From the NCBI RefSeq assembly GCF_000262755.1, contig NZ_AFEU01000003.1, positions 248,001 to 312,000 of the forward strand: a stretch of 64,000 nucleotides of DNA, read 5' to 3'. Position numbers and translations under genes: made by a program. The notes under the pieces were generated by a model. The model did not search any database. It was given only the letters and a program-made list of their open reading frames with translations, and was not told the origin of the DNA. The stretch comes from Bacillus methanolicus PB1. Lineage in GTDB: Bacteria; Bacillota; Bacilli; Bacillales; Cytobacillaceae. Shown one piece after another: positions 1 to 64,000 of this stretch. Each line of letters starts with the position of its first letter. The stretch's first letter is position 1.

Positions 1-162
1 ACAAAAACGTATTAAAAATTATTACAAATTTATGAATTTTTTAAAATCGTATCATTTTTTTATTGTTTGCACAAGTTTTTCTAAAAATTTTTACTATTGC
101 GATTTTTTCATACTATGCTAATATTTTGAGTAATTCGGTTTGAGTGGGATGGTGAATTTAGT

Positions 163-999
163 ATGGAGCACCAAATCAGCTATAGAAACTATATTTTGAA
201 GTTTGAAAATGGAATTTTTCGTGAGCAATTAGATGAAATAGTCACGGAATTTCCATTTACCATTATTTTAAATGGCGAAGAATTTGCAACAATGGTTTGT
301 ACCCCGACACATTTGGATGAACTTGTCATTGGTTTTTTGGCTTCTGAAGGAGTCATTCGATCAGAAAATGAAATTGTCCGGCTTCAGATTGATGACAGCA
401 AAGGATTTGCTTACGTGGATTTAGATGTAAAAGTAACGACAAGCCAGCAATTCTACTCGAAACGATTTATCGGCTCATGCTGCGGGAAAAGCCGGCAGTT
501 TTATTATCACAATGATGCACGAACAGCTAAAACTTCAACTTCGAAAAAGAAGATTAAACCAGATCAGTGCATATCGCTTATGAAAGCACTTCATAATAGT
601 AGTACTGTATTTAGAAATACGGGAGGAGTTCATAATGCCGCTCTTTGCTCCGAAACTGAAATGCTCATTGCAAGAACGGATATCGGACGGCATAACGCAC
701 TGGACAAAATCTTTGGCTACTGCATTCAAAACCGCGTTCCGGTTCAAGATAAAATTATCGCTTTTAGCGGAAGAATTTCCTCAGAGGTTTTACTGAAAGC
801 AGCGAAAATCGGTGTTGGGATAATTTTGTCGAAATCTGCACCGACAGACCTTGCGATCAAGCTTGCACACGATTTAAACATTACGGCTGTCGGATTCATC
901 CGCGGCAACAGTTTTAATGTGTATTCCCATCCGGAAAGGATAGCCGGAAAATTAGAAAAGCTGAGGCTGTCTCAAAAGCCTAAGGGTCAGACCCCATAA
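163..999 (+). CDS. fdhD: FdhD, sulfurtransferase for formate dehydrogenase maturation
   Basis: A cytoplasmic accessory protein that passes sulfur from a cysteine desulfurase to the molybdenum cofactor of formate dehydrogenase (family knowledge). The 278-residue product has the FdhD fold signature, with a Cys-Cys pair in GSCCGKSR near residue 107 and the conserved GGVHNAAL, DIGRHNALDK and SGRISSEVLLKA blocks. The start is the ATG after a GGGATGGTGA purine stretch. The last residues (LRLSQKPKGQTP) are encoded by the left arm of a dispersed hairpin repeat that also supplies the stop, so the native C-terminus has probably been replaced. It stands alone here. The molybdopterin oxidoreductase near 57 kb and modA near 5 kb are the only related genes in the window. 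Confidence 0.93.
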   Translation: MEHQISYRNYILKFENGIFREQLDEIVTEFPFTIILNGEEFATMVCTPTHLDELVIGFLASEGVIRSENEIVRLQIDDSKGFAYVDLDVKVTTSQQFYSKRFIGSCCGKSRQFYYHNDARTAKTSTSKKKIKPDQCISLMKALHNSSTVFRNTGGVHNAALCSETEMLIARTDIGRHNALDKIFGYCIQNRVPVQDKIIAFSGRISSEVLLKAAKIGVGIILSKSAPTDLAIKLAHDLNITAVGFIRGNSFNVYSHPERIAGKLEKLRLSQKPKGQTP

Positions 1000-1089
1000 C
1001 ATAATATATAAGACATAAGATTGCATAAATGTGTTATATATCGATAAATGCACATGGGGTCAGACCCTTATGAGACAGCCTCAGCTTTT
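956..1089. repeat. MITE-like hairpin repeat A1, also a bidirectional terminator
   Basis: Near-perfect terminal arms (AAAAGCTGAGGCTGTCTCA at 956-974, complementary to 1071-1089) flank inner arms AGGGTCAGACCCCAT and ATGGGGTCAGACCCT around an AT-rich centre. The element lies between the convergent fdhD and metQ genes. Related copies occur at 7507-7690 and 40989-41108. Confidence 0.85.
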
Positions 1090-1148
1090 TCATTTTTTTC
1101 TTGGAAATGTTTTTCCCGATAGATTTGAATTATTAATGATTAGATGAT

Positions 1149-1988
1149 TTAGCGGTTTTTCATCCACTCCGGTTTGCCGAAACCTTTAAATTGTTCATCA
1201 ATTACTTTTTCAAATGCTTCTGACTCAACAGCTTCTTTTATATCTTTTACAAACTGGGCGTCTTTGTCTTTTGTATTAATAACGACGCGGTTGCGATATT
1301 GGTCAGGCATGTTTTCCAGTTTAAGTGCGTCTAAAAGATCCATTTTTGCTGCTAAGGCAAAGTTCCCTGGTACTGCTGAAAGATCAACGCTGTCGACAGC
1401 GCGCGGAAGCTGGGCAGCTTCAAGCGGCTTAAATTTCAAATTTTTAACGTTTTCTTTTACATCCTTCTCAGATACCGTTAACGGGTTGGCATTTGAGTCA
1501 AGAGTAATTAGTCCTGCATCCTGTAAGATTAAGAAAGCGCGTGCCGCATTCGTCGGATCATTTGGGATTGCAATGGAAGCGCCGTCCGTAACTTCATCAA
1601 GAGAAAAGAATTTCTTTGAAAAGATGCCCATAGGTGCAGTAGGCACGACAATAACTTCAGAAAGGTCAAGATTATGCTCTTTTGCAAATGTTTCCATGTA
1701 GATTTTGTGCTGGAAAAGGTTTGCATCAAGATCACCTTTCGAAAGTGCAAGGTTTGGCTGAATATAGTCGCTGAATTCAACGACTTTCACTTTATATCCT
1801 TTTTGTTCCAGAATTGGTTTAATGGCTTTATTGACCATATCACTGTATGGACCTGATGTTGCACCGAAAGTGATTTGTTTTGTTTCACTCCGCTCAGTGT
1901 CTCCTGATGAATTTTCCTTTCCGGCACCGCATGCTGCTAGAATGCCAATTGAAAGCAAAAGGAAAAATGATAGAAATAGTTTTTTCAT
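1149..1988 (-). CDS. metQ: MetQ, methionine ABC transporter substrate-binding lipoprotein
   Basis: Extracellular lipid-anchored receptor for D/L-methionine, of the NlpA family. The 279-residue product starts with a lipoprotein signal peptide ending in the lipobox LAAC (Cys20). The rest is a type II periplasmic-binding fold, with the typical ITFGATSGPY start and the FQHKIYMETFAKEH segment. It is the last gene of metN-metI-metQ, following metI by about 25 bases. Control is by the S-box leader at 3707-3864, so it should be made when SAM is low. Transcription probably ends in the hairpin repeat just downstream. Confidence 0.95.
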   Translation of the reverse strand: MKKLFLSFFLLLSIGILAACGAGKENSSGDTERSETKQITFGATSGPYSDMVNKAIKPILEQKGYKVKVVEFSDYIQPNLALSKGDLDANLFQHKIYMETFAKEHNLDLSEVIVVPTAPMGIFSKKFFSLDEVTDGASIAIPNDPTNAARAFLILQDAGLITLDSNANPLTVSEKDVKENVKNLKFKPLEAAQLPRAVDSVDLSAVPGNFALAAKMDLLDALKLENMPDQYRNRVVINTKDKDAQFVKDIKEAVESEAFEKVIDEQFKGFGKPEWMKNR

Positions 1989-2013
1989 AGTTGCCTCCTA
2001 CGTATGTTCTTAT

Positions 2014-2679
2014 TTATCTTTTATCAACTAATCTTGCTATTTTGTCTCCTGCAAACTGGATCAGCTGTACTAAGCAGATAAGGATGATAACAGTAGTAAT
2101 CATCACCGTATTGTCATATCGATAGTATCCAAAGCGGATGGCAAGGTCTCCAACACCGCCGCCGCCTACAATTCCAGCCATTGCGGAATATGCAATTAAA
2201 CTGATAACAGTTATAGTAATGCCTTGAATAATACCCGGTTTTGCTTCAGGAATCAGGACATCCTTAATAATCATCCAAGGCGACGCTCCCGCCGCAACCG
2301 CAGCCTCAATTACTCCCTTGTCAATCTCGCGAAGCGATTGTTCGACGATTCTTGCAAAAAATGGAATCGCTGCTACTGATAACGATACAGATGCTGCTGT
2401 CGGACCAATCGTTGTTCCCGCTATCAGTTTCGCTAACGGCAAAAGTGCGATTAACAAAATAATGAACGGGATCGAGCGAATCATATTAACAATGAAACCA
2501 ACAATGTTTTTAAAAACCGTATTTTCAAGAAAAAGTCCTTTGTCCGTTACAAATAAGAGCACTCCAGTTGGCAGGCCGGCAATAATCGCTGCTAAAATGG
2601 AGATCCCAACCATGTAAATTGTTTCAAAGAACGCTTTGTTCAATTCTGGAATTAATCCTACTAAACTATCAAGCTGCAT
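2014..2679 (-). CDS. metI: MetI, methionine ABC transporter permease
   Basis: Membrane permease of the methionine importer. The 221-residue product has about five transmembrane segments and the EAA-type loop EAAVAAGASPWMIIKDVLIPEA near residues 125-150, which contacts the MetN ATPase. The start ATG lies 8 bases after a GGAGGTG site and overlaps the end of metN by 11 bases, so the two are translationally coupled. Length and motif are typical of the family (MetI/MetP). Confidence 0.95.
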   Translation of the reverse strand: MQLDSLVGLIPELNKAFFETIYMVGISILAAIIAGLPTGVLLFVTDKGLFLENTVFKNIVGFIVNMIRSIPFIILLIALLPLAKLIAGTTIGPTAASVSLSVAAIPFFARIVEQSLREIDKGVIEAAVAAGASPWMIIKDVLIPEAKPGIIQGITITVISLIAYSAMAGIVGGGGVGDLAIRFGYYRYDNTVMITTVIILICLVQLIQFAGDKIARLVDKR

Positions 2680-3682
2680 TTCGAATCACCTCCAAATGTT
2701 GAGTTCGTTCAGTGATATAACTGATTGCCCGTTCGACTTCATCCGGGTCGCCTGTCAATTCCATAATAAATATCCCTAAAGGAGTATCTTTTATATACTC
2801 GATTTTTCCATGCAAAATATTTCCCTTCACATAAAATTTTTGCAAAGCGTCGGAAATAACAGCCTCTTCGGCAATTGCTCCTTGAAAAAAAACTTTAACG
2901 ATTTTTCCGCGCCGATCTTTTAAAAGATTTTCTGGAAGATCAAATTGCAGGATGCTGTTGATAAAATCCTTTGTTAACTGTTCCTGCGGATTTGCGAATA
3001 GATCATAAACTTTGCCTTCCTCAATGATTCTTCCATTTTGCATCACAGCCATCCTGTCGCATATGTCCTTCACAACTTCCATTTCATGTGTAATCAAGAC
3101 AATAGTGATCCCTAATTCCCGGTTTATTTTTTTAAGCAGTTCCAAAATAGACTTTGTTGTGGTCGGATCCAAAGCGGAAGTGGCTTCATCGCAAAGAAGA
3201 ACGGAAGGATTATTTGCAAGTGCCCTGGCAATACCGACTCGCTGCTTTTGACCTCCGCTTAATTGCGACGGGTAGACATCAGTTTTGTCAGACAGGCCGA
3301 CCATTTCAAGCAATTCTTTGACCCTTTTATCGATTTCTGCTTTTGATTTGTGTGCAGCCTTTAACGCAAATGCAATATTTTCATAAACGGTTTTTGAGCT
3401 GACTAAATGAAAATGCTGAAAAATCATTCCGATTTTCAAACGGGCTTTCCTCAGTTCTTTTTTCTTAAGAGAGGTCAACGACACACCGTCAATAATAATC
3501 TCACCGGACGTCGGTTTTTCCAAAAGATTCAGACAACGCAGAAGCGAGCTTTTCCCAGCTCCGCTGTAACCAACAATCCCAAAGATTTCTCCTTTCTTTA
3601 CAGTTAGTGAAACATTGTCAACACCGATAACTTTTCCTTTTTTTGTTTCATAGATTTTGACTAAATCCCTTACTTCGATCAT
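2669..3682 (-). CDS. metN: MetN, methionine ABC transporter ATPase
   Basis: Cytoplasmic ATPase driving methionine import. The 337-residue product shows a Walker A motif (GYSGAGKSS, about residue 38), the signature LSGGQKQRVGIARAL, Walker B VLLCDEATSALD and the H-loop ITHE. The C-terminal 80 or so residues are the NIL/ACT-like domain that binds methionine and gives trans-inhibition in E. coli MetN. It is the first gene of the operon, directly after the S-box terminator. The start ATG is preceded by a GGAGGG site. Confidence 0.95.
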   Translation of the reverse strand: MIEVRDLVKIYETKKGKVIGVDNVSLTVKKGEIFGIVGYSGAGKSSLLRCLNLLEKPTSGEIIIDGVSLTSLKKKELRKARLKIGMIFQHFHLVSSKTVYENIAFALKAAHKSKAEIDKRVKELLEMVGLSDKTDVYPSQLSGGQKQRVGIARALANNPSVLLCDEATSALDPTTTKSILELLKKINRELGITIVLITHEMEVVKDICDRMAVMQNGRIIEEGKVYDLFANPQEQLTKDFINSILQFDLPENLLKDRRGKIVKVFFQGAIAEEAVISDALQKFYVKGNILHGKIEYIKDTPLGIFIMELTGDPDEVERAISYITERTQHLEVIRNAA

Positions 3683-3706
3683 ATGTAACCCTCCTTTTTC
3701 TGAACG

Positions 3707-3864
3707 TATAAAATAAAAATACCTCTTTCATTCAGAAAGAGGCATCGTCTTTTATCTACGACTTATCTTTCAGAATGAAATGTTCATTCTGCAGGATGTG
3801 GCACCTTTCCAATAGGAGGTTGCCGGACGTCATTGGGCCTGGTCCCTCGGTCACTCTTGATAAG
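3707..3864 (-). promoter_or_regulatory. SAM-I (S-box) riboswitch with terminator, metNIQ leader
   Basis: On the minus strand the aptamer runs from CTTATCAAGAG (3854-3864) through the GAGGGACCAGGCCC, GTCCGGCAACCT and GGAAAGGTGCC blocks to the closing AAAGATAAG (3763-3771). An intrinsic terminator hairpin (3722-3743, GCCTCTTTC / GAAAGAGG) followed by a T-run lies just before metN. SAM binding should terminate transcription. Confidence 0.96.
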
Positions 3865-3889
3865 CAACTTATTCACTTTTTATAAAAGA

Positions 3890-3918
3890 ATAATAAAATC
3901 TAAAAATTGAGATGTCAA
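3890..3918 (-). promoter_or_regulatory. Sigma-A promoter of metNIQ
   Basis: TTGACA (3913-3918 as complement), a 17-base spacer and TATTAT (3890-3895) lie just upstream of the S-box aptamer, placing the start of transcription near 3883. Confidence 0.85.
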
Positions 3919-4084
3919 CATTTTTTTCTTAAATAAAATTGTGGGGAACGCTTACAATATTGCTGTATCAATGCAGCATTTAAATATAAAAATTTTTTTG
4001 CTAGGGTGTTTACAGGTAAATGAGAACACTTATTCCTAATGCTGTTGGAAAATAGATCCAAAAGTATAGGTGCTATTTATCTCG

Positions 4085-4702
4085 TTATTCCACCCATGTT
4101 ATTAATTCTTCGATTTTCAGACGGGCAGACTGATGCCCCGGTTTTAATGCTTTTCCAATCGCAATGAGCATAACAGGGGTATAACGATCATCTACGTTAA
4201 ATTCTTTTATGAATTTTTCTTTATCAAAACCGACCATCGGGCATGTATCCCAGCCTTTCCCTTTTGCTGCCAGCATAAGCTGCATGGCTGCCAATGAAGA
4301 ATTGCTGTGTGCCGAAGTCAGTGCATATGTCTTGTTTTGATATACTCCTTTGACTTGACTTGCTTTTCGATCTATAATTTCTTGGCTCATACTTCCTGCT
4401 TCTACTAAAGGACGATACACTGCCTCAATTTTTTTATCAGGTTGAAGGTCTCCAAGAACGGCAATAACGGCTGATGATTCAAAAACATGAATTTGGTTGT
4501 TTGCGATTGGCAATAATTTTTTTTGTATTTCTTTTCCATGAAAAACCATGAAATGCCAATGCTGAAGGTTCCAAGCAGATGGTGCACGGCCGGCAAGTTC
4601 AAGAATTTCCATTAATTCATCTCGCGAAATGCTTTGTTCCGGATCAAAATCTCTTACAGAGCGTCTTTCCTTGATAATACTAAAAATGTCGGTCACAATC
4701 AT
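4085..4702 (-). CDS. Nitroreductase-family FMN oxidoreductase
   Basis: A 205-residue member of the NAD(P)H-dependent FMN nitroreductase superfamily, close in pattern to B. subtilis YdgI/YodC. It has the N-terminal IKERRSVRDFDP motif (FMN phosphate binding), the APSAWNLQHWHF segment and the C-terminal PVMLIAIGKA block. Such enzymes are cytoplasmic homodimers that reduce nitroaromatics, quinones or other electrophiles; the substrate cannot be read from sequence. It stands alone, downstream of the modA terminator. Confidence 0.85.
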   Translation of the reverse strand: MIVTDIFSIIKERRSVRDFDPEQSISRDELMEILELAGRAPSAWNLQHWHFMVFHGKEIQKKLLPIANNQIHVFESSAVIAVLGDLQPDKKIEAVYRPLVEAGSMSQEIIDRKASQVKGVYQNKTYALTSAHSNSSLAAMQLMLAAKGKGWDTCPMVGFDKEKFIKEFNVDDRYTPVMLIAIGKALKPGHQSARLKIEELITWVE

Positions 4703-4805
4703 CCACTCCTCTGTTGTTTTTGTTGATAAATTTCATGTCAGTCTTTCCTTGTTTACATTTCGGAATATATATGATTTGCTTTTTAGATGCAAATTATTGG
4801 CACTG

Positions 4806-4864
4806 AAGAAAAAAGAGCCGGCAATGTACTGATTAGTCTTTTGGACGGCCCTCTTCTCTTTTTT
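4806..4864 (-). terminator. Terminator after modA
   Basis: GC-rich imperfect hairpin (GAGCCGGC near 4814, GGCCCTC near 4847) flanked by A- and T-runs on both sides, so it may work in both directions. Confidence 0.6.
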
Positions 4865-4870
4865 CAACAT

Positions 4871-5677
4871 TTATTTTTGATTTAAAGGAATAAAGCCATA
4901 TTTCTCAAAAACATTCATCGCCTTATCGCTTTGTAAAAAATCATAAAATTTGATCGCTTCCTCTTTGCTACCCGATTTTTTTATGACCCCAAGTGGATAG
5001 ATAATCGGAGTATGCGATTTTTCTTCAGCTACCTCAACAATTTCGATCTTGTTTGAAGAGAGTGCATCGGTTTTATAAACGATCCCTGCATCAACATTTC
5101 CGGTTTCCACATACGTCAATACTTGGCGTACATCTTTTGCATATATAATTTTTCCTTGAATATTTTCCCAAATTTTGTAATATTCCAGCGATTCTTTCGC
5201 ATATTTCCCAGCCGGAACGGTTTCCGGAATTCCGATTGAGATTTTCTTAATATTCTTATCTGCCAAACCAGTATAGCCATCAACTTTTTTCTGCGAATTT
5301 TTTGGCTGGACAAGCACTAGTTCATTGCCGACAAAGCTTGTACGATATTTCTTGTCAATATGTCCGCTGTCCACTAATGCAGCAAATTTATCTTCAGCCG
5401 CCGATAAAAATAGATCAACGGGTGCGCCTTGAGAAATTTGCTGCTGCAATGCACCGGAAGCCCCAAAATTAAAAAACAGCTTCACATGTGGATGATCCTT
5501 TGCGTACAATTTTCGAATTTCTTCCAAAACGTCCTTCATGCTTGCGGCAGCTGAAATGGTAAGCTCCGCATCTTTTTTGTTTTGATTCATAGTTTCCTTC
5601 TTAGAGCCACCGCACGCTCCTAATAGAATAACGACTACCAACAAAGTAAGATAGAATATAAAGTATTTTCTCATCAT
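4871..5677 (-). CDS. modA: ModA, molybdate-binding lipoprotein
   Basis: Extracellular receptor for molybdate or tungstate uptake. The 268-residue product begins with a lipoprotein signal (lipobox LGAC, Cys22) and then the ModA fold: LTISAAASMKDVLEEI, the oxyanion-binding FNFGASGALQQQI, QGAPVDLFLSAA and the hinge GIPETVPAGKYAKESL. No modB or modC follows; the gene is flanked by terminators, so the permease and ATPase must lie elsewhere. Start: tandem ATG ATG after an AAGGAG site. Confidence 0.93.
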   Translation of the reverse strand: MMRKYFIFYLTLLVVVILLGACGGSKKETMNQNKKDAELTISAAASMKDVLEEIRKLYAKDHPHVKLFFNFGASGALQQQISQGAPVDLFLSAAEDKFAALVDSGHIDKKYRTSFVGNELVLVQPKNSQKKVDGYTGLADKNIKKISIGIPETVPAGKYAKESLEYYKIWENIQGKIIYAKDVRQVLTYVETGNVDAGIVYKTDALSSNKIEIVEVAEEKSHTPIIYPLGVIKKSGSKEEAIKFYDFLQSDKAMNVFEKYGFIPLNQK

Positions 5678-5819
5678 AACTCCTTACCTTTCATAATGTT
5701 TAATTTTAACAAATAACTGAATTATTTTACTAGTAAGATTTTAAAAAAAAATACTGTGTAAGGCATAAATCTAGCAAGATTAATAATAATAAAATTAAAA
5801 AGGTAAAGGAGAGAATTAT

Positions 5820-6008
5820 ATGCCTAGAAAACGCCCCGAATTTATGAATAGCCCTTATTTTGTCGATGAACCAGGAAACTGGCACTTAAAGCCGGGTGCA
5901 CCTAAAGCAATGCAAAAAGAATTTTCTGCTTATATGCAGTCACTGGAAGATCCATACGTTACAGGTACAATAAATGGGATTCATATTGAATACCCTTACA
6001 TGAAATAA
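5820..6008 (+). CDS. Small conserved hypothetical protein, 62 aa
   Basis: A 62-residue soluble, aromatic- and proline-rich protein with no signal peptide or membrane segment. It has a good AAAGGAGAG site 8 bases before ATG, which with its isolated position between divergent modA and a Nudix gene argues that it is real. Composition (PEFMNSPYFVDEPGNWHLKPG) resembles short cytoplasmic or spore proteins of Bacillus. I do not recognise a function. Confidence 0.6.
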   Translation: MPRKRPEFMNSPYFVDEPGNWHLKPGAPKAMQKEFSAYMQSLEDPYVTGTINGIHIEYPYMK

Positions 6009-6078
6009 ATGATTGAACTCTCCATTAGGAAGACCTGACAATATTATAGCCAGATCTTTTGAAAATTTTAAAGGACTA

Positions 6079-6699
6079 TTATTCATCTCTAATCACGTCT
6101 AGAAAGTGATTTAATACTCTGGCTGTCAACCCCCATATGACTTTTCCGTCATAAAGGTAAAACAATTCTTCCACTTGTTGCATTTGCCAATTGTAATTTT
6201 CGCCTCCGGCTATAAGGTGAAAAGGAAAATTCTCCTCAGGTGTTACCTTAAAATGTACTTTATAACGATCGGGCTTAGTTTTCAGAAAAAAAGAAATCGG
6301 GACGGTGAAAAATTCCGCTACCTCGGAAGGATTAGGCTTCATTGAGGCGGGGTCATGAATAGTTCCGACAAATGGGTAAATAATGGTTCCATATGGAGAA
6401 ACCATATAATCCAACGGATAAACATTTTTTATATTATCAAAACGAACCCCAAGTTCTTCTGATGTTTCACGAATCGCTGTATGCTGTTCATTTCTGTCAG
6501 TGCTTTCGATTTTCCCGCCAGGAAAACAAATCTCTCCGGGCTGTCTCCTTAAATCAAAAGCACGAACTTCAAACAGGACGTGAAGATCATCTTCTTTTTC
6601 AATTAAAGGCAATAATACCGCAAACTTAGAATACTGATTTCCCCCTAAAATTCCTGGGGTTCGATTTTGCAATTTTTTTAGGACATGCTCAAGATGCAT
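6079..6699 (-). CDS. Nudix hydrolase, CoA pyrophosphatase type (NudL/YeaB-like)
   Basis: A 206-residue Nudix hydrolase. The box GGKIESTDRNEQ...REtsEELGV (residues about 62-84) fits GX5EX7REUXEEXGU, and the preceding RQPGEICFPGG matches the UPF0035/NudL signature of coenzyme A diphosphatases. Such enzymes cleave CoA or acyl-CoA to phosphopantetheine and 3',5'-ADP. It is monocistronic, with its ATG after a GGAGGT site. Substrate assignment comes from the family motif only. Confidence 0.87.
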   Translation of the reverse strand: MHLEHVLKKLQNRTPGILGGNQYSKFAVLLPLIEKEDDLHVLFEVRAFDLRRQPGEICFPGGKIESTDRNEQHTAIRETSEELGVRFDNIKNVYPLDYMVSPYGTIIYPFVGTIHDPASMKPNPSEVAEFFTVPISFFLKTKPDRYKVHFKVTPEENFPFHLIAGGENYNWQMQQVEELFYLYDGKVIWGLTARVLNHFLDVIRDE

Positions 6700-6865
6700 A
6701 TATTTTTACCTCCACATCCTCATTTTATGGCACATATAAAGACAAGTAATTACATATATCATAATAGTCTAAAAGAGTAACATTAAACGTTTTCTTGTTT
6801 CTCAAATAAAACTGATTGATAAAATCCGGCAGTTTTTTAAATCTGTCAAAATATTTAAAATGTGA

Positions 6866-6894
6866 TTGACAATTTACACCAAAGCAAATATAAT
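6866..6894 (+). promoter_or_regulatory. Sigma-A promoter of the yceI-family gene
   Basis: Consensus TTGACA (6866-6871), a 17-base spacer and TATAAT (6889-6894). Confidence 0.88.
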
Positions 6895-6907
6895 TATCTC
6901 GTGTTAG

Positions 6908-6929
6908 AATATCTCGAATTAAAGATATT
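6908..6929 (+). promoter_or_regulatory. Candidate MarR/MhqR-type operator
   Basis: Inverted repeat AATATCT (8-base centre CGAATTAA) AGATATT lies 13 bases after the -10 box, over the expected start region of transcription. Its shape and ATCTCGAATT core resemble the MhqR site of Bacillus, which responds to quinones. This is a pattern match from memory, not a scored search. Confidence 0.45.
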
Positions 6930-6962
6930 TTAAATTATAACCTAAAAAAGGGGAAATGAACA

Positions 6963-7496
6963 ATGGCAAAATCAAGATGGGCAATTGATACTGCTCACAG
7001 TAGTGTCGAATTTTCTGTTAGGCACATGATGATTGCAAAAGTTAAAGGGTCTTTCGATAATTTCTCAGCTACCATTGAGGCAGATCCAACCGATTTAACA
7101 ACAGCTAATATTGAATTCAATGTTGATGTTGCAAGCATTAATACACGCAACAGTGACCGCGACGCTCACCTTCGTTCAGCAGATTTCTTTGATGCAGAAA
7201 ACTATCCATCTTTAACTTTTAAATCTACTAAAATTGCGAAAAAAGATGACGATGAATATGAAGTAACAGGCGATTTAACTATTCGTGGAGTTACTCGTCA
7301 GGAAACGTTCACTGTAACATTCGAAGGCCAAGGCAAAGATCCTTGGGGAAATGAAAAGGTTGGATTCAGTGCTGAAGGAAAAATCAACCGCAGCGATTAC
7401 GGCTTAACTTGGAACGCAGCTTTAGAAACAGGCGGCGTCCTTATCGGCGACCAAATCAAAATTTCCCTTTCAATCGAAGCAGCAAAAGAAGCATAA
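6963..7496 (+). CDS. YceI-family polyisoprenoid-binding lipocalin-like protein
   Basis: A 177-residue beta-barrel protein of the YceI family, which binds polyprenyl chains in a lipocalin-like pocket. It opens with the characteristic SRWAIDTAHSSVEFSVRHMM and has IRGVTRQETFTVTFEGQGKDPWG in the middle. There is no signal peptide, so this form is cytoplasmic. RBS GGGGAAA lies 6 bases before ATG. It is monocistronic behind a near-consensus promoter and possible operator, which suggests high inducible expression. Biological role unknown. Confidence 0.9.
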   Translation: MAKSRWAIDTAHSSVEFSVRHMMIAKVKGSFDNFSATIEADPTDLTTANIEFNVDVASINTRNSDRDAHLRSADFFDAENYPSLTFKSTKIAKKDDDEYEVTGDLTIRGVTRQETFTVTFEGQGKDPWGNEKVGFSAEGKINRSDYGLTWNAALETGGVLIGDQIKISLSIEAAKEA

Positions 7497-7506
7497 ACTA
7501 ACCAAT

Positions 7507-7690
7507 AAAGAGGCTGTCTCAAACCTCCATGGCATATCAGCCACCACGATAGATGGGTCTTTTAGGTAAGACACCGTATAAAAAGCCTAGGGTCAGACCC
7601 CATAACACAATATATAGGACATAATGTTGGATAAATGTGCTATATATTGATAATGCACATGGGGTCAGACCCTTATGAGACAGCCTCTTT
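7507..7690. repeat. MITE-like hairpin repeat A2 with an internal insertion
   Basis: Outer arms AAAGAGGCTGTCTCA (7507-7521) and TGAGACAGCCTCTTT (7676-7690); inner arms AGGGTCAGACCCCAT and ATGGGGTCAGACCCT. The inner 90 bases are nearly identical to repeat A3. About 60 extra bases (7522-7585) sit between the left outer and inner arms. It lies between convergent genes and ends in a T-run, so it also works as a terminator. Confidence 0.85.
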
Positions 7691-7864
7691 TTTGAATGAA
7701 GTATTTTCCTTTTCCATAATATATTCCGACATGATGGATTCTCCCTTTTCCTTCTTCCTAAGCAAAAAAGAGCTAGTCTCCCGGTTCGATCTTTTCGAGT
7801 TCCACCCTTTCCCCCGCTTTCGCTTGATCACTTGCAGCATTTTCATAAAAATATTTTTACATGA

Positions 7865-8788
7865 TCATTGGATTCCGCAGTCAACAATTAATTGTTTTTT
7901 AGCTGTATTAAGCTTTGCTGTTGATCCTAGCGGAACTGCAATATGCGGAAAGCAATGGCCGATCTTAAATCCTTTAATTGCCGGTTTTCCTGCAACTTGG
8001 ATATAGTGCTCGATGACTTCATCAAGGACAAAGGTTTTATCTCTTTTCGGTTCACAGTTGTGGAAATCACCGACGATAATTCCGGCAGCATCGATCAGTT
8101 TTCCGGCCATGTGCAGCTGATTCAGCATTCGGTCAATAGAGCGAGGCTCTTCATTGATATCTTCGATGAGCAGCAGTTTTCTTCTTGTGTCAATTTCAAA
8201 CGGCGTGCCGAGCGTGCTCGTTAAAAGCGACAAATTACCTCCAACGAGAGGTCCGATCGCTTCCCCTTCAACGAGAACTTCTAACGGAGAAAATTGTTCG
8301 GTATACGTAATCTCTTGCGGTTCAAATAGTTGTTTAAAAAACTGTTTAGAAATCGGGTCGGCATCCTCTTTTCCGATATCGGACGCAAGCATTGGGCCGT
8401 GAAATGTAATGAGCCCCGTTTGCTGATGAATAGCTGTATGTAAATATGTAATGTCGCTGTACCCCCAGAAGATTTTTGGATTGCTTTTAATAACTTCATA
8501 GTCAATCTTTGAGGCGATTCGCGATGTACCATAACCACCGCAAGCACATATGATCGCTTTTACATCCTTATCAAGAAACATATTATGTAAATCTTCTAAC
8601 CTCTCATTATCTTTTCCAGCCAAGTACCCGTATTCTCTTTTGAGATGCCGGCCAAGTTTAACTTTCAGCTCCAATTCACGTTCTAAAAAGAGGATGGAGC
8701 GCTGTAAATTTTCAAGATTAGGCGGACTTGCAGGAGCAATGATGCCGACTGTATCTCCTTTTTGAAGACGCTGCGGTTTGATTGGCAT
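7865..8788 (-). CDS. LD-carboxypeptidase / microcin C immunity family (peptidase S66)
   Basis: A 307-residue serine peptidase of the LdcA/MccF family. It removes the terminal D-Ala from murein tetrapeptides or, in MccF-type members, cleaves peptidyl-nucleotide toxins. The N-terminal GDTVGIIAPASPP, the nucleophile Ser in FWGYSDIT (about residue 114), the Glu region LLLIEDINEEPRSIDRML and the late His region GHCFPHIAVPLG are present. No signal peptide is seen, so it acts in the cytoplasm, consistent with murein recycling. RBS GGGAGG lies before ATG. Confidence 0.88.
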   Translation of the reverse strand: MPIKPQRLQKGDTVGIIAPASPPNLENLQRSILFLERELELKVKLGRHLKREYGYLAGKDNERLEDLHNMFLDKDVKAIICACGGYGTSRIASKIDYEVIKSNPKIFWGYSDITYLHTAIHQQTGLITFHGPMLASDIGKEDADPISKQFFKQLFEPQEITYTEQFSPLEVLVEGEAIGPLVGGNLSLLTSTLGTPFEIDTRRKLLLIEDINEEPRSIDRMLNQLHMAGKLIDAAGIIVGDFHNCEPKRDKTFVLDEVIEHYIQVAGKPAIKGFKIGHCFPHIAVPLGSTAKLNTAKKQLIVDCGIQ

Positions 8789-9085
8789 ATTTTGAGCCTC
8801 CCTTTATCTTTTGGAAGTATAGAAGAGCTTTTACCCCAATTCTTGCCGTAATAAATAGAAATGATTTCGTGGATGTATTTTTTTTCGCGATTATTTTATG
8901 AACCGAGCTGCCTTATTATGATTGAAAGAGGCGAACCATGTTGTCACAAAAACTTTTGATGATGGATATTGGTTTTTAGCCTTCGGACATGATCTGGCGG
9001 TTCATACCAGCGCAGGGGAAAGCAGTTGAATTTAAATCGTTGGAAAAGTCGTCTCATTTTTTGGCAGGAATCCTTAAATAAAAAA
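8789..9085. other. Intergenic region with a possible gene remnant
   Basis: About 300 bases without a complete gene. On the plus strand a 35-codon open frame (about 8921-9029, KEANHVVTKTFDDGYWF...) looks protein-like but has no upstream frame, RBS or homologue I recognise. It may be a relic. Confidence 0.3.
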
Positions 9086-9180
9086 GAGGCTGACTCATAT
9101 TTGTCAGACACCCTCCTTAAAAATCAATATTTTATTGGAGGGGTCTTTCCCTTTGCTTTTTTCAGTCAGCCTCTTGTCTT
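9086..9180. terminator. Hairpin repeat/terminator after proA
   Basis: Outer arms GAGGCTGACT (9086-9095) and AGTCAGCCTC (9164-9173); inner CCCTCCTTAAAAA and TTTTATTGGAGGGG arms. Related to the A-family hairpins but more diverged. It probably terminates proBA. Confidence 0.65.
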
Positions 9181-9204
9181 CTCTTAAAAATTGTCAATTA
9201 ATTA

Positions 9205-10452
9205 TTATTTGCGTATCTGGCCGTTCCCATAAATGAAATATTTGCTGGATGTTAAAGCATTTAATCCCATCGGTCCTCTGGCGTGCAGTTTTTGTGTACT
9301 GATTCCGATTTCCGCACCGTAGCCGAATTCAAATCCGTCTGTAAAACGGGTTGATGCATTATGGTAGACAGCAGCAGCATCGACATTGTTTAGAAAAATC
9401 GATGCATTTTCACTGTTTTCAGTAATGATCGCTTCCGAGTGCTTCGTTCCATATTTATTAATGTGGCTAATGGCATCCTCAACACTTTTTACGACTTTTA
9501 CACTGACGGTCAGTGATAAGTATTCAGTATACCAATCTTCTTCCGTCGCCTTTTTCGCGGCAGGTAAGGCATCGCAGACCAATTGATCCCCGATGATTTC
9601 AACCCCGCTCTTGACGAGGGCCTGCAACAAGGCTTCTCCATGTCTATCAAACCATGTTTCATGAATCAAAATTGTCTCGATTGCATTGCAGACAGACGGG
9701 CGCTGGGTTTTTCCGTTTAGAACAATCTGCTCCGTCATTGCCGGATCAGCTGACTCGTCAACAAAGACATGGCAATTGCCTGCACCTGTTTCAAGAACAG
9801 GGACTGTTGATTCTCTTACGACCGTTTCAATCAAGTTTTTTCCACCTCTTGGGATTAACACATCTATATATTCGTTGAGATGGAACAGTTCTTTGGCTGT
9901 CTCTCTGCTCGTGTCTTCAATAAGTTGGACAGCATCCAGGGGAATCTCAGTTGATTCCAATGCCTGGTGAATCGACTGAATGAGTGCGCTGTTTGAAAAT
10001 GTTGCGGAAGAACTGCCTCTCAAAATGACGGCATTGCCTGTTTTGAGCGATAATGTAGCCGCATCAACCGTTACATTCGGACGAGCTTCATAGATCATGC
10101 CAATTACACCAATCGGTACCCGCTTTTTTTGAATCAAAAGTCCATTTTCTTTTTCAATTGTCTCCAATGTTTCTCCGATCGGATCCTTAAGGCCAATTAA
10201 CAACCGTATTCCTCCAGCCATGTCCTCGATCCGCTTTTCAGTTAACAAAATCCGGTCAAGTACGGCGTCTGACAACCCTGTACGTCTTCCTTCCTCAAGA
10301 TCTTTTTTATTTTCTTGAAGCAGGAATTCCTTATCTTTTATTAATTGAACCGCTATTTTTTCTAATGCTTCATTTTTTGCCTCTGTGGATAAATTCCCCA
10401 ATGAATAACTTACTTGTTTTGCAGCCTTTCCTTTTCTTTTCACTTCATTCAT
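9205..10452 (-). CDS. proA: ProA, glutamate-5-semialdehyde dehydrogenase
   Basis: Second enzyme of proline synthesis: NADPH-dependent reduction of gamma-glutamyl phosphate to glutamate 5-semialdehyde in the cytoplasm. The 415-residue product has the expected length and the ProA blocks [24 protein letters not shown] (part), LIPRGG, the catalytic Cys in [12 protein letters not shown] and [18 protein letters not shown] at the C-terminus. It follows proB by 16 bases and is co-transcribed under the T-box leader at 11700-11946. Confidence 0.96.
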
Positions 10453-10468
10453 CTTACTTCCTCCATTT

Positions 10469-11566
10469 CTATGCTTTTACCCACTTATCACGGTGAATAA
10501 CTTCAATGGCCAAAACTGTATCTTTTTTTAATTCATCACTACGTTTGCCCATTACTTTTTTCAGTTCCTCTGAAGAATAAAGCACTTCGCCTTTTCCAAG
10601 TAATCCAGTTGTGCCAAACACTTCAACAACGTCGCCTCGTTTAAATGTACCTGTTATTTTATAAATTCCTGCAGGAAGAAGGCTTTTGCCGTGAGAAAGA
10701 AGCGCATCCTCGGCTCCTTTGTCAACATAGATTTTTCCGGAAACTTCTGAATGAAAAGCGATCCATTGCTTGCTGTTCTTAATTTGTTGGGCGACATTAG
10801 TCCCGACATATGTTCCATCACCTCTATCTTCCAAAATATCCAGAAGCTTTCTTCTTCCTTCTCCCCTCCCGATAAACACTTTTACACCGAGAGAAAGCGC
10901 TGTTTTTGCCGCTGTTAATTTTGAAAACATGCCGCCGGTTCCCACTTTGGATCCTGTCCCTTCCGCAGCAGCCATCATTTCATCAGTAATCTCATGAAGG
11001 ATGTTAATCCTCTTGGCAAACCGGTTTTTCTTTGGATTCGAATCATATAGCCCATTAATATCCGTTAAAATAATCAGCATATCGGCGTGGACCATTCCGC
11101 TTACAAGCGCTGAAAGCATATCATTATCGCCAAATGTCAATTCTTCGACGGAAACCGTGTCGTTTTCATTAATAATCGGCACTATTCCGCGTTCAATCAG
11201 CTCCGTAATTGTTGAATATGCATTTCGGTAACGCTCTTTTTTGGAGAAGTCGTTTCGCGTCAGCAAAATTTGCGCAGGAAGGATTCCGTATTCTCCGAAC
11301 TTCTCCATATAAGCTTGGATCAGAAGGCTTTGGCCAACTGCGGCTGCAGCCTGCTTCCCTTTAATCGTAACAGGTCTTGACGGGTAACCGAGGCGTTTAA
11401 AACCGGCCGCCACTGCACCTGACGAGACGATTAAAACTTCATGCCCTTCCAAGCGCAATGCCGCTATTGCCTCTATATGATCCGAAAATTTTTCGTGGTC
11501 AATTTCACCTTTAGAATTTGTTAACGAACTGCTTCCAATCTTAACGACAACTCGCTTTTTATCCAT
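10469..11566 (-). CDS. proB: ProB, glutamate 5-kinase with PUA domain
   Basis: First enzyme of proline synthesis; phosphorylates glutamate with ATP. The amino-acid kinase domain (about 1-255) shows [39 protein letters not shown] and the substrate loop [13 protein letters not shown]-terminal PUA domain covers about 275-355. 365 residues is typical. RBS GGGAGG lies before ATG. The 5' leader carries a T-box and, between its terminator and the gene, two copies of a dispersed GGGCCAGACCCT-type repeat. This copy is the anabolic type, judging by T-box control. Confidence 0.96.
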
Positions 11567-11622
11567 AACGACTTCCTCCCGTTTGCAGAAAGTTACGAGA
11601 ATGAGATTACTATCACTTTAAT

Positions 11623-11698
11623 GCATTAACACATTAACGCAGAGCGGGCCAGACCCTCAACGCTTTAACGCGTTAACGCAGAGCGGGCCAGACCCTCA
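11623..11698 (-). repeat. Repeat family B, two tandem units in the proB leader
   Basis: Two units of about 38 bases, each ending GCGGGCCAGACCCTCA, preceded by TTAACGC-rich sequence. Read on the minus strand the core is GAGGGTCTGGCCCGC. The same core appears at 15063 and 20986-21085. The units lie between the T-box terminator and proB. Confidence 0.75.
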
Positions 11699-11699
11699 T

Positions 11700-11946
11700 T
11701 AAAAAAAGCCCTTTTTCATCCTTCTTAAAAGGACGAAAAGGACTTCATTTCCATTTCCGTGGTACCACCTTTATTGGATGCATACGCATCCCGCTCTTCA
11801 TGATAACGCTCTGGCAGCGCCCGTGTTTTTTGCACAGGACTCAGGAGGCAGGTTCTGCGGCTTTGCAGCGGCGAAGTCTTCCAGCTTAAAAACCCCGCTC
11901 TCTGTCGCACAAAGTGCCCGCATACTAATCCTCCGTCAACGTTCAT
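11700..11946 (-). promoter_or_regulatory. T-box leader (proline type) of proBA
   Basis: On the minus strand: a long stem I region starting near 11943, the T-box core GGTGGTACCACGGAAATGG (about 11752-11770) and an intrinsic terminator (11700-11743, CCTTTTCGTCCTTTTAAGAAGG... and T-run). Uncharged tRNA-Pro should stabilise the antiterminator. A CCT triplet in the stem I region could be the specifier, but I did not fold it. Downstream genes make the proline assignment firm. Confidence 0.92.
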
Positions 11947-12259
11947 TTTTTTCTATTATGTAAAGGAAACTGCGAATCTGTCAATAGAAAAAAGTTTAAT
12001 TTTTTAAAAAACTTGCGTTAAATTATGCCCTTTTCTGTAGAAAGGGGCGGAGCTAAGCTAACAAAGATATTAATGGCAACATATCTTTAGCAAGATACTT
12101 GTTTAGCTGAGTAAATATTTAAAGCTTGGCTTCGCTCACACCGTCTTATTATGTTGGATCTGTTTTACACGAAAGCTATTTCCATGTTTGGGTTGGGAGT
12201 AAAAACTCATGCTCGTTTTTTGTCTATAAAGAAAATATTTCACAATTTCATTTCAAAAA
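11947..12259. other. Intergenic region, nothing assigned
   Basis: AT-rich stretch between the T-box leader (transcribed leftwards) and the aspartokinase gene. It should hold the proBA promoter near 11960-12000. No gene seen. Confidence 0.4.
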
Positions 12260-13627
12260 CTAAACATTCAAAGGAACCGTTGCAAAAAACTCTTCGTATA
12301 AAGCTTTTACTGCCCGTTGTTCATCTTCTGCTTTCACACCGAACATCATGCTCACTTCTGAGGAGCCCTGGTTGATCATTTCAATATTGACACATGAATC
12401 CGCCAGCGCCTTTGAAGCTCTTGCCATTGTTCCTACATTTTGGCGCATCCCTTCACCCACGATCATAATAAGAGCAAGATTTCGTTCAATTTTCACTTCA
12501 TCTGCCTCAAGCTCTGTTTGAATTCGTGTAACAATCTCTTCTTCTAAAGCACGATTCAGCTGGTTTTTTCTTAAAATAATAGAGATGTCATCAATTCCGG
12601 AAGGGATGTGTTCATACGACAATTCGTACTCTTCTAAAATCTGCAAAATTTTCCGGCCGAATCCAATTTCGCGGTTCATTAAATATTTGCTGACATAAAT
12701 GCTGCAAAATCCTTTGTCACTTGCTATTCCGATCACAGGTCCATTCGAATTTGACCGTTTATGCACAATTTTCGTTCCGGGTGCCGATGGATTATTTGTG
12801 TTTTTAATATTCACAGGAATGCCGGCGCGGAAAGCAGGAATAAGAGCTTCATCATGAAGTACAGTGAATCCGGCATAGGAGAGTTCCCGCATTTCTCTGT
12901 ATGTTAATTCACGGATCTCCTTCGGTTTTTCCACGATATTTGGATTGACCGAATAAACCGCATCAACGTCCGTAAAATTTTCATAAAGCTCGGCCTTCGT
13001 CCCATTCGCTAATATCGCGCCGGTTATATCAGAGCCGCTGCGCGAAAAAGTTGCCACTTCCCCCGTTTTTGTAAAACCGAAAAATCCTGGGAAAATAATA
13101 ATTCCAGGCAAATTCCGAAGCTCATAAAGCCGTTCATATGATTCCGGAAGCACTTGTGCATTCCCGGGTTCGTCGCTTACAATCAGTCCCGCATCTTTCG
13201 GATTAATATAACGCGCTTCCACTCCTTCATGCTGGAAATAAGCGGCCATAAGCTTTGCATTGTTGTCCTCGCCGCTGGCTTTAACAGCATCCATAAATCG
13301 TTCAGGATTGCTTTTATCTCCGTTTAACACCGCAAGAAGATCGCTGCGGATCAAATTTGAAATGCTGCTTGAAAGTCCTAGCTCCTTCGCAATACTTGCA
13401 TATCTTTCAATGACTGCTTCCACTAAGTCATCAGCGATTTCATTTTTTAAATATTTTTCTGCGCATGCAATAAGTAAATCGGTTACCTTTATATCACTCG
13501 CAAAACGCTTGCCAGGTGCCGAAACAACAACAATTTTTCTCTTTGGATCAGACATTACTATTTTAAATACCTTTTCAAATTGTTCTCCTGATGCTAAAGA
13601 AGAACCTCCAAATTTTACTACTTTCAT
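12260..13627 (-). CDS. thrD: Aspartate kinase, ThrD/YclM type
   Basis: Phosphorylates aspartate, the first step to lysine, threonine and methionine. The 455-residue product has the kinase domain KVVKFGGSSLASGEQ, SGEDNNAKLMA, GFFGFTKTGEVATFSRSGSD and tandem ACT domains after about residue 300 (EIGFGRKILQILEEYE; LIMIVGEGM). Length and the ASGEQF N-terminus match B. subtilis aspartokinase III (ThrD/YclM) rather than DapG or LysC. It is monocistronic and no lysine riboswitch is visible upstream. The symbol is by similarity recalled from memory. Confidence 0.9.
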   Translation of the reverse strand: MKVVKFGGSSLASGEQFEKVFKIVMSDPKRKIVVVSAPGKRFASDIKVTDLLIACAEKYLKNEIADDLVEAVIERYASIAKELGLSSSISNLIRSDLLAVLNGDKSNPERFMDAVKASGEDNNAKLMAAYFQHEGVEARYINPKDAGLIVSDEPGNAQVLPESYERLYELRNLPGIIIFPGFFGFTKTGEVATFSRSGSDITGAILANGTKAELYENFTDVDAVYSVNPNIVEKPKEIRELTYREMRELSYAGFTVLHDEALIPAFRAGIPVNIKNTNNPSAPGTKIVHKRSNSNGPVIGIASDKGFCSIYVSKYLMNREIGFGRKILQILEEYELSYEHIPSGIDDISIILRKNQLNRALEEEIVTRIQTELEADEVKIERNLALIMIVGEGMRQNVGTMARASKALADSCVNIEMINQGSSEVSMMFGVKAEDEQRAVKALYEEFFATVPLNV

Positions 13628-14062
13628 TATGACATCCCCTGCTCTTTTAGTTTTACAATAACATAATTATTACTCTAAAGGGGAAAAGAATCAAGAACTT
13701 TTTCTACACATGGCGCACAAATGTATTTTTACCGTGTACGATCTTCTTTAATTTTCCATTCCTCTATAAAATAACAGGGATCATTCAATAATAATGACCC
13801 CGATTTTATCTATTCTTGTCAAATCTCACTCAGAGTCGAACTTTGACGGTGTTTTGCACCAATGTGCGAATTATAACCAATTATAACTAAAAAAGGATAG
13901 GATTCACCACAAGCTTGTTGTTTTTTCAGGTGTTCAGAAGAATCACGTCTTATTTTGACAGGTTTTGTCTGCAGGCAGGAAAACGTAATCATCAATGATG
14001 AATAATTATCATAAACACTGAAATCTTTTCAAATCTGTGTTAGAAAGGACTGAATAATAAAC
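13628..14062. other. Divergent intergenic region
   Basis: About 435 bases between divergent thrD and the MerR-like gene. It contains a hairpin GGGATCATT / AATGACCC (about 13769-13800) and must hold both promoters. No gene or known riboswitch seen. Confidence 0.45.
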
Positions 14063-15061
14063 ATGGATAACCGTTTTATGAGGGCATATACGATTAAGGA
14101 AGTTTCAAAAAAAATCGACGTCCCCCCGGGTACAATCAGACAATGGGAAAAAGATTTGGAAGGGATTCTCATTATCTCCCGCACGAAGCAAGGTGCAAGG
14201 TATTTTACCGATCAAGAAATCTCACTTTTAATGAAAATCAAGGAAATGCGCGACAAAAATTTGAGCAAAGAAATGATCCGTGAACTATTGCAAAAACATT
14301 TGAATCAAAATTCGCAAGCTGATTCCGAAACAATCGAAACTTCTTTGCAGTCTGTTTCTGAAAACAACACTCTTGAACATCTAGAAAATTCAGACTCCGG
14401 ATTCGAGAAGTTTTTGGAAGCTATGGACGCATTTAAAGAAAGCTTATTGGAGGAGATCAAATGTGAAATACGAAATGCCGCCCGAAAAGAAATATTAGAA
14501 GAAGTGAAAAAAGAAATATCAAAAAATACCGTTCATACCGTTAAGAGTCTCTCCCACTCTATTTATACATCAAGTGAAAAAACAAAATCGGAAATTCAGG
14601 AGCTTTCCGGGCGGATTGCAAAAGCTTCGGAACATAATTCCGAAGAGTTCAAAACATTGAAAAACAGTGTTGCGAAAGCTTCGAAACTCACTTCTGAAAC
14701 TTTCAGAACCCTGTCCAACAGCATTGCGAAAGCTTCAGAAGATACTTCCGAAGAAATAGCCATACTTTCAAACCGGCTTTCCGAAGCTTCCGAAGCTTCC
14801 GCAGAAGAATTCAAGACCTTGGTCCACTACATTTCCAAGTCAACCGAAGTAACCAATCATGAGATAAACAATCTAATTAACAATATTAATAGAGAACGGG
14901 ATATCCTTATAGAAACTTTGAATCAAGAACGCGAACAATACCTCCAGGAAATCAAACAACGAGAAGCAGCGTTTCAAGATTTAATCTCGGGTTTTCGAAA
15001 TGCAGCAGCAGACGAAGAAAAACCCGCCAAAAAATGGTGGAGACTTTGGAAAAAACAGTGA
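14063..15061 (+). CDS. MerR-type DNA-binding protein with 18-residue helical repeats (DUF3967-like)
   Basis: A 332-residue protein with an N-terminal MerR helix-turn-helix (about 7-75; YTIKEVSKKIDVPPGTIRQWEKDLEG, part) and no MerR effector domain. Residues about 167-274 are six 18-residue units of the form (I/V)AKASExxSEEFKTLxNS, i.e. five helical turns each, followed by a coiled coil (275-310) and a basic aromatic tail KKWWRLWKKQ that could touch membrane. This architecture recalls RacA-like chromosome or plasmid anchoring proteins and DUF3967 proteins. Function unknown. Monocistronic. Confidence 0.75.
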   Translation: MDNRFMRAYTIKEVSKKIDVPPGTIRQWEKDLEGILIISRTKQGARYFTDQEISLLMKIKEMRDKNLSKEMIRELLQKHLNQNSQADSETIETSLQSVSENNTLEHLENSDSGFEKFLEAMDAFKESLLEEIKCEIRNAARKEILEEVKKEISKNTVHTVKSLSHSIYTSSEKTKSEIQELSGRIAKASEHNSEEFKTLKNSVAKASKLTSETFRTLSNSIAKASEDTSEEIAILSNRLSEASEASAEEFKTLVHYISKSTEVTNHEINNLINNINRERDILIETLNQEREQYLQEIKQREAAFQDLISGFRNAAADEEKPAKKWWRLWKKQ

Positions 15062-15062
15062 T

Positions 15063-15110
15063 TAAGGGTCTGGCCCGCATTGGATTAATGCTTTAAAGCA
15101 TTGAGGTTTT
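15063..15110 (+). repeat. Repeat family B, single unit
   Basis: AAGGGTCTGGCCCGCATT followed by GGATTAATGCTTTAAAGC, directly after the stop of the preceding gene. Matches units at 20986-21085. Confidence 0.65.
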
Positions 15111-15148
15111 CGCCCTCTCTATGTTTATGCGGTACTTTAAATTAAGAA

Positions 15149-15180
15149 AGAGTGGCCGGCCATATAAAACCGGTCACTCT
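15149..15180. terminator. Bidirectional terminator between the MerR-like gene and potD
   Basis: Hairpin AGAGTGGCCGG / CCGGTCACTCT with a 10-base loop. Confidence 0.7.
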
Positions 15181-15187
15181 CTGAGAT

Positions 15188-16261
15188 CTACTTTTTATGA
15201 ATTTTAAACTGGAGGAATAGCTCATTATAGTACGCAAGCATTTTTTTTCCGAGGTTTTCGTAGACTTCCAGCCTTGCCGTCATTTCTTCGTCAGGATAAA
15301 AACGTTTATCATTGACGATTTCTTTATCCATATATTTCAGTGCTTCTTTATTTGGAGTGGAGTATCCGACATACTCGGTATTTTGCGCTGCTATTTTTGG
15401 ATCGAGCATAAAGTTGATAAACTTATGTGCTGCCTCTATGTTCTTGGCAGTTTTTGGGATAACCATGTTATCAAACCACAAATTGGAGCCTTCTTCTGGC
15501 ACCACATATTCGAGGTTGTCTTTTTCCCACATTAATTCTGCTGCGGTCCCTGACCAGACAACACCGATCGCGGCTTCATCATTTTCCATCAACATTCTGA
15601 TTTCATCTCCAACGATGGCCTTGATATTCGGAGTCAGCTTGTCAAGTTTTTCTTTCGCCTCAAGCAAATGGGATTTATTCGTATCATTCAGCGAATAGTG
15701 CAAGCTGTTTAATCCCATTCCCATTACTTCACGTGCACCATCGATAAGCAATATTTCATTCTTAAAATCTGGGTCCCATAAATCATTCCATTTCGTAATC
15801 TTTTTATCTCCCAGAATATCTTTATTGTAAAGGATTCCGACCGTTCCCCAAAAATAAGGAATCGAATATTTGTTGCCCGGATCAAAAGGTAAATCCAAAA
15901 ATCTTGGGTCGATGTATTTCAAATTCGGAATTTTAGAATGATCGATCGGAAGAAGCAAGTTTTCTTCGTTCATTTTTTGGATGGCATATTCCGATGGAAC
16001 AGCGATATCATATGCTGTGCCTCCCTGCTCAATTTTTGTCATCATTGCTTCGTTTGAATCAAATGTTTCGTAGATCACCTTGATGCCTGTTTCTTTTTCA
16101 AACCTGTCGATTAATTTCGCATCAATATAATCGCCCCAGTTATAAATTATTAATGTATTTCCGTTTGTATACCCTTGGGCTGAATTCAGTTTAAAAACGA
16201 CATAAAGCAAAAGAAAAGATACCAGCAAAACTGCAGCGAATGCCCGACTAAGCTGCTTCAT
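15188..16261 (-). CDS. potD: PotD, spermidine/putrescine-binding protein
   Basis: Extracellular receptor of the polyamine ABC importer, 357 residues. An N-terminal hydrophobic segment (about 8-25) serves as signal or anchor; no lipobox Cys is obvious. Then come the PotD/PotF fold motifs LIIYNWGDYIDAKLIDRFEKETGIKV (part), YDIAVPSEYAIQKM and VVWSGTAAEL. It is the last gene of potABCD and overlaps potC by 4 bases (ATGA). An IS insertion upstream in potB has probably cut it off from the potA promoter. Confidence 0.93.
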   Translation of the reverse strand: MKQLSRAFAAVLLVSFLLLYVVFKLNSAQGYTNGNTLIIYNWGDYIDAKLIDRFEKETGIKVIYETFDSNEAMMTKIEQGGTAYDIAVPSEYAIQKMNEENLLLPIDHSKIPNLKYIDPRFLDLPFDPGNKYSIPYFWGTVGILYNKDILGDKKITKWNDLWDPDFKNEILLIDGAREVMGMGLNSLHYSLNDTNKSHLLEAKEKLDKLTPNIKAIVGDEIRMLMENDEAAIGVVWSGTAAELMWEKDNLEYVVPEEGSNLWFDNMVIPKTAKNIEAAHKFINFMLDPKIAAQNTEYVGYSTPNKEALKYMDKEIVNDKRFYPDEEMTARLEVYENLGKKMLAYYNELFLQFKIHKK

Positions 16262-17058
16262 CTCCGATCCCCCATTCCGTTCGGCCGGTTGCGCTTTGCA
16301 ATGTAGTAATAACCGATCACAAGAATCATCGTAAAAATAAATAATATGGTTGATAAAGCGTTTATATTTAACGACACTCCTCTTCGTGCCAGCGAGTAGA
16401 TTTCAACCGACAGCGTCGTAAAACCATTCCCCGTCACAAAAAACGTTACGGCAAAGTCATCAAGCGAATAGGTCAGCGCCATAAAAAAGCCTGCAAAAAT
16501 ACCAGGTGTAATATATGGCAGCACAACCTTTGAAAGAACGTCCCAGCGGCTCGCTCCCAAATCAAGGGCCGCAAACATCATTGTCGGGCTCATTTCCTCA
16601 ATCTTTGGAAGCACCATAATAACCACGATCGGTACACAAAAAGCTATATGGGAAAGCAGGACGGAAATTAATCCCAGCTTAATCCCGATCATCGTAAATA
16701 AAATCAAGAAGGAAGCGCCAATAATTACGTCAGGGCTGACAATCAGGACATTATTTAAGGACAATAGCGTATTTTTTACTCTCCGCTTTCTTGAATAAGC
16801 GATCGCAAGTGCTCCTGCCACTCCAATAATGGTCGAGATCGCCGCAGACAAAAGGGCAATAATAATTGTGTTTAATACAATGATCAACAGCCGGGAATCT
16901 TTGAACAGCTCCTTATACCAGTCAAACGTAAATCCTTCAAACTGATACATTGTACCGCCGCTATTAAAAGAATAAAAAATTAAATAGAAAATCGGGGCAT
17001 AAAGGATAAAAAAGACGACAATTAAATACACAGCTGACAATTTCGACATTTTTTTCAT
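16258..17058 (-). CDS. potC: PotC, spermidine/putrescine permease
   Basis: Inner permease subunit of the polyamine importer; 266 residues with six predicted membrane helices and the EAA-type loop LDLGASRWDVLSKVVLPYI. The ATG has a GGGGGA site 4-6 bases upstream. That site lies in the former 3' end of potB, only 24 bases from the left end of the inserted IS (17082). Before insertion the potB stop overlapped the potC start (ATATGA). Confidence 0.93.
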   Translation of the reverse strand: MKKMSKLSAVYLIVVFFILYAPIFYLIFYSFNSGGTMYQFEGFTFDWYKELFKDSRLLIIVLNTIIIALLSAAISTIIGVAGALAIAYSRKRRVKNTLLSLNNVLIVSPDVIIGASFLILFTMIGIKLGLISVLLSHIAFCVPIVVIMVLPKIEEMSPTMMFAALDLGASRWDVLSKVVLPYITPGIFAGFFMALTYSLDDFAVTFFVTGNGFTTLSVEIYSLARRGVSLNINALSTILFIFTMILVIGYYYIAKRNRPNGMGDRR

Positions 17059-17081
17059 ATTATCCCCCGCCTCTTTTTCCC

Positions 17082-18912
17082 CGTATTGTCAAAAATTTTT
17101 AGATAAAATTTGGATAATTTATTGATATTTAAGGTTTTATAAACAAAAAACTTGCCACCCCCATTGTTTTAGGGTATTAGTGAGGTAACCACACACACAC
17201 CAATCCTAAAACAAGGAAGTGACAAGTTGTTACCTCAATTATTAACCTATTTGCTTGAATATATCAAGCACCAAGATCAAATGATTCGAACATTACTTAC
17301 TCTTCTAATTGGAAAAAACATGTTTGATAAGCCAACAGAAAAGCCTGTAAATAAGCCTTATCAAAAACTTCAGGTGGATGAGCTACCGATTATTGAAACT
17401 CTACAAAAGCTTGATTATCAAATTCTTCTCACAGAATATTTGGAGAAGAACGGGAAACCTCTCAAACCTGTTCAGAGGCGTTCCCATTCAAAAGGTAAGG
17501 TACCTTCATCCATGAAATGTCCAAGGTGTGGTGCTCCGTCCGATTATCTTTATGCCAATAACGGAGGCAAAGGACAGTATCAATGTAAGGTGTGTGCGTG
17601 TCTGTTTAATAAAAAGAACCAATATGCCAAAGAGGCTGTACTCAAATGCCCACACTGTTCTAAAACACTCGAGAAGATCAAGGAAAGAAAAGATTTTCTC
17701 GTATTTAAGTGCAAAAACAATGACTGTCCGTATTACAAAAAGAAACTGCAAGGAATGTCTAAAAAAGAGAAAAAGCAGTTCGAAAAGGATCCTCAGTCTT
17801 TTAAAGTTCGATACATATTCCGTCAGTTTCAAATTGATTATCAGCCGTTAGCTAAACATTCACCTAAGAAGCCAAAAGTGGATTTGTCCAGGCTTCATGT
17901 GTCACCGCATACATTAGGACTCATTTTAACTTACCATGTTAACTATGGCCTATCAGCTCGGAAAACAGCTGCACTGATGAAGGATGTTCACGGTGTAAAC
18001 ATCTCTCACCAGAGTATATTGAATTACGAAAACAGCGTAGCACTGATGCTCAAACCTTATGTGGATCATTATCCTTATGAGCTCTCTGATCAATTCTGCG
18101 GAGACGAAACATACATAAAGGTGAATGGCCGTTGGCATTATCTTTTTTTCTTTTTTGATGCGGTAAAGAAGATTATTCTGTCCTACCCTGTTTCTCCAAA
18201 TCGTGATACGGTGTCTGCCATCCGTGCGATTGATGAGGTCTTATGGAAGATGAAAGAGATCCCGGAAGACCTCACCTTTGTCGTAGATGGCAATCCAATT
18301 TACCTTTTAGCACAACACTTTTTTGCCCAACACGGTATTACATTTGATGTGAAGCAGGTCATTGGACTAACCAACGAAGACCTGGTTTCCACGGAATACA
18401 GACCGCTAAAACAAATCATTGAAAGACTGAATCGAACATTTAAGGGCAATTACAGATCGACACACGGATTTGGATCCGATCACGGATCCGTTTCTTATGT
18501 GACCTTGTTTGTAGCTTACTTTAACTTCTTGCGGCCACATTCAGCCCTAGAAGGCAAAGTGCCTGTAGTTATTCCAGAACTAAAAGAACTGCCGAATATG
18601 CCTGCACGTTGGACAAAACTGATTGGTTTAGCTCAACAATGGCTAGTAGAGCAAACTGCCTAACTTTTTGTTTAGCAGAGCCCTTACCAGCATCGGCGAA
18701 GCGAACTCTTGACAAACCGAACCAGTCAATGGTTTAAAATGGAAATTGGCAAGGGCTTCTTTGGTGTGCCTTCTTTTTGTTCCCTTCGCCCTTGTTGGTT
18801 CAAAATTAAACCATTGACGTGTTTGTCAAGAGCGATTGCGGCGGCATTTTCTCTATTTTCGGTAGAACACATCCTTCCAATACTGAGTTTTCATAGAACT
18901 TTTGACACTACC
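17082..18912 (+). mobile_element. IS6-like insertion sequence, copy 1 (1831 bp)
   Basis: Ends are CGTATTGTCAAAA and TTTTGACACTACC; the second end read inwards is GGTAGTGTCAAAAGTT, similar to IS6/IS240-group ends. An 8-bp target duplication TTTTTCCC flanks it (17074-17081 and 18913-18920), the size typical of IS6. A second copy of equal length lies inverted at 49675-51505. The non-coding right part (18664-18912) holds a long imperfect inverted repeat around CTCTTGACAAAC and GTTTGTCAAGAG. Confidence 0.92.
17227..18663 (+). CDS. IS transposase with zinc-ribbon N-terminus and DDE core
   Basis: A 478-residue transposase. Residues about 98-165 carry several Cys pairs (CPRCGAP, CKVC, CPHC, CKNNDCPYY), i.e. 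tandem zinc ribbons unusual for compact IS6 transposases. The DDE core follows: GDETYIKVNGRWHYL (first Asp, about 290), FVVDGNPIYLL (second Asp, about 352) and QIIERLNRTFK (Glu, about 402). The start is TTG after AAGGAAGTG. It looks intact and is identical to the protein of copy 2, which suggests recent activity. The family is best called IS6/IS240-like, from the DETYIKV motif and 8-bp duplications. Confidence 0.92.
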   Translation: MLPQLLTYLLEYIKHQDQMIRTLLTLLIGKNMFDKPTEKPVNKPYQKLQVDELPIIETLQKLDYQILLTEYLEKNGKPLKPVQRRSHSKGKVPSSMKCPRCGAPSDYLYANNGGKGQYQCKVCACLFNKKNQYAKEAVLKCPHCSKTLEKIKERKDFLVFKCKNNDCPYYKKKLQGMSKKEKKQFEKDPQSFKVRYIFRQFQIDYQPLAKHSPKKPKVDLSRLHVSPHTLGLILTYHVNYGLSARKTAALMKDVHGVNISHQSILNYENSVALMLKPYVDHYPYELSDQFCGDETYIKVNGRWHYLFFFFDAVKKIILSYPVSPNRDTVSAIRAIDEVLWKMKEIPEDLTFVVDGNPIYLLAQHFFAQHGITFDVKQVIGLTNEDLVSTEYRPLKQIIERLNRTFKGNYRSTHGFGSDHGSVSYVTLFVAYFNFLRPHSALEGKVPVVIPELKELPNMPARWTKLIGLAQQWLVEQTA

Positions 18913-19697
18913 TTTTTCCCTGTGACAATCATGATGATCACCATGGCAATGATCAAGAAGACGGCTATGGTTGATCCCATTCCCCAATCCTGTGTCACGA
19001 GAAAATGCTGTTCAATCGCTGTTCCAAGTGTAATAACCCGGTTTCCGGCAATCAGCCTCGTAAGCATAAATAATGATAAAGACGGTATAAAGACGACCTG
19101 GCAGCCCGATTTCACGCCATCAAGCGTCAATGGAAAAATAACGCGCCTGAAAGTTGTCCATGATGACCCTCCTAAATCATGGGCCGCATCCACAAGTGAC
19201 GGATTCAATTCATTTAGAGCATTAAAAATTGGCAAAATCATAAATGGCAGAAAGATATAAACCGATACGAATATAAAGCTGAAATCGGTAAACAGCAGCT
19301 GCTTGCTTCCGATGCCGATCATTTTAAGGAAGCTGTTTGCTGCTCTATATGTACCAAAAATACCTAGAAAGGCATATGCTTTTAACAATAAATTGATCCA
19401 TGACGGTAAAATAATTAAAAGCAGCCAGAGCTGTTTATGTTTCGTTTTCGTAAGCAAATATGCTGTTGGATAAGCAATAATAAGTGTGAACAAAGTTATT
19501 AAAAATGCATACCAGAAAGAACTCAACGTCATCCCCAAGTAAACGGTCGTGAAAAATTTCTTGTAATTATCCAGTGTAAAATGGCCTTCTATGTCAAAAA
19601 ATGAATAATATAGAACCAGGAACAGCGGTGTAACCACGAAGAGAATTATCCACAAAACATAAGGAATCAAATAAAAATTTCGGGAAGTATTTCTCAT
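18891..19697 (-). CDS. potB: PotB, spermidine/putrescine permease, 3' end altered by IS
   Basis: Outer permease subunit of the polyamine importer, about 268 residues from the ATG at 19697 (RBS GAGAGGT). It has six membrane helices and the EAA-type loop AAHDLGGSSWTTFRRVIFPL. The IS entered five codons before the original stop. The old end read TGKKRRGII with its stop overlapping the potC start; now it reads TGKKVVSKVL with a stop inside the IS. The permease itself is probably still functional, but the link to potCD is broken. Confidence 0.92.
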   Translation of the reverse strand: MRNTSRNFYLIPYVLWIILFVVTPLFLVLYYSFFDIEGHFTLDNYKKFFTTVYLGMTLSSFWYAFLITLFTLIIAYPTAYLLTKTKHKQLWLLLIILPSWINLLLKAYAFLGIFGTYRAANSFLKMIGIGSKQLLFTDFSFIFVSVYIFLPFMILPIFNALNELNPSLVDAAHDLGGSSWTTFRRVIFPLTLDGVKSGCQVVFIPSLSLFMLTRLIAGNRVITLGTAIEQHFLVTQDWGMGSTIAVFLIIAMVIIMIVTGKKVVSKVL

Positions 19698-19708
19698 GGC
19701 CGTACCTC

Positions 19709-20794
19709 TCAATAATTTTCTAACCGTTTGTCGAATTCTTCTTCGGTTTCACCGAGTCGCATTACGTGAATAGCTTCCGGATCAAAATGAAGGCCAATTT
19801 CATCACCGACTTTCACTTTTCTTGTTGAATGGACAAGCCATTCGTTTCCATCTTGGTCATAACAAATAATTTCATAGTGAACCCCGCGGAATAATTGGGA
19901 GTCAATGCGCACTTGTAGTTTTCCCTGGTCTTTCGGTGTAATTTCCAGGTCTTCTGGACGGATCACAATTTCAACGGTTTCATTAGGGTTAAAGCCCTTG
20001 TCCACACAATCAAATGTCTTTCCCGCAAACTCTACGACGTAATCTTTAATCATTTTTCCGGAAACAATATTTGACTCTCCGATAAAATTTGCGACAAAGC
20101 GGTTAATAGGCTCATCATAAATATCTGTAGGTGTTCCGCTTTGTTCAATTTTTCCATTGTTTAAGACAAATATTTCGTCAGACATGGCAAGAGCTTCTTC
20201 CTGATCATGCGTAACAAAAATAAATGTAATTCCTAACCTTCGCTGCAGTTCACGCAATTCGTACTGCATTTCTGTCCGCAGCTTCAAATCTAGGGCTGAT
20301 AACGGCTCATCCAACAGAAGTACTTCGGGCTCATTTACGATCGCCCGCACAATCGCCACACGTTGACGCTGACCGCCTGACATTTCACTGATTTCTCGGT
20401 TTTCATAACCTTTTAGATTGACGAACCTTAAGGCTTCTTTTACTTTTTCGGTTATTTCTGCATTCTTCAACTTTTTTATTCGTAATCCAAATGCGACATT
20501 TTCAAATACATTTAAATGAGGAAATAAAGCATAATCCTGAAAAACAGTGTTGACCTGGCGCTTATTCGCAGGAACATGGTTTATTATTTTTCCGTTAAAA
20601 TAAATGTTCCCCTGTGACGGCCCGATAAAACCCGCAATTAAACGAAGAATCGTCGTTTTTCCGCATCCCGAGGGTCCGAGCAGCGTATAAAACTTCCCTC
20701 TTTCAATTTCAAAGCAGACATCATTCAAAACTGGAGGATCATTGTCATATTGTTTCGTGACATGCTCAAAACGAATGATAATATTATCTTTCAT
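19709..20794 (-). CDS. potA: PotA, polyamine transporter ATPase
   Basis: ATPase of the spermidine/putrescine importer, 361 residues from ATG 20794 (RBS AGAGGGAG). Walker [10 protein letters not shown], signature [15 protein letters not shown], Walker [13 protein letters not shown] and the H-loop [10 protein letters not shown] are present, followed by a C-terminal TOBE domain (about 285-355). First gene of potABCD. A family B repeat cluster lies about 190 bases upstream. Confidence 0.94.
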
Positions 20795-20959
20795 CTTTCT
20801 CCCTCTACCACCTGTTTTCTGTGCTAAATCAATTCTTACCATTGTAATTCAAGCAAATGCAATTCATGGTTCATTTGATTGCATCTTTCCAACCGTTATC
20901 ATAACACAGAATACATATTTATTAACAAAAAAATCAAAAAATTTGAATTACTGATTGAG

Positions 20960-21090
20960 GTGCGCGACCGCACTACGACACCGATTGAGGGTCTGGCCCG
21001 CATTACGACATCGCGTTAATGCTTTAAAGGATTGAGGGTCTGGCCCGCACTTCGATACTGCGTTAACGCTTTAAAGGGTTGAGTGGCTGT
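20960..21090. repeat. Repeat family B, two to three tandem units
   Basis: Two clear units of about 48 bases beginning TTGAGGGTCTGGCCCGCA and ending GCGTTAA(T/C)GCTTTAAAGG, with a degenerate half-unit at the left (20960-20985). The last unit runs into the 3' end of the dipeptidase gene. Confidence 0.75.
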
Positions 21091-22030
21091 TCCCCACTGC
21101 ACGAAACCCCGGTCGATGATCCAAGAAGTTTTGATAGGCAAATCCTCTCACTTCTTCTTCGGAAAAATGCTTCAATAATTCATTGATGAGCTGCTGGCTT
21201 TTGGATGCATCCTCAAGCCCGACGACAAATTTGGAAATGCCGTCAAAATCGGATCCAAATCCGATTTGTTTTTCACCGCCAAGAGAACAAAAATGATCAA
21301 TATGTTTGATTACATCGGTAATTGCTGCTTTCCCATTTTCCTTTAAAAATGGAGGATGATAGACAACGTGGATCATTCCTCCTTTTTTAAACATGGCAAT
21401 CGCTTGCTCATTTTTTAAATTACGAGGATGGTCACACAGCTTTCGAGAATTAGAATGGCTGGCAATCGGATAATCAGCGAGTTCCATCACATCCCAAAAA
21501 GCTTTTTCACTTAAATGTGAGACGTCCGTTAAAATTTGATGTTTATTGTTAAAGTGAACAATCTCCTTCCCAAATAAAGTAAGACCTGCACCGCGCGGTT
21601 CTTCCGCCCCATCAGCTGCCAAGTTGGCATAATTCCAAGTCAACCCGACTGACCTCACACCAAGCTGGTAAAGGATTTGAAGCTTCGTCAGGTCATTGCC
21701 GATCGCATCGACACCTTCTAGCGTCAGCATAGCTCCGATTTCACCGTCTTTTAGGCTGTCAAAATCAGACCATTCTCGAATCTGCTTCATTTCAGGATTT
21801 TTATCAAGCACTTCCGAATAAAACAAATCAACTTGATCGAGAGCAATCGTAAATTTCTCATCCGTGTTTATTTCAGGATCAACAAAGATTGCAAAACATT
21901 GAACCTTTATTTTGCCATCCTTAAGGCGCTGTTTATTAGCATGTAACTCAGGTGCATCAGCAAACCTTAACGTTCTTTTAGATTCTGACAGCTTTAGTAA
22001 AACATCGCAGTGTAAATCAATAATGTTCAT
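21071..22030 (-). CDS. Membrane-dipeptidase-like metallopeptidase (M19)
   Basis: A 319-residue zinc dipeptidase of the renal dipeptidase family. Metal ligands are visible as DLHCDVL near the start, a Glu in MLTLEGVD, a His in LTDVSHLS and a His in IASHSNSRKLC; GFGSDFDGI is the C-terminal Asp motif. No signal peptide is seen, so it should be cytoplasmic, hydrolysing L,D- or L,L-dipeptides. The start is taken at the ATG after AAGGAG at 22030. The last codons (GNSHSTL) come from a family B repeat, so the C-terminus may be altered. Confidence 0.88.
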   Translation of the reverse strand: MNIIDLHCDVLLKLSESKRTLRFADAPELHANKQRLKDGKIKVQCFAIFVDPEINTDEKFTIALDQVDLFYSEVLDKNPEMKQIREWSDFDSLKDGEIGAMLTLEGVDAIGNDLTKLQILYQLGVRSVGLTWNYANLAADGAEEPRGAGLTLFGKEIVHFNNKHQILTDVSHLSEKAFWDVMELADYPIASHSNSRKLCDHPRNLKNEQAIAMFKKGGMIHVVYHPPFLKENGKAAITDVIKHIDHFCSLGGEKQIGFGSDFDGISKFVVGLEDASKSQQLINELLKHFSEEEVRGFAYQNFLDHRPGFRAVGNSHSTL

Positions 22031-22116
22031 TGCTTTTCTCCTTGAGTTTATTTTATTCAAAATAAGGGGAGGATAAGTAATTAGGAAGAAAAATAATTCT
22101 TAAATAGGTTAATTAA

Positions 22117-22600
22117 ATGGAGTTAGTTATTTTTCTTGATATTACCATTATTCTGATGATAGGCTTTATTCTTTCTCGAAAGACTTTGCATATTTTTGAA
22201 AATATCTTTTTATTCATTGTTACTGACATATTATTTTTGAATTATATGGCTGTATCATACAATAATACGGATTTATTTGAACTCCTGTCAATCATTGGAA
22301 TGACCTTGATGCTTATAATAATAGGCATATTGAAAAATACTTTAAACGCACTCTTCGAAAAGAGGATTTACTATCCTACCTGTTTGTTTATCTATATGAA
22401 AAATGGAACTTGAAGGCTATTGTGAATGGTCTATAGGAGAAACAGCTTACGAATGGCTTTCCCATTTATTTAACGTATTTAATTATAAAGATTGGAAAAT
22501 TTGGTACTCATTTACGTCATATTTATTTTCACAGCCGTTAACTTTGCTGATTTTTACATTTCTAAAAAATAGTTATAATACGAAGCAAGAATCCAAATGA
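22117..22600 (+). pseudogene. Small membrane protein, probably frameshifted
   Basis: Two overlapping frames: 22117-22413 (98 residues, three hydrophobic helices) and 22403-22600 (65 residues, one helix and the WKIWYSFTSYLF segment). Together they look like one four-to-five-helix Bacillus membrane protein of the CBO0543-like type broken by a frameshift near 22400. The first frame lacks a good RBS. Alternatively they are two small overlapping genes. Confidence 0.45.
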
Positions 22601-22633
22601 AAATAGGCCGGCAAATGTTCGCCAGCCTATTTT
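22600..22633. terminator. Bidirectional terminator
   Basis: Hairpin AAAATAGGCCGGC / GCCAGCCTATTTT with an 8-base loop, between the small membrane ORF and the ribokinase gene. Confidence 0.85.
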
Positions 22634-22702
22634 CTTTCCGGTCAATTCAAAAATTGGAATGGATTCTTCAACTTTTCTCCATCTTCAACTTTCATTTCAC
22701 CC

Positions 22703-23608
22703 TTATCGCTCATTTTGTAATTCTAAAAATTCGTCCACCTCTTGTTTAGTCGGCATCCCTCCTTGAGCTCCTAATTTTGAGACGGATAATGCAGCTGCAG
22801 CGTTCGCAAAACGGCAAGCTTCTTCCAATTCCATGCCAAAACTTAATGAAAAAGCAAGTGCTCCGTTAAACGTATCACCGGCACCTGTTGTATCAACCAC
22901 CTCAACTTTATAGCCAGAAATCTCTTTTCCTCCGTTTTGAAAAATCTTTACACCTTTTGACCCTCTCGTCACAATACATTTTGCCATTAAATCTTTTTTT
23001 TCTTGTTCAGACCATTCAAAAGCTGAAGAAAGCAATTCTTGTTGTTCATGTTCATTAGGAGTCAAATAATCAATTTTTTGAACAAGTTCCTTCGAAAGCG
23101 CTTGGATCGGCGCAGGATTTAATATCACTTTTACATTGTGCTTTTTTGCAATTTCAACAGCTTTTTCAACGCTTTTGAGCGGGATTTCAAGTTGAAGCAA
23201 GACAATGTCACTTTTCGCAATAACGCTTTCATGTTCTTCTACAAATTCCGGAGTTACCTGATAATTTGCACCTGGAACAACGATAATACTATTATCGCCA
23301 TCGGAAATTGTGATCGATGCAAAACCAGTAGATTGATGTAAAACAGGTCTCACATAGTCCATATGAATACCTTGAATTGACAGATGTTTTACCAACTCCT
23401 TGCCAAAAGCATCTTGGCCGACACATCCGATTAATGTAACATCCGCTCCCAGCCGTGCGGCAGCAACGGCTTGATTCGCCCCCTTTCCTCCTGGAATAGT
23501 ATAAAACGAATCACCTAAAACTGTTTCGCCGATCCGAGGAATTTTCCTGGTTTTTGTTACTAAATCCATATTAATACTGCCAATGACTGTGATTCTTTTT
23601 CTTGTCAT
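22703..23608 (-). CDS. rbsK: Ribokinase (PfkB family)
   Basis: Phosphorylates D-ribose at O5 for entry into the pentose phosphate pathway. About 301 residues from the ATG that follows GAGGTG (an upstream ATG three codons earlier is less well placed). PfkB signatures: ITVIGSINMDLV at the N-terminus, the GGKGANQAVAAARLG motif near residue 42 and DTTGAGDTFNGALAF with the catalytic Asp near residue 250. It stands alone, without rbsR, rbsD or transporter genes, so another sugar or nucleoside origin of the substrate is possible. Confidence 0.9.
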   Translation of the reverse strand: MTRKRITVIGSINMDLVTKTRKIPRIGETVLGDSFYTIPGGKGANQAVAAARLGADVTLIGCVGQDAFGKELVKHLSIQGIHMDYVRPVLHQSTGFASITISDGDNSIIVVPGANYQVTPEFVEEHESVIAKSDIVLLQLEIPLKSVEKAVEIAKKHNVKVILNPAPIQALSKELVQKIDYLTPNEHEQQELLSSAFEWSEQEKKDLMAKCIVTRGSKGVKIFQNGGKEISGYKVEVVDTTGAGDTFNGALAFSLSFGMELEEACRFANAAAALSVSKLGAQGGMPTKQEVDEFLELQNER

Positions 23609-23703
23609 CCGCTTCACCTCAAAACAAAAGTTAATTCGCCTACTTTAGAACTCCTTTTCCTTCCATGGTTATCGTTTCAGATCAAGAATCAACTTCCCAC
23701 TCT

Positions 23704-25461
23704 TTAATTCGACGCAGCCGCCTGTTCCCCTGCTGCCGTTTTATTCAAATAAAACGTCGTCCCGATAATCATTAATATAAGAAGAATCTGCGGTACTAAT
23801 GTTTCCATGGTTGGATATAAGCCGATCAGTTCAACATAGGGAACATTTGTCAATGAATGTGTTGGAAGCGTATTTGCCACCTGCAGTGCATGAATGCTGA
23901 CTCCGAGCATTTTGAATGATAAAACGTAGATAAGAATTGTTGCGACCATAAAGAATGGCCGGATTGGAATGGCTGTACTGTATCGGATAATAACAATCCC
24001 AAGAACCACTAAAATTATAAATGCGATCCCGATTCCGAGAATTAACTGGCTGAAATCCATTGACGGAGCCATTCCGGCATAGAAAATGATTGTTTCGGCA
24101 CCTTCGCGAAAAATTGAAAGAAAACTGAGCATGGCCATGGACAATAAACTTCCTTTTGCCAATGCTTTTCCGAGATGATTCTTGATATATTGGTTCCAGT
24201 GGGCAATGTTAGTCTTTTTGTGAAGCCAAGCTCCAACTGTCAACATCATCACAACGGCAACGATTCCAATGATTCCTTCGATATATTCACGGCTTTCCGC
24301 AGCAGTAATTTTTGAAAAAAATACGTTCATCACAACTGCGAGAACAGCACTTGCAATGATCCCACTAAAGACGCCGCCCCAAATCCATCCTTGTTTGTCC
24401 GCATGATTCGTTTTCTTTAAAAATGCAAGCAAACCGGCAATGATTAAAAGAGCCTCAAATCCTTCACGCAACAGAATAAACAGTGCATCTATATACGAGT
24501 AGCTTGTTTTAGCTGAAAGCAGATGAAGGCTTTTAGACAATTCGGTGATAATGGCTTGTGCCTTTTCCACATCTTTATTGTCGGATTCCAACAAACTGAT
24601 CGCAGTCGGAATTTTATTTTCCATTCGATTGTAAAGAGAGTGGTCTTTTGTCCGCACTTCCCCTTCCACCGCCGGCCAAATGATCAATATTTCGTTTAAA
24701 TACTCTGCTGCCTTAGACGGTTTATTGACTTTTAGAGCCTGCACGCTTTTTTCTAATAATCCTGTAACATCACCCAATGTGTAGTCATTACCGGCGGACT
24801 TTTTTACACTTTTACCCCTTATAAAATTGTCAACCGAAGTCCGAAGCTCCTCGAGACTCCTTAAAGCTTTCTCTCTATCCGGCGGATTTTGCGTCAGCGA
24901 AATTCTTAATAAAGAAAGCTGGGTTTCAATCTCACCATACAAGACAACGCTTTCGTTTCGGACAATTACTTCATTGGCCGTCCATGCTGATAGTAATTGC
25001 GGATATTTCGCGCTTGCTTCACTAAGTTGATTATTCTGAATCATTTTTTCAAGTTCATCGATAGTTGGAAAAAGCTGTTTCAGCTTTTCTTTTTCTTTTT
25101 GCGGATCAGTCGGATTTTGTTCCTCTTGATACGAAACAAGCGCTTTTGATAAGGCTGACAGGCTTTCACTTATTTTAGCCGCATCTTTTTCAGATTCCAT
25201 GAGTGCGTTTTTCACAATATTTAAATTTTTATCGACTGCAGCTGCTTTTTTACTGTCCGCAGCTTTTACTTCGTTCCATTGCTGCGTAAATTTATCCAGG
25301 TTAGCCTGTACGGAATCCCAATCCGCTTCCTTTGTTTTCATAATGGCATCGCCAATTTCAATATATAAGTCATCAAGATTGACCGATGCCATTGCATTAT
25401 TTAAATAGAAACCCATTGTAAAAAGAAACACGAAGGCAAGAAGGCAAATTTTTTTATACAT
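23704..25461 (-). CDS. efeU: EfeU-like iron permease (FTR1 family)
   Basis: Permease of the EfeUOB system that imports ferrous/ferric iron. 585 residues from ATG 25461 (AGGAG site). An N-terminal signal peptide precedes a long extracellular helical domain (about 28-325) and then a seven-helix FTR1 domain with both iron motifs REGFEALL (about 332) and REGAETIIF (about 457). The N-terminal domain is longer than in E. coli EfeU but usual for Gram-positive forms (B. subtilis YwbL). It is the third gene after efeO and efeB. Confidence 0.92.
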   Translation of the reverse strand: MYKKICLLAFVFLFTMGFYLNNAMASVNLDDLYIEIGDAIMKTKEADWDSVQANLDKFTQQWNEVKAADSKKAAAVDKNLNIVKNALMESEKDAAKISESLSALSKALVSYQEEQNPTDPQKEKEKLKQLFPTIDELEKMIQNNQLSEASAKYPQLLSAWTANEVIVRNESVVLYGEIETQLSLLRISLTQNPPDREKALRSLEELRTSVDNFIRGKSVKKSAGNDYTLGDVTGLLEKSVQALKVNKPSKAAEYLNEILIIWPAVEGEVRTKDHSLYNRMENKIPTAISLLESDNKDVEKAQAIITELSKSLHLLSAKTSYSYIDALFILLREGFEALLIIAGLLAFLKKTNHADKQGWIWGGVFSGIIASAVLAVVMNVFFSKITAAESREYIEGIIGIVAVVMMLTVGAWLHKKTNIAHWNQYIKNHLGKALAKGSLLSMAMLSFLSIFREGAETIIFYAGMAPSMDFSQLILGIGIAFIILVVLGIVIIRYSTAIPIRPFFMVATILIYVLSFKMLGVSIHALQVANTLPTHSLTNVPYVELIGLYPTMETLVPQILLILMIIGTTFYLNKTAAGEQAAASN

Positions 25462-25495
25462 TATTGTCAACTCCTATGAAAAAAAGAGAAACGAA

Positions 25496-26794
25496 TTATG
25501 AAAATAGCGTTTCTCCAATATATCCTCCCTTTTTCACTCCCGGCAGACAGGCAAAAACGGCACTTCCCCGATGGACAATATATTCGTTTAACTCATCCAT
25601 TTGTGCAAGGCGCTCTTGAATCGGTACGAATTGTTTGCTGATACTTCGCTGGAAGCTGATAAACAATAATCCGGCATCAAACGTTCCTGTTTTTACATCC
25701 ATTCCTTCTCCATACGAAAAAGAGCGCCGCAAAATTTTCTGCCTTCCATCACCATGTGCGACCCGAATGTGGGCTGTTTCAGGAATGTAATATTCTCCAT
25801 TCTCATTCATCATTTCAAAATCCGGCTTATCGAACTCATTTTTCTGTCCAAGCGGCGCACCAGAATCCCGGTACCGGCCGAAGGTATTTTCTTGATCCTT
25901 TAGAGCGGTCCTGTCCCAGACCTCGATGAACATTTGAATCCGCCTTACAACCAAATAAGAACCGTTAACAAGCCAATCAGGTCCGTCACCTGGCTGTATC
26001 CAGACGTACTTATTCATTTCAGCAGGATCTTTAACATCCGGGTTTACCGTACCATCTTTAAAGCCAAATAAGTTGCGGGGAGTTTCATTTTTCGGACTTG
26101 CTTGCTTAGTGCGCTGGAAACCGGCCTGGCCCCAGCGAAGAACAGCTTTTCCGCGGGCAATTCTCGCTAGATTTCTGACAGCATGAAAGGCAATTTGCAG
26201 ATCATCCGCACATGCTTGAATACAGATGTCTCCTCCTGTCCATTGTTCTTCTAACGAATCAAGAGGAAATTTTGGCAAATCTTTCAGTTCAGCCGGCTGT
26301 TTTTTTTGCAACCCAAACCTATCTTGGCCGTTCTTGGTAAATAGAGTCGGTCCGACTCCGAAGGTTAAGGTCAGATTCGATGCCGTAAGCCCTGCAGCTT
26401 CCCCCGTATCAACAGGCGGGAGAAATTTATTATCAGATGCATCACCCACCGATTTGCCTTCCGTCATAGCTGCTGCAGCATCAGTCCAGTCTTGAAAAAG
26501 TTGAATAAGATCATTTCTGTCGGCTGCCTTCACGTCAAATGCTGCAAAATAAATATGGTTTTGCACTTCTGTTGTGATGCCGGCCTGATGCTTTCCGTAA
26601 AACGGCACGATATTATTTGTTTTTTCTTTATTTTGCGAGCTTGGAAACACGTCAGCAAGTGCAAACGCTCCTCCGACTCCTGTTGCACCGAGCAGCATGC
26701 CGACTCCTCCGATGCCGGCTGCTTTCAAAACATCCCGTCTCGATACTTGTTTCTTCAAGAGTGAATTCATTTCCTGTTTGTTAAGTTCCGACAT
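25496..26794 (-). CDS. efeB: EfeB, Tat-exported Dyp-type heme peroxidase
   Basis: Heme peroxidase that oxidises Fe(II) to Fe(III) for delivery to EfeU and EfeO, exported folded. 432 residues: a twin-arginine signal SRRDVLKAAGIGG (about 18-30) with a hydrophobic core, then the DyP fold with GFKDGTVNPD (GxxDG motif with distal Asp) and the proximal His region near VAHGDG. B. subtilis YwbN, a known Tat substrate, is the counterpart. It follows efeO by 4 bases. Confidence 0.94.
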   Translation of the reverse strand: MSELNKQEMNSLLKKQVSRRDVLKAAGIGGVGMLLGATGVGGAFALADVFPSSQNKEKTNNIVPFYGKHQAGITTEVQNHIYFAAFDVKAADRNDLIQLFQDWTDAAAAMTEGKSVGDASDNKFLPPVDTGEAAGLTASNLTLTFGVGPTLFTKNGQDRFGLQKKQPAELKDLPKFPLDSLEEQWTGGDICIQACADDLQIAFHAVRNLARIARGKAVLRWGQAGFQRTKQASPKNETPRNLFGFKDGTVNPDVKDPAEMNKYVWIQPGDGPDWLVNGSYLVVRRIQMFIEVWDRTALKDQENTFGRYRDSGAPLGQKNEFDKPDFEMMNENGEYYIPETAHIRVAHGDGRQKILRRSFSYGEGMDVKTGTFDAGLLFISFQRSISKQFVPIQERLAQMDELNEYIVHRGSAVFACLPGVKKGGYIGETLFS

Positions 26795-26797
26795 TGT

Positions 26798-27646
26798 CTA
26801 TCCCTCCAGCACAATCCCTAATTGGGAAAGCGGTTCTGCAAGTTCATTGATCGACTGGCTCAATTCTTTCACTTGATCCTTGCTTAATTTAGTATATGAA
26901 ACATACCCTTCTCCATTTTTATATTTCTCTAGCAATCCATACAATGCGTCAAAACGTTGTTCGATTTCTTTGGCGAGTTCCTTATCTTTTTCCTTCAGCG
27001 CAGGACTCAGCAATTCATAAATTTTTTCAGCGCCCTCTACATTTGCAACAAAATCGTATAAATCTGTATGGGAATAACGATCTTCTTCCCCGGTCACTTT
27101 TGATGTTGAAACCTCATTTAATAGGTCCACTGCCCCTGTGATCAACAGCTCTGGTGTCACTTCAACCGTTTCAACCTTTGCCCGCAAAAGCTTTACGTCT
27201 TTTTTAAGCTGCTCAGCATATTGCTCATAGCCTTTTGTCGTGTTTTCAACCCAGAGGCCTTTCTCAATCCGGTGATAGCCGCCCCATTCTGACTCAGGGA
27301 CATCACCTTCACGAGCGTCAATCTTCGGGTCAAGTTCCGCAAATGCCTCGGCAATTGGCTCAGAACGCTCATAATGCATGCGGGCCGGTGCATAAAGTTC
27401 TTTTGCTTTTTCCACATCCCCTGCGATCACTGCGTTGGCAAACGCTTCTGTCTTTTTAACAAATTCATCGATTTCCGCGATAGCAAACGTTCGATAATCA
27501 GCTGACACCTTGCTTAAGTCCGCCTGAGAGTTCTCCGCAGGAGCCTTATTCTTTATCTGTTCTGTTGATTTATCGTCTGTCTTAGAACAACCAAACAACA
27601 AACTGCTTGATAATAATAATGCAACTGGCAATTTATAATGTTTCAT
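26798..27646 (-). CDS. efeO: EfeO, imelysin-type iron-binding lipoprotein
   Basis: Extracellular iron-binding partner of EfeU/EfeB. 282 residues from ATG 27646 (RBS GGGAGTG); a longer frame exists but its extra residues are not signal-like and overlap the Fur-like site. The lipoprotein signal ends LLFGC. The M75/imelysin domain has the typical RMHYERSEPIAEAF (HxxE) and GGYHRIEKGLW motifs. First gene of efeOBU. Confidence 0.92.
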   Translation of the reverse strand: MKHYKLPVALLLSSSLLFGCSKTDDKSTEQIKNKAPAENSQADLSKVSADYRTFAIAEIDEFVKKTEAFANAVIAGDVEKAKELYAPARMHYERSEPIAEAFAELDPKIDAREGDVPESEWGGYHRIEKGLWVENTTKGYEQYAEQLKKDVKLLRAKVETVEVTPELLITGAVDLLNEVSTSKVTGEEDRYSHTDLYDFVANVEGAEKIYELLSPALKEKDKELAKEIEQRFDALYGLLEKYKNGEGYVSYTKLSKDQVKELSQSINELAEPLSQLGIVLEG

Positions 27647-27678
27647 GTAATCAACACTCCCGGAATATGTATATAACA

Positions 27679-27701
27679 TAATGATTTTCATTCTCAATTA
27701 T
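27679..27701 (-). promoter_or_regulatory. Fur-box-like site upstream of efeOBU
   Basis: Plus-strand core TGATTTTCATTCTCA (27682-27696) matches the 7-1-7 Fur consensus TGATAATNATTATCA at 11 of the 14 fixed positions and lies in the expected promoter region. Iron repression of efeOBU would follow. Confidence 0.6.
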
Positions 27702-27871
27702 AATGGGTTAAATTATCAATATCAATAGATTTTAAGATTTGTAACTTGCATAAAGTCTTTGAAATCTATTTTATTACCTAAATTGTCACAAATAAGAAGC
27801 CTTCGCCATGCACAAACTGGAATAAAAAAACAGAAAACACGACTGATTTTCGGCTTAAAGCTAAATATGAT

Positions 27872-27910
27872 AAAAGGAGCCAAGCAATCCTAATCGCCGG
27901 CTCCTTTTTT
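27872..27910. terminator. Terminator after the second nitroreductase
   Basis: Hairpin AAAAGGAGCC / GGCTCCTTTT with flanking A- and T-runs; could serve both strands. Confidence 0.75.
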
Positions 27911-27952
27911 ACCATATGTGCGATATTGCACGTGTAACGAACAACCAAAAAA

Positions 27953-28438
27953 TTAAGGAAGATGCTTTATTTTCGTTTCAATCGGAGTCCGGGGCTTTGC
28001 GTCCGGCACTTCTTCCGGATAGCCGACACCGAAAACACCAATCACATCATAATCATCGGGAACACCGAGAATTTCCCGGTTTTTTGGGCTTGCTCCGATC
28101 GAAGACCAAAAAGTTCCGACTCCATCAGACCATGCAGCGAGCATAAAGTTTTGAACAAAGCAGGCGGTTGCGGCTGCATTTTCCTCTCTCTCTGCTTCTG
28201 ATGCGCCATGCTTAGATAAAACAGCCATAAGAACTGGTGCATTTCCGAAATTTGTTTTATGGTTTAACTTTGCTCTCGTTTCCGGTCCGATAAAAATAAT
28301 TTCCCATGGTTCCGTCATTCTGTGATTTGGTGCCATGCTTGCAGCCTGAAGCCATGTGACGATCTTTTGATGATCGATCGGATCAGGCTTAAATTTTTTA
28401 ATAATGCGGCGAGATTTGATGGTCTCGAGTATGTTCAA
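27953..28438 (-). CDS. Nitroreductase-family oxidoreductase
   Basis: 161 residues from a TTG start at 28438, chosen because an AAGGAGGT site lies 7 bases upstream and the protein then begins MNILETIKSRRIIKKF, the family N-terminus. It is shorter than the 205-residue nitroreductase at 4.1 kb and nearer to the YdjA/YfhC subgroup. FMN contacts are suggested by SRRIIKKF, APNHRMTEPW and GVGYPEE. Reduces nitro compounds or quinones in general; substrate unknown. An AACTGGAG/CTCCAGTT hairpin with a T-run at 28533-28553 lies upstream and could be a terminator or attenuator. Confidence 0.82.
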   Translation of the reverse strand: MNILETIKSRRIIKKFKPDPIDHQKIVTWLQAASMAPNHRMTEPWEIIFIGPETRAKLNHKTNFGNAPVLMAVLSKHGASEAEREENAAATACFVQNFMLAAWSDGVGTFWSSIGASPKNREILGVPDDYDVIGVFGVGYPEEVPDAKPRTPIETKIKHLP

Positions 28439-28694
28439 TACGATTACCTCCTTGTTCACAACTGTTCTTAATTTTTGGAATAACTAAAGAGTTTTAAACC
28501 TTTACCCGCTATAATTTGGGCAAAGCAGAAAAAACTGGAGTATACTCTCCAGCCAATGTAATTTTACCACTATTAATAGATTAAAAACGAGTCAAATGTT
28601 TTGCTAGGATTTATATTCTTTCAGTCATGCAAGATTTGCAGGTCAGACCACTAGTTTCAGTAACATGTGTTTTATTAGGATATCCTTCACAAAA

Positions 28695-28812
28695 GGGCTG
28701 ACTCATGAGGAAACTGACTCCCACCGGCTATAACAATATATAGAATATTTTTTATATAGATTGTATTGGAGGGGGCTGACCCTTTGATGTTGAATCAGCC
28801 TCTTTTTTTGCA
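28695..28812 (-). terminator. Hairpin repeat/terminator after the ba3 oxidase operon
   Basis: Outer arms GGGCTGACTCA (28695-28705) and TGAATCAGCCTC (28791-28802), inner CTATAACAATATATAGA-rich centre. Diverged relative of the A-family hairpins. Confidence 0.55.
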
Positions 28813-28850
28813 TTTGACCAAAATCAGGTTTTTAGACACCATCCCCTCTT

Positions 28851-30551
28851 TCACCAGGTCCGGTACGGCAGTGATCCGGGCGGAGCATGCATGATGAGAT
28901 GATAAATCGGAATGGCATACGCTATCCCGGAAAGGGCGATGGAGACACCGATCCAGAACGACCATCTTTCCAAGATCCGCGGTGGATGTTCCGCCTGTTC
29001 ATTGACAACGCCAACAGGGTATTCGATTGTTTTTTCGGATTTCGGTGCAAAGAACAGCAAATTAATCCAGATATACAGTACCAGGACAATAGCCAGAAAC
29101 AGAATGGCGCCTCCTGCAGCGATTACCTGGTTGTAAGAAATCCATGTAAGGGCAAGTTCATGTTCGCCGTAAGTGGAGTAACTGGTGCGCCGAGGTGCAC
29201 CAAGGAGCCCGACAATATGCATGATCCCCGCCATCAAGAACATGCCGATTGCCCACAGGACTGCCTGGATGATGGCAAGCATGTTCAATTGCTTCGTGAA
29301 AACCCGTCCGGTCAAGACTGGAATCAGCCAGTAAGAAATAGCAAAGAATGTCAATAATACTGTAGATGCGAGCGTCAGATGGAAATGGCCTGTGATAAAC
29401 CACGTATTATGCACCATCTGGTTCAGCTGATAACTCGCATTAATAATACCTCCGGCCCCAGCTGGTATGAAGATGATCATGCCCATTACGGCAGTGAAAA
29501 AACGGGCATCCTTCCAAGGCAGTTTTCTCACCCATCCGAACAGTCCTTTTCCGCCGCGGGATCTTCCAGCCAGTTCAAATGTGGCCAAAATCGAGAATGC
29601 CGTCATCAGGGACGGAATGACAACCATCATCGTCAAAACGACCTGAAGGAATTTCCAGAATGAATCAATTCCCGGTTCGTTCAATTGGTGATGGAAACCG
29701 ACCGGAACCGAGAACAAAATAAACAGGATAAAGGTCAGCCTTGGAAGAGAGTTGCTGAAAATTTTACCGCCGACAACCTGAGGAATGTTGACGTACCAAT
29801 AAATATAAGCTGGCAGCAGCCAGAAGTAGACGAGTGCATGGCCAAAATACCAGAATAATGCCCGGCTCAAGCTGACATCCACCCGATCAACGATTCCGAA
29901 TGACCACGGTATAAGCAGGAAAACGACTTCAATGGCGACAAACAGACTGGCGTGAAGCCACAAAATCATCGTAGCCACAGCCATATAAGCAAATAACGGA
30001 GATGATTGGTTTTTATGATTTTTTCGCCAGCGAATGTATGCTGCAAATATTCCGAAAGCGCTAAACCAGCTTCCCACGATCAGCAGTGCAGTACCTATAT
30101 AAAACCACGGTGAGGCTTTCATTGGCGCATAAAACGTATACAGCACTGTACTCTCATTCGTTAGAATCGTAATTGTGGCCATAATGGTTCCAACAGCCAT
30201 CAAGTAAAATCCGATCCAGCCAAGTATCCTTGAAGCAGTCGTAAGTTTACCGTCAAGCGTGCGCGCAACCCCTGAATATAGATAACCAACAATGAAAAAC
30301 GTTGTAAAAACTAGTGCAAGCAGCACGCCATGTGCTGTAAGCAATTGATAATAAGTCAGCCAGTTCGGTAATTGAATCCAGCCGCTTCGCTGCATGACCT
30401 GCAGCAATCCGGCAAGCGCACCAAGAAAAACTGCGAAAAAAGAAAATCCGATATGCGCTAGAATTAGATTGGAATCCTTCTTTTCAAATCTGAAATTGGT
30501 AAAAGCGTTGTTACGTTCGCCAGTTTCAGCGGCAGTAAAGTTCGTATTCAT
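28851..30551 (-). CDS. cbaA: ba3-type cytochrome c oxidase subunit I
   Basis: Catalytic heme-copper subunit of a B-type (ba3) terminal oxidase in the cytoplasmic membrane; reduces O2 and pumps protons. 566 residues with about 13 helices. Heme and copper ligands can be placed: His in LLTAHGVLLALVF, the CuB His and cross-linked Tyr in GHALVYFWLLPAYIYW, and the His pair in FITGHFHLTLAS. Third gene of the operon after subunits IIa and II. The B-type class suggests use under low oxygen or at raised temperature. Confidence 0.93.
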   Translation of the reverse strand: MNTNFTAAETGERNNAFTNFRFEKKDSNLILAHIGFSFFAVFLGALAGLLQVMQRSGWIQLPNWLTYYQLLTAHGVLLALVFTTFFIVGYLYSGVARTLDGKLTTASRILGWIGFYLMAVGTIMATITILTNESTVLYTFYAPMKASPWFYIGTALLIVGSWFSAFGIFAAYIRWRKNHKNQSSPLFAYMAVATMILWLHASLFVAIEVVFLLIPWSFGIVDRVDVSLSRALFWYFGHALVYFWLLPAYIYWYVNIPQVVGGKIFSNSLPRLTFILFILFSVPVGFHHQLNEPGIDSFWKFLQVVLTMMVVIPSLMTAFSILATFELAGRSRGGKGLFGWVRKLPWKDARFFTAVMGMIIFIPAGAGGIINASYQLNQMVHNTWFITGHFHLTLASTVLLTFFAISYWLIPVLTGRVFTKQLNMLAIIQAVLWAIGMFLMAGIMHIVGLLGAPRRTSYSTYGEHELALTWISYNQVIAAGGAILFLAIVLVLYIWINLLFFAPKSEKTIEYPVGVVNEQAEHPPRILERWSFWIGVSIALSGIAYAIPIYHLIMHAPPGSLPYRTW

Positions 30552-30567
30552 GTTTCATTCCCCTTTC

Positions 30568-31050
30568 CTACACCGTATCTTTCACAATGACTCTTCCGTA
30601 CATCTCCTGGTGGGCTATTCCGCAATACTCATGGCACACAAACAGGAACTCTCCCGGCTCGTTGAATCTCTGTGTATATTCCACAACATGTCCCGGCAGG
30701 AGCATCAAGTTGGTTGTTGTGCCTGGTATTATGAAGCCGTGGACAACATCCTTGCTTGTGATCTGAAAATGGACTGTAGCCCCTTTAGGAACAGTAATGG
30801 TATTAGGATTATAGCCAAATGTGTAGGAGAGGATCGTCGCTCTATATTCATTCGGTCCGATTTTCTCCAGTCCGGGACTGTTAAATGGTTCAGTCGTTTC
30901 CACGTTTTCCGATTTCATTGTCGTTTCCATGCCGTTAGGCGGGTTAAGCCCCATCGAGACACCCATGAACCCCGTGACAATGAGAAAAACGGCCAAGGCC
31001 CCTACTCCGATGGCCAGCCAGATCTTTTCGTATTTAGGCATATGCAGCAT
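30568..31050 (-). CDS. cbaB: ba3-type cytochrome c oxidase subunit II (CuA)
   Basis: Electron entry subunit, 160 residues: one N-terminal membrane helix (about 13-33) and an extracellular cupredoxin domain with the CuA site, His in VVHGFIIPG and CHEYCGIAHQEM near the C-terminus (two Cys, His and Met ligands). No cytochrome c fusion, as expected for the ba3 type. It lies 16 bases upstream of subunit I. Confidence 0.94.
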   Translation of the reverse strand: MLHMPKYEKIWLAIGVGALAVFLIVTGFMGVSMGLNPPNGMETTMKSENVETTEPFNSPGLEKIGPNEYRATILSYTFGYNPNTITVPKGATVHFQITSKDVVHGFIIPGTTTNLMLLPGHVVEYTQRFNEPGEFLFVCHEYCGIAHQEMYGRVIVKDTV

Positions 31051-31067
31051 GCTTCTTCTCCTTCCTT

Positions 31068-31208
31068 CTAAACTTTATTGATATAGAGATAAAAAACAAT
31101 CAGCCATGACAGTAAAATGGAAGCACCAATAACAAAAACACTTACAAACGTTCCTTTTAATCTTTCATCATAAGCGGCTGCTTCCTTATCTTTTGTACGG
31201 TTATCCAT
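31068..31208 (-). CDS. Cytochrome c oxidase subunit IIa (single-helix)
   Basis: A 46-residue protein starting MDNRTKDKEAAAYDERLKG and ending in one transmembrane helix (about 21-43). This fits the short subunit IIa of ba3 oxidases (Thermus CbaD and Bacillus equivalents), which fills the place of the missing second helix of subunit II. It is the first gene of the oxidase operon, 17 bases before subunit II. Too short for standard ORF cut-offs, but the context is convincing. Confidence 0.85.
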   Translation of the reverse strand: MDNRTKDKEAAAYDERLKGTFVSVFVIGASILLSWLIVFYLYINKV

Positions 31209-31390
31209 TCAAGCCTCCCCTTTCTGCAGTTCAAACAGTAAATTATCTATCAGTTTTGACAGGACAGGATTTTTTAATTCATCTCGTAACAGATAAACTG
31301 TATTTAGTTCACCCAAGAAAGATGCAAACAGGCTTTTCAGGTGATTGAATTGTTATTCATTTATACAATCACAGTCTTTTTCAAGAAAAA

Positions 31391-31435
31391 CTAAACGGCC
31401 TTTCCCCGATGGAGTATCGAGAAAAGGCCGCTGTA
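31391..31435. terminator. Terminator between the HAD gene and the oxidase operon
   Basis: Hairpin CGGCCTTT (31396-31403) / AAAGGCCG (31423-31430). Weak T-run. Confidence 0.5.
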
Positions 31436-31492
31436 AAAAATTCTATTTTTTCATACTTTACTAGACAAGTTTATAAGCATGATAAATTAATA

Positions 31493-32266
31493 TTAAATCA
31501 GCTGAAGCTCTTGGAGACCATGTCGTATGCCGCCATCATTAATATGCTTGGTGGTAAACTTAGCAAAAGGTTTTAATTCTTCGTGGGCATTTCCCATGGC
31601 AATTCCCATTCCGACATAAGAGAGCATCTCTTTATCATTTAGTCCGTCCCCAAATGCTACTGCATCGTCAGGTGACAGGTTAAGATGCTGAAGCATGACC
31701 TCGATTCCTATTGCCTTTGATCCGTCTGACGGAAGAACATCCATCGACAAACGGTGCCAGCGAATAAAAGTAAGGTCGGGAAATTTCCCTTGATAAAAAT
31801 GCTCTTCATGTTCCTGGCAATAAAGTAAAGCTTGGAAGATCTTTGCTTCCTTCCAATAATGCGGATGATAAACTGGAACCTCTACCTTGACAGACTGGAA
31901 AGATTCAACAATATGGGGATGATTGTCTGCATTTGCATAGCATTCTTCATGGCCTAAATAGACTATTGGGTGGTTGAGTTGACGTGCATGATTCTCCAAT
32001 AATTCCAAACTGGATGAATGAATCGGATGTTCATAGATGACTTTTCCTTTATGGACAACATAAGCACCGTTGAAACTTACATAGGAATCAATCCCCAGTT
32101 CTTCGGCGATATTTTTAAAATGAAATGGTGCTCTTCCGGTTGCAAAGCAAACTACGACGTTCCGTTCTTTCAGCTTCTTTATTGCCTCTATTGTGTCTTT
32201 GGGTATTCTTGATTCTTCATTGACTAATGTGCCGTCAATATCGAAAAATACAATTTTATAAGACAT
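31493..32266 (-). CDS. HAD-family Cof-type sugar phosphatase
   Basis: 257-residue cytoplasmic phosphatase of HAD subfamily IIB (Cof/YitU-like). Motif I is VFFDIDGTLVNEE, motif II CFATGRAP, motif III Lys in GSKAIG and motif IV FGDGLNDKEML. The start at 32266 follows a GGGAGAGG site; a longer upstream frame lacks one. Substrates of this family are sugar phosphates or FMN-like compounds; not predictable here. Monocistronic. Confidence 0.87.
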   Translation of the reverse strand: MSYKIVFFDIDGTLVNEESRIPKDTIEAIKKLKERNVVVCFATGRAPFHFKNIAEELGIDSYVSFNGAYVVHKGKVIYEHPIHSSSLELLENHARQLNHPIVYLGHEECYANADNHPHIVESFQSVKVEVPVYHPHYWKEAKIFQALLYCQEHEEHFYQGKFPDLTFIRWHRLSMDVLPSDGSKAIGIEVMLQHLNLSPDDAVAFGDGLNDKEMLSYVGMGIAMGNAHEELKPFAKFTTKHINDGGIRHGLQELQLI

Positions 32267-32339
32267 AATTCCTCTCCCTGTATATATATTATTTGAAATG
32301 GCTATCTTACTTATTTTACCATTTCGATTATACAAGCAT

Positions 32340-32520
32340 CCAAATATCCATATCTTCTAATCACCTTACAAAAGAACGCAGTGAGTCGGCAAGTGTATTT
32401 GACTTGTAGCTCTTAAATTTGCAATTTATATCTTTTGTACATTACATCTCAATATCTATTTTATCAGCAACCAAGATAATTAGAAGCTATTTTACAGAAA
32501 TTAACCAAATCGTTACAATT
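32340..32520. other. Intergenic region, promoter of the HAD gene presumed
   Basis: AT-rich, no gene seen. It borders the terminator at 32521-32548. Confidence 0.4.
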
Positions 32521-32548
32521 AAAACCTCCCACTATTTGCGGGAGGCTC
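32521..32548 (-). terminator. Terminator of the NAMPT/OMPDC/HisI-like operon
   Basis: On the minus strand CCTCCCGC, a 7-base loop, GGGAGG and TTTT. Confidence 0.75.
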
Positions 32549-32644
32549 TTTATTAATATGGAATATTACATGGTTTTTTAGTAGATTGCAATAATATACA
32601 CCTGTATTCTAGCGTATTTTTCGCAGGTTTCTTCATTCATTCCT

Positions 32645-33007
32645 TCACTCGGTTTTTTCATTTTTAGGTATAAACTCTTTAATAAAACAACTTTGATATC
32701 CGTAATGACAAACAGGCGATTCCGGTACAACTTCTAATAATATTGTATCATCGTCACAATCCGCAACGATGCGCCGGACGCTTACAAACTTCCCATCTTC
32801 CTCGCCTTTGACTTGTACTCGGCCAAGGGTGCGCCGAAACAAGGTTACTAGTCCAGTCTCTACGGTTTGTTCCCATGCTTCCTCATCCATAAAACCAACC
32901 ATCAATACTTCTTTTGTTTCTGCATGCTGCAGCACGGCAGGAACAAGACCGTTCAGTTTAGAAAAATCAAGCTTTATATTACTCGAAATTTTATTTTCCA
33001 CTGTCAT
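32645..33007 (-). CDS. HisI-like cyclohydrolase domain protein (divergent)
   Basis: 120-residue protein with the fold signature of phosphoribosyl-AMP cyclohydrolase. Zinc-binding residues are kept: VADCDDDTILL (Cys and Asp cluster) and PVCHYGYQSCF, and MVGFMDEEAWEQTVETGLVT resembles the substrate strand. But HisI's usual FYSRSR.LWTKGETSG is altered to LFRRTLGRVQVKGEEDG, and no other his gene is nearby. Known HisI opens the purine ring of PR-AMP in histidine synthesis. Here it is the third gene after NAMPT-like and OMPDC-like genes, so it probably acts on another ribonucleotide. Confidence 0.8.
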   Translation of the reverse strand: MTVENKISSNIKLDFSKLNGLVPAVLQHAETKEVLMVGFMDEEAWEQTVETGLVTLFRRTLGRVQVKGEEDGKFVSVRRIVADCDDDTILLEVVPESPVCHYGYQSCFIKEFIPKNEKTE

Positions 33008-33022
33008 ATTTAAGGTCCTCCT

Positions 33023-33757
33023 TTATTTTTTCAGCAATGCAAAGTTTAAAGCCTCTGCACCAAGAATTTTTGCCGCCTCTTTTGGATTGTCGCTCGCATA
33101 CACTGCCCGGCCTGTAATGGCATAGCACGAACACCCCGGCGCTGCTGCAAACGCATCGGTGATGCTTCCTCCCATTGAACCGATTCCTGTCATAAATAAA
33201 GCAGGCTTGCGGTCCGAAGCAGACAGAATCTCATTCACTCGTCTGATCCCATTCAGATTTGTGCTTGGTATGATAAAATGATTTGCTCCCAGCTTTACTG
33301 CATGCTCTAATATTCTGATCGGCCCGTCATCGGTTACATATCCGCCGCCGCTAAATTTGTACTCAGTCATCGGAAAATCACCGCCGACAATCGGGCATAA
33401 CCCTTGACGCTGGGTATGTACAACAAACTCTTCAACAGCCGTTGGTCCCGCCAACGGAAACAACACGAGTGCGTCCACACCGGCCTCCCGGCAGATTGCA
33501 CAGAACTTTTTGGCCATATCCGGAATGTCCAGCCCCGCTTTCTGGTGGTCGTATAAAATTGGCAAATCGGTGATCTCACGGATTGACTGTACGGCGTTGG
33601 CCAGTCCCAATCGGAGTGCCCCGGCAATACCAAGTTTATATCCCACCACTCCTTCAACTTCGCACGTTTCTTCCACCACGCGGCGAATGGCATCAACCGA
33701 CTCTAAATCGAGTGCCGGAATAATCCCATATTGTGAGCGGAAATTTATCTCAGCCAA
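33023..33757 (-). CDS. OMP decarboxylase-superfamily protein (atypical)
   Basis: 244 residues from a TTG start at 33757 with a perfect AAGGAGG site 7 bases upstream; the longer frame has no such signal. TIM-barrel features of the orotidine-5'-phosphate decarboxylase suprafamily can be seen: IIPALDLES, VVGYKLGI (Lys), ILYDHQKAGLDIP (Asp, Lys, Asp), FMTGIG and the phosphate loop YAITGRAVYAS. The catalytic loop has extra residues compared with the normal DxKxxD, so the reaction may differ (decarboxylase, aldolase or synthase). There are no pyr genes around. Second gene of the three-gene operon. Confidence 0.8.
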   Translation of the reverse strand: MAEINFRSQYGIIPALDLESVDAIRRVVEETCEVEGVVGYKLGIAGALRLGLANAVQSIREITDLPILYDHQKAGLDIPDMAKKFCAICREAGVDALVLFPLAGPTAVEEFVVHTQRQGLCPIVGGDFPMTEYKFSGGGYVTDDGPIRILEHAVKLGANHFIIPSTNLNGIRRVNEILSASDRKPALFMTGIGSMGGSITDAFAAAPGCSCYAITGRAVYASDNPKEAAKILGAEALNFALLKK

Positions 33758-33778
33758 CTGATATCCTCCTTTTTTTGT

Positions 33779-33819
33779 GCGCCCTGAGCCAAACTCCTGC
33801 AGATTTTGGCACAGAGCGC
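33779..33819 (-). other. Strong intercistronic hairpin
   Basis: 15-pair stem (one mismatch), GCGCTCTGTGCCAAA against TTTGGCTCAGGGCGC, with an 11-base loop, between the NAMPT-like and OMPDC-like genes. There is no T-run; an AAGGAGG RBS follows. It could be an mRNA processing or stability element. Confidence 0.7.
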
Positions 33820-33870
33820 TCGAAGTTTTCTGCTCAAATTCCAAATTGCAATACTTTATTAAAACATTGT

Positions 33871-35286
33871 TCAACTTGAATAACTCTTTGCAAGGTATTG
33901 TTCCGCAAACTTGTCGATTTTCTCTTGGATTGCCTTCGACAAGATGATTCGTTTTTGATGGGCATCCTGCTTAAGAACCCTTTCTTGAACCTGTTTCCAA
34001 TGTTCCTCGTTTGCAATTTTGATCGTTGGAGTTCCAGTACCATTATGGTGATAAATGACTTCATACAAGCTTTTGCGTTCACTTTCATTTACTGTTTCAA
34101 CAACAAGGTCACCTGAAATGTTTACTACTTTCACTTCGCCCGGAATGCTTCGTTTGATTGGCTCCATTCCAAATTTCATGCGGTCTTTACCGTTGCTGTA
34201 AGCAGTTTTCATTGCCCAGCTTAATGTGTCGCGAGTCATATGCTGATAGAATCCGGAGCCAATTCCATAGGCGACAAAGTTGAGTGGGATGCCGTGTTCC
34301 TCAAGAATTGCGTCATATTTTTTCATCACCTCAAAGGACATTCCATCTCCGATAAAAGCGCTGACTGTATCTAGAAGGTCATTCGCCTTAGCTACCTTGT
34401 AGATTTCGATTGCCTGATCTATGACATCTCCGCTATCCGGCCGCATGGCAATTTTGATGCCTTTTTCTCTTGCGTATCTTCCCAATGATGGCAGGTATTC
34501 ATGGATAACTCGGTAAGCATCGTATGTGTCGATCAACAATGCTACAAACTTTAAACCATCTTTATGGGTGACATCGATCGCGTGAATAAAGCTGTCAAAC
34601 TCGTTATCGAACTGCTGGGTGACTTTGTGAGACTGTGCCGATACTCCTCCAATCACCGCATGCGGGGTGTGTATGCAAGTATGAAAATCATCGGTTTCGT
34701 GCAGCGTAAGATTCCAAGCCGTACCAGCCCAATACGCATCTTCCAAACTGCGATGTGCCCGGAATCCATAGCTATGGACCCGCCAGAAAAATGAATCATC
34801 GAATCCGTAGAGTTCTTTTTTCTCCTTTAAATATTTCCGGATGTGAAAGGCTTCCGTTGCGCAATTGCTTGGAAAATACCCATGCAGATAGTTTGCTTCC
34901 CACCATGTTACGAGTTCACCGAATCCTTCAATGGTGTTGCGAATTTGAGCAAAAGGCGTGCCAACCGGGCACCAGGTCCCTTCCGGAAGTGTTTCAATCG
35001 AGATAGGCGCATATCCATTGCATTCTTCTACGACACGCATAAAGAGTTCGGTTGGGAAGACCATCCCCATCCTTTTGGCATGACTTTCCGCTTCTATGAC
35101 ATGCTCCTTCGTAATTTGGATAGATAATATCGAATTGACGATTTCCCTTAACCCGTACAAGATCATGCCTGCTTTGCGATTGTAAATATGGCTAATTTCC
35201 CAATCTCCATTTATTTTGAGCCTGTGATGAGACGGATTGTAACTGTCCGTCAGTACGACTGGATTTCTGTAAATATCTTTTAACAT
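33871..35286 (-). CDS. Nicotinamide phosphoribosyltransferase-like protein
   Basis: 471 residues, the length of NAMPT (NadV) and longer than most NAPRTs. Features of the type II phosphoribosyltransferase fold: VVLTDSYNPSHH at the start, TWWEANYLHG, SYGFRAHRSLEDAYWAGTAW, KIAMRPDSGD (cf. RPDSGDP), SAFIGDGMSF and YGIGSGFYQ. NAMPT joins nicotinamide and PRPP to give NMN. Several residues around the base pocket differ from animal and phage NAMPTs as I recall them, so another base is possible. First large gene of an operon with OMPDC-like and HisI-like genes, which no NAD pathway I know explains. RBS AAGGGGG. Confidence 0.82.
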   Translation of the reverse strand: MLKDIYRNPVVLTDSYNPSHHRLKINGDWEISHIYNRKAGMILYGLREIVNSILSIQITKEHVIEAESHAKRMGMVFPTELFMRVVEECNGYAPISIETLPEGTWCPVGTPFAQIRNTIEGFGELVTWWEANYLHGYFPSNCATEAFHIRKYLKEKKELYGFDDSFFWRVHSYGFRAHRSLEDAYWAGTAWNLTLHETDDFHTCIHTPHAVIGGVSAQSHKVTQQFDNEFDSFIHAIDVTHKDGLKFVALLIDTYDAYRVIHEYLPSLGRYAREKGIKIAMRPDSGDVIDQAIEIYKVAKANDLLDTVSAFIGDGMSFEVMKKYDAILEEHGIPLNFVAYGIGSGFYQHMTRDTLSWAMKTAYSNGKDRMKFGMEPIKRSIPGEVKVVNISGDLVVETVNESERKSLYEVIYHHNGTGTPTIKIANEEHWKQVQERVLKQDAHQKRIILSKAIQEKIDKFAEQYLAKSYSS

Positions 35287-35352
35287 AAAGTATTCCCCCT
35301 TAATATTGCGTCAAATTTTTAGGCGGAAACACTTTTGCCTGATAAAAGGCAA

Positions 35353-35396
35353 AAGACGCCTTGTGAGTAAACACAGGCGCCTTTGGTTGTCCAATC
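35353..35396 (-). ncRNA. Structured leader motif, copy 2, next to the NAMPT-like gene
   Basis: 44 bases, 43 identical to copy 1. On the minus strand: mini-hairpin TTGG-ACAA-CCAA, then a 12-pair stem AAGGCGCCTGTG against CACAAGGCGTCTT with loop TTTACT. A second hairpin CTTTTGCC/GGCAAAAG (35332-35355) overlaps its 3' end, as in an expression platform. I know no named riboswitch class of this sequence. Confidence 0.6.
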
Positions 35397-35405
35397 GGCA
35401 GCGAT

Positions 35406-35594
35406 TCATTCTGATACATCGAAATGTTGAGTTGAATAGAATTTTACAGTGATTTCATGAAAAAGCGTACAAGAAGTGCATTCGCGAACATTCGGCGTTA
35501 GTGTGTCCGAAAAAGATAATGTGTTCTTAAGTTCATCAGCGAACAACATCACTTCTGCTTTGGCAGCATTTGCAAGTACCAATACACATTTCAC
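35406..35594 (-). CDS. Small ORF in the operon leader (two overlapping candidates)
   Basis: Between the two structured motifs a GGGAGGTG site starts one of two frames. The 62-residue frame (GTG 35594, or a TTG a little downstream) reads VKCVLVLANAAKAEVM...ECTSCTLFHEITVKF, looks protein-like and ends just before motif copy 2. A 17-residue Cys-rich peptide (ATG 35589 to stop 35536, MCIGTCKCCQSRSDVVR) has better spacing to the site. Either could be a genuine small protein or a leader peptide. No known family. Confidence 0.4.
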   Translation of the reverse strand: MKCVLVLANAAKAEVMLFADELKNTLSFSDTLTPNVRECTSCTLFHEITVKFYSTQHFDVSE

Positions 35595-35609
35595 CTCCCA
35601 AAAAAACAT

Positions 35610-35653
35610 AAGACGCCTTGTGGGTAAACACAGGCGCCTTTGGTTGTCCAATC
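35610..35653 (-). ncRNA. Structured leader motif, copy 1
   Basis: Same 44-base unit as 35353-35396, with one difference in the loop. It is followed by TATGTTTTTTT, so the 12-pair stem could act as a terminator. Short hairpins CCTACT/AGTAGG (about 35687-35704) and GGAAT/ATTCC lie upstream in the same leader. Confidence 0.6.
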
Positions 35654-35721
35654 AGCATGGAATTATTCCGATATTTCTTATATTTCCTACTTAAATAGTA
35701 GGGTTTAATTTCTTATTGTGA

Positions 35722-35750
35722 ATCCTATCAGAAATATTTCTTTTCGTCAA
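35722..35750 (-). promoter_or_regulatory. Promoter of the NAMPT/OMPDC/HisI-like operon
   Basis: TTGACG (35745-35750 as complement), a 17-base spacer and TAGGAT (35722-35727), placing the RNA start near 35715 and giving a leader of about 430 bases. Confidence 0.7.
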
Positions 35751-35815
35751 TCCTTTTTTCGCAAATTTTTTCAAAAAAATAGAGCGAAAACGTTGATATT
35801 TTATCCAACAAAAAA

Positions 35816-35842
35816 TCCTGTTCACTCATTAAGTGAACAGGA
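35816..35842 (-). terminator. Terminator of the N-succinyl amino acid operon
   Basis: Perfect TCCTGTTCAC / GTGAACAGGA hairpin, 7-base loop, followed by TTTTTTG on the minus strand. Confidence 0.9.
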
Positions 35843-35856
35843 AACCAAAGCTCATA

Positions 35857-36963
35857 TCATGTAAAAGATTTCTCGAAAACGGTAAATTCTTTAATTGTGT
35901 CATAATTTGGCTCGTATCCGATACCCGGTTTGTCGGGAACCTTAATCCAGCCGTTCTCTACAACAACCTCAGGTTCAATTATATCACGTTCCCAATATCT
36001 TGAAGAGCCGGCTGTATCACCCGGCAGAATAAAATTATCCAGCGTTGTTAATGCAATATTATGTGCCCTGCCTATTCCGGATTCAAGCATGCCGCCGCAC
36101 CAAACGGGAAGTCCGTGTTCCCGGCAAAGATTGTGAATCCTTTTTGATTCGGTCAAACCGCCGACACGCCCTATTTTAATATTAATAATTTTGCAGCTTC
36201 CCAATTCAATTGCTTTCCTTGCATCCTCATAAGAATGAATGCTTTCATCCAGACAGACCGGAGTTTTAATCTCTTTTTGCAGCCGGGCATGGTCGACAAT
36301 ATCATCCGAAGCCAAAGGCTGCTCAATCATCATTAAGTCAAATTCATCCAGCGCCTTTAAAAGATCAATATCTTCAAGGGTATAGGCTGAATTGGCATCT
36401 GCCATTAGCGGAACTTCCGGGAAGCGTTTCCGAATTTCTCTTAGTACTTTAACATCCCATCCCGGCTTGATCTTAATTTTCATCCGTTTATAGCCTTCAT
36501 TAGCATATCCATCAATTAAACGAAGAAGGTCCTCCACTGTTTCCTGGATGCCGATCGAGATTCCGGCCTCAATTTCTTCTTTTTGTCCTCCGAGTGCAGC
36601 GGCAAGTGAAATTCCCTTTTCCTTTGCATATAAGTCCCAGACTGCTCCTTCAACAGTTGATTTTGCCATATTATTTTTCCGTATGTATGAAAAAATGTCC
36701 GAAACTTCATCAGGATGGCTGATTTCTTTATTCAGTATTGCCGGAATTAAAAAATCCTCAAGCATATGCCAGTTCGTTTTTACCGTTTCTTCATTATACC
36801 AGGGTATATGAAATGCAACCGATTCACCCCAGCCGCTCAGCCCATTATCATCAATGGCTTCGAGCAAAAGAAATTCTTTATCCTGAAACGATCCGAAACT
36901 TGTTGTAAACGGGGATTTCATTCTCATTTTCAGATGGCGTAAAATTATCTTTGTTAGTTTCAT
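35857..36963 (-). CDS. N-succinylamino acid racemase / o-succinylbenzoate synthase family (NSAR)
   Basis: About 368-residue enolase-superfamily enzyme. Catalytic KIKIKPGWD (KxK motif, second Lys), metal ligands in ADANSAY, EQPL and DESIHS, and the opposing Lys in [10 protein letters not shown] are in order. The family includes menaquinone OSBS, but the neighbours (N-succinyltransferase and desuccinylase) match the Geobacillus D-amino-acid pathway, where this enzyme racemises N-succinyl-D- to N-succinyl-L-amino acids. No men gene is near. The start is taken at the second candidate after AAGGTG; a GTG three codons upstream is possible. Confidence 0.9.
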
Positions 36964-36981
36964 TTCGATCACCTTGTTCGA

Positions 36982-37812
36982 TTAGTCCAGATCCAATGAT
37001 TCCCGTTTTATGAGCAAATAATAGTTAACAGCTGCTGTTTCACCTTTAACAAGTGAAACAGCAGCATATCCGGAAGAAAATAAGGTTTGAAAAATTTTCC
37101 TTGTCTTGAAACGCCAGTCAATCGCCAGTTTATCATCCTTACTTTTTAGAGCCTGAAAATTTGAAGGAACAGGCACATATAACGGTTGATTGTTTTCTCG
37201 AACAGCGGATAATCCGATCATAAAATCCTCTAGTTTCGGTAAAGAGAGGTCCGTCATATCCCATTGAAATATATGCCGTGCATCTGTAATTTTAATCGCT
37301 TGAGGTTCTGAGGCATGAGAGCTATTGATCCACCATTCAACTTTAAAACGGTCGCTCGGAAGCCCGCTGTTTAAGCTGTCTTGCATTTCACCGTAGCAAT
37401 TTTCAACATAGGTTGAACAGACAGCACGCAGTTTCGTTAGATTTAAATAAGCGTTCCTGCTCTCAAGCGGATCATACGTCCATGTAATTAAATCATACCC
37501 CATATCACTTGCTACTTGCTTTTGTTTTGCTTTCAGCATCGCACCGATTCCTTGATCTTGATAATCGGGATGTATACCGAGCATATGGGAACACAAATAG
37601 CTTTTTCCGCCGCGAAATCCAGGAAAACTGTAACTGAATCCGACGATGTTGCCATCGATAAAAGCTCCAAGTAAAAGGCCCCCATTTTGTGAAGCTGTGA
37701 TCGTTTGGTGAAGTGGAATCGGTTCTGTGTTCCAAACTTCTTTTTCAAGCACTTGAACTTGCTGCAGTTCATCACTGCTCTTTAATACCTTGATTTCAAC
37801 AGCTGACAGCAT
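36982..37812 (-). CDS. GNAT acyltransferase, probable D-amino acid N-succinyltransferase
   Basis: 276 residues with an N-terminal GNAT acetyl-CoA fold (about 5-150), including the acyl-CoA loop HPDYQDQGIGAMLKAKQ, and a C-terminal extension. In Geobacillus kaustophilus the homologous neighbour of NSAR uses succinyl-CoA on D-amino acids, and this gene fits that place. It overlaps the desuccinylase gene upstream by 17 bases and precedes NSAR closely, so it is translationally coupled. Confidence 0.82.
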   Translation of the reverse strand: MLSAVEIKVLKSSDELQQVQVLEKEVWNTEPIPLHQTITASQNGGLLLGAFIDGNIVGFSYSFPGFRGGKSYLCSHMLGIHPDYQDQGIGAMLKAKQKQVASDMGYDLITWTYDPLESRNAYLNLTKLRAVCSTYVENCYGEMQDSLNSGLPSDRFKVEWWINSSHASEPQAIKITDARHIFQWDMTDLSLPKLEDFMIGLSAVRENNQPLYVPVPSNFQALKSKDDKLAIDWRFKTRKIFQTLFSSGYAAVSLVKGETAAVNYYLLIKRESLDLD

Positions 37813-38950
37813 TTTGATGTCCTACACTCTGCACTTCAAATGTATTGATGATCGTTTTCGTAAGAATCTCAATGCCTGTAAATATAGCTTCCCGATTAAA
37901 CGTCATATTTGGGTGGTGGAGTCCGGGAAATAATCCGCAGCCTAATCCGAGCATTGTCGCTTTCAAGTGCGGTTTTTTTAGTGAATAAAAATGGAAATCC
38001 TCCCCGCCGGACGTAACTGCCGGTTCTTTCAAATTTTGTTCACCGATAGTATCGAGAATCGCTTTTTTCATATTTTGAATTGCTTCCTCGTGCACTTCTG
38101 CAGCGGCTACTGATCCCTTCGTTTCAAGCCGGATTTCAACTCCATACAAGCATGAAACGGCTTTTGCAATTTTCTCGATTTTTTCCGTCAGTACTTCCAA
38201 TGCTTTGTTCGTCTGTGCCCGCAAATCGATACTAAAAGAGGCTTTGCCGGGAATAATATTGCTGGAGTCGCCTCCCGCATGAAATTTCGTCATCTTCGCC
38301 GAGTATGGAACCATCGGATCCAAATATATGCTCTTCATTTCATTTACAAGCGAAGCACCGATTTCGATCGAATTCTGACCGAGGTGCGGCCGCGCCCCGT
38401 GGGCATCCTCCCCGATGATCACCCCTTCTATAAATTTGGCGGCGCCATGGTAAATGGCAGGACATGCTTCACCGTCGCCTATTTCCTGTTCCGGTCGAAG
38501 ATGAACGCCATATAAATAATCAACATCGTCCATAACGCCTTTTTCAATCAGTTTTAACGCACCTGTTCCCTTCTCTTCAGCAGGCTGGAAAATAAACTTC
38601 AGTTTCCCGTTTGAAGGAAAACCTATTTTTTGCAAAAGAAGCATTACTCCAATCACAATAGTCATATGAGCATCATGCCCGCACGAATGGTTTGCCTGAA
38701 AAGTTCCGTTTACTTCCTGCCAAAGTGCATCCATATCCGTTCTTAATCCAACACAAACATCCCCGCTGCCTACCTCAACAACGAGGCCTGGGCAATCAAT
38801 AAATGTTACTACCCTAAAACCTTTTTCCTCCAATAATGCACGAATAAATTCTGTTGTCTTATATTCCTGCCAGCTGACTTCAGGATTGCTGTGTAAATAC
38901 TCAAATACCGGATAAATAATTGGTTTTAATTCTTGCAGATACTCTTTCAT
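37796..38950 (-). CDS. M20 metallopeptidase, probable N-succinyl-L-amino acid desuccinylase
   Basis: 384-residue amidohydrolase of the M20D type. Metal ligands in HSCGHDAHM, the catalytic Glu in PAEEKGTG, a dimerisation domain at about 180-290 and the C-terminal SGGEDFHFY motif. In this operon it should release free L-amino acid from the NSAR product and pull the racemisation forward. It follows the RpiR regulator by 12 bases. Confidence 0.87.
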   Translation of the reverse strand: MKEYLQELKPIIYPVFEYLHSNPEVSWQEYKTTEFIRALLEEKGFRVVTFIDCPGLVVEVGSGDVCVGLRTDMDALWQEVNGTFQANHSCGHDAHMTIVIGVMLLLQKIGFPSNGKLKFIFQPAEEKGTGALKLIEKGVMDDVDYLYGVHLRPEQEIGDGEACPAIYHGAAKFIEGVIIGEDAHGARPHLGQNSIEIGASLVNEMKSIYLDPMVPYSAKMTKFHAGGDSSNIIPGKASFSIDLRAQTNKALEVLTEKIEKIAKAVSCLYGVEIRLETKGSVAAAEVHEEAIQNMKKAILDTIGEQNLKEPAVTSGGEDFHFYSLKKPHLKATMLGLGCGLFPGLHHPNMTFNREAIFTGIEILTKTIINTFEVQSVGHQNAVSC

Positions 38951-38962
38951 TTTCTTACTCCC

Positions 38963-39817
38963 CTAAGAATCACTATAATAAAAAAAAGATTCTCCATTTA
39001 ATTTTTCATAATTCTCTTTCCTTTTTTTAAACCGGTCCGGATTTCGGACCGTCACGCCGGCAACCAAGGCATTAATAAAAGACATCAATGCAGGAGCGGC
39101 ATCAATTGTGGATCTGTTTGATCGATAAATCGGAAAAACAAGTTCAGCAAACTCCCGAATCGGAGCAAGCGGTGAATCGGTAATCCCAATCACATATGCC
39201 CCTTGCTCCTTCGCCATTTCGGCTACCTTAAGCGTTTCCTTTAAATATCGATGGAAGGAAATGGATACCAGAAGCGAATTTTCGTTCATACTTGCAATGG
39301 TCGAGAAAATATCATCTGTTTCCTTTCTGATGAGCTTGACGTTTTCACGTGCCAATCCTAGTGTGAAAGCGAACCAATGCGCAGCTGTAAACGACGTCCT
39401 TAATCCTGAAACAAAAACGTGTTCCGCCTGTGTCAATTTTTCGATTGCTAGTTCAAAATCGTTTTCGCTTATGGTTTTGATCGTATCTTGAATATGTTTG
39501 CGGTCCCTTTCCATCACCTTCGCAAAAAAATGAGGCTTGTCCACCCATTCCAATTTTTCTGAAAAGAATTGACCAAGACTGCTTTCTTTGAATAATAGTT
39601 GTTTACGAATAATTTTTTGCAGTTCCGAAAATCCGGACAGTTGAATAGCGTAACAGAACCGGATAACGGTAGATTCACTGACCCCTGCCTGAAACCCTAT
39701 CTCCTGGGCATTCTTTACTGCAAAGTCTTTAGGATTTTCAATTAAATATTTAGCAACCTTTTGCTGTCCTTTTGATAACTGGTTGTACTTTTGTTGTATG
39801 ATATCTTGTATGTTCAT
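38963..39817 (-). CDS. RpiR-family transcription regulator with SIS domain
   Basis: 284 residues: N-terminal helix-turn-helix (about 1-77; AGVSESTVIRFCYAIQLSGFSELQ, part) and a SIS sugar-phosphate-like domain (about 120-260; VFVSGLRTSFTAA, LLVSISFHRYLKETLKVA). First gene of the D-to-L amino acid operon, so probably its own regulator. SIS domains usually sense phosphosugars, which would be odd for an amino-acid pathway. RBS AGGAG. Confidence 0.88.
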   Translation of the reverse strand: MNIQDIIQQKYNQLSKGQQKVAKYLIENPKDFAVKNAQEIGFQAGVSESTVIRFCYAIQLSGFSELQKIIRKQLLFKESSLGQFFSEKLEWVDKPHFFAKVMERDRKHIQDTIKTISENDFELAIEKLTQAEHVFVSGLRTSFTAAHWFAFTLGLARENVKLIRKETDDIFSTIASMNENSLLVSISFHRYLKETLKVAEMAKEQGAYVIGITDSPLAPIREFAELVFPIYRSNRSTIDAAPALMSFINALVAGVTVRNPDRFKKRKENYEKLNGESFFYYSDS

Positions 39818-40004
39818 CTTTTTCTCCTGGTGAAGGTTCAGCTTTATTGTAATTTATTATGAAGTTTATACTTCATTTTTAGATAATACTATCAAGCTAC
39901 CATATTTGAATTAGCAATTCAATAACTATTCTGAAAATTTTAATTGTTTTTTCACTCAAGCAAGTTTATTGTCTTCAATAACATCAATACCGTCTTATAA
40001 TAAA

Positions 40005-40037
40005 CAAAAAGAAAAGAGCCGTAAAGCCCTCTTTTAA
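40005..40037 (-). terminator. Terminator of the YitT-like gene
   Basis: AAAAGAGGGC / GGCTCTTTTC hairpin with T-run on the minus strand. Confidence 0.65.
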
Positions 40038-40639
40038 AAATAAAATGACCGATGATCATTTCTTACTATCATTGATGTTACTATACCAACTGTAATAATC
40101 GTTAAACATGAAAAGAAAAAACTTTTAAACCCCAATGCTTGAAATCCAATTACCGCAACAAGTCCATCTATCAAAAAAATTATAACACCAATATTAACAG
40201 AAAAAGTTTTCGATAGAATTTGTGCTAATAAATCAGTCCCGGCTGTACTTGTTTCATAACGTAGCATAATCCCAAACCCAATGCCATTAATCGCTCCGCC
40301 CAGTATGGAACTTACTAGAATAGGCAGTGGAAATTGAGTTTGTAATGGTGAGAGCCAGTCAATAAAAAAGGAGGAAACCATCAATCCATGAAAGCTGCTG
40401 AAAAAATAATTCCGGTTCAAAAACCATGCAGATAAGCAAAGAGGTATGCTTAAAACAATCATACAAAGCCCTGTTTGAACATTGAAGTAATAATGAAGAA
40501 TTAATGCAATGCCAACAATTCCTCCATCTAATAAATGGTGGGGAACCAAAAAACCATTAATGCCCAAACCTATTAACATGCTTCCAATAAAGATTGCCGC
40601 AAATTGTTGAATGATAATAATCACCTTACTTTTTTTCAT
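40034..40639 (-). CDS. YitT-family membrane protein, short form
   Basis: 201 residues with five to six membrane helices and the DUF161 patterns IGLGINGFLVPHHLLDGG and YETSTAGTDLLAQILS. Full YitT proteins have about 280 residues with a cytoplasmic C-terminal domain (DUF2179). Here the protein stops after the membrane part (IVRNDHRSFYF), so the C-terminal domain is absent. Function unknown. Monocistronic. Confidence 0.82.
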   Translation of the reverse strand: MKKSKVIIIIQQFAAIFIGSMLIGLGINGFLVPHHLLDGGIVGIALILHYYFNVQTGLCMIVLSIPLCLSAWFLNRNYFFSSFHGLMVSSFFIDWLSPLQTQFPLPILVSSILGGAINGIGFGIMLRYETSTAGTDLLAQILSKTFSVNIGVIIFLIDGLVAVIGFQALGFKSFFFSCLTIITVGIVTSMIVRNDHRSFYF

Positions 40640-40988
40640 TTAGTTCAAGCATTAAAAAAAATTTTTTTACATGCATGTCCGCTTCATTAATAAATATTCA
40701 AAGCCAACAAAAAAATTCTTATCCTTATCCCGTTCCCTTCTTAAAATAAAAAAATGTCAAATTTCGCTGTTTTGATTTCTCCGCGGAAGATGATTGATTT
40801 TAACTACGAGGTTTATGTATTTTTCCCGGCTATAGATGGTGCGTACCGGGCTTATAATCGATTTCCTTACTTTTTGTCTTGTCTTCAATACTTTAACACT
40901 TTTATGCTTTACTATATTGAATGAAAATTGTGAAAATGGTACAATTAGAGTGGTTAATCCATTCATAGGTTTTGACCCCCAACTATTT
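40640..40988. other. Intergenic region, nothing assigned
   Basis: AT-rich stretch with short open frames on both strands but no RBS-supported gene. Confidence 0.45.
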
Positions 40989-41108
40989 GAGGCTGTCTCA
41001 AAAGACCAAGGGTCAGACCCCATAACACAATATATAGGACATAATATTGGATAAATGTGCTATATATTGATAAATGCGCATGGGGTCAGACCCTTATGAG
41101 ACAGCCTC
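40989..41108. repeat. MITE-like hairpin repeat A3
   Basis: Arms GAGGCTGTCTCA (40989-41000) and TGAGACAGCCTC (41097-41108), inner arms as in A1 and A2, and a core nearly identical to A2. A T-run follows. Confidence 0.85.
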
Positions 41109-41226
41109 CTTTTTTATGCTCGTAAATTATTTCAAATTATGATGATAGTCCCATCAATCTTTTCAGAATATGTTTGTCTACAAGAAATTGCATAAACTAT
41201 AAAACTAACAGAGTGCATAAAATAGA

Positions 41227-41694
41227 TTAAAACTTTTTTTTGGCACTGCCGGAATTCGTCCATTTAAAAACATTCCAAATCATCGCCAAAAACAGAAAAT
41301 AACCGAAGAAAGAATACATATGGTTCCATTCTTCAGAATGAAGAAAGAAACCGATTTGTTCAGACAGCCTTTCGCCCGCAGATGCGGCAGCACTTGCAAC
41401 AACCATTACTCCCCATCTTCTCCATCTTTCTATTCTTTTAGCAATATAAAGAAAAGTCCCCGTCATAATTGGGAGTCCAATCAATGTAAAGGCAATATTT
41501 ATCAAAAAAATATCAGCCAAAGGCCGGACGGGAAACTCATATAGATTTTTCCCTACAAAATAAAGGTCTAAATAAGTCCCTGCCAAAGATGCAAACACGA
41601 TTGAAGGAAAATAGGATAAAAGTTTATTACTTAAAGATCGTTTTCTTGGCGAGTGCGGCAAGTTCGAGTTTTTTAAGTGTTTCGCAATATTCAT
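41227..41694 (-). CDS. Small multi-pass membrane protein
   Basis: 155 residues from ATG 41694 (GGAGAG site), chosen over longer frames that run back into the preceding gene. About four helices with a basic N-terminus (KHLKNSNLPHSPRKR). Distant resemblance to CBO0543-type membrane proteins. It starts 15 bases after the DUF2515 gene and should be co-transcribed with it. Function unknown. Confidence 0.65.
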   Translation of the reverse strand: MNIAKHLKNSNLPHSPRKRSLSNKLLSYFPSIVFASLAGTYLDLYFVGKNLYEFPVRPLADIFLINIAFTLIGLPIMTGTFLYIAKRIERWRRWGVMVVASAAASAGERLSEQIGFFLHSEEWNHMYSFFGYFLFLAMIWNVFKWTNSGSAKKKF

Positions 41695-41708
41695 GAGTGA
41701 TCTCTCCA

Positions 41709-42773
41709 TCAATTTTTTTCGTCTTGGTCTTGCAAATATTCTATGACTCTCCAATCTTGAAACCAATCTCCGGACTCAGCGTCCGGATGGTCAACATTTT
41801 TCCATGCATACTCGAGTCTCGGGCTATATAACCGGAGCGCTCCTTTCCGTAATTGACAATTCTTTAACCGGCGTGTAAATCCAACGTCCGGCAAACCTTC
41901 ATTTATGTCATTGAAAACGTCCGGCCAATAATCTTTGCGGGAACCGGTATGAGGGTGGCTGACCGCCCAGCTTATGACTTTTTCCAATTGGTTCTTATTG
42001 TAAAAAAGCAATCGGTACAGCCGTTTACCGAGCAAGATCCGTTCGTTTAAAGAACCGAAATGATGCAGGGTCTGTCCGATAAATGCAGTTTTTCCGGTCA
42101 TCTTGCCCTCAAACGGAAATAATATATGAGTAAAAGAAAGAAGATCTTGAAGGATGAACTCGGGCGTATGAAAAACCTTATCCTTATAAAAAGGATTCAG
42201 GACGATCCGTTTTTCTAAATAGCTTTGTTCATTAATAACAAGGGCGATTGCTAAAAGATAGCAGTCCCGTGTATGCCAAAAGTAATCCCACATCACCTCC
42301 ATAAACATGGATATATTTAAAAAAGGCAGCAAATAAAAAAGATTTTGATTTCGTTTCATGGATTCTTCATATACCAAGAATTGCGGATAGGCATCTTGAA
42401 AAATCAGCCAGTTTCCTCTTTCCAAAAACGCAAAGAAGTCTTTCTTAGTCTTTTCATTTAGAAGTCTAGAAAGCAGCTCCCCCCTTAAATCAGTCATGTT
42501 CCATCCCCCGTTTCTTGAAACCATATGTCCGAGGAATGCCCAGTGAATCTCAGGAAACTTGCGGTAAAAGTCAAGGTACGCCTTCGTTCTTGTTACATTG
42601 TTCAAGTTCCATTCATTTGTTTTTATCCGGATTTGATGCAAGAGCAGCAGTTCATCCTTCGATAAACATGAATTGGATTTTTTAGCCTTACTCTTTTTTA
42701 TTAAACATTCTTTAATTTCTTTCAGATTTTCTGAAATTTGCGGTTTTTTCCAAATGTTTTTCAGAAAAAAAAT
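41709..42773 (-). CDS. DUF2515 protein (YppC-like), probable ATT start
   Basis: A DUF2515 protein: NNVTRTKAYLDFYRKFPEIHWA and HMVSRNGGWNMTDLRGE (parts) are the family hallmarks. The first conventional start (TTG 42641) would cut off the N-terminus and has a poor RBS. The frame stays open upstream to an ATT at 42771-42773 preceded by GGGGGAGG at 9 bases, giving 354 residues beginning FFLKNIWKKPQISENLKEIK, similar in style to YppC. No ATG, GTG or TTG is available near this RBS. Function unknown, although yppC-type genes are conserved in spore formers. Confidence 0.75.
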   Translation of the reverse strand: MFFLKNIWKKPQISENLKEIKECLIKKSKAKKSNSCLSKDELLLLHQIRIKTNEWNLNNVTRTKAYLDFYRKFPEIHWAFLGHMVSRNGGWNMTDLRGELLSRLLNEKTKKDFFAFLERGNWLIFQDAYPQFLVYEESMKRNQNLFYLLPFLNISMFMEVMWDYFWHTRDCYLLAIALVINEQSYLEKRIVLNPFYKDKVFHTPEFILQDLLSFTHILFPFEGKMTGKTAFIGQTLHHFGSLNERILLGKRLYRLLFYNKNQLEKVISWAVSHPHTGSRKDYWPDVFNDINEGLPDVGFTRRLKNCQLRKGALRLYSPRLEYAWKNVDHPDAESGDWFQDWRVIEYLQDQDEKN

Positions 42774-42860
42774 CGTTGTTCGCCTCCCCCATTGAATTCT
42801 TTTTTCCCGCCAAAAAATGTATAGATAAGTATGAATATCAAAAAGGGAGTTGGGTGAATT

Positions 42861-44744
42861 TTGATAAAACTTGACATTGATGCCGGGATAGGCCGAATTG
42901 TTGAGACGTTAATAAATGACCAGGCTCCGGACGGTTCCTGGCATTACCCGTTTGAGACAGTGATTTCGACAGATGCTTATATGATCATTTTATTAAGGAC
43001 GCTGGAAATAAATGATGAAGATTTGATCCGTGACTTAAGCGAGAGAATTATAAGCAGACAAGAGGAAAATGGCGCATGGAAGCTCTTTCACGATGAAGAG
43101 GATGGAAATTTATCCGCAACCGCAGAAGCCTATTATTCGCTTCTTTATTCAGGCTATTATAAAAAGGAGGACAAAAGGCTTCGGGCGGCAAAACGGTTTA
43201 TTTTATCAAAAGGCGGCATTGAAAAGTCCCATATGTTTACAAAAATCATGCTTGTCCTAACCGGCCAATACCCATGGCCGCCATTTTTTCCAATACCGGT
43301 TGAAATCGTGCTTTTTCCACTTTCCTTCCCGGCCAACTTCTTTGATTTCTCCGTCTTTGGGCGAGCTAATCTTGCTCCCATTCTGATTTTAGCTGACAAA
43401 AAATACAGCAAAAAAACGAAGAGGAGCCCGAATCTTACAGATTTGTTCCATTCAAAAGCAGATGATTTCTTTTATTGGAGAAATTCATCTGAATGGAAGT
43501 CCATTTTTTCTGTTTTAGAAGAGGGAATAAAAAAATTGATCGGTTTTCCGATGCATATTCACTCGCTCTCCATCGAACGGACGAAACAATATATGCTTGA
43601 CCGGATTGAACCGGACGGCACCTTCAACAGTTATTTCAGTTCCACGTTCTTGATGATTTTTGCCTTGCTTTCGCTCGGTTACTCAAAAAGAGATCCGGTC
43701 ATCATAAGAGCTGTCAGCGGATTAAAAGCGATGAAATGCAAAATTAACGGCCATACCCACATGCAGTATACAACATCAACGGTCTGGAATACGTCATTAA
43801 TCAGCTGCGCCCTGCAGAAAGCAGGCATTTCCCCTTCTGAACCGGTTGTTGCCAATGCAAACCGTTATTTACTGGAACGCCAGCACTCTAAATATGGGGA
43901 TTGGACGGTCCATAGTCCATGGAGTTTGCCTGGAGGATGGGGATTTTCAGACATCAATACGATCAACCCCGATATAGATGATACGACTTCATCATTAAGA
44001 GCCATTTCAAAAATTGTTCATCAAGAACCCCTTTATCATCAAGCTTGGGACAGAGGGATTCATTGGCTTTTCTCAATGCAAAATGATGACGGCGGCTGGC
44101 CTGCTTTTGAAAAAAACGTTGACAAAAAAATATTGACCTTCCTTCCGATTGAAGGAGGAAAATTTCTGCTCACTGACCCCAGTACTGCAGATCTAACCGG
44201 CAGAACTTTAGAATTTTTCGGGGCATACACGAATTTATCGAAAAATCATCCATCAATTAAAAAAGGTGTTAACTGGCTCATCAAACATCAGGAAATGGAT
44301 GGTTCCTGGTATGGACGATGGGGAATTTGTTATATATACGGGACGTGGGCGGCGATAACCGGCCTGATTGCATCAGGTGTTTCCACCTATCACCCTTCTA
44401 TTCAAAAAGCTGCCAACTGGCTACATAAAATCCAAAATCATGATGGCGGCTGGGGAGAGTCTTGCAACAGCGATATCAAGAATACGTACATTCCTCTCAG
44501 GGCAAGCACATTGACCCATACCGCTTGGGCGATCGATGCGCTCATAGCCGCTGCGGACCAGCCAACACCGGAAATTCAATCGGGAGTCCGATTTTTACTT
44601 GAGGCTTTCGATAAAAACGATTGAACCAGTTCTTACCCGCAAGGACAGGGAATGGCAGGAGGATTCTACATGCACTACCACAGCTACCGCTACATTTTCT
44701 CTTTGCTCGCTTTGTCTCATTATAAGCAAAAGTTTCAAGGGTAA
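42861..44744 (+). pseudogene. sqhC: Squalene-hopene/sporulenol cyclase with in-frame TGA
   Basis: Terpene cyclase of the squalene-hopene family, nearest to B. subtilis SqhC, which makes sporulenol from tetraprenyl curcumene for spores. The catalytic DIDDT lies at residues 371-375 and several QW motifs (QNDDGGWP, QEMDGSWYGRWG, QNHDGGWGES) are intact. A TGA at 44622-44624 ends the frame after 587 residues, but the same frame continues TSSYPQGQGMAGGFYMHYHSYRY (part) to TAA at 44742-44744, the normal C-terminus. TGA stands where a Trp (TGG) is expected. Either a one-base nonsense mutation or UGA read-through. Confidence 0.88.
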
Positions 44745-44773
44745 ATGTATTTCACGACATTGATTGAAGAAAT

Positions 44774-44813
44774 GGGGCTGCCTCAAAAACAAAAGGTCAG
44801 CCCCGATTTTATT
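44774..44813 (+). terminator. Terminator after the cyclase gene
   Basis: GGGGCTG / CAGCCCC hairpin followed by GATTTTATT; carries the GGTCAGCCCC core seen in other gene-end hairpins. Confidence 0.65.
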
Positions 44814-45013
44814 GTTACCTCTAATTTAGCATCACAATATTAATTAATAGAACACCTTTTTCCAACAGCTCCGGCACGAATATAAGATTGTGAGAATTAC
44901 CTACGTTTTTTACGATAAATTTTTTTTTTTTGCAATTTTCGCAACTTTTTTCTCTTTTTTTTCGTATTATTTGTTGGAGGAATATTTAGCCAAAAAAAGA
45001 AAGAGGGAGAATT

Positions 45014-45952
45014 ATGTCTCAATATGCACTTGAAGTCCGATCATTAACAAAAAGAATTGGAAAAAAGCTGATTGTGGATGATGTTAGTTTTGCCATTGAG
45101 AAAGGAGAAGTATTTGGTCTGCTTGGTCCAAATGGCGCAGGGAAAACGACGATTATCCGCATGATCGTCAGTTTAATCAACCGGACAAAAGGAAATGTCG
45201 TCATTAACGGCTATAGTCTCGATGATGATTTTACCTCGGCCATGAGCGAGATTGGTGCGATCGTTGAAAATCCGGAATTCTATAAATATATTAGCGGTTA
45301 TAAAAACTTGCGCCATTATGTCAATATGGCAAAAAGAAAAATTCCTGAATCCCGGATCCAAGAAGTGATCAAACTGGTTGGACTTGAACAATCCATTCAT
45401 CAAAAAGTAAAAACATACTCTCTCGGAATGCGTCAGCGCTTGGGAGTGGCTCAGGCTCTCTTGCACAATCCGTCAATACTCATTTTAGACGAACCTACTA
45501 ACGGGCTCGATCCTCAAGGTATCAGGGAGTTCAGGGAATATCTTCGTACACTTGCCAGCGAAGGAATGTCTGTTTTAGTTTCATCCCATTTACTTTCTGA
45601 AATGCAGTTGATGTGTGACCGTTTTGCGATTATTGAAAAAGGAAAGTTGATACATATTTCCAAAATGAATGAGACAGAGGAAGCAGAAAAAACTGCTCAG
45701 GAGTTTATTTTTGATATAAGTGATCCGGTAAAAGCGGTATCGATCTTAAAAGAACATGGGCTGGACAAAGAATTTAAGGATTTGAATGATCAAAAATTCA
45801 GCCTTGCCCTTCAACGGGAGGAAGTTGCAAAAGCCAATGAATTGCTTGTCACCAATCAAATAAAGGTATATGAGATAAGCAGTAAAAAGGCTACTCTCGA
45901 AGACCGTTTCTTAGAAATTACAAATAAAGAGAACAAGGAGGTACCTGTATGA
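45014..45952 (+). CDS. ABC exporter ATPase (bacitracin/lantibiotic-type)
   Basis: 312 residues: Walker A GPNGAGKTTIIR, signature YSLGMRQRLGVAQAL, Walker B ILILDEPTNGLD and H-loop VSSHLLSEM, of the CcmA/BcrA-type subfamily. Paired with an ABC-2 permease whose start overlaps by 4 bases (ATGA). No sensor kinase or peptide immunity genes adjoin it, so the substrate is unknown. RBS AGAGGGAGA; the upstream region is very T-rich. Confidence 0.9.
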   Translation: MSQYALEVRSLTKRIGKKLIVDDVSFAIEKGEVFGLLGPNGAGKTTIIRMIVSLINRTKGNVVINGYSLDDDFTSAMSEIGAIVENPEFYKYISGYKNLRHYVNMAKRKIPESRIQEVIKLVGLEQSIHQKVKTYSLGMRQRLGVAQALLHNPSILILDEPTNGLDPQGIREFREYLRTLASEGMSVLVSSHLLSEMQLMCDRFAIIEKGKLIHISKMNETEEAEKTAQEFIFDISDPVKAVSILKEHGLDKEFKDLNDQKFSLALQREEVAKANELLVTNQIKVYEISSKKATLEDRFLEITNKENKEVPV

Positions 45953-46893
45953 CCGGTTTACTTCGGAATGAGCTGATGAAAATTTTCTCAAAAAAAGCAA
46001 GCTGGATTTATATGATTATCATCCTGGCTGCTTGTATAGTCGGAGGAATCATTTATCAAAAGGTAGGTCCCGAGCCAAAGGAAAATTGGCGGAAAGAAAT
46101 TGAGGCAGAGATACAGCAACTTGAAAAACAATTAGAAAGTGCTCCTGACGAAGAGAAAGACTGGATCCAAGATCAAATCAAGCAAAATCAACAATATTTG
46201 GATAAAAATGTTAATCCGAATGCTAAAAGCAACTGGCATTACATGAATAGCGTCGTAACAGGAATCAGCTCCCTTGTCACGTTATTTGCGGTTATTGTAT
46301 GCAGTTCCAATGTATCTGCTGAATTTACTGATGGAACGATTAAGCAATTGTTGATCAGACCGCACAAAAGATGGGCAATTCTACTGTCCAAATATATTGC
46401 TGTACTAATCTACTCTCTGTTGCTTGTTCTGGCGTTGATCATGTCAGGGTATTTGGCAGGGTTGATTTTATTTGGCAACGGTGATTTTCATGCAAAAATT
46501 TTTGAAATGAGCGTCGATGGGCAGAAAGAAGCTGTTGTCGGCACCCAATTCTTCTTAAAAATGCTTTATGATCTGCCTGGTTTATTCATCATTACAACCA
46601 TTGCATTCATGCTCTCAACACTGTTTAAGAGCCAGGCACTTGCAGTAGGTATCGGGATTTTTGTTCTATTTTTTTCCACCACAGTAGGTGCGTATATCGT
46701 TGTACTAGCCGAAAAATACGAATGGACAAAGTTTTTAATCTTCCCTCACCTCGATTTAACTATATATGCAGTTCAGGATAAAATCCTTCACGATATCACT
46801 TTGCCGGAATCTTTAGGAATTCTGGCAGTATACTATATCGTATTCATCATTATTACGTTCGTCTTTTTCGAAAGAAGAGATATTAGCATATAG
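45949..46893 (+). CDS. ABC-2 type exporter permease
   Basis: 314 residues: first helix at about 18-38, a long charged extracellular stretch (about 40-95, EIEAEIQQLEKQLESAPDEEKD, part) and then five helices to the C-terminus. Pattern of BcrB/YxlG-like permeases with a coiled extracellular loop. Forms the exporter with the preceding ATPase. Followed by a terminator at 46900-46938. Confidence 0.87.
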   Translation: MTGLLRNELMKIFSKKASWIYMIIILAACIVGGIIYQKVGPEPKENWRKEIEAEIQQLEKQLESAPDEEKDWIQDQIKQNQQYLDKNVNPNAKSNWHYMNSVVTGISSLVTLFAVIVCSSNVSAEFTDGTIKQLLIRPHKRWAILLSKYIAVLIYSLLLVLALIMSGYLAGLILFGNGDFHAKIFEMSVDGQKEAVVGTQFFLKMLYDLPGLFIITTIAFMLSTLFKSQALAVGIGIFVLFFSTTVGAYIVVLAEKYEWTKFLIFPHLDLTIYAVQDKILHDITLPESLGILAVYYIVFIIITFVFFERRDISI

Positions 46894-46899
46894 ATTTGT

Positions 46900-46938
46900 A
46901 AAGGGCAAGACCCCTCCAATGGGAGTCAGCCCTTTTTT
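46900..46938 (+). terminator. Terminator of the ABC exporter operon
   Basis: AAAGGGC / GCCCTTTTTT hairpin, with GGGAGTCAGCCC as in other repeat-like terminators. Confidence 0.75.
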
Positions 46939-47027
46939 AAACCAGAATTCGCAGGAGAAATTTATTCAACGAATTGATTTGTGGCAAGATTCAGAAATTT
47001 GCGGGTCCAAATAAAATATAATCTGCT

Positions 47028-47558
47028 TTATTCGCGAAGGTGTTCGGCAAAGTCGGTTAACGCTTTTTGAAGTCTTTCGTTAGCTTCAGAATCTAACTCA
47101 TACTGATTATCTTCAATCCGTTCAACTTGGGAATCAAGCGTGTATACACCATTCAAAATGGTCGTTGCTCCCAAAGCAGACAAGACCGGTTTTAATGCAT
47201 AATCAATCACGAGAAGATGTCCGAACGTTCCGCCAATAACGAGAGGCAATATGATTTTATTTGCAAAACCTTTTTGCGGAAGCAAGTCTAAATATGTTTT
47301 TAACACTCCCGTAAAAGATGCCTTATAAACAGGTGTTAACACGATGACAGCGTCGGCACTTTCTACCTTCTTATTGGCTATTGCGATTTCAGGACTATCG
47401 AATTTTCCGTAAATTAAATCTTCCGGAGGCAACTCACGGACTTTGATTTGCTCAAACTCAATCCGCTCACGGGTTAAAAAAGCTAAAACTTCATTTTCGA
47501 TCCCGTTTAATCTTGAATTTACTGAAGTTGCCCCTGAAATTATAACTGCTTTTGCCAA
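47028..47558 (-). CDS. NADPH-dependent FMN reductase (SsuE-like)
   Basis: 176-residue flavodoxin-like FMN reductase. FMN-binding ISGATSVNSRLNGI near the start and LTPVYKASFTGVLKTYLDLLPQ (part) in the middle are typical of SsuE/MsuE. It supplies FMNH2 to flavin monooxygenases that release sulfur from sulfonates and other organosulfur compounds. Third gene of an S-box unit, so expressed when methionine/SAM is low. The matching monooxygenase may be the S-box controlled one at 52.5 kb. Confidence 0.87.
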   Translation of the reverse strand: MAKAVIISGATSVNSRLNGIENEVLAFLTRERIEFEQIKVRELPPEDLIYGKFDSPEIAIANKKVESADAVIVLTPVYKASFTGVLKTYLDLLPQKGFANKIILPLVIGGTFGHLLVIDYALKPVLSALGATTILNGVYTLDSQVERIEDNQYELDSEANERLQKALTDFAEHLRE

Positions 47559-47601
47559 AAAAACTCCACTCCTTATTTGATAAATTTTGAAAAATCATTT
47601 C

Positions 47602-47772
47602 TTATTTCTTTACTTCAAGCTTCTTATTTTTCGCAAGAGGAAACCGTTTCTTTTCGGTAATATCGATTTGCGTAATTTCACTATCGTGTACGGTGATCAC
47701 CACGCAGCCATACTCCAGTTTGTCCAGCGATGACAGTATATATTTGATTTTCTCTTCATCTAATTGTTTCAT
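47602..47772 (-). CDS. yezD: YezD-family small protein
   Basis: 56 residues (MKQLDEEKIKYILSSLDKLE, then YGCVVITVHDSEITQIDITEKKRF, part). This matches the YezD/DUF2292 family of small cytoplasmic proteins seen next to sulfur-assimilation genes in Firmicutes and often under S-box control. Role unknown. It lies between the SsuE-like gene and another small gene in the S-box operon. Confidence 0.8.
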   Translation of the reverse strand: MKQLDEEKIKYILSSLDKLEYGCVVITVHDSEITQIDITEKKRFPLAKNKKLEVKK

Positions 47773-47817
47773 AGCAGCCCCCTTGGTAAGATATTTTTGA
47801 TACTTGCAAGTCTAATT

Positions 47818-47976
47818 TCAACCATTTTTCATTAAATCACGGTATTCTTTCTCAAGTTCCGATAAAGTCAGCCTATTCAAATAATGAAGATCTCCAATAT
47901 AGCGGCCTGAGTTAACCAAGAACGAAATTAGAAAACCTTTCCTCTTTTTGATTGCTTCCTGTAAAATCGTTGCCAT
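47818..47976 (-). CDS. Small basic protein, FbpA-like
   Basis: 52 residues (MATILQEAIKKRKGFLISFL, then LNRLTLSELEKEY). The LTLSELEKEY ending and basic start resemble the small FbpA-type (Fur-regulated basic) proteins of Bacillus; here control is by an S-box rather than Fur. Perfect GGAGGA RBS. First gene of the operon. Function unknown. Confidence 0.65.
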   Translation of the reverse strand: MATILQEAIKKRKGFLISFLVNSGRYIGDLHYLNRLTLSELEKEYRDLMKNG

Positions 47977-48128
47977 GAAACATTCCTCCATTTTTGGTTA
48001 TTTTCAACCCATCACGGACTGAATGATATTTTTTTCCGGGCACCAATAGCAACAAATTTCTGATTGATTTACTTCATTAATCCTATGATATCCAATATAA
48101 ATAGTCGGTTTTATTTTCAAAAATAAAA

Positions 48129-48273
48129 CCTCTTCTTGGATAAGAAGAGGCGAAAGAATACAATCTTTTTGCTCTTCTTATCTTTCAAGCTGTCGCTTGC
48201 TGGAATTGGCACAGTACTTTAAAGTCTGTTGCCGAGGCTTCACCGGGCCAGTCCCTCCACCTCTCTTGATAAG
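48129..48273 (-). promoter_or_regulatory. SAM-I (S-box) riboswitch of the fbpA-like/yezD/ssuE unit
   Basis: Aptamer from CTTATCAAGAGAGG (48260-48273) through GGGACTGGCCCGG, GGCAACAGACTTTAAAG, GTACTGTGCCAATTCC and GCTTGAAAGATAAG (48177-48190), then terminator CCTCTTCTTATCCAAGAAGAGG (first arm and loop) with T-run (48125-48150). Confidence 0.95.
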
Positions 48274-48365
48274 AAAACATACGAGAATATTAAACTTGGA
48301 AACAAAACATGATGTCATAATGGGGAGTAATCCCATTCGGTTCATTAACTTTTATTTGATATTAA

Positions 48366-48394
48366 TTTATACCATGGCCTACAATACTGTCAAT
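48366..48394 (-). promoter_or_regulatory. Promoter of the fbpA-like/yezD/ssuE unit
   Basis: TTGACA (48389-48394), 17-base spacer, TATAAA (48366-48371) on the minus strand, upstream of the aptamer. Confidence 0.8.
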
Positions 48395-48455
48395 ATAATT
48401 TTTTAAAAAATTTTGAATTGGTAAAAAAGAAATAGGGGCCAGTTATTTTGTTCGA

Positions 48456-49403
48456 TTATTCCCATGTAACATTTGTCTTTCCGGCTTCATTTATTGTCAG
48501 CTGAAAGACATCAGGCCGAGAATAATGACCATTCACATCAAAATCGAAACGGCTTTTAACAATGTCTTTTAGATCTAAATCCGCAATAAGAATGTCTTCT
48601 TTTCCGTATACCGGTCCGACGATATATTCACCGAGCGGACCGATAATAGCACTTCCTCCGTTGCACATGATTTCCGGTTCTGACTCCAGTTCATCATAGC
48701 AGGCCAAATCTGTCGGGTACATATCTTTTGTCACAAATTGATTGCATGACAAAACGAAACATCTGCCTTCCAGGGCGATATGCCGAATCGTGGATTGCCA
48801 AACTTCTCTTTCATCAGCTGTAGGCATAAGATAGATTTCAACACCCTTGCTGTACATTGCCATCCGGGCAAGCGGCATATAATTCTCCCAACAGATCAAA
48901 CCGCCCATTTTGCCTATTGAGGTATCAAATACAGGAAGCGTGCTTCCATCTCCCTCTCCCCATATAATTCTTTCTGATGCAGTCGGTTTAAGTTTACGAT
49001 GTTTTCCTAACAGATTACCGTCTGGACTGAAATAAAGCACCGTGCAATAAAGGGTTCCGGATAATTGTTCTTTTTCAATCACTCCAATAACGAGATACAC
49101 GCTGTTATCTTTCGCAATGGAACCTAATATTTCCGTTTCTTTACTAGGAACGAAGATCGAATTTTCCCAATACCGATACCAATCTTCCCGTCCTTTTTTC
49201 GACCGGCTCCCTACCACCGTTCCAAATGTCATTCCTCTCGGATAGGCCGGAATATACGCTTCCGGAAATAAAACTAATTTTGCTCCCTTCTTGGCGGCAT
49301 CAGCGGTTAACAATCGGACTTTTTCAATCGTTTTATAAAGGTCCATAATAACTGGCGCCGCTTGTACAACGGCAACTCTTACTTGATTTTTTAAGTTTTC
49401 CAT
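48456..49403 (-). CDS. Nitrilase-superfamily hydrolase (aliphatic nitrilase type)
   Basis: 315 residues from ATG 49403 (GGAG site). Glu-Lys-Cys triad visible: LVLFPEAYIPAYP, KHRKLKPTASERIIWGEGDG (part) and GGLICWENYMPLARM. The spacing and the CWEN motif indicate branch 1 nitrilases, which turn nitriles into carboxylic acids plus ammonia. Substrate unknown. Monocistronic. Confidence 0.88.
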   Translation of the reverse strand: MENLKNQVRVAVVQAAPVIMDLYKTIEKVRLLTADAAKKGAKLVLFPEAYIPAYPRGMTFGTVVGSRSKKGREDWYRYWENSIFVPSKETEILGSIAKDNSVYLVIGVIEKEQLSGTLYCTVLYFSPDGNLLGKHRKLKPTASERIIWGEGDGSTLPVFDTSIGKMGGLICWENYMPLARMAMYSKGVEIYLMPTADEREVWQSTIRHIALEGRCFVLSCNQFVTKDMYPTDLACYDELESEPEIMCNGGSAIIGPLGEYIVGPVYGKEDILIADLDLKDIVKSRFDFDVNGHYSRPDVFQLTINEAGKTNVTWE

Positions 49404-49418
49404 TGAGAACATCTCCAA

Positions 49419-49666
49419 TCAATTTGATGTATAACAACCTTTCAGCATTTCAATTAGGGAATTCCGTTAATTAAAATTGTCAGTTTTTGCATAATCTTAA
49501 TATTTTAAATTTTGCTCTCATTTTACAATTCCATCTGACACAATTCAACAAAATTGCCTTTCAATAGTCATTTTCACTATAGAATAAGAGTAGACTTACA
49601 TTCTATGAAACAAGAACTTTCTTATATTGATGAACAGGAATACGCTGCTGCGGCATAGAATAATTA
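49419..49666. other. Intergenic region upstream of the nitrilase
   Basis: AT-rich; should hold the nitrilase promoter. A 17-codon plus-strand frame (49604-49657) has no RBS and is not called. Confidence 0.4.
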
Positions 49667-49674
49667 TAAATAAA

Positions 49675-51505
49675 GGTAGTGTCAAAAGTTCTATGAAAAC
49701 TCAGTATTGGAAGGATGTGTTCTACCGAAAATAGAGAAAATGCCGCCGCAATCGCTCTTGACAAACACGTCAATGGTTTAATTTTGAACCAACAAGGGCG
49801 AAGGGAACAAAAAGAAGGCACACCAAAGAAGCCCTTGCCAATTCCCATTTTAAACCATTGACTGGTTCGGTTTGTCAAGAGTTCGCTTCGCCGATGCTGG
49901 TAAGGGCTCTGCTAAACAAAAAGTTAGGCAGTTTGCTCTACTAGCCATTGTTGAGCTAAACCAATCAGTTTTGTCCAACGTGCAGGCATATTCGGCAGTT
50001 CTTTTAGTTCTGGAATAACTACAGGCACTTTGCCTTCTAGGGCTGAATGTGGCCGCAAGAAGTTAAAGTAAGCTACAAACAAGGTCACATAAGAAACGGA
50101 TCCGTGATCGGATCCAAATCCGTGTGTCGATCTGTAATTGCCCTTAAATGTTCGATTCAGTCTTTCAATGATTTGTTTTAGCGGTCTGTATTCCGTGGAA
50201 ACCAGGTCTTCGTTGGTTAGTCCAATGACCTGCTTCACATCAAATGTAATACCGTGTTGGGCAAAAAAGTGTTGTGCTAAAAGGTAAATTGGATTGCCAT
50301 CTACGACAAAGGTGAGGTCTTCCGGGATCTCTTTCATCTTCCATAAGACCTCATCAATCGCACGGATGGCAGACACCGTATCACGATTTGGAGAAACAGG
50401 GTAGGACAGAATAATCTTCTTTACCGCATCAAAAAAGAAAAAAAGATAATGCCAACGGCCATTCACCTTTATGTATGTTTCGTCTCCGCAGAATTGATCA
50501 GAGAGCTCATAAGGATAATGATCCACATAAGGTTTGAGCATCAGTGCTACGCTGTTTTCGTAATTCAATATACTCTGGTGAGAGATGTTTACACCGTGAA
50601 CATCCTTCATCAGTGCAGCTGTTTTCCGAGCTGATAGGCCATAGTTAACATGGTAAGTTAAAATGAGTCCTAATGTATGCGGTGACACATGAAGCCTGGA
50701 CAAATCCACTTTTGGCTTCTTAGGTGAATGTTTAGCTAACGGCTGATAATCAATTTGAAACTGACGGAATATGTATCGAACTTTAAAAGACTGAGGATCC
50801 TTTTCGAACTGCTTTTTCTCTTTTTTAGACATTCCTTGCAGTTTCTTTTTGTAATACGGACAGTCATTGTTTTTGCACTTAAATACGAGAAAATCTTTTC
50901 TTTCCTTGATCTTCTCGAGTGTTTTAGAACAGTGTGGGCATTTGAGTACAGCCTCTTTGGCATATTGGTTCTTTTTATTAAACAGACACGCACACACCTT
51001 ACATTGATACTGTCCTTTGCCTCCGTTATTGGCATAAAGATAATCGGACGGAGCACCACACCTTGGACATTTCATGGATGAAGGTACCTTACCTTTTGAA
51101 TGGGAACGCCTCTGAACAGGTTTGAGAGGTTTCCCGTTCTTCTCCAAATATTCTGTGAGAAGAATTTGATAATCAAGCTTTTGTAGAGTTTCAATAATCG
51201 GTAGCTCATCCACCTGAAGTTTTTGATAAGGCTTATTTACAGGCTTTTCTGTTGGCTTATCAAACATGTTTTTTCCAATTAGAAGAGTAAGTAATGTTCG
51301 AATCATTTGATCTTGGTGCTTGATATATTCAAGCAAATAGGTTAATAATTGAGGTAACAACTTGTCACTTCCTTGTTTTAGGATTGGTGTGTGTGTGGTT
51401 ACCTCACTAATACCCTAAAACAATGGGGGTGGCAAGTTTTTTGTTTATAAAACCTTAAATATCAATAAATTATCCAAATTTTATCTAAAAATTTTTGACA
51501 ATACG
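49675..51505 (-). mobile_element. IS6-like insertion sequence, copy 2 (1831 bp)
   Basis: Inverted, equal-length copy of 17082-18912, flanked by an 8-bp target duplication TAAATAAA (49667-49674 and 51506-51513). I noticed one base difference near the non-coding end (GGGAATTGGC against GGAAATTGGC). It inserted just upstream of the DUF3891 gene, about 16 bases from its start. Confidence 0.92.
49924..51360 (-). CDS. IS transposase (copy 2)
   Basis: 478 residues, identical in sequence to the transposase at 17227-18663: N-terminal zinc ribbons and the same Asp-Asp-Glu core. Intact. The two copies are 31 kb apart in opposite orientation. Confidence 0.92.
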   Translation of the reverse strand: MLPQLLTYLLEYIKHQDQMIRTLLTLLIGKNMFDKPTEKPVNKPYQKLQVDELPIIETLQKLDYQILLTEYLEKNGKPLKPVQRRSHSKGKVPSSMKCPRCGAPSDYLYANNGGKGQYQCKVCACLFNKKNQYAKEAVLKCPHCSKTLEKIKERKDFLVFKCKNNDCPYYKKKLQGMSKKEKKQFEKDPQSFKVRYIFRQFQIDYQPLAKHSPKKPKVDLSRLHVSPHTLGLILTYHVNYGLSARKTAALMKDVHGVNISHQSILNYENSVALMLKPYVDHYPYELSDQFCGDETYIKVNGRWHYLFFFFDAVKKIILSYPVSPNRDTVSAIRAIDEVLWKMKEIPEDLTFVVDGNPIYLLAQHFFAQHGITFDVKQVIGLTNEDLVSTEYRPLKQIIERLNRTFKGNYRSTHGFGSDHGSVSYVTLFVAYFNFLRPHSALEGKVPVVIPELKELPNMPARWTKLIGLAQQWLVEQTA

Positions 51506-51528
51506 TAAATAAAAGAAGGGGGTATCAC

Positions 51529-52296
51529 ATGATTGTCTATGAAAGAGAAAGTGATTTTGTCATGGTGACTCAGGATGATCATGCAAGAGTTTCAGGTAAA
51601 TTTGCAAAAGCTTGGCGGAACGAATATTTTATTGCATTGGATCGAAAAGAAGATGTTGAGCTTGCTGTTTTTGAACATGACCGGGGATGGATCGATCTTG
51701 ATGAAACACCATTTTGGAATGACGAAAAGCAGCTGCCCTTCTCCTTCCGTGATTTCCCGTTAACCCCTAGATTTGTTTTTTATAAAAAAGGTATTGACGA
51801 GGTAGAGAGCAAAAATAAATATGCTGCATTATTGTGCAGTTTACAATATACAACCTTGTTTGAAATGATTCAAGACGATGCCGTACCGGCTTTTTTATAC
51901 TCCGAATACGAAAGGCAGCATAGACTTATCAATGATTTGAATCTAACCGATAACTCCGCACAGGAAATGATCAAATTTCATTTACAAATCCTTCGCTTTT
52001 GCGATGATCTGTCTTTATACATTTGTATGTATGAACCGATGGTACAGCATTCTGATGCGGAATGGTTTTCTAAAGGATTCAGTCAACGGTTTTCATTTTT
52101 TAATCATGAAAAAATCACGCTCGAATGGGCTGAAAAAGAAAAAGTGATCCTTTCTCATTTTCCATTTTCTTCTGAAGTTGTTGTAAAAGTGCCATTAAAA
52201 GAAGTCAATAAAGCTGATATAGCGAAAAACGGCCTTTCAAAAGCGTACAAACATGCACCGAAAAAAGAACGAGCGGTTCGATTCATACCAAAATGA
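51529..52296 (+). CDS. DUF3891-family protein
   Basis: 255-residue soluble protein (MIVYERESDFVMVTQDDHAR; HDRGWIDLDETPFWN; FHLQILRFCDDLSLYICMYEP, part). The His/Asp-rich pattern TQDDHAR...EHDRGW recalls a metal-binding HD-like helical fold; the family is DUF3891, without a known reaction. The RBS GGGGG lies in the few bases left between the IS and the gene, so the native promoter has been displaced. Confidence 0.75.
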   Translation: MIVYERESDFVMVTQDDHARVSGKFAKAWRNEYFIALDRKEDVELAVFEHDRGWIDLDETPFWNDEKQLPFSFRDFPLTPRFVFYKKGIDEVESKNKYAALLCSLQYTTLFEMIQDDAVPAFLYSEYERQHRLINDLNLTDNSAQEMIKFHLQILRFCDDLSLYICMYEPMVQHSDAEWFSKGFSQRFSFFNHEKITLEWAEKEKVILSHFPFSSEVVVKVPLKEVNKADIAKNGLSKAYKHAPKKERAVRFIPK

Positions 52297-52377
52297 TTCT
52301 GGTTACATCCGGCTTCCACAACTTTTGAAAGCGGTTGCAATAATTTTAAACTAGATCCCTGCTAATGTTTGAGAGAG

Positions 52378-52430
52378 CCTCTTCAACATGCGGGGATGGG
52401 CAATCCTACACATGTTGAAGAGGTTATTCT
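52378..52430. terminator. Bidirectional terminator
   Basis: Perfect 13-bp arms CCTCTTCAACATG / CATGTTGAAGAGG between convergent genes. Confidence 0.85.
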
Positions 52431-52464
52431 TTTTGCCTGCACAATTATTTTGTTTCTTTGCCGT

Positions 52465-53859
52465 TTAGTTTTTAACAGTAGAATAGGTCCCTCTATATTG
52501 GCTGCCAGGATGATCTTCGGGCAATAAACTGCTTCCATGGTCAAAAAGTTTTTCCCTTAATGTACCATGTTTATATTCTGTTTTGTAAAGGCCGCGCTTT
52601 TGCAGGATTGGCACGACTAAACCGATAAAATCCTCCAGGCTTCCTGGTGTAACAAGGTGGTTAAGGTTAAATCCGTCAACACCGGATGCTTCAAATTGAT
52701 ATTGGATGGCGTCTGCTACTTCCGTTGGATTTCCGACGATAACTTGCTCCCGGTCAATATTTTCGAGCCTGGAAAGTGCTTCACCGACTTTTAGTTTTTT
52801 CGATGCATCCTTTGTCAAGGATGCTGCTTTATAATGTCCGTGTTCTGTCGGTTTAAATTCAAAAGGCTGATCCAAATCTGATTTTTCATACCGCGACAAA
52901 TCATAACCGCTCGCCCCGCCAAATTGCGCTTTTGCAGCATCCGGGCTCCAAAGGCGGTTTAATTCCTGATATTTTCGTTCCGCTTCCTCAGTTGTTTCGC
53001 CCACAATTACTGTAAGGAAAGAAAACACTTTAATATTGTCAGGGTTCCGGCCATATTTTTCGGCACGTTTTTTAATATCCTCTGTATAGAACCTGATCCT
53101 CTCAGGTGTTGGCCCTCCAACAAATACACATTCCGCATGCTTTGCAGCACATTCCCTTCCCCGTTCGGATACCCCGGCCTGATATAGAACAGGCGTACGC
53201 TGCAAAGAAGGTTCACTTAAATGCGGGCCTTCCACATGAAAAAATTCTCCTGAATGGTTGATTTCATGGACTTTTGAAGGGTCTATCAAAACACCTTTCT
53301 TAACATCCTCAATTACAGCCCCATCTTCCCAGCTTGATTCCCATAATTTATAACAAACTTCCAAATACTCATCCGCAATATCATAACGCCGGTCATGTCT
53401 AATCATCTCCTGCAGACCGAAATTCCTTGCTGCATTAGGCAGATAGGAAGTAACAACATTCCACGCGATTCTTCCTTGCGTCAAATGGTCCAAAGTGGAA
53501 AAACGTCTTGCATGGGCAAAAGGAGGTTCATATGTCGTACTAACCGTAAAGGCAAACGATAAATGTTTTGTCACGCTTGCCATAACCGGTATGACAAGTG
53601 CAGCGTCAATTAAAGGAATTTGCATACCATCACGTATGGACGGTTCCTTGCTTTGTTTATATGTATCATAGACTCCCAGTACATCGGCAAAAAAGACTGC
53701 GTCAAACTTACCCCGTTCTAACAACTTAGCCATTTCAATCCAATAATCAAGTTCCTTGTAACGTCTCTGTCTTTTGCTTTCCGGATGTTTCCACAGCCCA
53801 TGAGAATTATGCATCGCACTTGTCATTTCAAACGCATTCAAAATAATTTGTTTTCCCAT
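52465..53859 (-). CDS. Flavin monooxygenase, NtaA/SnaA/DszA family
   Basis: 464-residue bacterial-luciferase-like monooxygenase that uses FMNH2 and O2. Family blocks: ILNAFEMTSAMHNSHGLWKHPES (part), GKFDAVFFADVLGVYD, GRIAWNVVTSYLPNAARNFG and LYQAGVSERGRECAAKHAE. Homologues open nitrilotriacetate, dibenzothiophene sulfone or pristinamycin rings. The S-box leader points to an organosulfur substrate, with the SsuE-like protein at 47 kb as a possible FMNH2 source. Confidence 0.88.
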   Translation of the reverse strand: MGKQIILNAFEMTSAMHNSHGLWKHPESKRQRRYKELDYWIEMAKLLERGKFDAVFFADVLGVYDTYKQSKEPSIRDGMQIPLIDAALVIPVMASVTKHLSFAFTVSTTYEPPFAHARRFSTLDHLTQGRIAWNVVTSYLPNAARNFGLQEMIRHDRRYDIADEYLEVCYKLWESSWEDGAVIEDVKKGVLIDPSKVHEINHSGEFFHVEGPHLSEPSLQRTPVLYQAGVSERGRECAAKHAECVFVGGPTPERIRFYTEDIKKRAEKYGRNPDNIKVFSFLTVIVGETTEEAERKYQELNRLWSPDAAKAQFGGASGYDLSRYEKSDLDQPFEFKPTEHGHYKAASLTKDASKKLKVGEALSRLENIDREQVIVGNPTEVADAIQYQFEASGVDGFNLNHLVTPGSLEDFIGLVVPILQKRGLYKTEYKHGTLREKLFDHGSSLLPEDHPGSQYRGTYSTVKN

Positions 53860-53920
53860 TATCTTCTCCCCGCTTTCGATTCATTTTTCTGTGTCGTATC
53901 CAATTTGACTAAATAAAAAA

Positions 53921-54068
53921 CCCCTTCTTTGAAAAAAGAAGAGGTTCATGAATGAAACTCACTTCTTTTCTCATCTTTCAAGCATTTCGCTTGCTGGAAT
54001 TGGCACAGTACTTGAAAAGCCTGTTGCCGAAGTTTCATCGGGCCAGTCCCTCCACCTCTCTGGATAAG
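53921..54068 (-). promoter_or_regulatory. SAM-I (S-box) riboswitch of the monooxygenase gene
   Basis: CTTATCCAGAGAGG (54055-54068), GGGACTGGCCCGATG, GGCAACAGGCTTTTCAAG, GTACTGTGCCAATTCC, CTTGAAAGATGAG, then terminator CCTCTTC/GAAGGGG with T-run at 53915-53944. Very similar to the S-box at 48.1-48.3 kb. Confidence 0.95.
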
Positions 54069-54147
54069 AAACGAAGATATATTCAGTTATGATAAAAACT
54101 CTGATGCAAGTATAATCCCTGATATTCTATAGATTTTGTTGGTTTTT

Positions 54148-54176
54148 AATTTAAACGATGCTTATTAAACTGTCAA
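54148..54176 (-). promoter_or_regulatory. Promoter of the monooxygenase gene
   Basis: TTGACA (54171-54176), 17-base spacer, TAAATT (54148-54153), minus strand. Confidence 0.7.
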
Positions 54177-54330
54177 TATTATTTTATAAAATTTTAAGAA
54201 TTCACTAAAAAATCGGATTAAAAATAATCAATTTTCAACTGGACCTAAATTATTTCTAGTTATTTTCGATTTCAATTTGTTTTACTGCAACCAAATTATG
54301 ATACAATTTAAATAAAGGGAGGTGAGAAAA

Positions 54331-54693
54331 ATGGCAAAGGAAATTTTAGGAGAAATTTTAAAAGATCTTCAATCAATGAAGACTGATTTTGATGAGTTAA
54401 AGCAAGGACAAAATAAACTAGAGCAAGGACAAATTGAATTAAAGTCAGATTTTGCTGAGTTAAAAGAAGGACAACATAGATTGGAGAAAGGCTATATTGA
54501 ATTAAAGTCCGATGTTGCCCAGCTTAAGGACGGACAACTTAGACTGGAACAAGGTCAAAATGAGATCAAAGATACTCTCAAACACTTTGCGACTTTAACG
54601 ATTGAGAACTTTACGAACATTAGAAAAGAACTTAGAATGGCAGTAAACGAAATTAAATCGGATGTGGAGGATATTAAACAACAAACAAATTAG
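54331..54693 (+). CDS. Coiled-coil protein with 21-residue repeats
   Basis: 120 residues from ATG 54331 (GGGAGGTG site). Residues about 21-85 form three 21-residue units (e.g. FAELKEGQHRLEKGYIELKS), each three heptads, i.e. a parallel coiled coil. No membrane segment. Similar heptad proteins are common in Bacillus genomes without a defined role. Monocistronic. Confidence 0.7.
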   Translation: MAKEILGEILKDLQSMKTDFDELKQGQNKLEQGQIELKSDFAELKEGQHRLEKGYIELKSDVAQLKDGQLRLEQGQNEIKDTLKHFATLTIENFTNIRKELRMAVNEIKSDVEDIKQQTN

Positions 54694-54805
54694 GAAATCC
54701 CGCTTACAAGATAGGATTTTGTCCATCAGTCTATCATATGAGATTTCCTCCGTTTGAATTCGTTATCGACCCCTTCATATACCTGCTTGTTCCCTTTGCA
54801 AAATA

Positions 54806-54834
54806 AAAAAATGAGCCAATGTTTGGCCCATATC
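54806..54834 (-). terminator. Terminator of queCDE
   Basis: ATGGGCCAA / TTGGCTCAT hairpin followed by TTTTTTTATTTT on the minus strand. Confidence 0.85.
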
Positions 54835-54858
54835 ATTTTGTCTCAATTTATAAGCTTA

Positions 54859-55587
54859 CTAAACTCCTCGTTTATTACCCCAAATGTACGTATGCAATTG
54901 CGGGAGAACTTTCACATTTTTCAAGTCAGAATCCTTCATAACTTTGTTGATAAGCCATTCATATTTTCCTAAAAGTTGGGAAATAAGTTTTTCTTTCTCA
55001 GTCGAGGTAATGTCTTCATTTCCCACCTGCAAAAAGAACGGGACATCAGGATATCTTTGATGAACTTTCTTCGCATACTCGTAATCTTGATCATCAAATA
55101 CGACAATCTTCAAACTGATGTTTTGTGCAGAATTTTTTTGATTAAAGTTTTTTATGATCGCATCAAGTACGTCAAAATCTGTGACCATGTTTGAACTTGG
55201 CGGTTTCGGTGAAAGTGTTAATTCATCAATTTCAAAGAACCAATCTTGCCACTTGCTTCCTTGTGTTTCTAAACAAATTTTAATGTTATTCTCTTTTAAA
55301 AGCTGAATCAAGTATCGTAAATTTTTTAATAATGCCGGGTTGCCTCCGGAAATTGTTACAAAGGAAAAACCGTCGCCGCCAAGCTTTTTAAGCTCAGACC
55401 AGATTTCTTCAGCTTCCATTTGCCTCACTAAATCCTTGCCTGTTCCGTCCCACGTAAATGAAGAATCACACCAGGAACATGAATAATCACAACCGGCAGT
55501 TCTTACAAACATCGTTTTTTGTCCAATCACCATTCCTTCTCCTTGGATGGTGGGTCCAAATATCTCCATGACCGGGATTTTACTCAA
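54859..55587 (-). CDS. queE: QueE, 7-carboxy-7-deazaguanine synthase
   Basis: Radical SAM enzyme turning 6-carboxytetrahydropterin into 7-carboxy-7-deazaguanine in queuosine synthesis. The TTG at 55587 gives 242 residues starting MSKIPVMEIFGPTIQGEG, the normal B. subtilis length. The [4Fe-4S] motif is CDYSCSWC, with SGGNPAL as the SAM glycine-rich region and SPKPPSS. It overlaps the queD stop by 8 bases, so translation is coupled. Confidence 0.94.
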   Translation of the reverse strand: MSKIPVMEIFGPTIQGEGMVIGQKTMFVRTAGCDYSCSWCDSSFTWDGTGKDLVRQMEAEEIWSELKKLGGDGFSFVTISGGNPALLKNLRYLIQLLKENNIKICLETQGSKWQDWFFEIDELTLSPKPPSSNMVTDFDVLDAIIKNFNQKNSAQNISLKIVVFDDQDYEYAKKVHQRYPDVPFFLQVGNEDITSTEKEKLISQLLGKYEWLINKVMKDSDLKNVKVLPQLHTYIWGNKRGV

Positions 55588-56062
55588 CTTCCATCCACTC
55601 CCGTCTAGCTTCCGCATAACTGGTAGGAGTTTCATAAAGCCGCACAAACTCTACTCTTGCCCCGAGATATTTTTGCTGCCTATCTTCTTTTTCCAACGCT
55701 TCCTTCATTTTTTCATAAATCCAGACGACCATGTTTTCTGCAGTCGTATTCATAGGCGGAAGTGTTTCATTCAAGTATTTATGGTCAAGAAAAATTTCAA
55801 TTTCCTTTTTCCAAATATCCTTTATATCACTGAAATCAATCAGTAATCCTCGATCGTCGACATATCCGCTCAAGCCAAAGATGACTTTATACGTATGGCC
55901 GTGAAGATTTTTGCATTTGCCTTCATAACAATGCAAATGATGAGCTGAATCAAAGGTAAATTCCTTGCTGACAAGGACACGCTTCGAATGGTACTTTAAC
56001 TGATCGCGCCGGATATCTTCATCTATTTTTTGGAGTTTATCAACAATTCGAAAACCGTACAT
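55580..56062 (-). CDS. queD: QueD, 6-carboxytetrahydropterin synthase
   Basis: 160-residue zinc enzyme of the PTPS family that makes 6-carboxytetrahydropterin from dihydroneopterin triphosphate. Zinc His ligands in FDSAHHLHCYEGKCKNLHGH (HH, HGH), catalytic Cys in EGKCKNLHGH, and VEFVRLYETPTSYAE near the C-terminus. It starts 4 bases after queC. Second gene of queCDE. Confidence 0.95.
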   Translation of the reverse strand: MYGFRIVDKLQKIDEDIRRDQLKYHSKRVLVSKEFTFDSAHHLHCYEGKCKNLHGHTYKVIFGLSGYVDDRGLLIDFSDIKDIWKKEIEIFLDHKYLNETLPPMNTTAENMVVWIYEKMKEALEKEDRQQKYLGARVEFVRLYETPTSYAEARREWMEVE

Positions 56063-56066
56063 TGTT

Positions 56067-56726
56067 TTACAAACCCCCTCGAACCTTTAAGTATTCTTCA
56101 AGTCCTTTTTTTCGAAGCTTGCACGCAGGACACTCCCCGCAGCCATCTGCAATGATTCCATTATAGCAAGTTAACGTTTTTTCTCTCACAAAATCAAAAG
56201 CGCCGAGTTCATCTGCCAGCTTCCAGGTTTCTGCTTTGTTAAGCCACATTAAAGGTGTATGAATGACAAACTGGTAATCCATTGAAAGATTCAATGTTAC
56301 ATTTAAAGATTTGATAAAAACATCTCTACAATCCGGATAACCGCTAAAATCCGTTTCACAAACACCGGTTACTATGTGTTTTGCCCCTACTTGATTTGCC
56401 AGCACACCGGCAAATGAAAGAAATAATAAATTTCTGCCGGGAACAAACGTTGACGGCAGCTCCCCTTCTCCCCCATCTTTTACAGGAATTTCATCCCTTG
56501 TTAAAGCATTCGGTGCCAATTGGTTTAACAAGGACATATCTAAAATATGGTGTTTAATGCCAAGTTCTTTTGTGATGTTTTTCGCACATTCAATCTCCGT
56601 TTTGTGTCTCTGGTTATAATCGAAAGTAACTGCGATTACTTCTTCAAATTGCTTCATCGCCCAAAATAAACAAGTCGTGCTATCCTGGCCTCCGCTAAAC
56701 ACGACAATGGCCTTTTCTTTTTTCAT
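56067..56726 (-). CDS. queC: QueC, 7-cyano-7-deazaguanine (preQ0) synthase
   Basis: 219-residue ATP-dependent enzyme forming preQ0 from 7-carboxy-7-deazaguanine and ammonia. PP-loop [14 protein letters not shown] at the N-terminus and the zinc site [13 protein letters not shown] near the end. First gene of queCDE, directly behind the preQ1-I riboswitch. queF is not in the window. Confidence 0.96.
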
Positions 56727-56746
56727 TTTCCAAACTTCCTTTCAAA

Positions 56747-56818
56747 GAAAAAACAGCACTACTAAGAAAGTAGCACTGTTTTCTTAGTTTTTTTAAAGAG
56801 GGTAGCTAGAACCTCTAC
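56747..56818 (-). promoter_or_regulatory. preQ1-I riboswitch with terminator, queCDE leader
   Basis: Minus strand aptamer AGAGGTTCTAGCTACCCTCT, then TTAAAAAAACTAA (about 56784-56816), the hallmark class I preQ1 motif, and a terminator AACAGTGCTACT / AGTAGTGCTGTT with T-run (56749-56780). Confidence 0.95.
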
Positions 56819-57001
56819 CGTAATAAACGGATTTTTTATTCACTTACTCTTATTCTAACATAATTTTATTGAATCGAAAAATAATCTTTCTGCCGAAAGC
56901 AAAATTGACTTTATTAGGTTAATTATTGATAGACTATTAGAATTATTTTATTATTTTCATTAAAAAGTAATAACTTATCTTATGAATAAAGGAGACTAAA
57001 T

Positions 57002-59032
57002 ATGCACTCTTATGTGGATCAACGAACAGGTGTATTTCCATCCGTCTGTCCTTTGGATTGCCCTGATCAATGCGGCTTGCTTCTACATAAAAAAGACGGA
57101 AAAATCGTAAAAATAGAGGGAGACCCTAACCATCCCGTGACAAAAGGGAATATTTGCAACAAAGTACGAAATATGACTGAACGAATTTACGATGAAAAAC
57201 GCTTGAAATATCCATTGAAACGCACCGGAGCAAAAGGGGAAGAGAAATTTGAGCGGATCAGCTGGAACGAAGCGATAAAGACAATAATTTCCCATTGGAA
57301 AGACCTTATTCAAACATATGGACCTGAAAGTATTCTCCCATATAGCTTCTATGGCAACATGGGAAATCTTAGCGCTGAAGGAATGGACCGGCGTTTTTTT
57401 TATCGGTTAGGATCTTCCCAGCTGGATCGATCCATCTGTTCAACCGCAGGTAATGCAGGGTATAAATATACGATGGGCGGCAGTTTTGGAATAGACCCGG
57501 AGGATACCATTCATTCAAAATTGATTATTTTTTGGGGGATTAATGCTGTAAGCACGAATATGCATCAGGTGGTTCTTGCCCAAAAAGCCCGAAAAAACGG
57601 AGCTAAGATTATTGTCATTGATGTACATAAGAATCAAACTGGCCGTTTGGCGGACTGGTTCATTCCTATTTTGCCGGGGACCGATAGTGCTCTCGCACTG
57701 GGGATCATGCATATTTTATTTGCCGAGGACATGGTAGACACTGCTTTCTTACAGAAATATACAGTCGGACATGAAGAATTGCGTGAGCATGTTGTTCAAT
57801 ATGATCCCGTCACTGTTTCCGGCATTACTGGAGTTCCGGTTGAAGATATTTATAAACTTGCACGGATGTACGGGAAAATTTCACCTTCCTTTATTCGAAT
57901 CGGTAATGGGCCTCAGCATCATGATAATGGAGGCATGTGTATTCGAACCATTTCCTGCCTTCCTGCCCTGACCGGACAATGGCTTGTAAAAGGCGGCGGA
58001 GCAATCAAGTCAAACAAAGGTTATTTAGCCCATAATACAGAAAGATTACAACGCCCTGATTTATTAAAAAATAAACATACACGCATCATAAACATGAACT
58101 TGCTAGGCCAGGCATTACTGGAGTTAGACCCGCCGGTAAAGTCTTTATTCGTGTACGGTTCGAACCCTGCGGTTGTTGCTCCTGAAGCCAATAAAGTAAG
58201 AAAAGGACTAGGACGAGAAGATCTCTTTGTCGTCGTGCATGACTTATTTTTAACAGAAACGGCAAAATACGCTGATATTGTACTTCCTGCAACATCTTCA
58301 TTTGAAAATACTGATTTTTATACATCCTATTGGCATCATTATATTCAGATTCAGCAGCCGGTCATTGAACGATATGGAGAGTCTAAATCAAATACAGAAG
58401 TATTCCGATTGCTTGCAAAAGAAATGGGTTTTGATGATTGCGTTTTTAATGAGACAGATGAAGAAATGATTATGCAGGCAATTGATTACCCAAACAACCT
58501 TTATTTAGAAGAAATCGATTATGAAACATTGGTTGAAAAGCAGTATGTCAAAGCAAAGGTAAAACCTTTGTTCCCCGGAAAACTGCCAACACCAAGCGGG
58601 AAAATTGAGCTTTATTCAAAAAAGATGGAAGTTGACGGGTATCCCCCGCTGCCAACCTATACACCTCTAGTTAACGATGGAGACTTTCCGTTTTTATTTG
58701 TTCCCGGGCCAAATCATAATTTCTTAAACTCAACTTTTTCCAATAATGAAAAACACATTTCTTTTGAAAAAGAACCGCGCTTGCATATGAATGTCAAAGA
58801 TGCATTAGCGAAAGGCATTAAGGATGGAGATCAAGTCCGAGTTTGGAACAACCGCGGAGAATGTGAAATGAAAGTTTCAGTAGGAGAAAACGTACTTCCA
58901 GGTGTCGTCGTCACTCAAGGACTATGGGTAGGTGCGAAGCAGCTTGTAAACTCACTTACCCCGGACCGGGTAGCAGATATGGGCGGCGGAGCAACGTTCT
59001 TCTCCGGCCGTGTAGATGTGGAGAAACTGTAG
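57002..59032 (+). CDS. Molybdopterin oxidoreductase (formate dehydrogenase/YyaE-like)
   Basis: 676-residue enzyme of the DMSO-reductase/FDH-H superfamily. N-terminal [4Fe-4S] site CPLDCPDQCGLL...GNICNK (about 17-51), a candidate Mo-ligand Cys in DRSICSTAGNAG (about 143), MGD-binding RIGNGPQHHDNGG and VYGSNPAVVAPE, and the C-terminal molydopterin-binding domain GPNHNFLNSTF. No Tat signal, so cytoplasmic. No partner subunit is encoded nearby. Closest pattern is B. subtilis YyaE; the substrate is not known. fdhD and modA at the other end of the window belong to the same metabolism. Confidence 0.87.
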   Translation: MHSYVDQRTGVFPSVCPLDCPDQCGLLLHKKDGKIVKIEGDPNHPVTKGNICNKVRNMTERIYDEKRLKYPLKRTGAKGEEKFERISWNEAIKTIISHWKDLIQTYGPESILPYSFYGNMGNLSAEGMDRRFFYRLGSSQLDRSICSTAGNAGYKYTMGGSFGIDPEDTIHSKLIIFWGINAVSTNMHQVVLAQKARKNGAKIIVIDVHKNQTGRLADWFIPILPGTDSALALGIMHILFAEDMVDTAFLQKYTVGHEELREHVVQYDPVTVSGITGVPVEDIYKLARMYGKISPSFIRIGNGPQHHDNGGMCIRTISCLPALTGQWLVKGGGAIKSNKGYLAHNTERLQRPDLLKNKHTRIINMNLLGQALLELDPPVKSLFVYGSNPAVVAPEANKVRKGLGREDLFVVVHDLFLTETAKYADIVLPATSSFENTDFYTSYWHHYIQIQQPVIERYGESKSNTEVFRLLAKEMGFDDCVFNETDEEMIMQAIDYPNNLYLEEIDYETLVEKQYVKAKVKPLFPGKLPTPSGKIELYSKKMEVDGYPPLPTYTPLVNDGDFPFLFVPGPNHNFLNSTFSNNEKHISFEKEPRLHMNVKDALAKGIKDGDQVRVWNNRGECEMKVSVGENVLPGVVVTQGLWVGAKQLVNSLTPDRVADMGGGATFFSGRVDVEKL

Positions 59033-59055
59033 GTTTGTTATGCTCATAGATTGGA

Positions 59056-59092
59056 AGAATCAGAGTCAGAAGGCTCTGGTTCTTTTTTTACG
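59056..59092 (+). terminator. Terminator after the molybdopterin oxidoreductase
   Basis: AGAATCAGAG / CTCTGGTTCT hairpin followed by a run of T. Confidence 0.85.
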
Positions 59093-59378
59093 ACTTAAAC
59101 ATTCTAAAACTCCTATTTTAATGTAAATTTTTTTAGTGAAAATTCACTATAAATTTTTATCTAAATATTTACACTTTTAAGAAAAAAAGCAAAGTAATTT
59201 TTCACAATTCTTTTTTAAACTGAAAAGTGCTTGTGAAATCAAGAATCAAACAAAAACGTTTGGGGAGGGATCTTGCTAATTTGAAATAATTTTACTTTGG
59301 CTTTGTTGTTTTTACAGCCTGTTCATGGGACCAGAAATTTTTGTGTAATTAGGGATATGAAAAAGGAGGAACAGAAAA

Positions 59379-60458
59379 ATGAAAAAGTCCATCTCTTCAC
59401 TCGTACTACCTTTCTTTGTAGTACTCATGATGTTTTCCGGATTATTTCCGCAAGTTTCTTCAGCGGCCACTTACACCGCAACAATTGACCGTGTAGTCGA
59501 TGGAGATACTGTGTATCTTAAGGAACTCATCAAAGGAACCAATAAGGTAAGAATGCTTTCTATCGATACTCCTGAAACCAATTATAATGGCCAGGCGCAA
59601 GAGCCATGGGGAACGGCAGCCAAAAATTATCTTACCCAGCTTCTTCCATCCGGTACAAAAGTGACCATTGAAACAGATACAGAAGAAACAGACGCTTATG
59701 GCCGTTTACTTGCCCATATCCATAAAGGTACTCTTGATGTTAATAAAGAAATGGTTCGCCAAGGCCATGCCGTGACGTATTATATTTGGCCAAATATGCT
59801 CCATTTTGAAGAATACCAGCAAGCCTACCTCGAAGCGAAACAAAATGGCAGAGGAATGTGGAACCCTTCCAACCCGATTAATGAACTTCCTTTCGAGTTT
59901 CGTGACCGAGTCTCCGGACAGCCTCAAGATAAGTATGTGGGAGATTTCTACACGAAGTTATATGTTTCTCCGGCTGATTACCAGCAAGTTCCGATCGAAA
60001 AGCGTGTATTTTTCTTTACAGAATCCGATGCCCAGGCTGCCGGCTATACGAAAAAGTCTTCAGGCGGCGGAGGTTCCACTAATCTAGTTATTAATGAAGT
60101 ACTGCCTGCTTCCGGTACAATATATACAAAAGAATTCGTTGAAATTTACAATCCTGCCGATTCTGCTGTTGATTTATCCGGATATGTACTGGATGATATC
60201 GTGAATGGCGGTTCCTCCCCTTATACGATACCGAACGGAACGATCATTCCCGCAAAAGGATATTTTGTTTGGGAAACCAACAACTATTACAACAACACCG
60301 GAGACGATGTAACATTAAAAGCTCCAAATGGAACCATTACAGACCAATACCACTACTCCACATCCAGCGCGGATAAGTCGTGGGCACGCATACCAAACGG
60401 AGGCAATTGGTCCACAACTATGGATTCAACTCCGACCAAAGGTGCAATCAATAACTAA
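59379..60458 (+). CDS. Secreted thermonuclease-like nuclease with lamin-tail domain
   Basis: 359 residues: Sec signal peptide (1-30, cleavage near VSSA-AT), staphylococcal-nuclease domain (about 31-170) with DRVVDGDTVYL, VRMLSIDTPE (Arg, Asp, Glu of the active site) and DAYGRLLAHI (second Arg), a linker GGGGS, and a C-terminal lamin-tail domain (about 235-355; LVINEVLPASGTIYTKEFVEIYNP, part). Related to parts of B. subtilis YhcR. It should degrade extracellular DNA or RNA with calcium. No wall anchor is present, so it is released. RBS AAAAGGAGG. Confidence 0.9.
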   Translation: MKKSISSLVLPFFVVLMMFSGLFPQVSSAATYTATIDRVVDGDTVYLKELIKGTNKVRMLSIDTPETNYNGQAQEPWGTAAKNYLTQLLPSGTKVTIETDTEETDAYGRLLAHIHKGTLDVNKEMVRQGHAVTYYIWPNMLHFEEYQQAYLEAKQNGRGMWNPSNPINELPFEFRDRVSGQPQDKYVGDFYTKLYVSPADYQQVPIEKRVFFFTESDAQAAGYTKKSSGGGGSTNLVINEVLPASGTIYTKEFVEIYNPADSAVDLSGYVLDDIVNGGSSPYTIPNGTIIPAKGYFVWETNNYYNNTGDDVTLKAPNGTITDQYHYSTSSADKSWARIPNGGNWSTTMDSTPTKGAINN

Positions 60459-60490
60459 CCTGATAGTCATATACCTACTTTCGAATAAAT

Positions 60491-60663
60491 AGACTGCTTT
60501 TCATGAAATATCAGACTGCTTTTTTAATATATCAACCAGTATTGGTGATATATCTATCGATCAATTTTTAAAAATATCGAGCAATTTTGGTGATATATCG
60601 ACCACTTTTTGAATATATCGACCAGTTTCCATGATATTTCGACCACCTTTCATGATATATCGG
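60491..60663. repeat. Degenerate tandem repeat, about eight 21-nt units
   Basis: Units such as ACCACTTTTTGAATATATCG and ACCAGTTTCCATGATATTTCG; the last four are the best preserved. A minus-strand 62-codon frame (60561-60749) is only a translation of the repeat. Confidence 0.75.
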
Positions 60664-60675
60664 TTACATTTAACG

Positions 60676-60712
60676 AAAAAGCCGCCCGAAAAGGCGGTTT
60701 TTTTATAGATTT
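60676..60712. terminator. Terminator at the end of the tandem repeat
   Basis: AAAAGCCGCC / GGCGGTTTTTTT hairpin. Confidence 0.75.
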
Positions 60713-61011
60713 GAAAAATTAAATCGAGCATAAAACCGAATCTAGTCAAATTATTTTAAGTTCATCGGTTCCTCAGAAATTCGTCTTGTGTTTGTCGTGT
60801 CTGAAACGAGGCGTTTACACAGAATATTTTTCCAGATTAATTTTTTATAGAAATTTATTTCGTAAAAAAGCTGCTTTTTAGCTTGAAATTTGATAGGTTT
60901 ACCCACCCTGAATCACGATCAAGGGAAGGAATGAGCCTTTATTAGTCAAGTCCTTAATATTGTGTAAAATTCTAATTACAAGGTTTTAGCCTGATTTTGC
61001 TTTTAGTATTC
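60713..61011. other. Intergenic region, possible IS256 end
   Basis: No gene. TCAAGTCCTTAATATTGTGTAAAA near 60950-60971 (part) resembles an IS256-type terminal repeat and could be the outer end of the transposase remnant next to it. Low confidence. Confidence 0.3.
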
Positions 61012-61056
61012 ATTTAATTTGATTGGAAGGGGTACCCCCTTCCAATCAAATTAAAT
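61012..61056. repeat. Perfect 21-bp inverted repeat with TAC centre
   Basis: Arms 61012-61032 and 61036-61056, with core GGAAGGGG-TAC-CCCCTTCC. It overlaps the original stop codon of the interrupted IS256-type transposase, so it may be the transposon's own terminator. Confidence 0.9.
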
Positions 61057-61166
61057 TTCGCGCTCGCGCGGGACATAGAAATGATAATTTAAATATGTAC
61101 ACAAATGCTTGAATAATAATGTACAAAATTGACTTTAGATTTCATACTAATCATGAGGTGGTTAGT

Positions 61167-62450
61167 ATGTACATATCGATAAATGTGGAAACTGATTTTG
61201 AGATTAAGAGTCTTGAAGACTTACCAAAATTAAAACAACTAATGGAGAACTTGAAGATGAAAATTAATAAAAGTCAATTAGCTAGAGATCTAGGTGTAGA
61301 TCGTAGAACCATTGATAAATATTTAAATGGATTTATTCCTAAACGTATACGAAAGAAGCCTTCCAAAATTGATGAATACTATGAAATCATTGCGGCACTA
61401 CTTTCGGAAGATGCTAAGCAGAAATTTTATTATCGTCGTGTGCTATGGCAGTATTTAAAGGATAATCATGGACTGGATTGTGCAGCATCGACGTTCCGAG
61501 CGTATATTGCGAAAACGCCCGAATTTAATGCTTACTTTGAAGAAGATAAACGGATTCCTTCTCCTAAAGGCACAGCACGTTTTGAAACGCCTATAGGAAA
61601 ACAAGCACAATTGGATTGGAAAGAGAGTATTTCTTTTGAAACAAAGGATGGTCAGAACGTTGAAATCAATATCGCAGTACTGATTCTATCTCATTCACGT
61701 TTCAGAACCTTCCTAATGAGTATTTCTAAGTCACAAAGTGTCCTGTTTTCCTTCTTAACAGAAACATTCGAAGCTCTTGGAGGGGTACCAGCTGAAATAA
61801 TCACGGATAATATGAAAACCGTTATGGATGAGGCAAGAACAGAACATTCTCCAGGAAGAGTGAATGCCAAGTTTGCACAATTCGCTAAGGATTTTGGTTT
61901 TGAAGTGAAGCCATGCATTGCTGGACGTCCACGGACAAAAGGAAAAGTCGAAACCACAATGAAAATAATAGATGAAATTCATGCTTATCAAGGTCAGTTG
62001 ACCTTGGAAGAATTACATCAATTTGTGCAAGACTTATCTCATCGGGTGAACCATGAGGTCCACCAAGGAACTGGAAAAATTCCTGCGATAGAATTCAAAA
62101 AAGAAAGGAATCACCTACTCCAGTTACCAGCTGAGAAAGTAAGAGATTCCTATCGGATCAAACATACGCTTGTAAAAGTCAATGCATCCAACATGATTTC
62201 CTACAAATCAAACCAATACTCGGTACCAGCACAGTACCAAGGAAAGAAAGTAGGCTTACAAGTGTATGATAATCAATTATGGATTTATTATAACACGGAA
62301 CTGATTGCGCAACACCCTATAAGTAACAAGAAATTAAATTATCAGGAAGCACATTATCAAGAAGCCTTGGGCGTTTCCATGCCAAATTATCCGGATATTG
62401 ATGATCTAGCAAAACGGAATTTAGCGACGATTGGAGAAGTGTATAAATAA
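61167..62450 (+). CDS. istA: IstA, IS21 transposase
   Basis: 427 residues from ATG 61167 (GAGGTG site). N-terminal HTH (about 33-60; LARDLGVDRRTIDKYL), a DDE integrase core (AQLDWKES with first Asp, EIITDNMKTVMD with second Asp, GKVETTMKIIDE with Glu) and the C-terminal Mu-type domain. Overlaps istB by one base pair set (ATAATGA). Intact. Confidence 0.93.
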   Translation: MYISINVETDFEIKSLEDLPKLKQLMENLKMKINKSQLARDLGVDRRTIDKYLNGFIPKRIRKKPSKIDEYYEIIAALLSEDAKQKFYYRRVLWQYLKDNHGLDCAASTFRAYIAKTPEFNAYFEEDKRIPSPKGTARFETPIGKQAQLDWKESISFETKDGQNVEINIAVLILSHSRFRTFLMSISKSQSVLFSFLTETFEALGGVPAEIITDNMKTVMDEARTEHSPGRVNAKFAQFAKDFGFEVKPCIAGRPRTKGKVETTMKIIDEIHAYQGQLTLEELHQFVQDLSHRVNHEVHQGTGKIPAIEFKKERNHLLQLPAEKVRDSYRIKHTLVKVNASNMISYKSNQYSVPAQYQGKKVGLQVYDNQLWIYYNTELIAQHPISNKKLNYQEAHYQEALGVSMPNYPDIDDLAKRNLATIGEVYK

Positions 62451-63208
62451 TGAATCCAACAACAAACTATCAACAACTCATACGAAACTTAGATTATTTG
62501 AAGCTCAAGCAAATGTCCTTGCATTTAAATGAAGTCTTAGACTTCAGCGTTAACAATCAATTGTCACTGGTAGACACGCTAGTGAAACTGACAAATTACG
62601 AAATTGATGTACGTGAACAAAATATGATTCAATCGATGGTGAAAGTTGCGGCTTTTCCGCATTTGAAAGAAATAAAGGATTTTGATTTTAGTTTTCAACC
62701 GTCAATAAATCAAAAGCAAATTTTAGATTTTTTAACGCTTCGATTTATCGAAGAAAATGAAAACATAGTTTTTTTAGGACCAAGTGGCGTAGGAAAAACG
62801 CATTTAGCTACTTCCATTGGGATTGAGGCAGCGAAGAAACGTACAAGCACTTATTTCATTAAGTGCCATGATTTAATTCAAAATCTGAAGAAAGCACGTC
62901 TAGAAAATCGGTTAGAGAGCAGATTAAAACATTATACAAAATACAAGCTATTAATTATCGATGAGATCGGTTATTTACCGATTGATGCCGAGGACGCAAA
63001 GCTTTTCTTCCAACTCATCGATATGCGTTATGAGAAGCGTAGTACGATTTTTACAACGAATGTGAATTTTAAGGCATGGGATGAAATCTTTCAAGAACCC
63101 AAGCTGGCCAATGCAATTTTAGACCGCATTTTACACCACGCAACCGTTGTCACTATCGTTGGAGATTCTTATCGTTTAAAGGATCATTTAGCGAAAGAAA
63201 ATGAGTGA
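62450..63208 (+). CDS. istB: IstB, IS21 helper ATPase
   Basis: 252-residue AAA+ ATPase that assists IstA in target selection. Walker A GPSGVGKTHLATS (about residue 108), Walker B LLIIDEIGYLP and sensor ITTNVNFKAWDEIF-like TIFTTNVNFKAWDEIF. Intact and of standard length. Confidence 0.95.
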   Translation: MNPTTNYQQLIRNLDYLKLKQMSLHLNEVLDFSVNNQLSLVDTLVKLTNYEIDVREQNMIQSMVKVAAFPHLKEIKDFDFSFQPSINQKQILDFLTLRFIEENENIVFLGPSGVGKTHLATSIGIEAAKKRTSTYFIKCHDLIQNLKKARLENRLESRLKHYTKYKLLIIDEIGYLPIDAEDAKLFFQLIDMRYEKRSTIFTTNVNFKAWDEIFQEPKLANAILDRILHHATVVTIVGDSYRLKDHLAKENE

Positions 63209-63910
63209 TTTTGTACATCCTTAAACAAGCAAAAGTGTACATATTTGTGTTGACATTTATACGGGACATTCTCATTATTCGTAAAAATGTTTTTTTTCTT
63301 GGCTTGTTCTTCATCATAATCCATTAAGACAGCTCCAATCAGTCGATAGGCAGACTGCGTATTTGGAAATATGCGGATCACCCTTTCACGACGGCGAACT
63401 TCCTGATTTAATCGTTCCAGAGAGTTGGTGCTACGGATAAGGCGATGCCATTTTGCGGGCTGACTTAAATATTGGATGGCGTCTTCAAAGCCCTCATCTA
63501 ATTTCTCCAGTGCCTTTTCAAGTTTCGGATTCTCTTCATAGCGCTTAAAGAACTCATTGCGAAAGAAACGGGCATCTTCTACCTTTACGGCTTCGAATAT
63601 CCTTTTTAGGTCGACAATGACCTCTGCCATGCCTTTTTTAGGCAATGTTTCGATGATATTTCGTTTGAAATGAACGGTACAACGCTGCCATGATGTTCCG
63701 ATAAATTCCTTTTCTATCGCTTTCTTTAATCCTTTATGGGCATCTGAAATCACCAGCTTTGGGGATTGCAACCCCCTTGACTTTAACTCACTCAAGAATT
63801 CCCGCCATGCTTCATAGCTTTCTTTATGATCGATACTACTAATTCTTCTTCCAATAAATAATGATTTTGTTAACCTCTCTTGTTTCAAGGGAGGTTTTTT
63901 ATGGACTGTA

Positions 63911-64000
63911 TTATCGGATAACAATATACGGTCTCATCATCTCATAATCCTCGTGCTCCAAAATATGACAGTGCCATACATACAACCCTTCATAAGGGCC
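63911..64000 (-). CDS. Multicopper oxidase (CotA/laccase-like), 3' end only
   Basis: The window ends inside this gene; 29 codons plus stop are visible: YVWHCHILEHEDYEMMRPYI (part). HCHxLxHEDxxMM is the C-terminal type 1/type 3 copper motif of CotA-type spore-coat laccases and bilirubin oxidases (His, Cys, His and axial Met). A hairpin AACCTC(T)CTTG/CAAG(G)GAGGTT at 63871-63895 lies downstream. Confidence 0.88.
   Translation of the reverse strand, partial: GPYEGLYVWHCHILEHEDYEMMRPYIVIR

Follow-up and report, generated by a model that had tools for sequence, protein, structure and literature searches.

A rare operon of the methanol-consuming Bacillus methanolicus PB1, which encodes three enzymes that resemble NAMPT, OMPDC and HisI, is, on strong evidence, a member of a regulon of sulfur genes with a common RNA attenuator. 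The best explanation, to which we give an even chance of being right, is that the operon serves under sulfur starvation, that it is switched by the attenuator, and that its enzymes act one after the other on a sulfur-bearing N-heteroaromatic compound. Sulfur is then probably taken from the N-heterocycle via a phosphoribosylated intermediate; the nature of the substrate and the three reactions suggested below are drawn from the chemistry of the enzyme families.

The window, i.e., the whole stretch of 64,000 nucleotides that was analysed, contains the three genes behind one promoter and a leader of about 430 nt, with one terminator after the last gene, just as an earlier note on this DNA had described them. 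That note leaves out the strand, which is minus for all three genes. The parts of the operon outside the leader are the following.

35722..35750, minus strand: sigma-A type promoter, TTGACG-17-TAGGAT, with TG before the -10 box (consensus scan and relatives)
33871..35286, minus strand: NAMPT-like phosphoribosyltransferase (P0001), 471 aa (PF04095/PF18127; His, Asp and RPDSGD motifs)
33023..33757, minus strand: OMPDC-like (HUMPS family) enzyme with a DHQKAGLDIP loop, 244 aa (PF00215; alignment with the OMPDC of M. thermautotrophicus)
32645..33007, minus strand: HisI-like zinc cyclohydrolase paralog without HisE domain, 120 aa (PF01502; metal motifs)
about 32516..32545, minus strand: intrinsic terminator 3' of the HisI-like gene, CCTCCCGCAAATAGTGGGAGG TTTT (sequence)

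The genes are separated by 113 nt (NAMPT-like/OMPDC-like) and 15 nt (OMPDC-like/HisI-like), and the OMPDC-like gene starts with TTG behind an AGGAGG site, in concordance with a conserved start in relatives. In the consensus scan the promoter-like site scores 9 of 12, which by itself is at chance level, and equivalent sites, TTGACG...TGATAATAT and TTGATA...TAATAT, occur at the matching position upstream of the operon in Aneurinibacillus danicus (L055) and in a further genome (L056). A CymR operator was also suspected in the promoter region, but its consensus was not confirmed from the literature, and it is therefore not claimed. None of the operon genes encodes a transporter or a known desulfurising enzyme. 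No NAD, pyrimidine or histidine gene adjoins the operon, and the earlier note was right in stating that no standard pathway explains the set.

The leader contains a 73-nt direct repeat, the copies of which are 86% identical and 257 nt apart, and each copy has a hairpin that overlaps a terminator.

35636..35656, minus strand: sulfur-regulon RNA hairpin copy 1, GCTGATTGGACAACCAAAGGC, putative antiterminator (covariation, 41 distinct sites)
35610..35641, minus strand: terminator hairpin 1, the 3' arm of which is common with hairpin copy 1 (-18.3 kcal/mol, z -2.8)
35536..35589, minus strand: short leader ORF between the hairpin copies, MCIGTCKCCQSRSDVVR, with 4 Cys in 17 residues and a position that is only partly conserved (sequence)
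35379..35399, minus strand: sulfur-regulon RNA hairpin copy 2, GCCGATTGGACAACCAAAGGC (direct repeat, sequence)
35351..35384, minus strand: terminator hairpin 2, overlapping hairpin copy 2 (-19.9 kcal/mol, z -2.6)

The repeat, the hairpins and the Cys-rich ORF are not described in the earlier note. The consensus of the element is a 21-nt hairpin, GCYGAUYGG-NNNN-CCRAARGC. When 41 distinct sites are aligned, 99.7% of the cells are paired and four of the seven pairs have compensatory changes, and the resulting covariation score was reached by none of 500 shuffles. The element lies upstream of the operon in all four known cases, with two copies each in the window, B. methanolicus MGA3 (L024/L013) and A. 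danicus, and a single copy in Alicyclobacillus pomorum, where compensatory TCGG/CCGA changes are seen. Downstream of the element there are short Cys-rich ORFs in L055 (VRTCIDFCSC, VRTCIDSCSC) and L056 (VRCWMDSCSSC...), and a weaker case in MGA3. Another leader ORF, at 35406-35651, was ruled out as a conserved protein, because it shows no conservation between PB1 and MGA3. No Rfam riboswitch or leader (SAM, T-box and others) matches the leader at gathering score, and the element itself matches no Rfam family.

Sites elsewhere were located by the consensus pattern, and most of those examined are from one family of Bacillales, where the degenerate pattern has 151 matches in 194 genomes, to be compared with 16 for the reversed control. 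Recognised by profile, the genes 3' of the element include SsuA, a sulfate-binding protein, the CysT permease, CysK, SsuE, DUF2292/YezD and luciferase-type monooxygenases, and additional sulfur genes of like kinds were recognised by sequence. At one locus (L107) the element precedes ErtD (787 bits, cut-off 650), an NCS1 permease and M20 enzymes. ErtD is the hydantoin-5-propionate amidohydrolase of ergothioneine utilisation, and its operon behind the same element is a precedent for sulfur heterocycles in the regulon. Genes without obvious sulfur role also follow the element, namely threonine synthase (L109), a GntR/peptide ABC operon (L108) and an esterase (L110). Since the leader carries this sulfur-regulon element, sulfur metabolism and not generic nucleotide salvage is the context of the operon, a connection that the earlier note did not make, and since the same element precedes sulfur-scavenging genes in relatives, the operon probably helps the cell to obtain or save sulfur.

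Regulon membership alone needs no sulfur substrate, and the operon has no importer. Both are compatible with a different role, where a sulfur-free replacement or modified nucleotide, a signal or a cofactor, is synthesized under sulfur limitation. Most other members of the regulon that we have seen are, however, for sulfur uptake and release, and the patchy distribution of the operon (see below) is more easily reconciled with a nutrient used now and then than with a core cofactor, so that we consider such a role quite unlikely.

The earlier assignment of the three products to families agrees with Pfam, the cut-offs of which are exceeded by the NAMPT-like protein (PF04095, 39.5 bits; PF18127, 27.1 bits), the OMPDC-like protein (PF00215, 37 bits) and the HisI-like protein (PF01502, 78.6 bits). 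At the same time, all three score below the NCBIfam equivalog cut-offs, with 164 bits against 405 for NAPRTase, 29 against 92 for PyrF and 112 against 126 for HisI. Other loci of the genome carry a NAPRTase, a pyrF of the normal type and a PRA-CH (hisI) match that scores higher, so that the operon encodes additional, divergent paralogs with altered pockets.

For the OMPDC-like protein, which is 80-92% identical to its counterparts in the other three operons, the alteration concerns the catalytic loop. The D-x-K-x-x-D motif of OMP decarboxylase is missing from all four proteins and replaced by DHQKAGLD, where there is a two-residue insertion and the Lys is shifted by one; the DHQKAGLDIP loop pointed out in the earlier note is thus present, and it is invariant. 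Aligned to the archaeal-type PyrF (PRK13813) of M. thermautotrophicus, Asp17, Lys41, Asp70 and Asp77 of the operon protein correspond to D20, K42, D70 and D75. D17, K41 and R217, the last aligned to R203, are invariant; the phosphate-site Arg is retained (GR-V/I-Y) and Gln185 is replaced by Met. An AlphaFold model was set aside (pLDDT 41), the alignment of four sequences being too shallow. The HisI-like proteins have all kept the Zn/Mg ligand motifs DCDxD and CHxGxxSCF of HisI. In all four, however, the substrate loop SRT..R-L-W-x-K-G-E-T-S-G has become RRTLGRVQVKGEEDG, with QVKGEEDG in place of W-x-K-G-E-T-S-G and the Trp lost.

These comparisons bear on the possibility that ordinary NadV, PyrF and HisI enzymes with normal activities have been grouped by chance. 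Parts of the family catalytic motifs are retained in all three proteins, but given the sub-equivalog scores, the normal genes elsewhere, the changed spacing of the OMPDC tetrad, the changed HisI loop and a gene order conserved over three orders, we find chance grouping very improbable.

The NAMPT-like protein shares with NAMPT/NadV the fold (by profile), the catalytic His220, the substrate Asp and RPDSGD. Its closest relatives (53-63% identity) are found in Paenibacillus, where they adjoin NMN-adenylyltransferase-like genes, with or without NUDIX, in a NAD-salvage arrangement, and from this follows that nicotinamide is itself a possible base. As de novo NAD synthesis needs the Fe-S enzyme NadA, one can consider a sulfur-sparing NAD salvage induced in sulfur starvation, where the first enzyme acts as a genuine nicotinamide phosphoribosyltransferase and the other two repair or recycle damaged nicotinamide nucleotides. 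The retained His220 and RPDSGD would be expected in this case. But 29 positions, several of them near the base pocket, separate the four operon proteins from six relatives in NAD context. The near-pocket substitutions shared by the operon proteins are Y173 for F, A177 for G, G214 for S and Q218/S219 for L/A or T/A, and the nicotinamide pocket residues of the NAD-salvage relatives are not common to them. Furthermore, the operon has no NMN adenylyltransferase, and enzymes like its second and third take no part in any known NAD salvage. Nicotinamide salvage is therefore unlikely.

The cassette occurs with identical gene order in B. methanolicus PB1 (the window), B. methanolicus MGA3, A. danicus and A. 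pomorum, and in no other sampled genome is it complete; a third species of the genus has a relic only. The three genes are together in each of these four genomes, with proteins that are 74-95% identical, so that genes lying apart in relatives, the objection foreseen in the earlier note, did not refute the set. The patchy distribution suggests that the cassette has moved horizontally and has been lost repeatedly. The NAMPT-like matches in phages are ordinary (about 25-28% identical), the OMPDC-like gene is in no phage or plasmid searched, and none of the three products has a PADLOC match; phage or plasmid origin and anti-phage defence were accordingly set aside. Downstream of the A. danicus cassette are genes for a PRPP synthetase and a pyrimidine-type nucleoside hydrolase, and a HAD phosphatase, 78% identical to that of the window, is likewise found there.

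31493..32266, minus strand: Cof-type HAD phosphatase, possible accessory in a separate transcription unit, 379 nt downstream (A. danicus neighbourhood)

Obligate membership of this phosphatase is weakened by a sister species, which lacks the operon and keeps a 95% identical copy.

To see how a sulfur-bearing heterocycle could be used, consider transcription that starts at about 35715 and then meets two attenuators in tandem. The hairpin and terminator of each overlap, and would therefore compete; from this architecture we infer an antitermination switch, where a trans factor or signal would stabilise the 21-nt hairpin in sulfur shortage, block the terminator and let the operon be read. The NAMPT-like enzyme would then transfer ribose-5-phosphate from PRPP to a ring nitrogen and thereby activate the ring. 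A substituent beside this nitrogen may next be removed or rearranged by the OMPDC-fold enzyme, which retains the 5'-phosphate site but has a modified catalytic loop. Finally, the HisI-like zinc enzyme may add water to the ring, hydrolysing a C-S or C-N bond and so allowing the release of sulfide or sulfite. The A. danicus neighbours would supply PRPP and recycle ribose. The earlier proposal that a free base and PRPP give a processed ribonucleotide is in line with the PRPP synthetase and nucleoside hydrolase, but as generic nucleotide salvage it does not fit the sulfur-regulon leader.

A more specific form of this scheme has thiolated nucleobases from tRNA turnover, e.g., 2- or 4-thiouracil or thiocytosine, as substrates: the phosphoribosyltransferase makes the thio-nucleotide and the HisI-like enzyme hydrolyses C=S to C=O, so that H2S is set free and no Fe-S desulfidase is needed. 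UMP-like nucleotides are ligands of the OMPDC fold, and the regulon membership as well as the nucleoside hydrolase and PRPP synthetase in A. danicus suit such substrates. We know, however, of no NAMPT-type enzyme that acts on pyrimidines, and the chance of this form is small. Returning to sulfur-bearing N-heteroaromatic compounds in general, we put forward only tentatively that the operon is a new route of sulfur assimilation, in which a sulfur-bearing N-heterocycle is tagged with ribose-5-phosphate, much as rings are treated in the NAD, UMP and histidine pathways, and then undergoes ring opening or C-S cleavage by the OMPDC-fold and HisI-like enzymes, under an RNA antitermination switch common to the sulfur regulon.

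To our knowledge, the NAMPT, OMPDC and HisI families have no role in sulfur scavenging, and a literature search for a pathway that combines them found nothing. If the proposal is right, enzyme families of NAD, pyrimidine and histidine metabolism are tied to sulfur scavenging, and a short list of candidate substrates follows. Membership of the regulon is compatible with sulfur sparing as well as with sulfur acquisition. Being compact, the leader element can serve as a marker of the sulfur regulon in Bacillales, by which more sulfur genes that are as yet unknown can be found, and the factor that binds it is a target in its own right.

Among known systems, the leader resembles the 'ABC-leader', which Naville & Gautheret (2010, PMC2965389) predicted as a terminator/antiterminator attenuator upstream of alkanesulfonate transporter genes of bacilli. 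They report a common element before a sulfonate ABC operon and a gene of unknown function, whereas the present element spans many sulfur genes and the operon; the two may be the same element. The ergothioneine utilisation operon (ErtD type) likewise places catabolism of a sulfur heterocycle behind the RNA element that it has in common with our operon, but it relies on amidohydrolases and an NCS1 permease, without the phosphoribosylation proposed here.

The three genes named in the earlier note are all present, on the minus strand, and Pfam concurs with the families there given to their products:

35286-33871, minus strand: NAMPT-like gene (Pfam family match)
33757-33023, minus strand: OMPDC-like gene (Pfam family match)
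33007-32645, minus strand: HisI-like gene (Pfam family match)

None of the three products reaches the NCBIfam equivalog cut-offs for known enzymes. Normal counterparts occur elsewhere in the genome: pyrF (203 bits) adjoins a pyrD-like gene, another HUMPS gene adjoins a glucose-6-phosphate-dehydrogenase-like gene, and there are also a NAPRTase-like gene and a further PRA-CH gene, whose longer frame of 229 codons scores 124 bits. It follows that the operon genes are extra, divergent paralogs. The central point of the earlier note, that standard pathways fail to explain the set, holds.

The OMPDC-like gene occurs in only 2 of the 194 genomes of the family, that of the window and that of its congener B. 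methanolicus MGA3; the 400 genomes of the class contain just two additional carriers, and searches of the orders of these carriers gave one species apiece. The operon is conserved: in a scan of 85,000 genomes the three genes, which had been proposed to act together, are found together and identically ordered in two further species, Aneurinibacillus danicus at 88/86/82% identity and Alicyclobacillus pomorum at 82/80/75%. In A. danicus the cassette is directly followed by two genes, one for PRPP synthetase and one for a nucleoside hydrolase of the pyrimidine type, and then by a HAD phosphatase 78% identical to the product of the window's downstream HAD gene. In the third species of the genus (locus L113) the downstream HAD gene and the terminator are kept, but at about 3050-3760, in the stretch flanked by that HAD gene and by a MenC-like gene upstream, only a NAMPT-like relic of ~36 nt remains, next to a transposase-like relic; here the operon has been lost. 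From the same-order cassette in distant species, together with this relic, it follows that the cassette moves and disappears as one unit. In the window, an upstream cluster on the same strand (35857-39817; MenC/racemase-like, GNAT, M20 amidohydrolase, RpiR-type regulator) looks like one for N-acyl amino acid processing.

The clue to the operon's role is its leader, of ~430 nt with a 73-nt direct repeat. Both copies of the repeat carry GCYGATTGGACAACCAAAGGC, a 21-nt hairpin element; a strong terminator comes next and shares the final bases of GCYGATTGGACAACCAAAGGC. Between the two B. methanolicus genomes the leader spacer is divergent and the hairpins are retained; the leader has two copies of the element in A. 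danicus and one, with compensatory changes, in A. pomorum. In the family search a degenerate pattern gave 151 matches (some within coding sequence) versus 16 for the reversed pattern, counts being summed over the 194 genomes. At 61 terminator-bearing sites the key positions co-vary, being T-A in 43 and C-G in 15; the 3 exceptions belong to sites that seem spurious. Over 41 distinct sites, pairing holds in 99.7% of cells, 4 of 7 pairs show compensatory change, the covariation score is reached by no shuffle, and RNAalifold, unaided, recovers the same structure. No Rfam family matched the element or leader; regulatory RNAs elsewhere in the window are

3760-3866, 48175-48275 and 53968-54070, minus strand: SAM riboswitches
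11726-11948: T-box
56778-56821: preQ1 riboswitch

Cys-rich short ORFs lie 3' of the element in A. danicus (VRTCIDFCSC and VRTCIDSCSC), A. pomorum (VRCWMDSCSSC...) and the window (MCIGTCKCCQSRSDVVR), the pattern being weak in MGA3; they are suggestive of cysteine sensing. Naville and Gautheret (PMC2965389) predicted an attenuator upstream of a transporter for alkanesulfonates in bacilli; theirs and the present element are probably one and the same.

The operon shares its attenuator element with sulfur genes. At other loci the genes directly behind it, assigned by profile, include

L064: aliphatic sulfonate-binding protein
L067: sulfate-binding protein
L099: sulfate permease CysT
L077: cysteine synthase
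L078: SsuE FMN reductase
L074: DUF2292
L096, L063, L111: luciferase-type monooxygenases

and at many more sites the next gene resembles the same kinds by sequence. In the window's own genome the element precedes a LysR-type regulator adjoining a substrate-binding protein and a monooxygenase. At L107 (G064:C114, 284-7772) it lies 5' of ErtD, the hydantoin-5-propionate amidohydrolase of ergothioneine utilisation, in an operon (ErtD, MmgE/PrpD, M20, NCS1 permease, M20) that would serve a sulfur heterocycle. At a small number of loci the element stands near genes with no obvious sulfur role (L109, threonine synthase; L110, esterase; L108, a GntR/M20/peptide ABC operon). The operon very probably belongs to a sulfur regulon, a link that goes beyond the earlier note.

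Consider, then, a cell short of sulfur. The shortage would relieve the leader attenuators; the NAMPT-like enzyme would phosphoribosylate a ring nitrogen, the OMPDC-like enzyme would take off or shift a substituent, the HisI-like enzyme would hydrolyse the activated ring, and sulfur would be set free at the end. This route agrees with the chemistry of each family, with the genes for PRPP and ribose handling in A. danicus, and with ergothioneine utilisation as a precedent. That the operon obtains sulfur from a heterocycle via a phosphoribosylated intermediate has, in full, about an even chance of being right; that ring opening or C-S cleavage is performed by the OMPDC-like and HisI-like enzymes is a more tentative proposal. 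Main rivals are thio-nucleobase desulfuration and replacement-nucleotide synthesis.

The other main rival is NAD salvage as a sulfur-sparing measure. The next NAMPT-like relatives (Paenibacillus, 53-63% identity) are single genes adjoining adenylyltransferase-like genes, an NAD-salvage setting. At 29 alignment positions the four proteins of the operons differ from six relatives in NAD contexts. These include Y173 in place of F, A177 in place of G, G214 in place of S, and Q218/S219 where the relatives have L/A or T/A, in the segments that make up the base pocket of NAMPT (F193 to H247 in the human enzyme). On a Paenibacillus peoriae plasmid with phage-like genes (NZ_CP061173, 12001-14808), a NAMPT-like gene with nucleotidyltransferase and NUDIX genes resembles a phage NAD-salvage cassette.

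The other two enzymes can be compared with known ones. In the OMPDC-like protein, D17, K41, D70 and D77 align with catalytic residues of the OMPDC of M. thermautotrophicus, whose phosphate-site Arg is matched by R217, but the loop lysine is shifted by a two-residue insertion and Gln185 is replaced by Met. Compared with HisI, the HisI-like protein keeps the metal motifs, but its substrate loop is altered.
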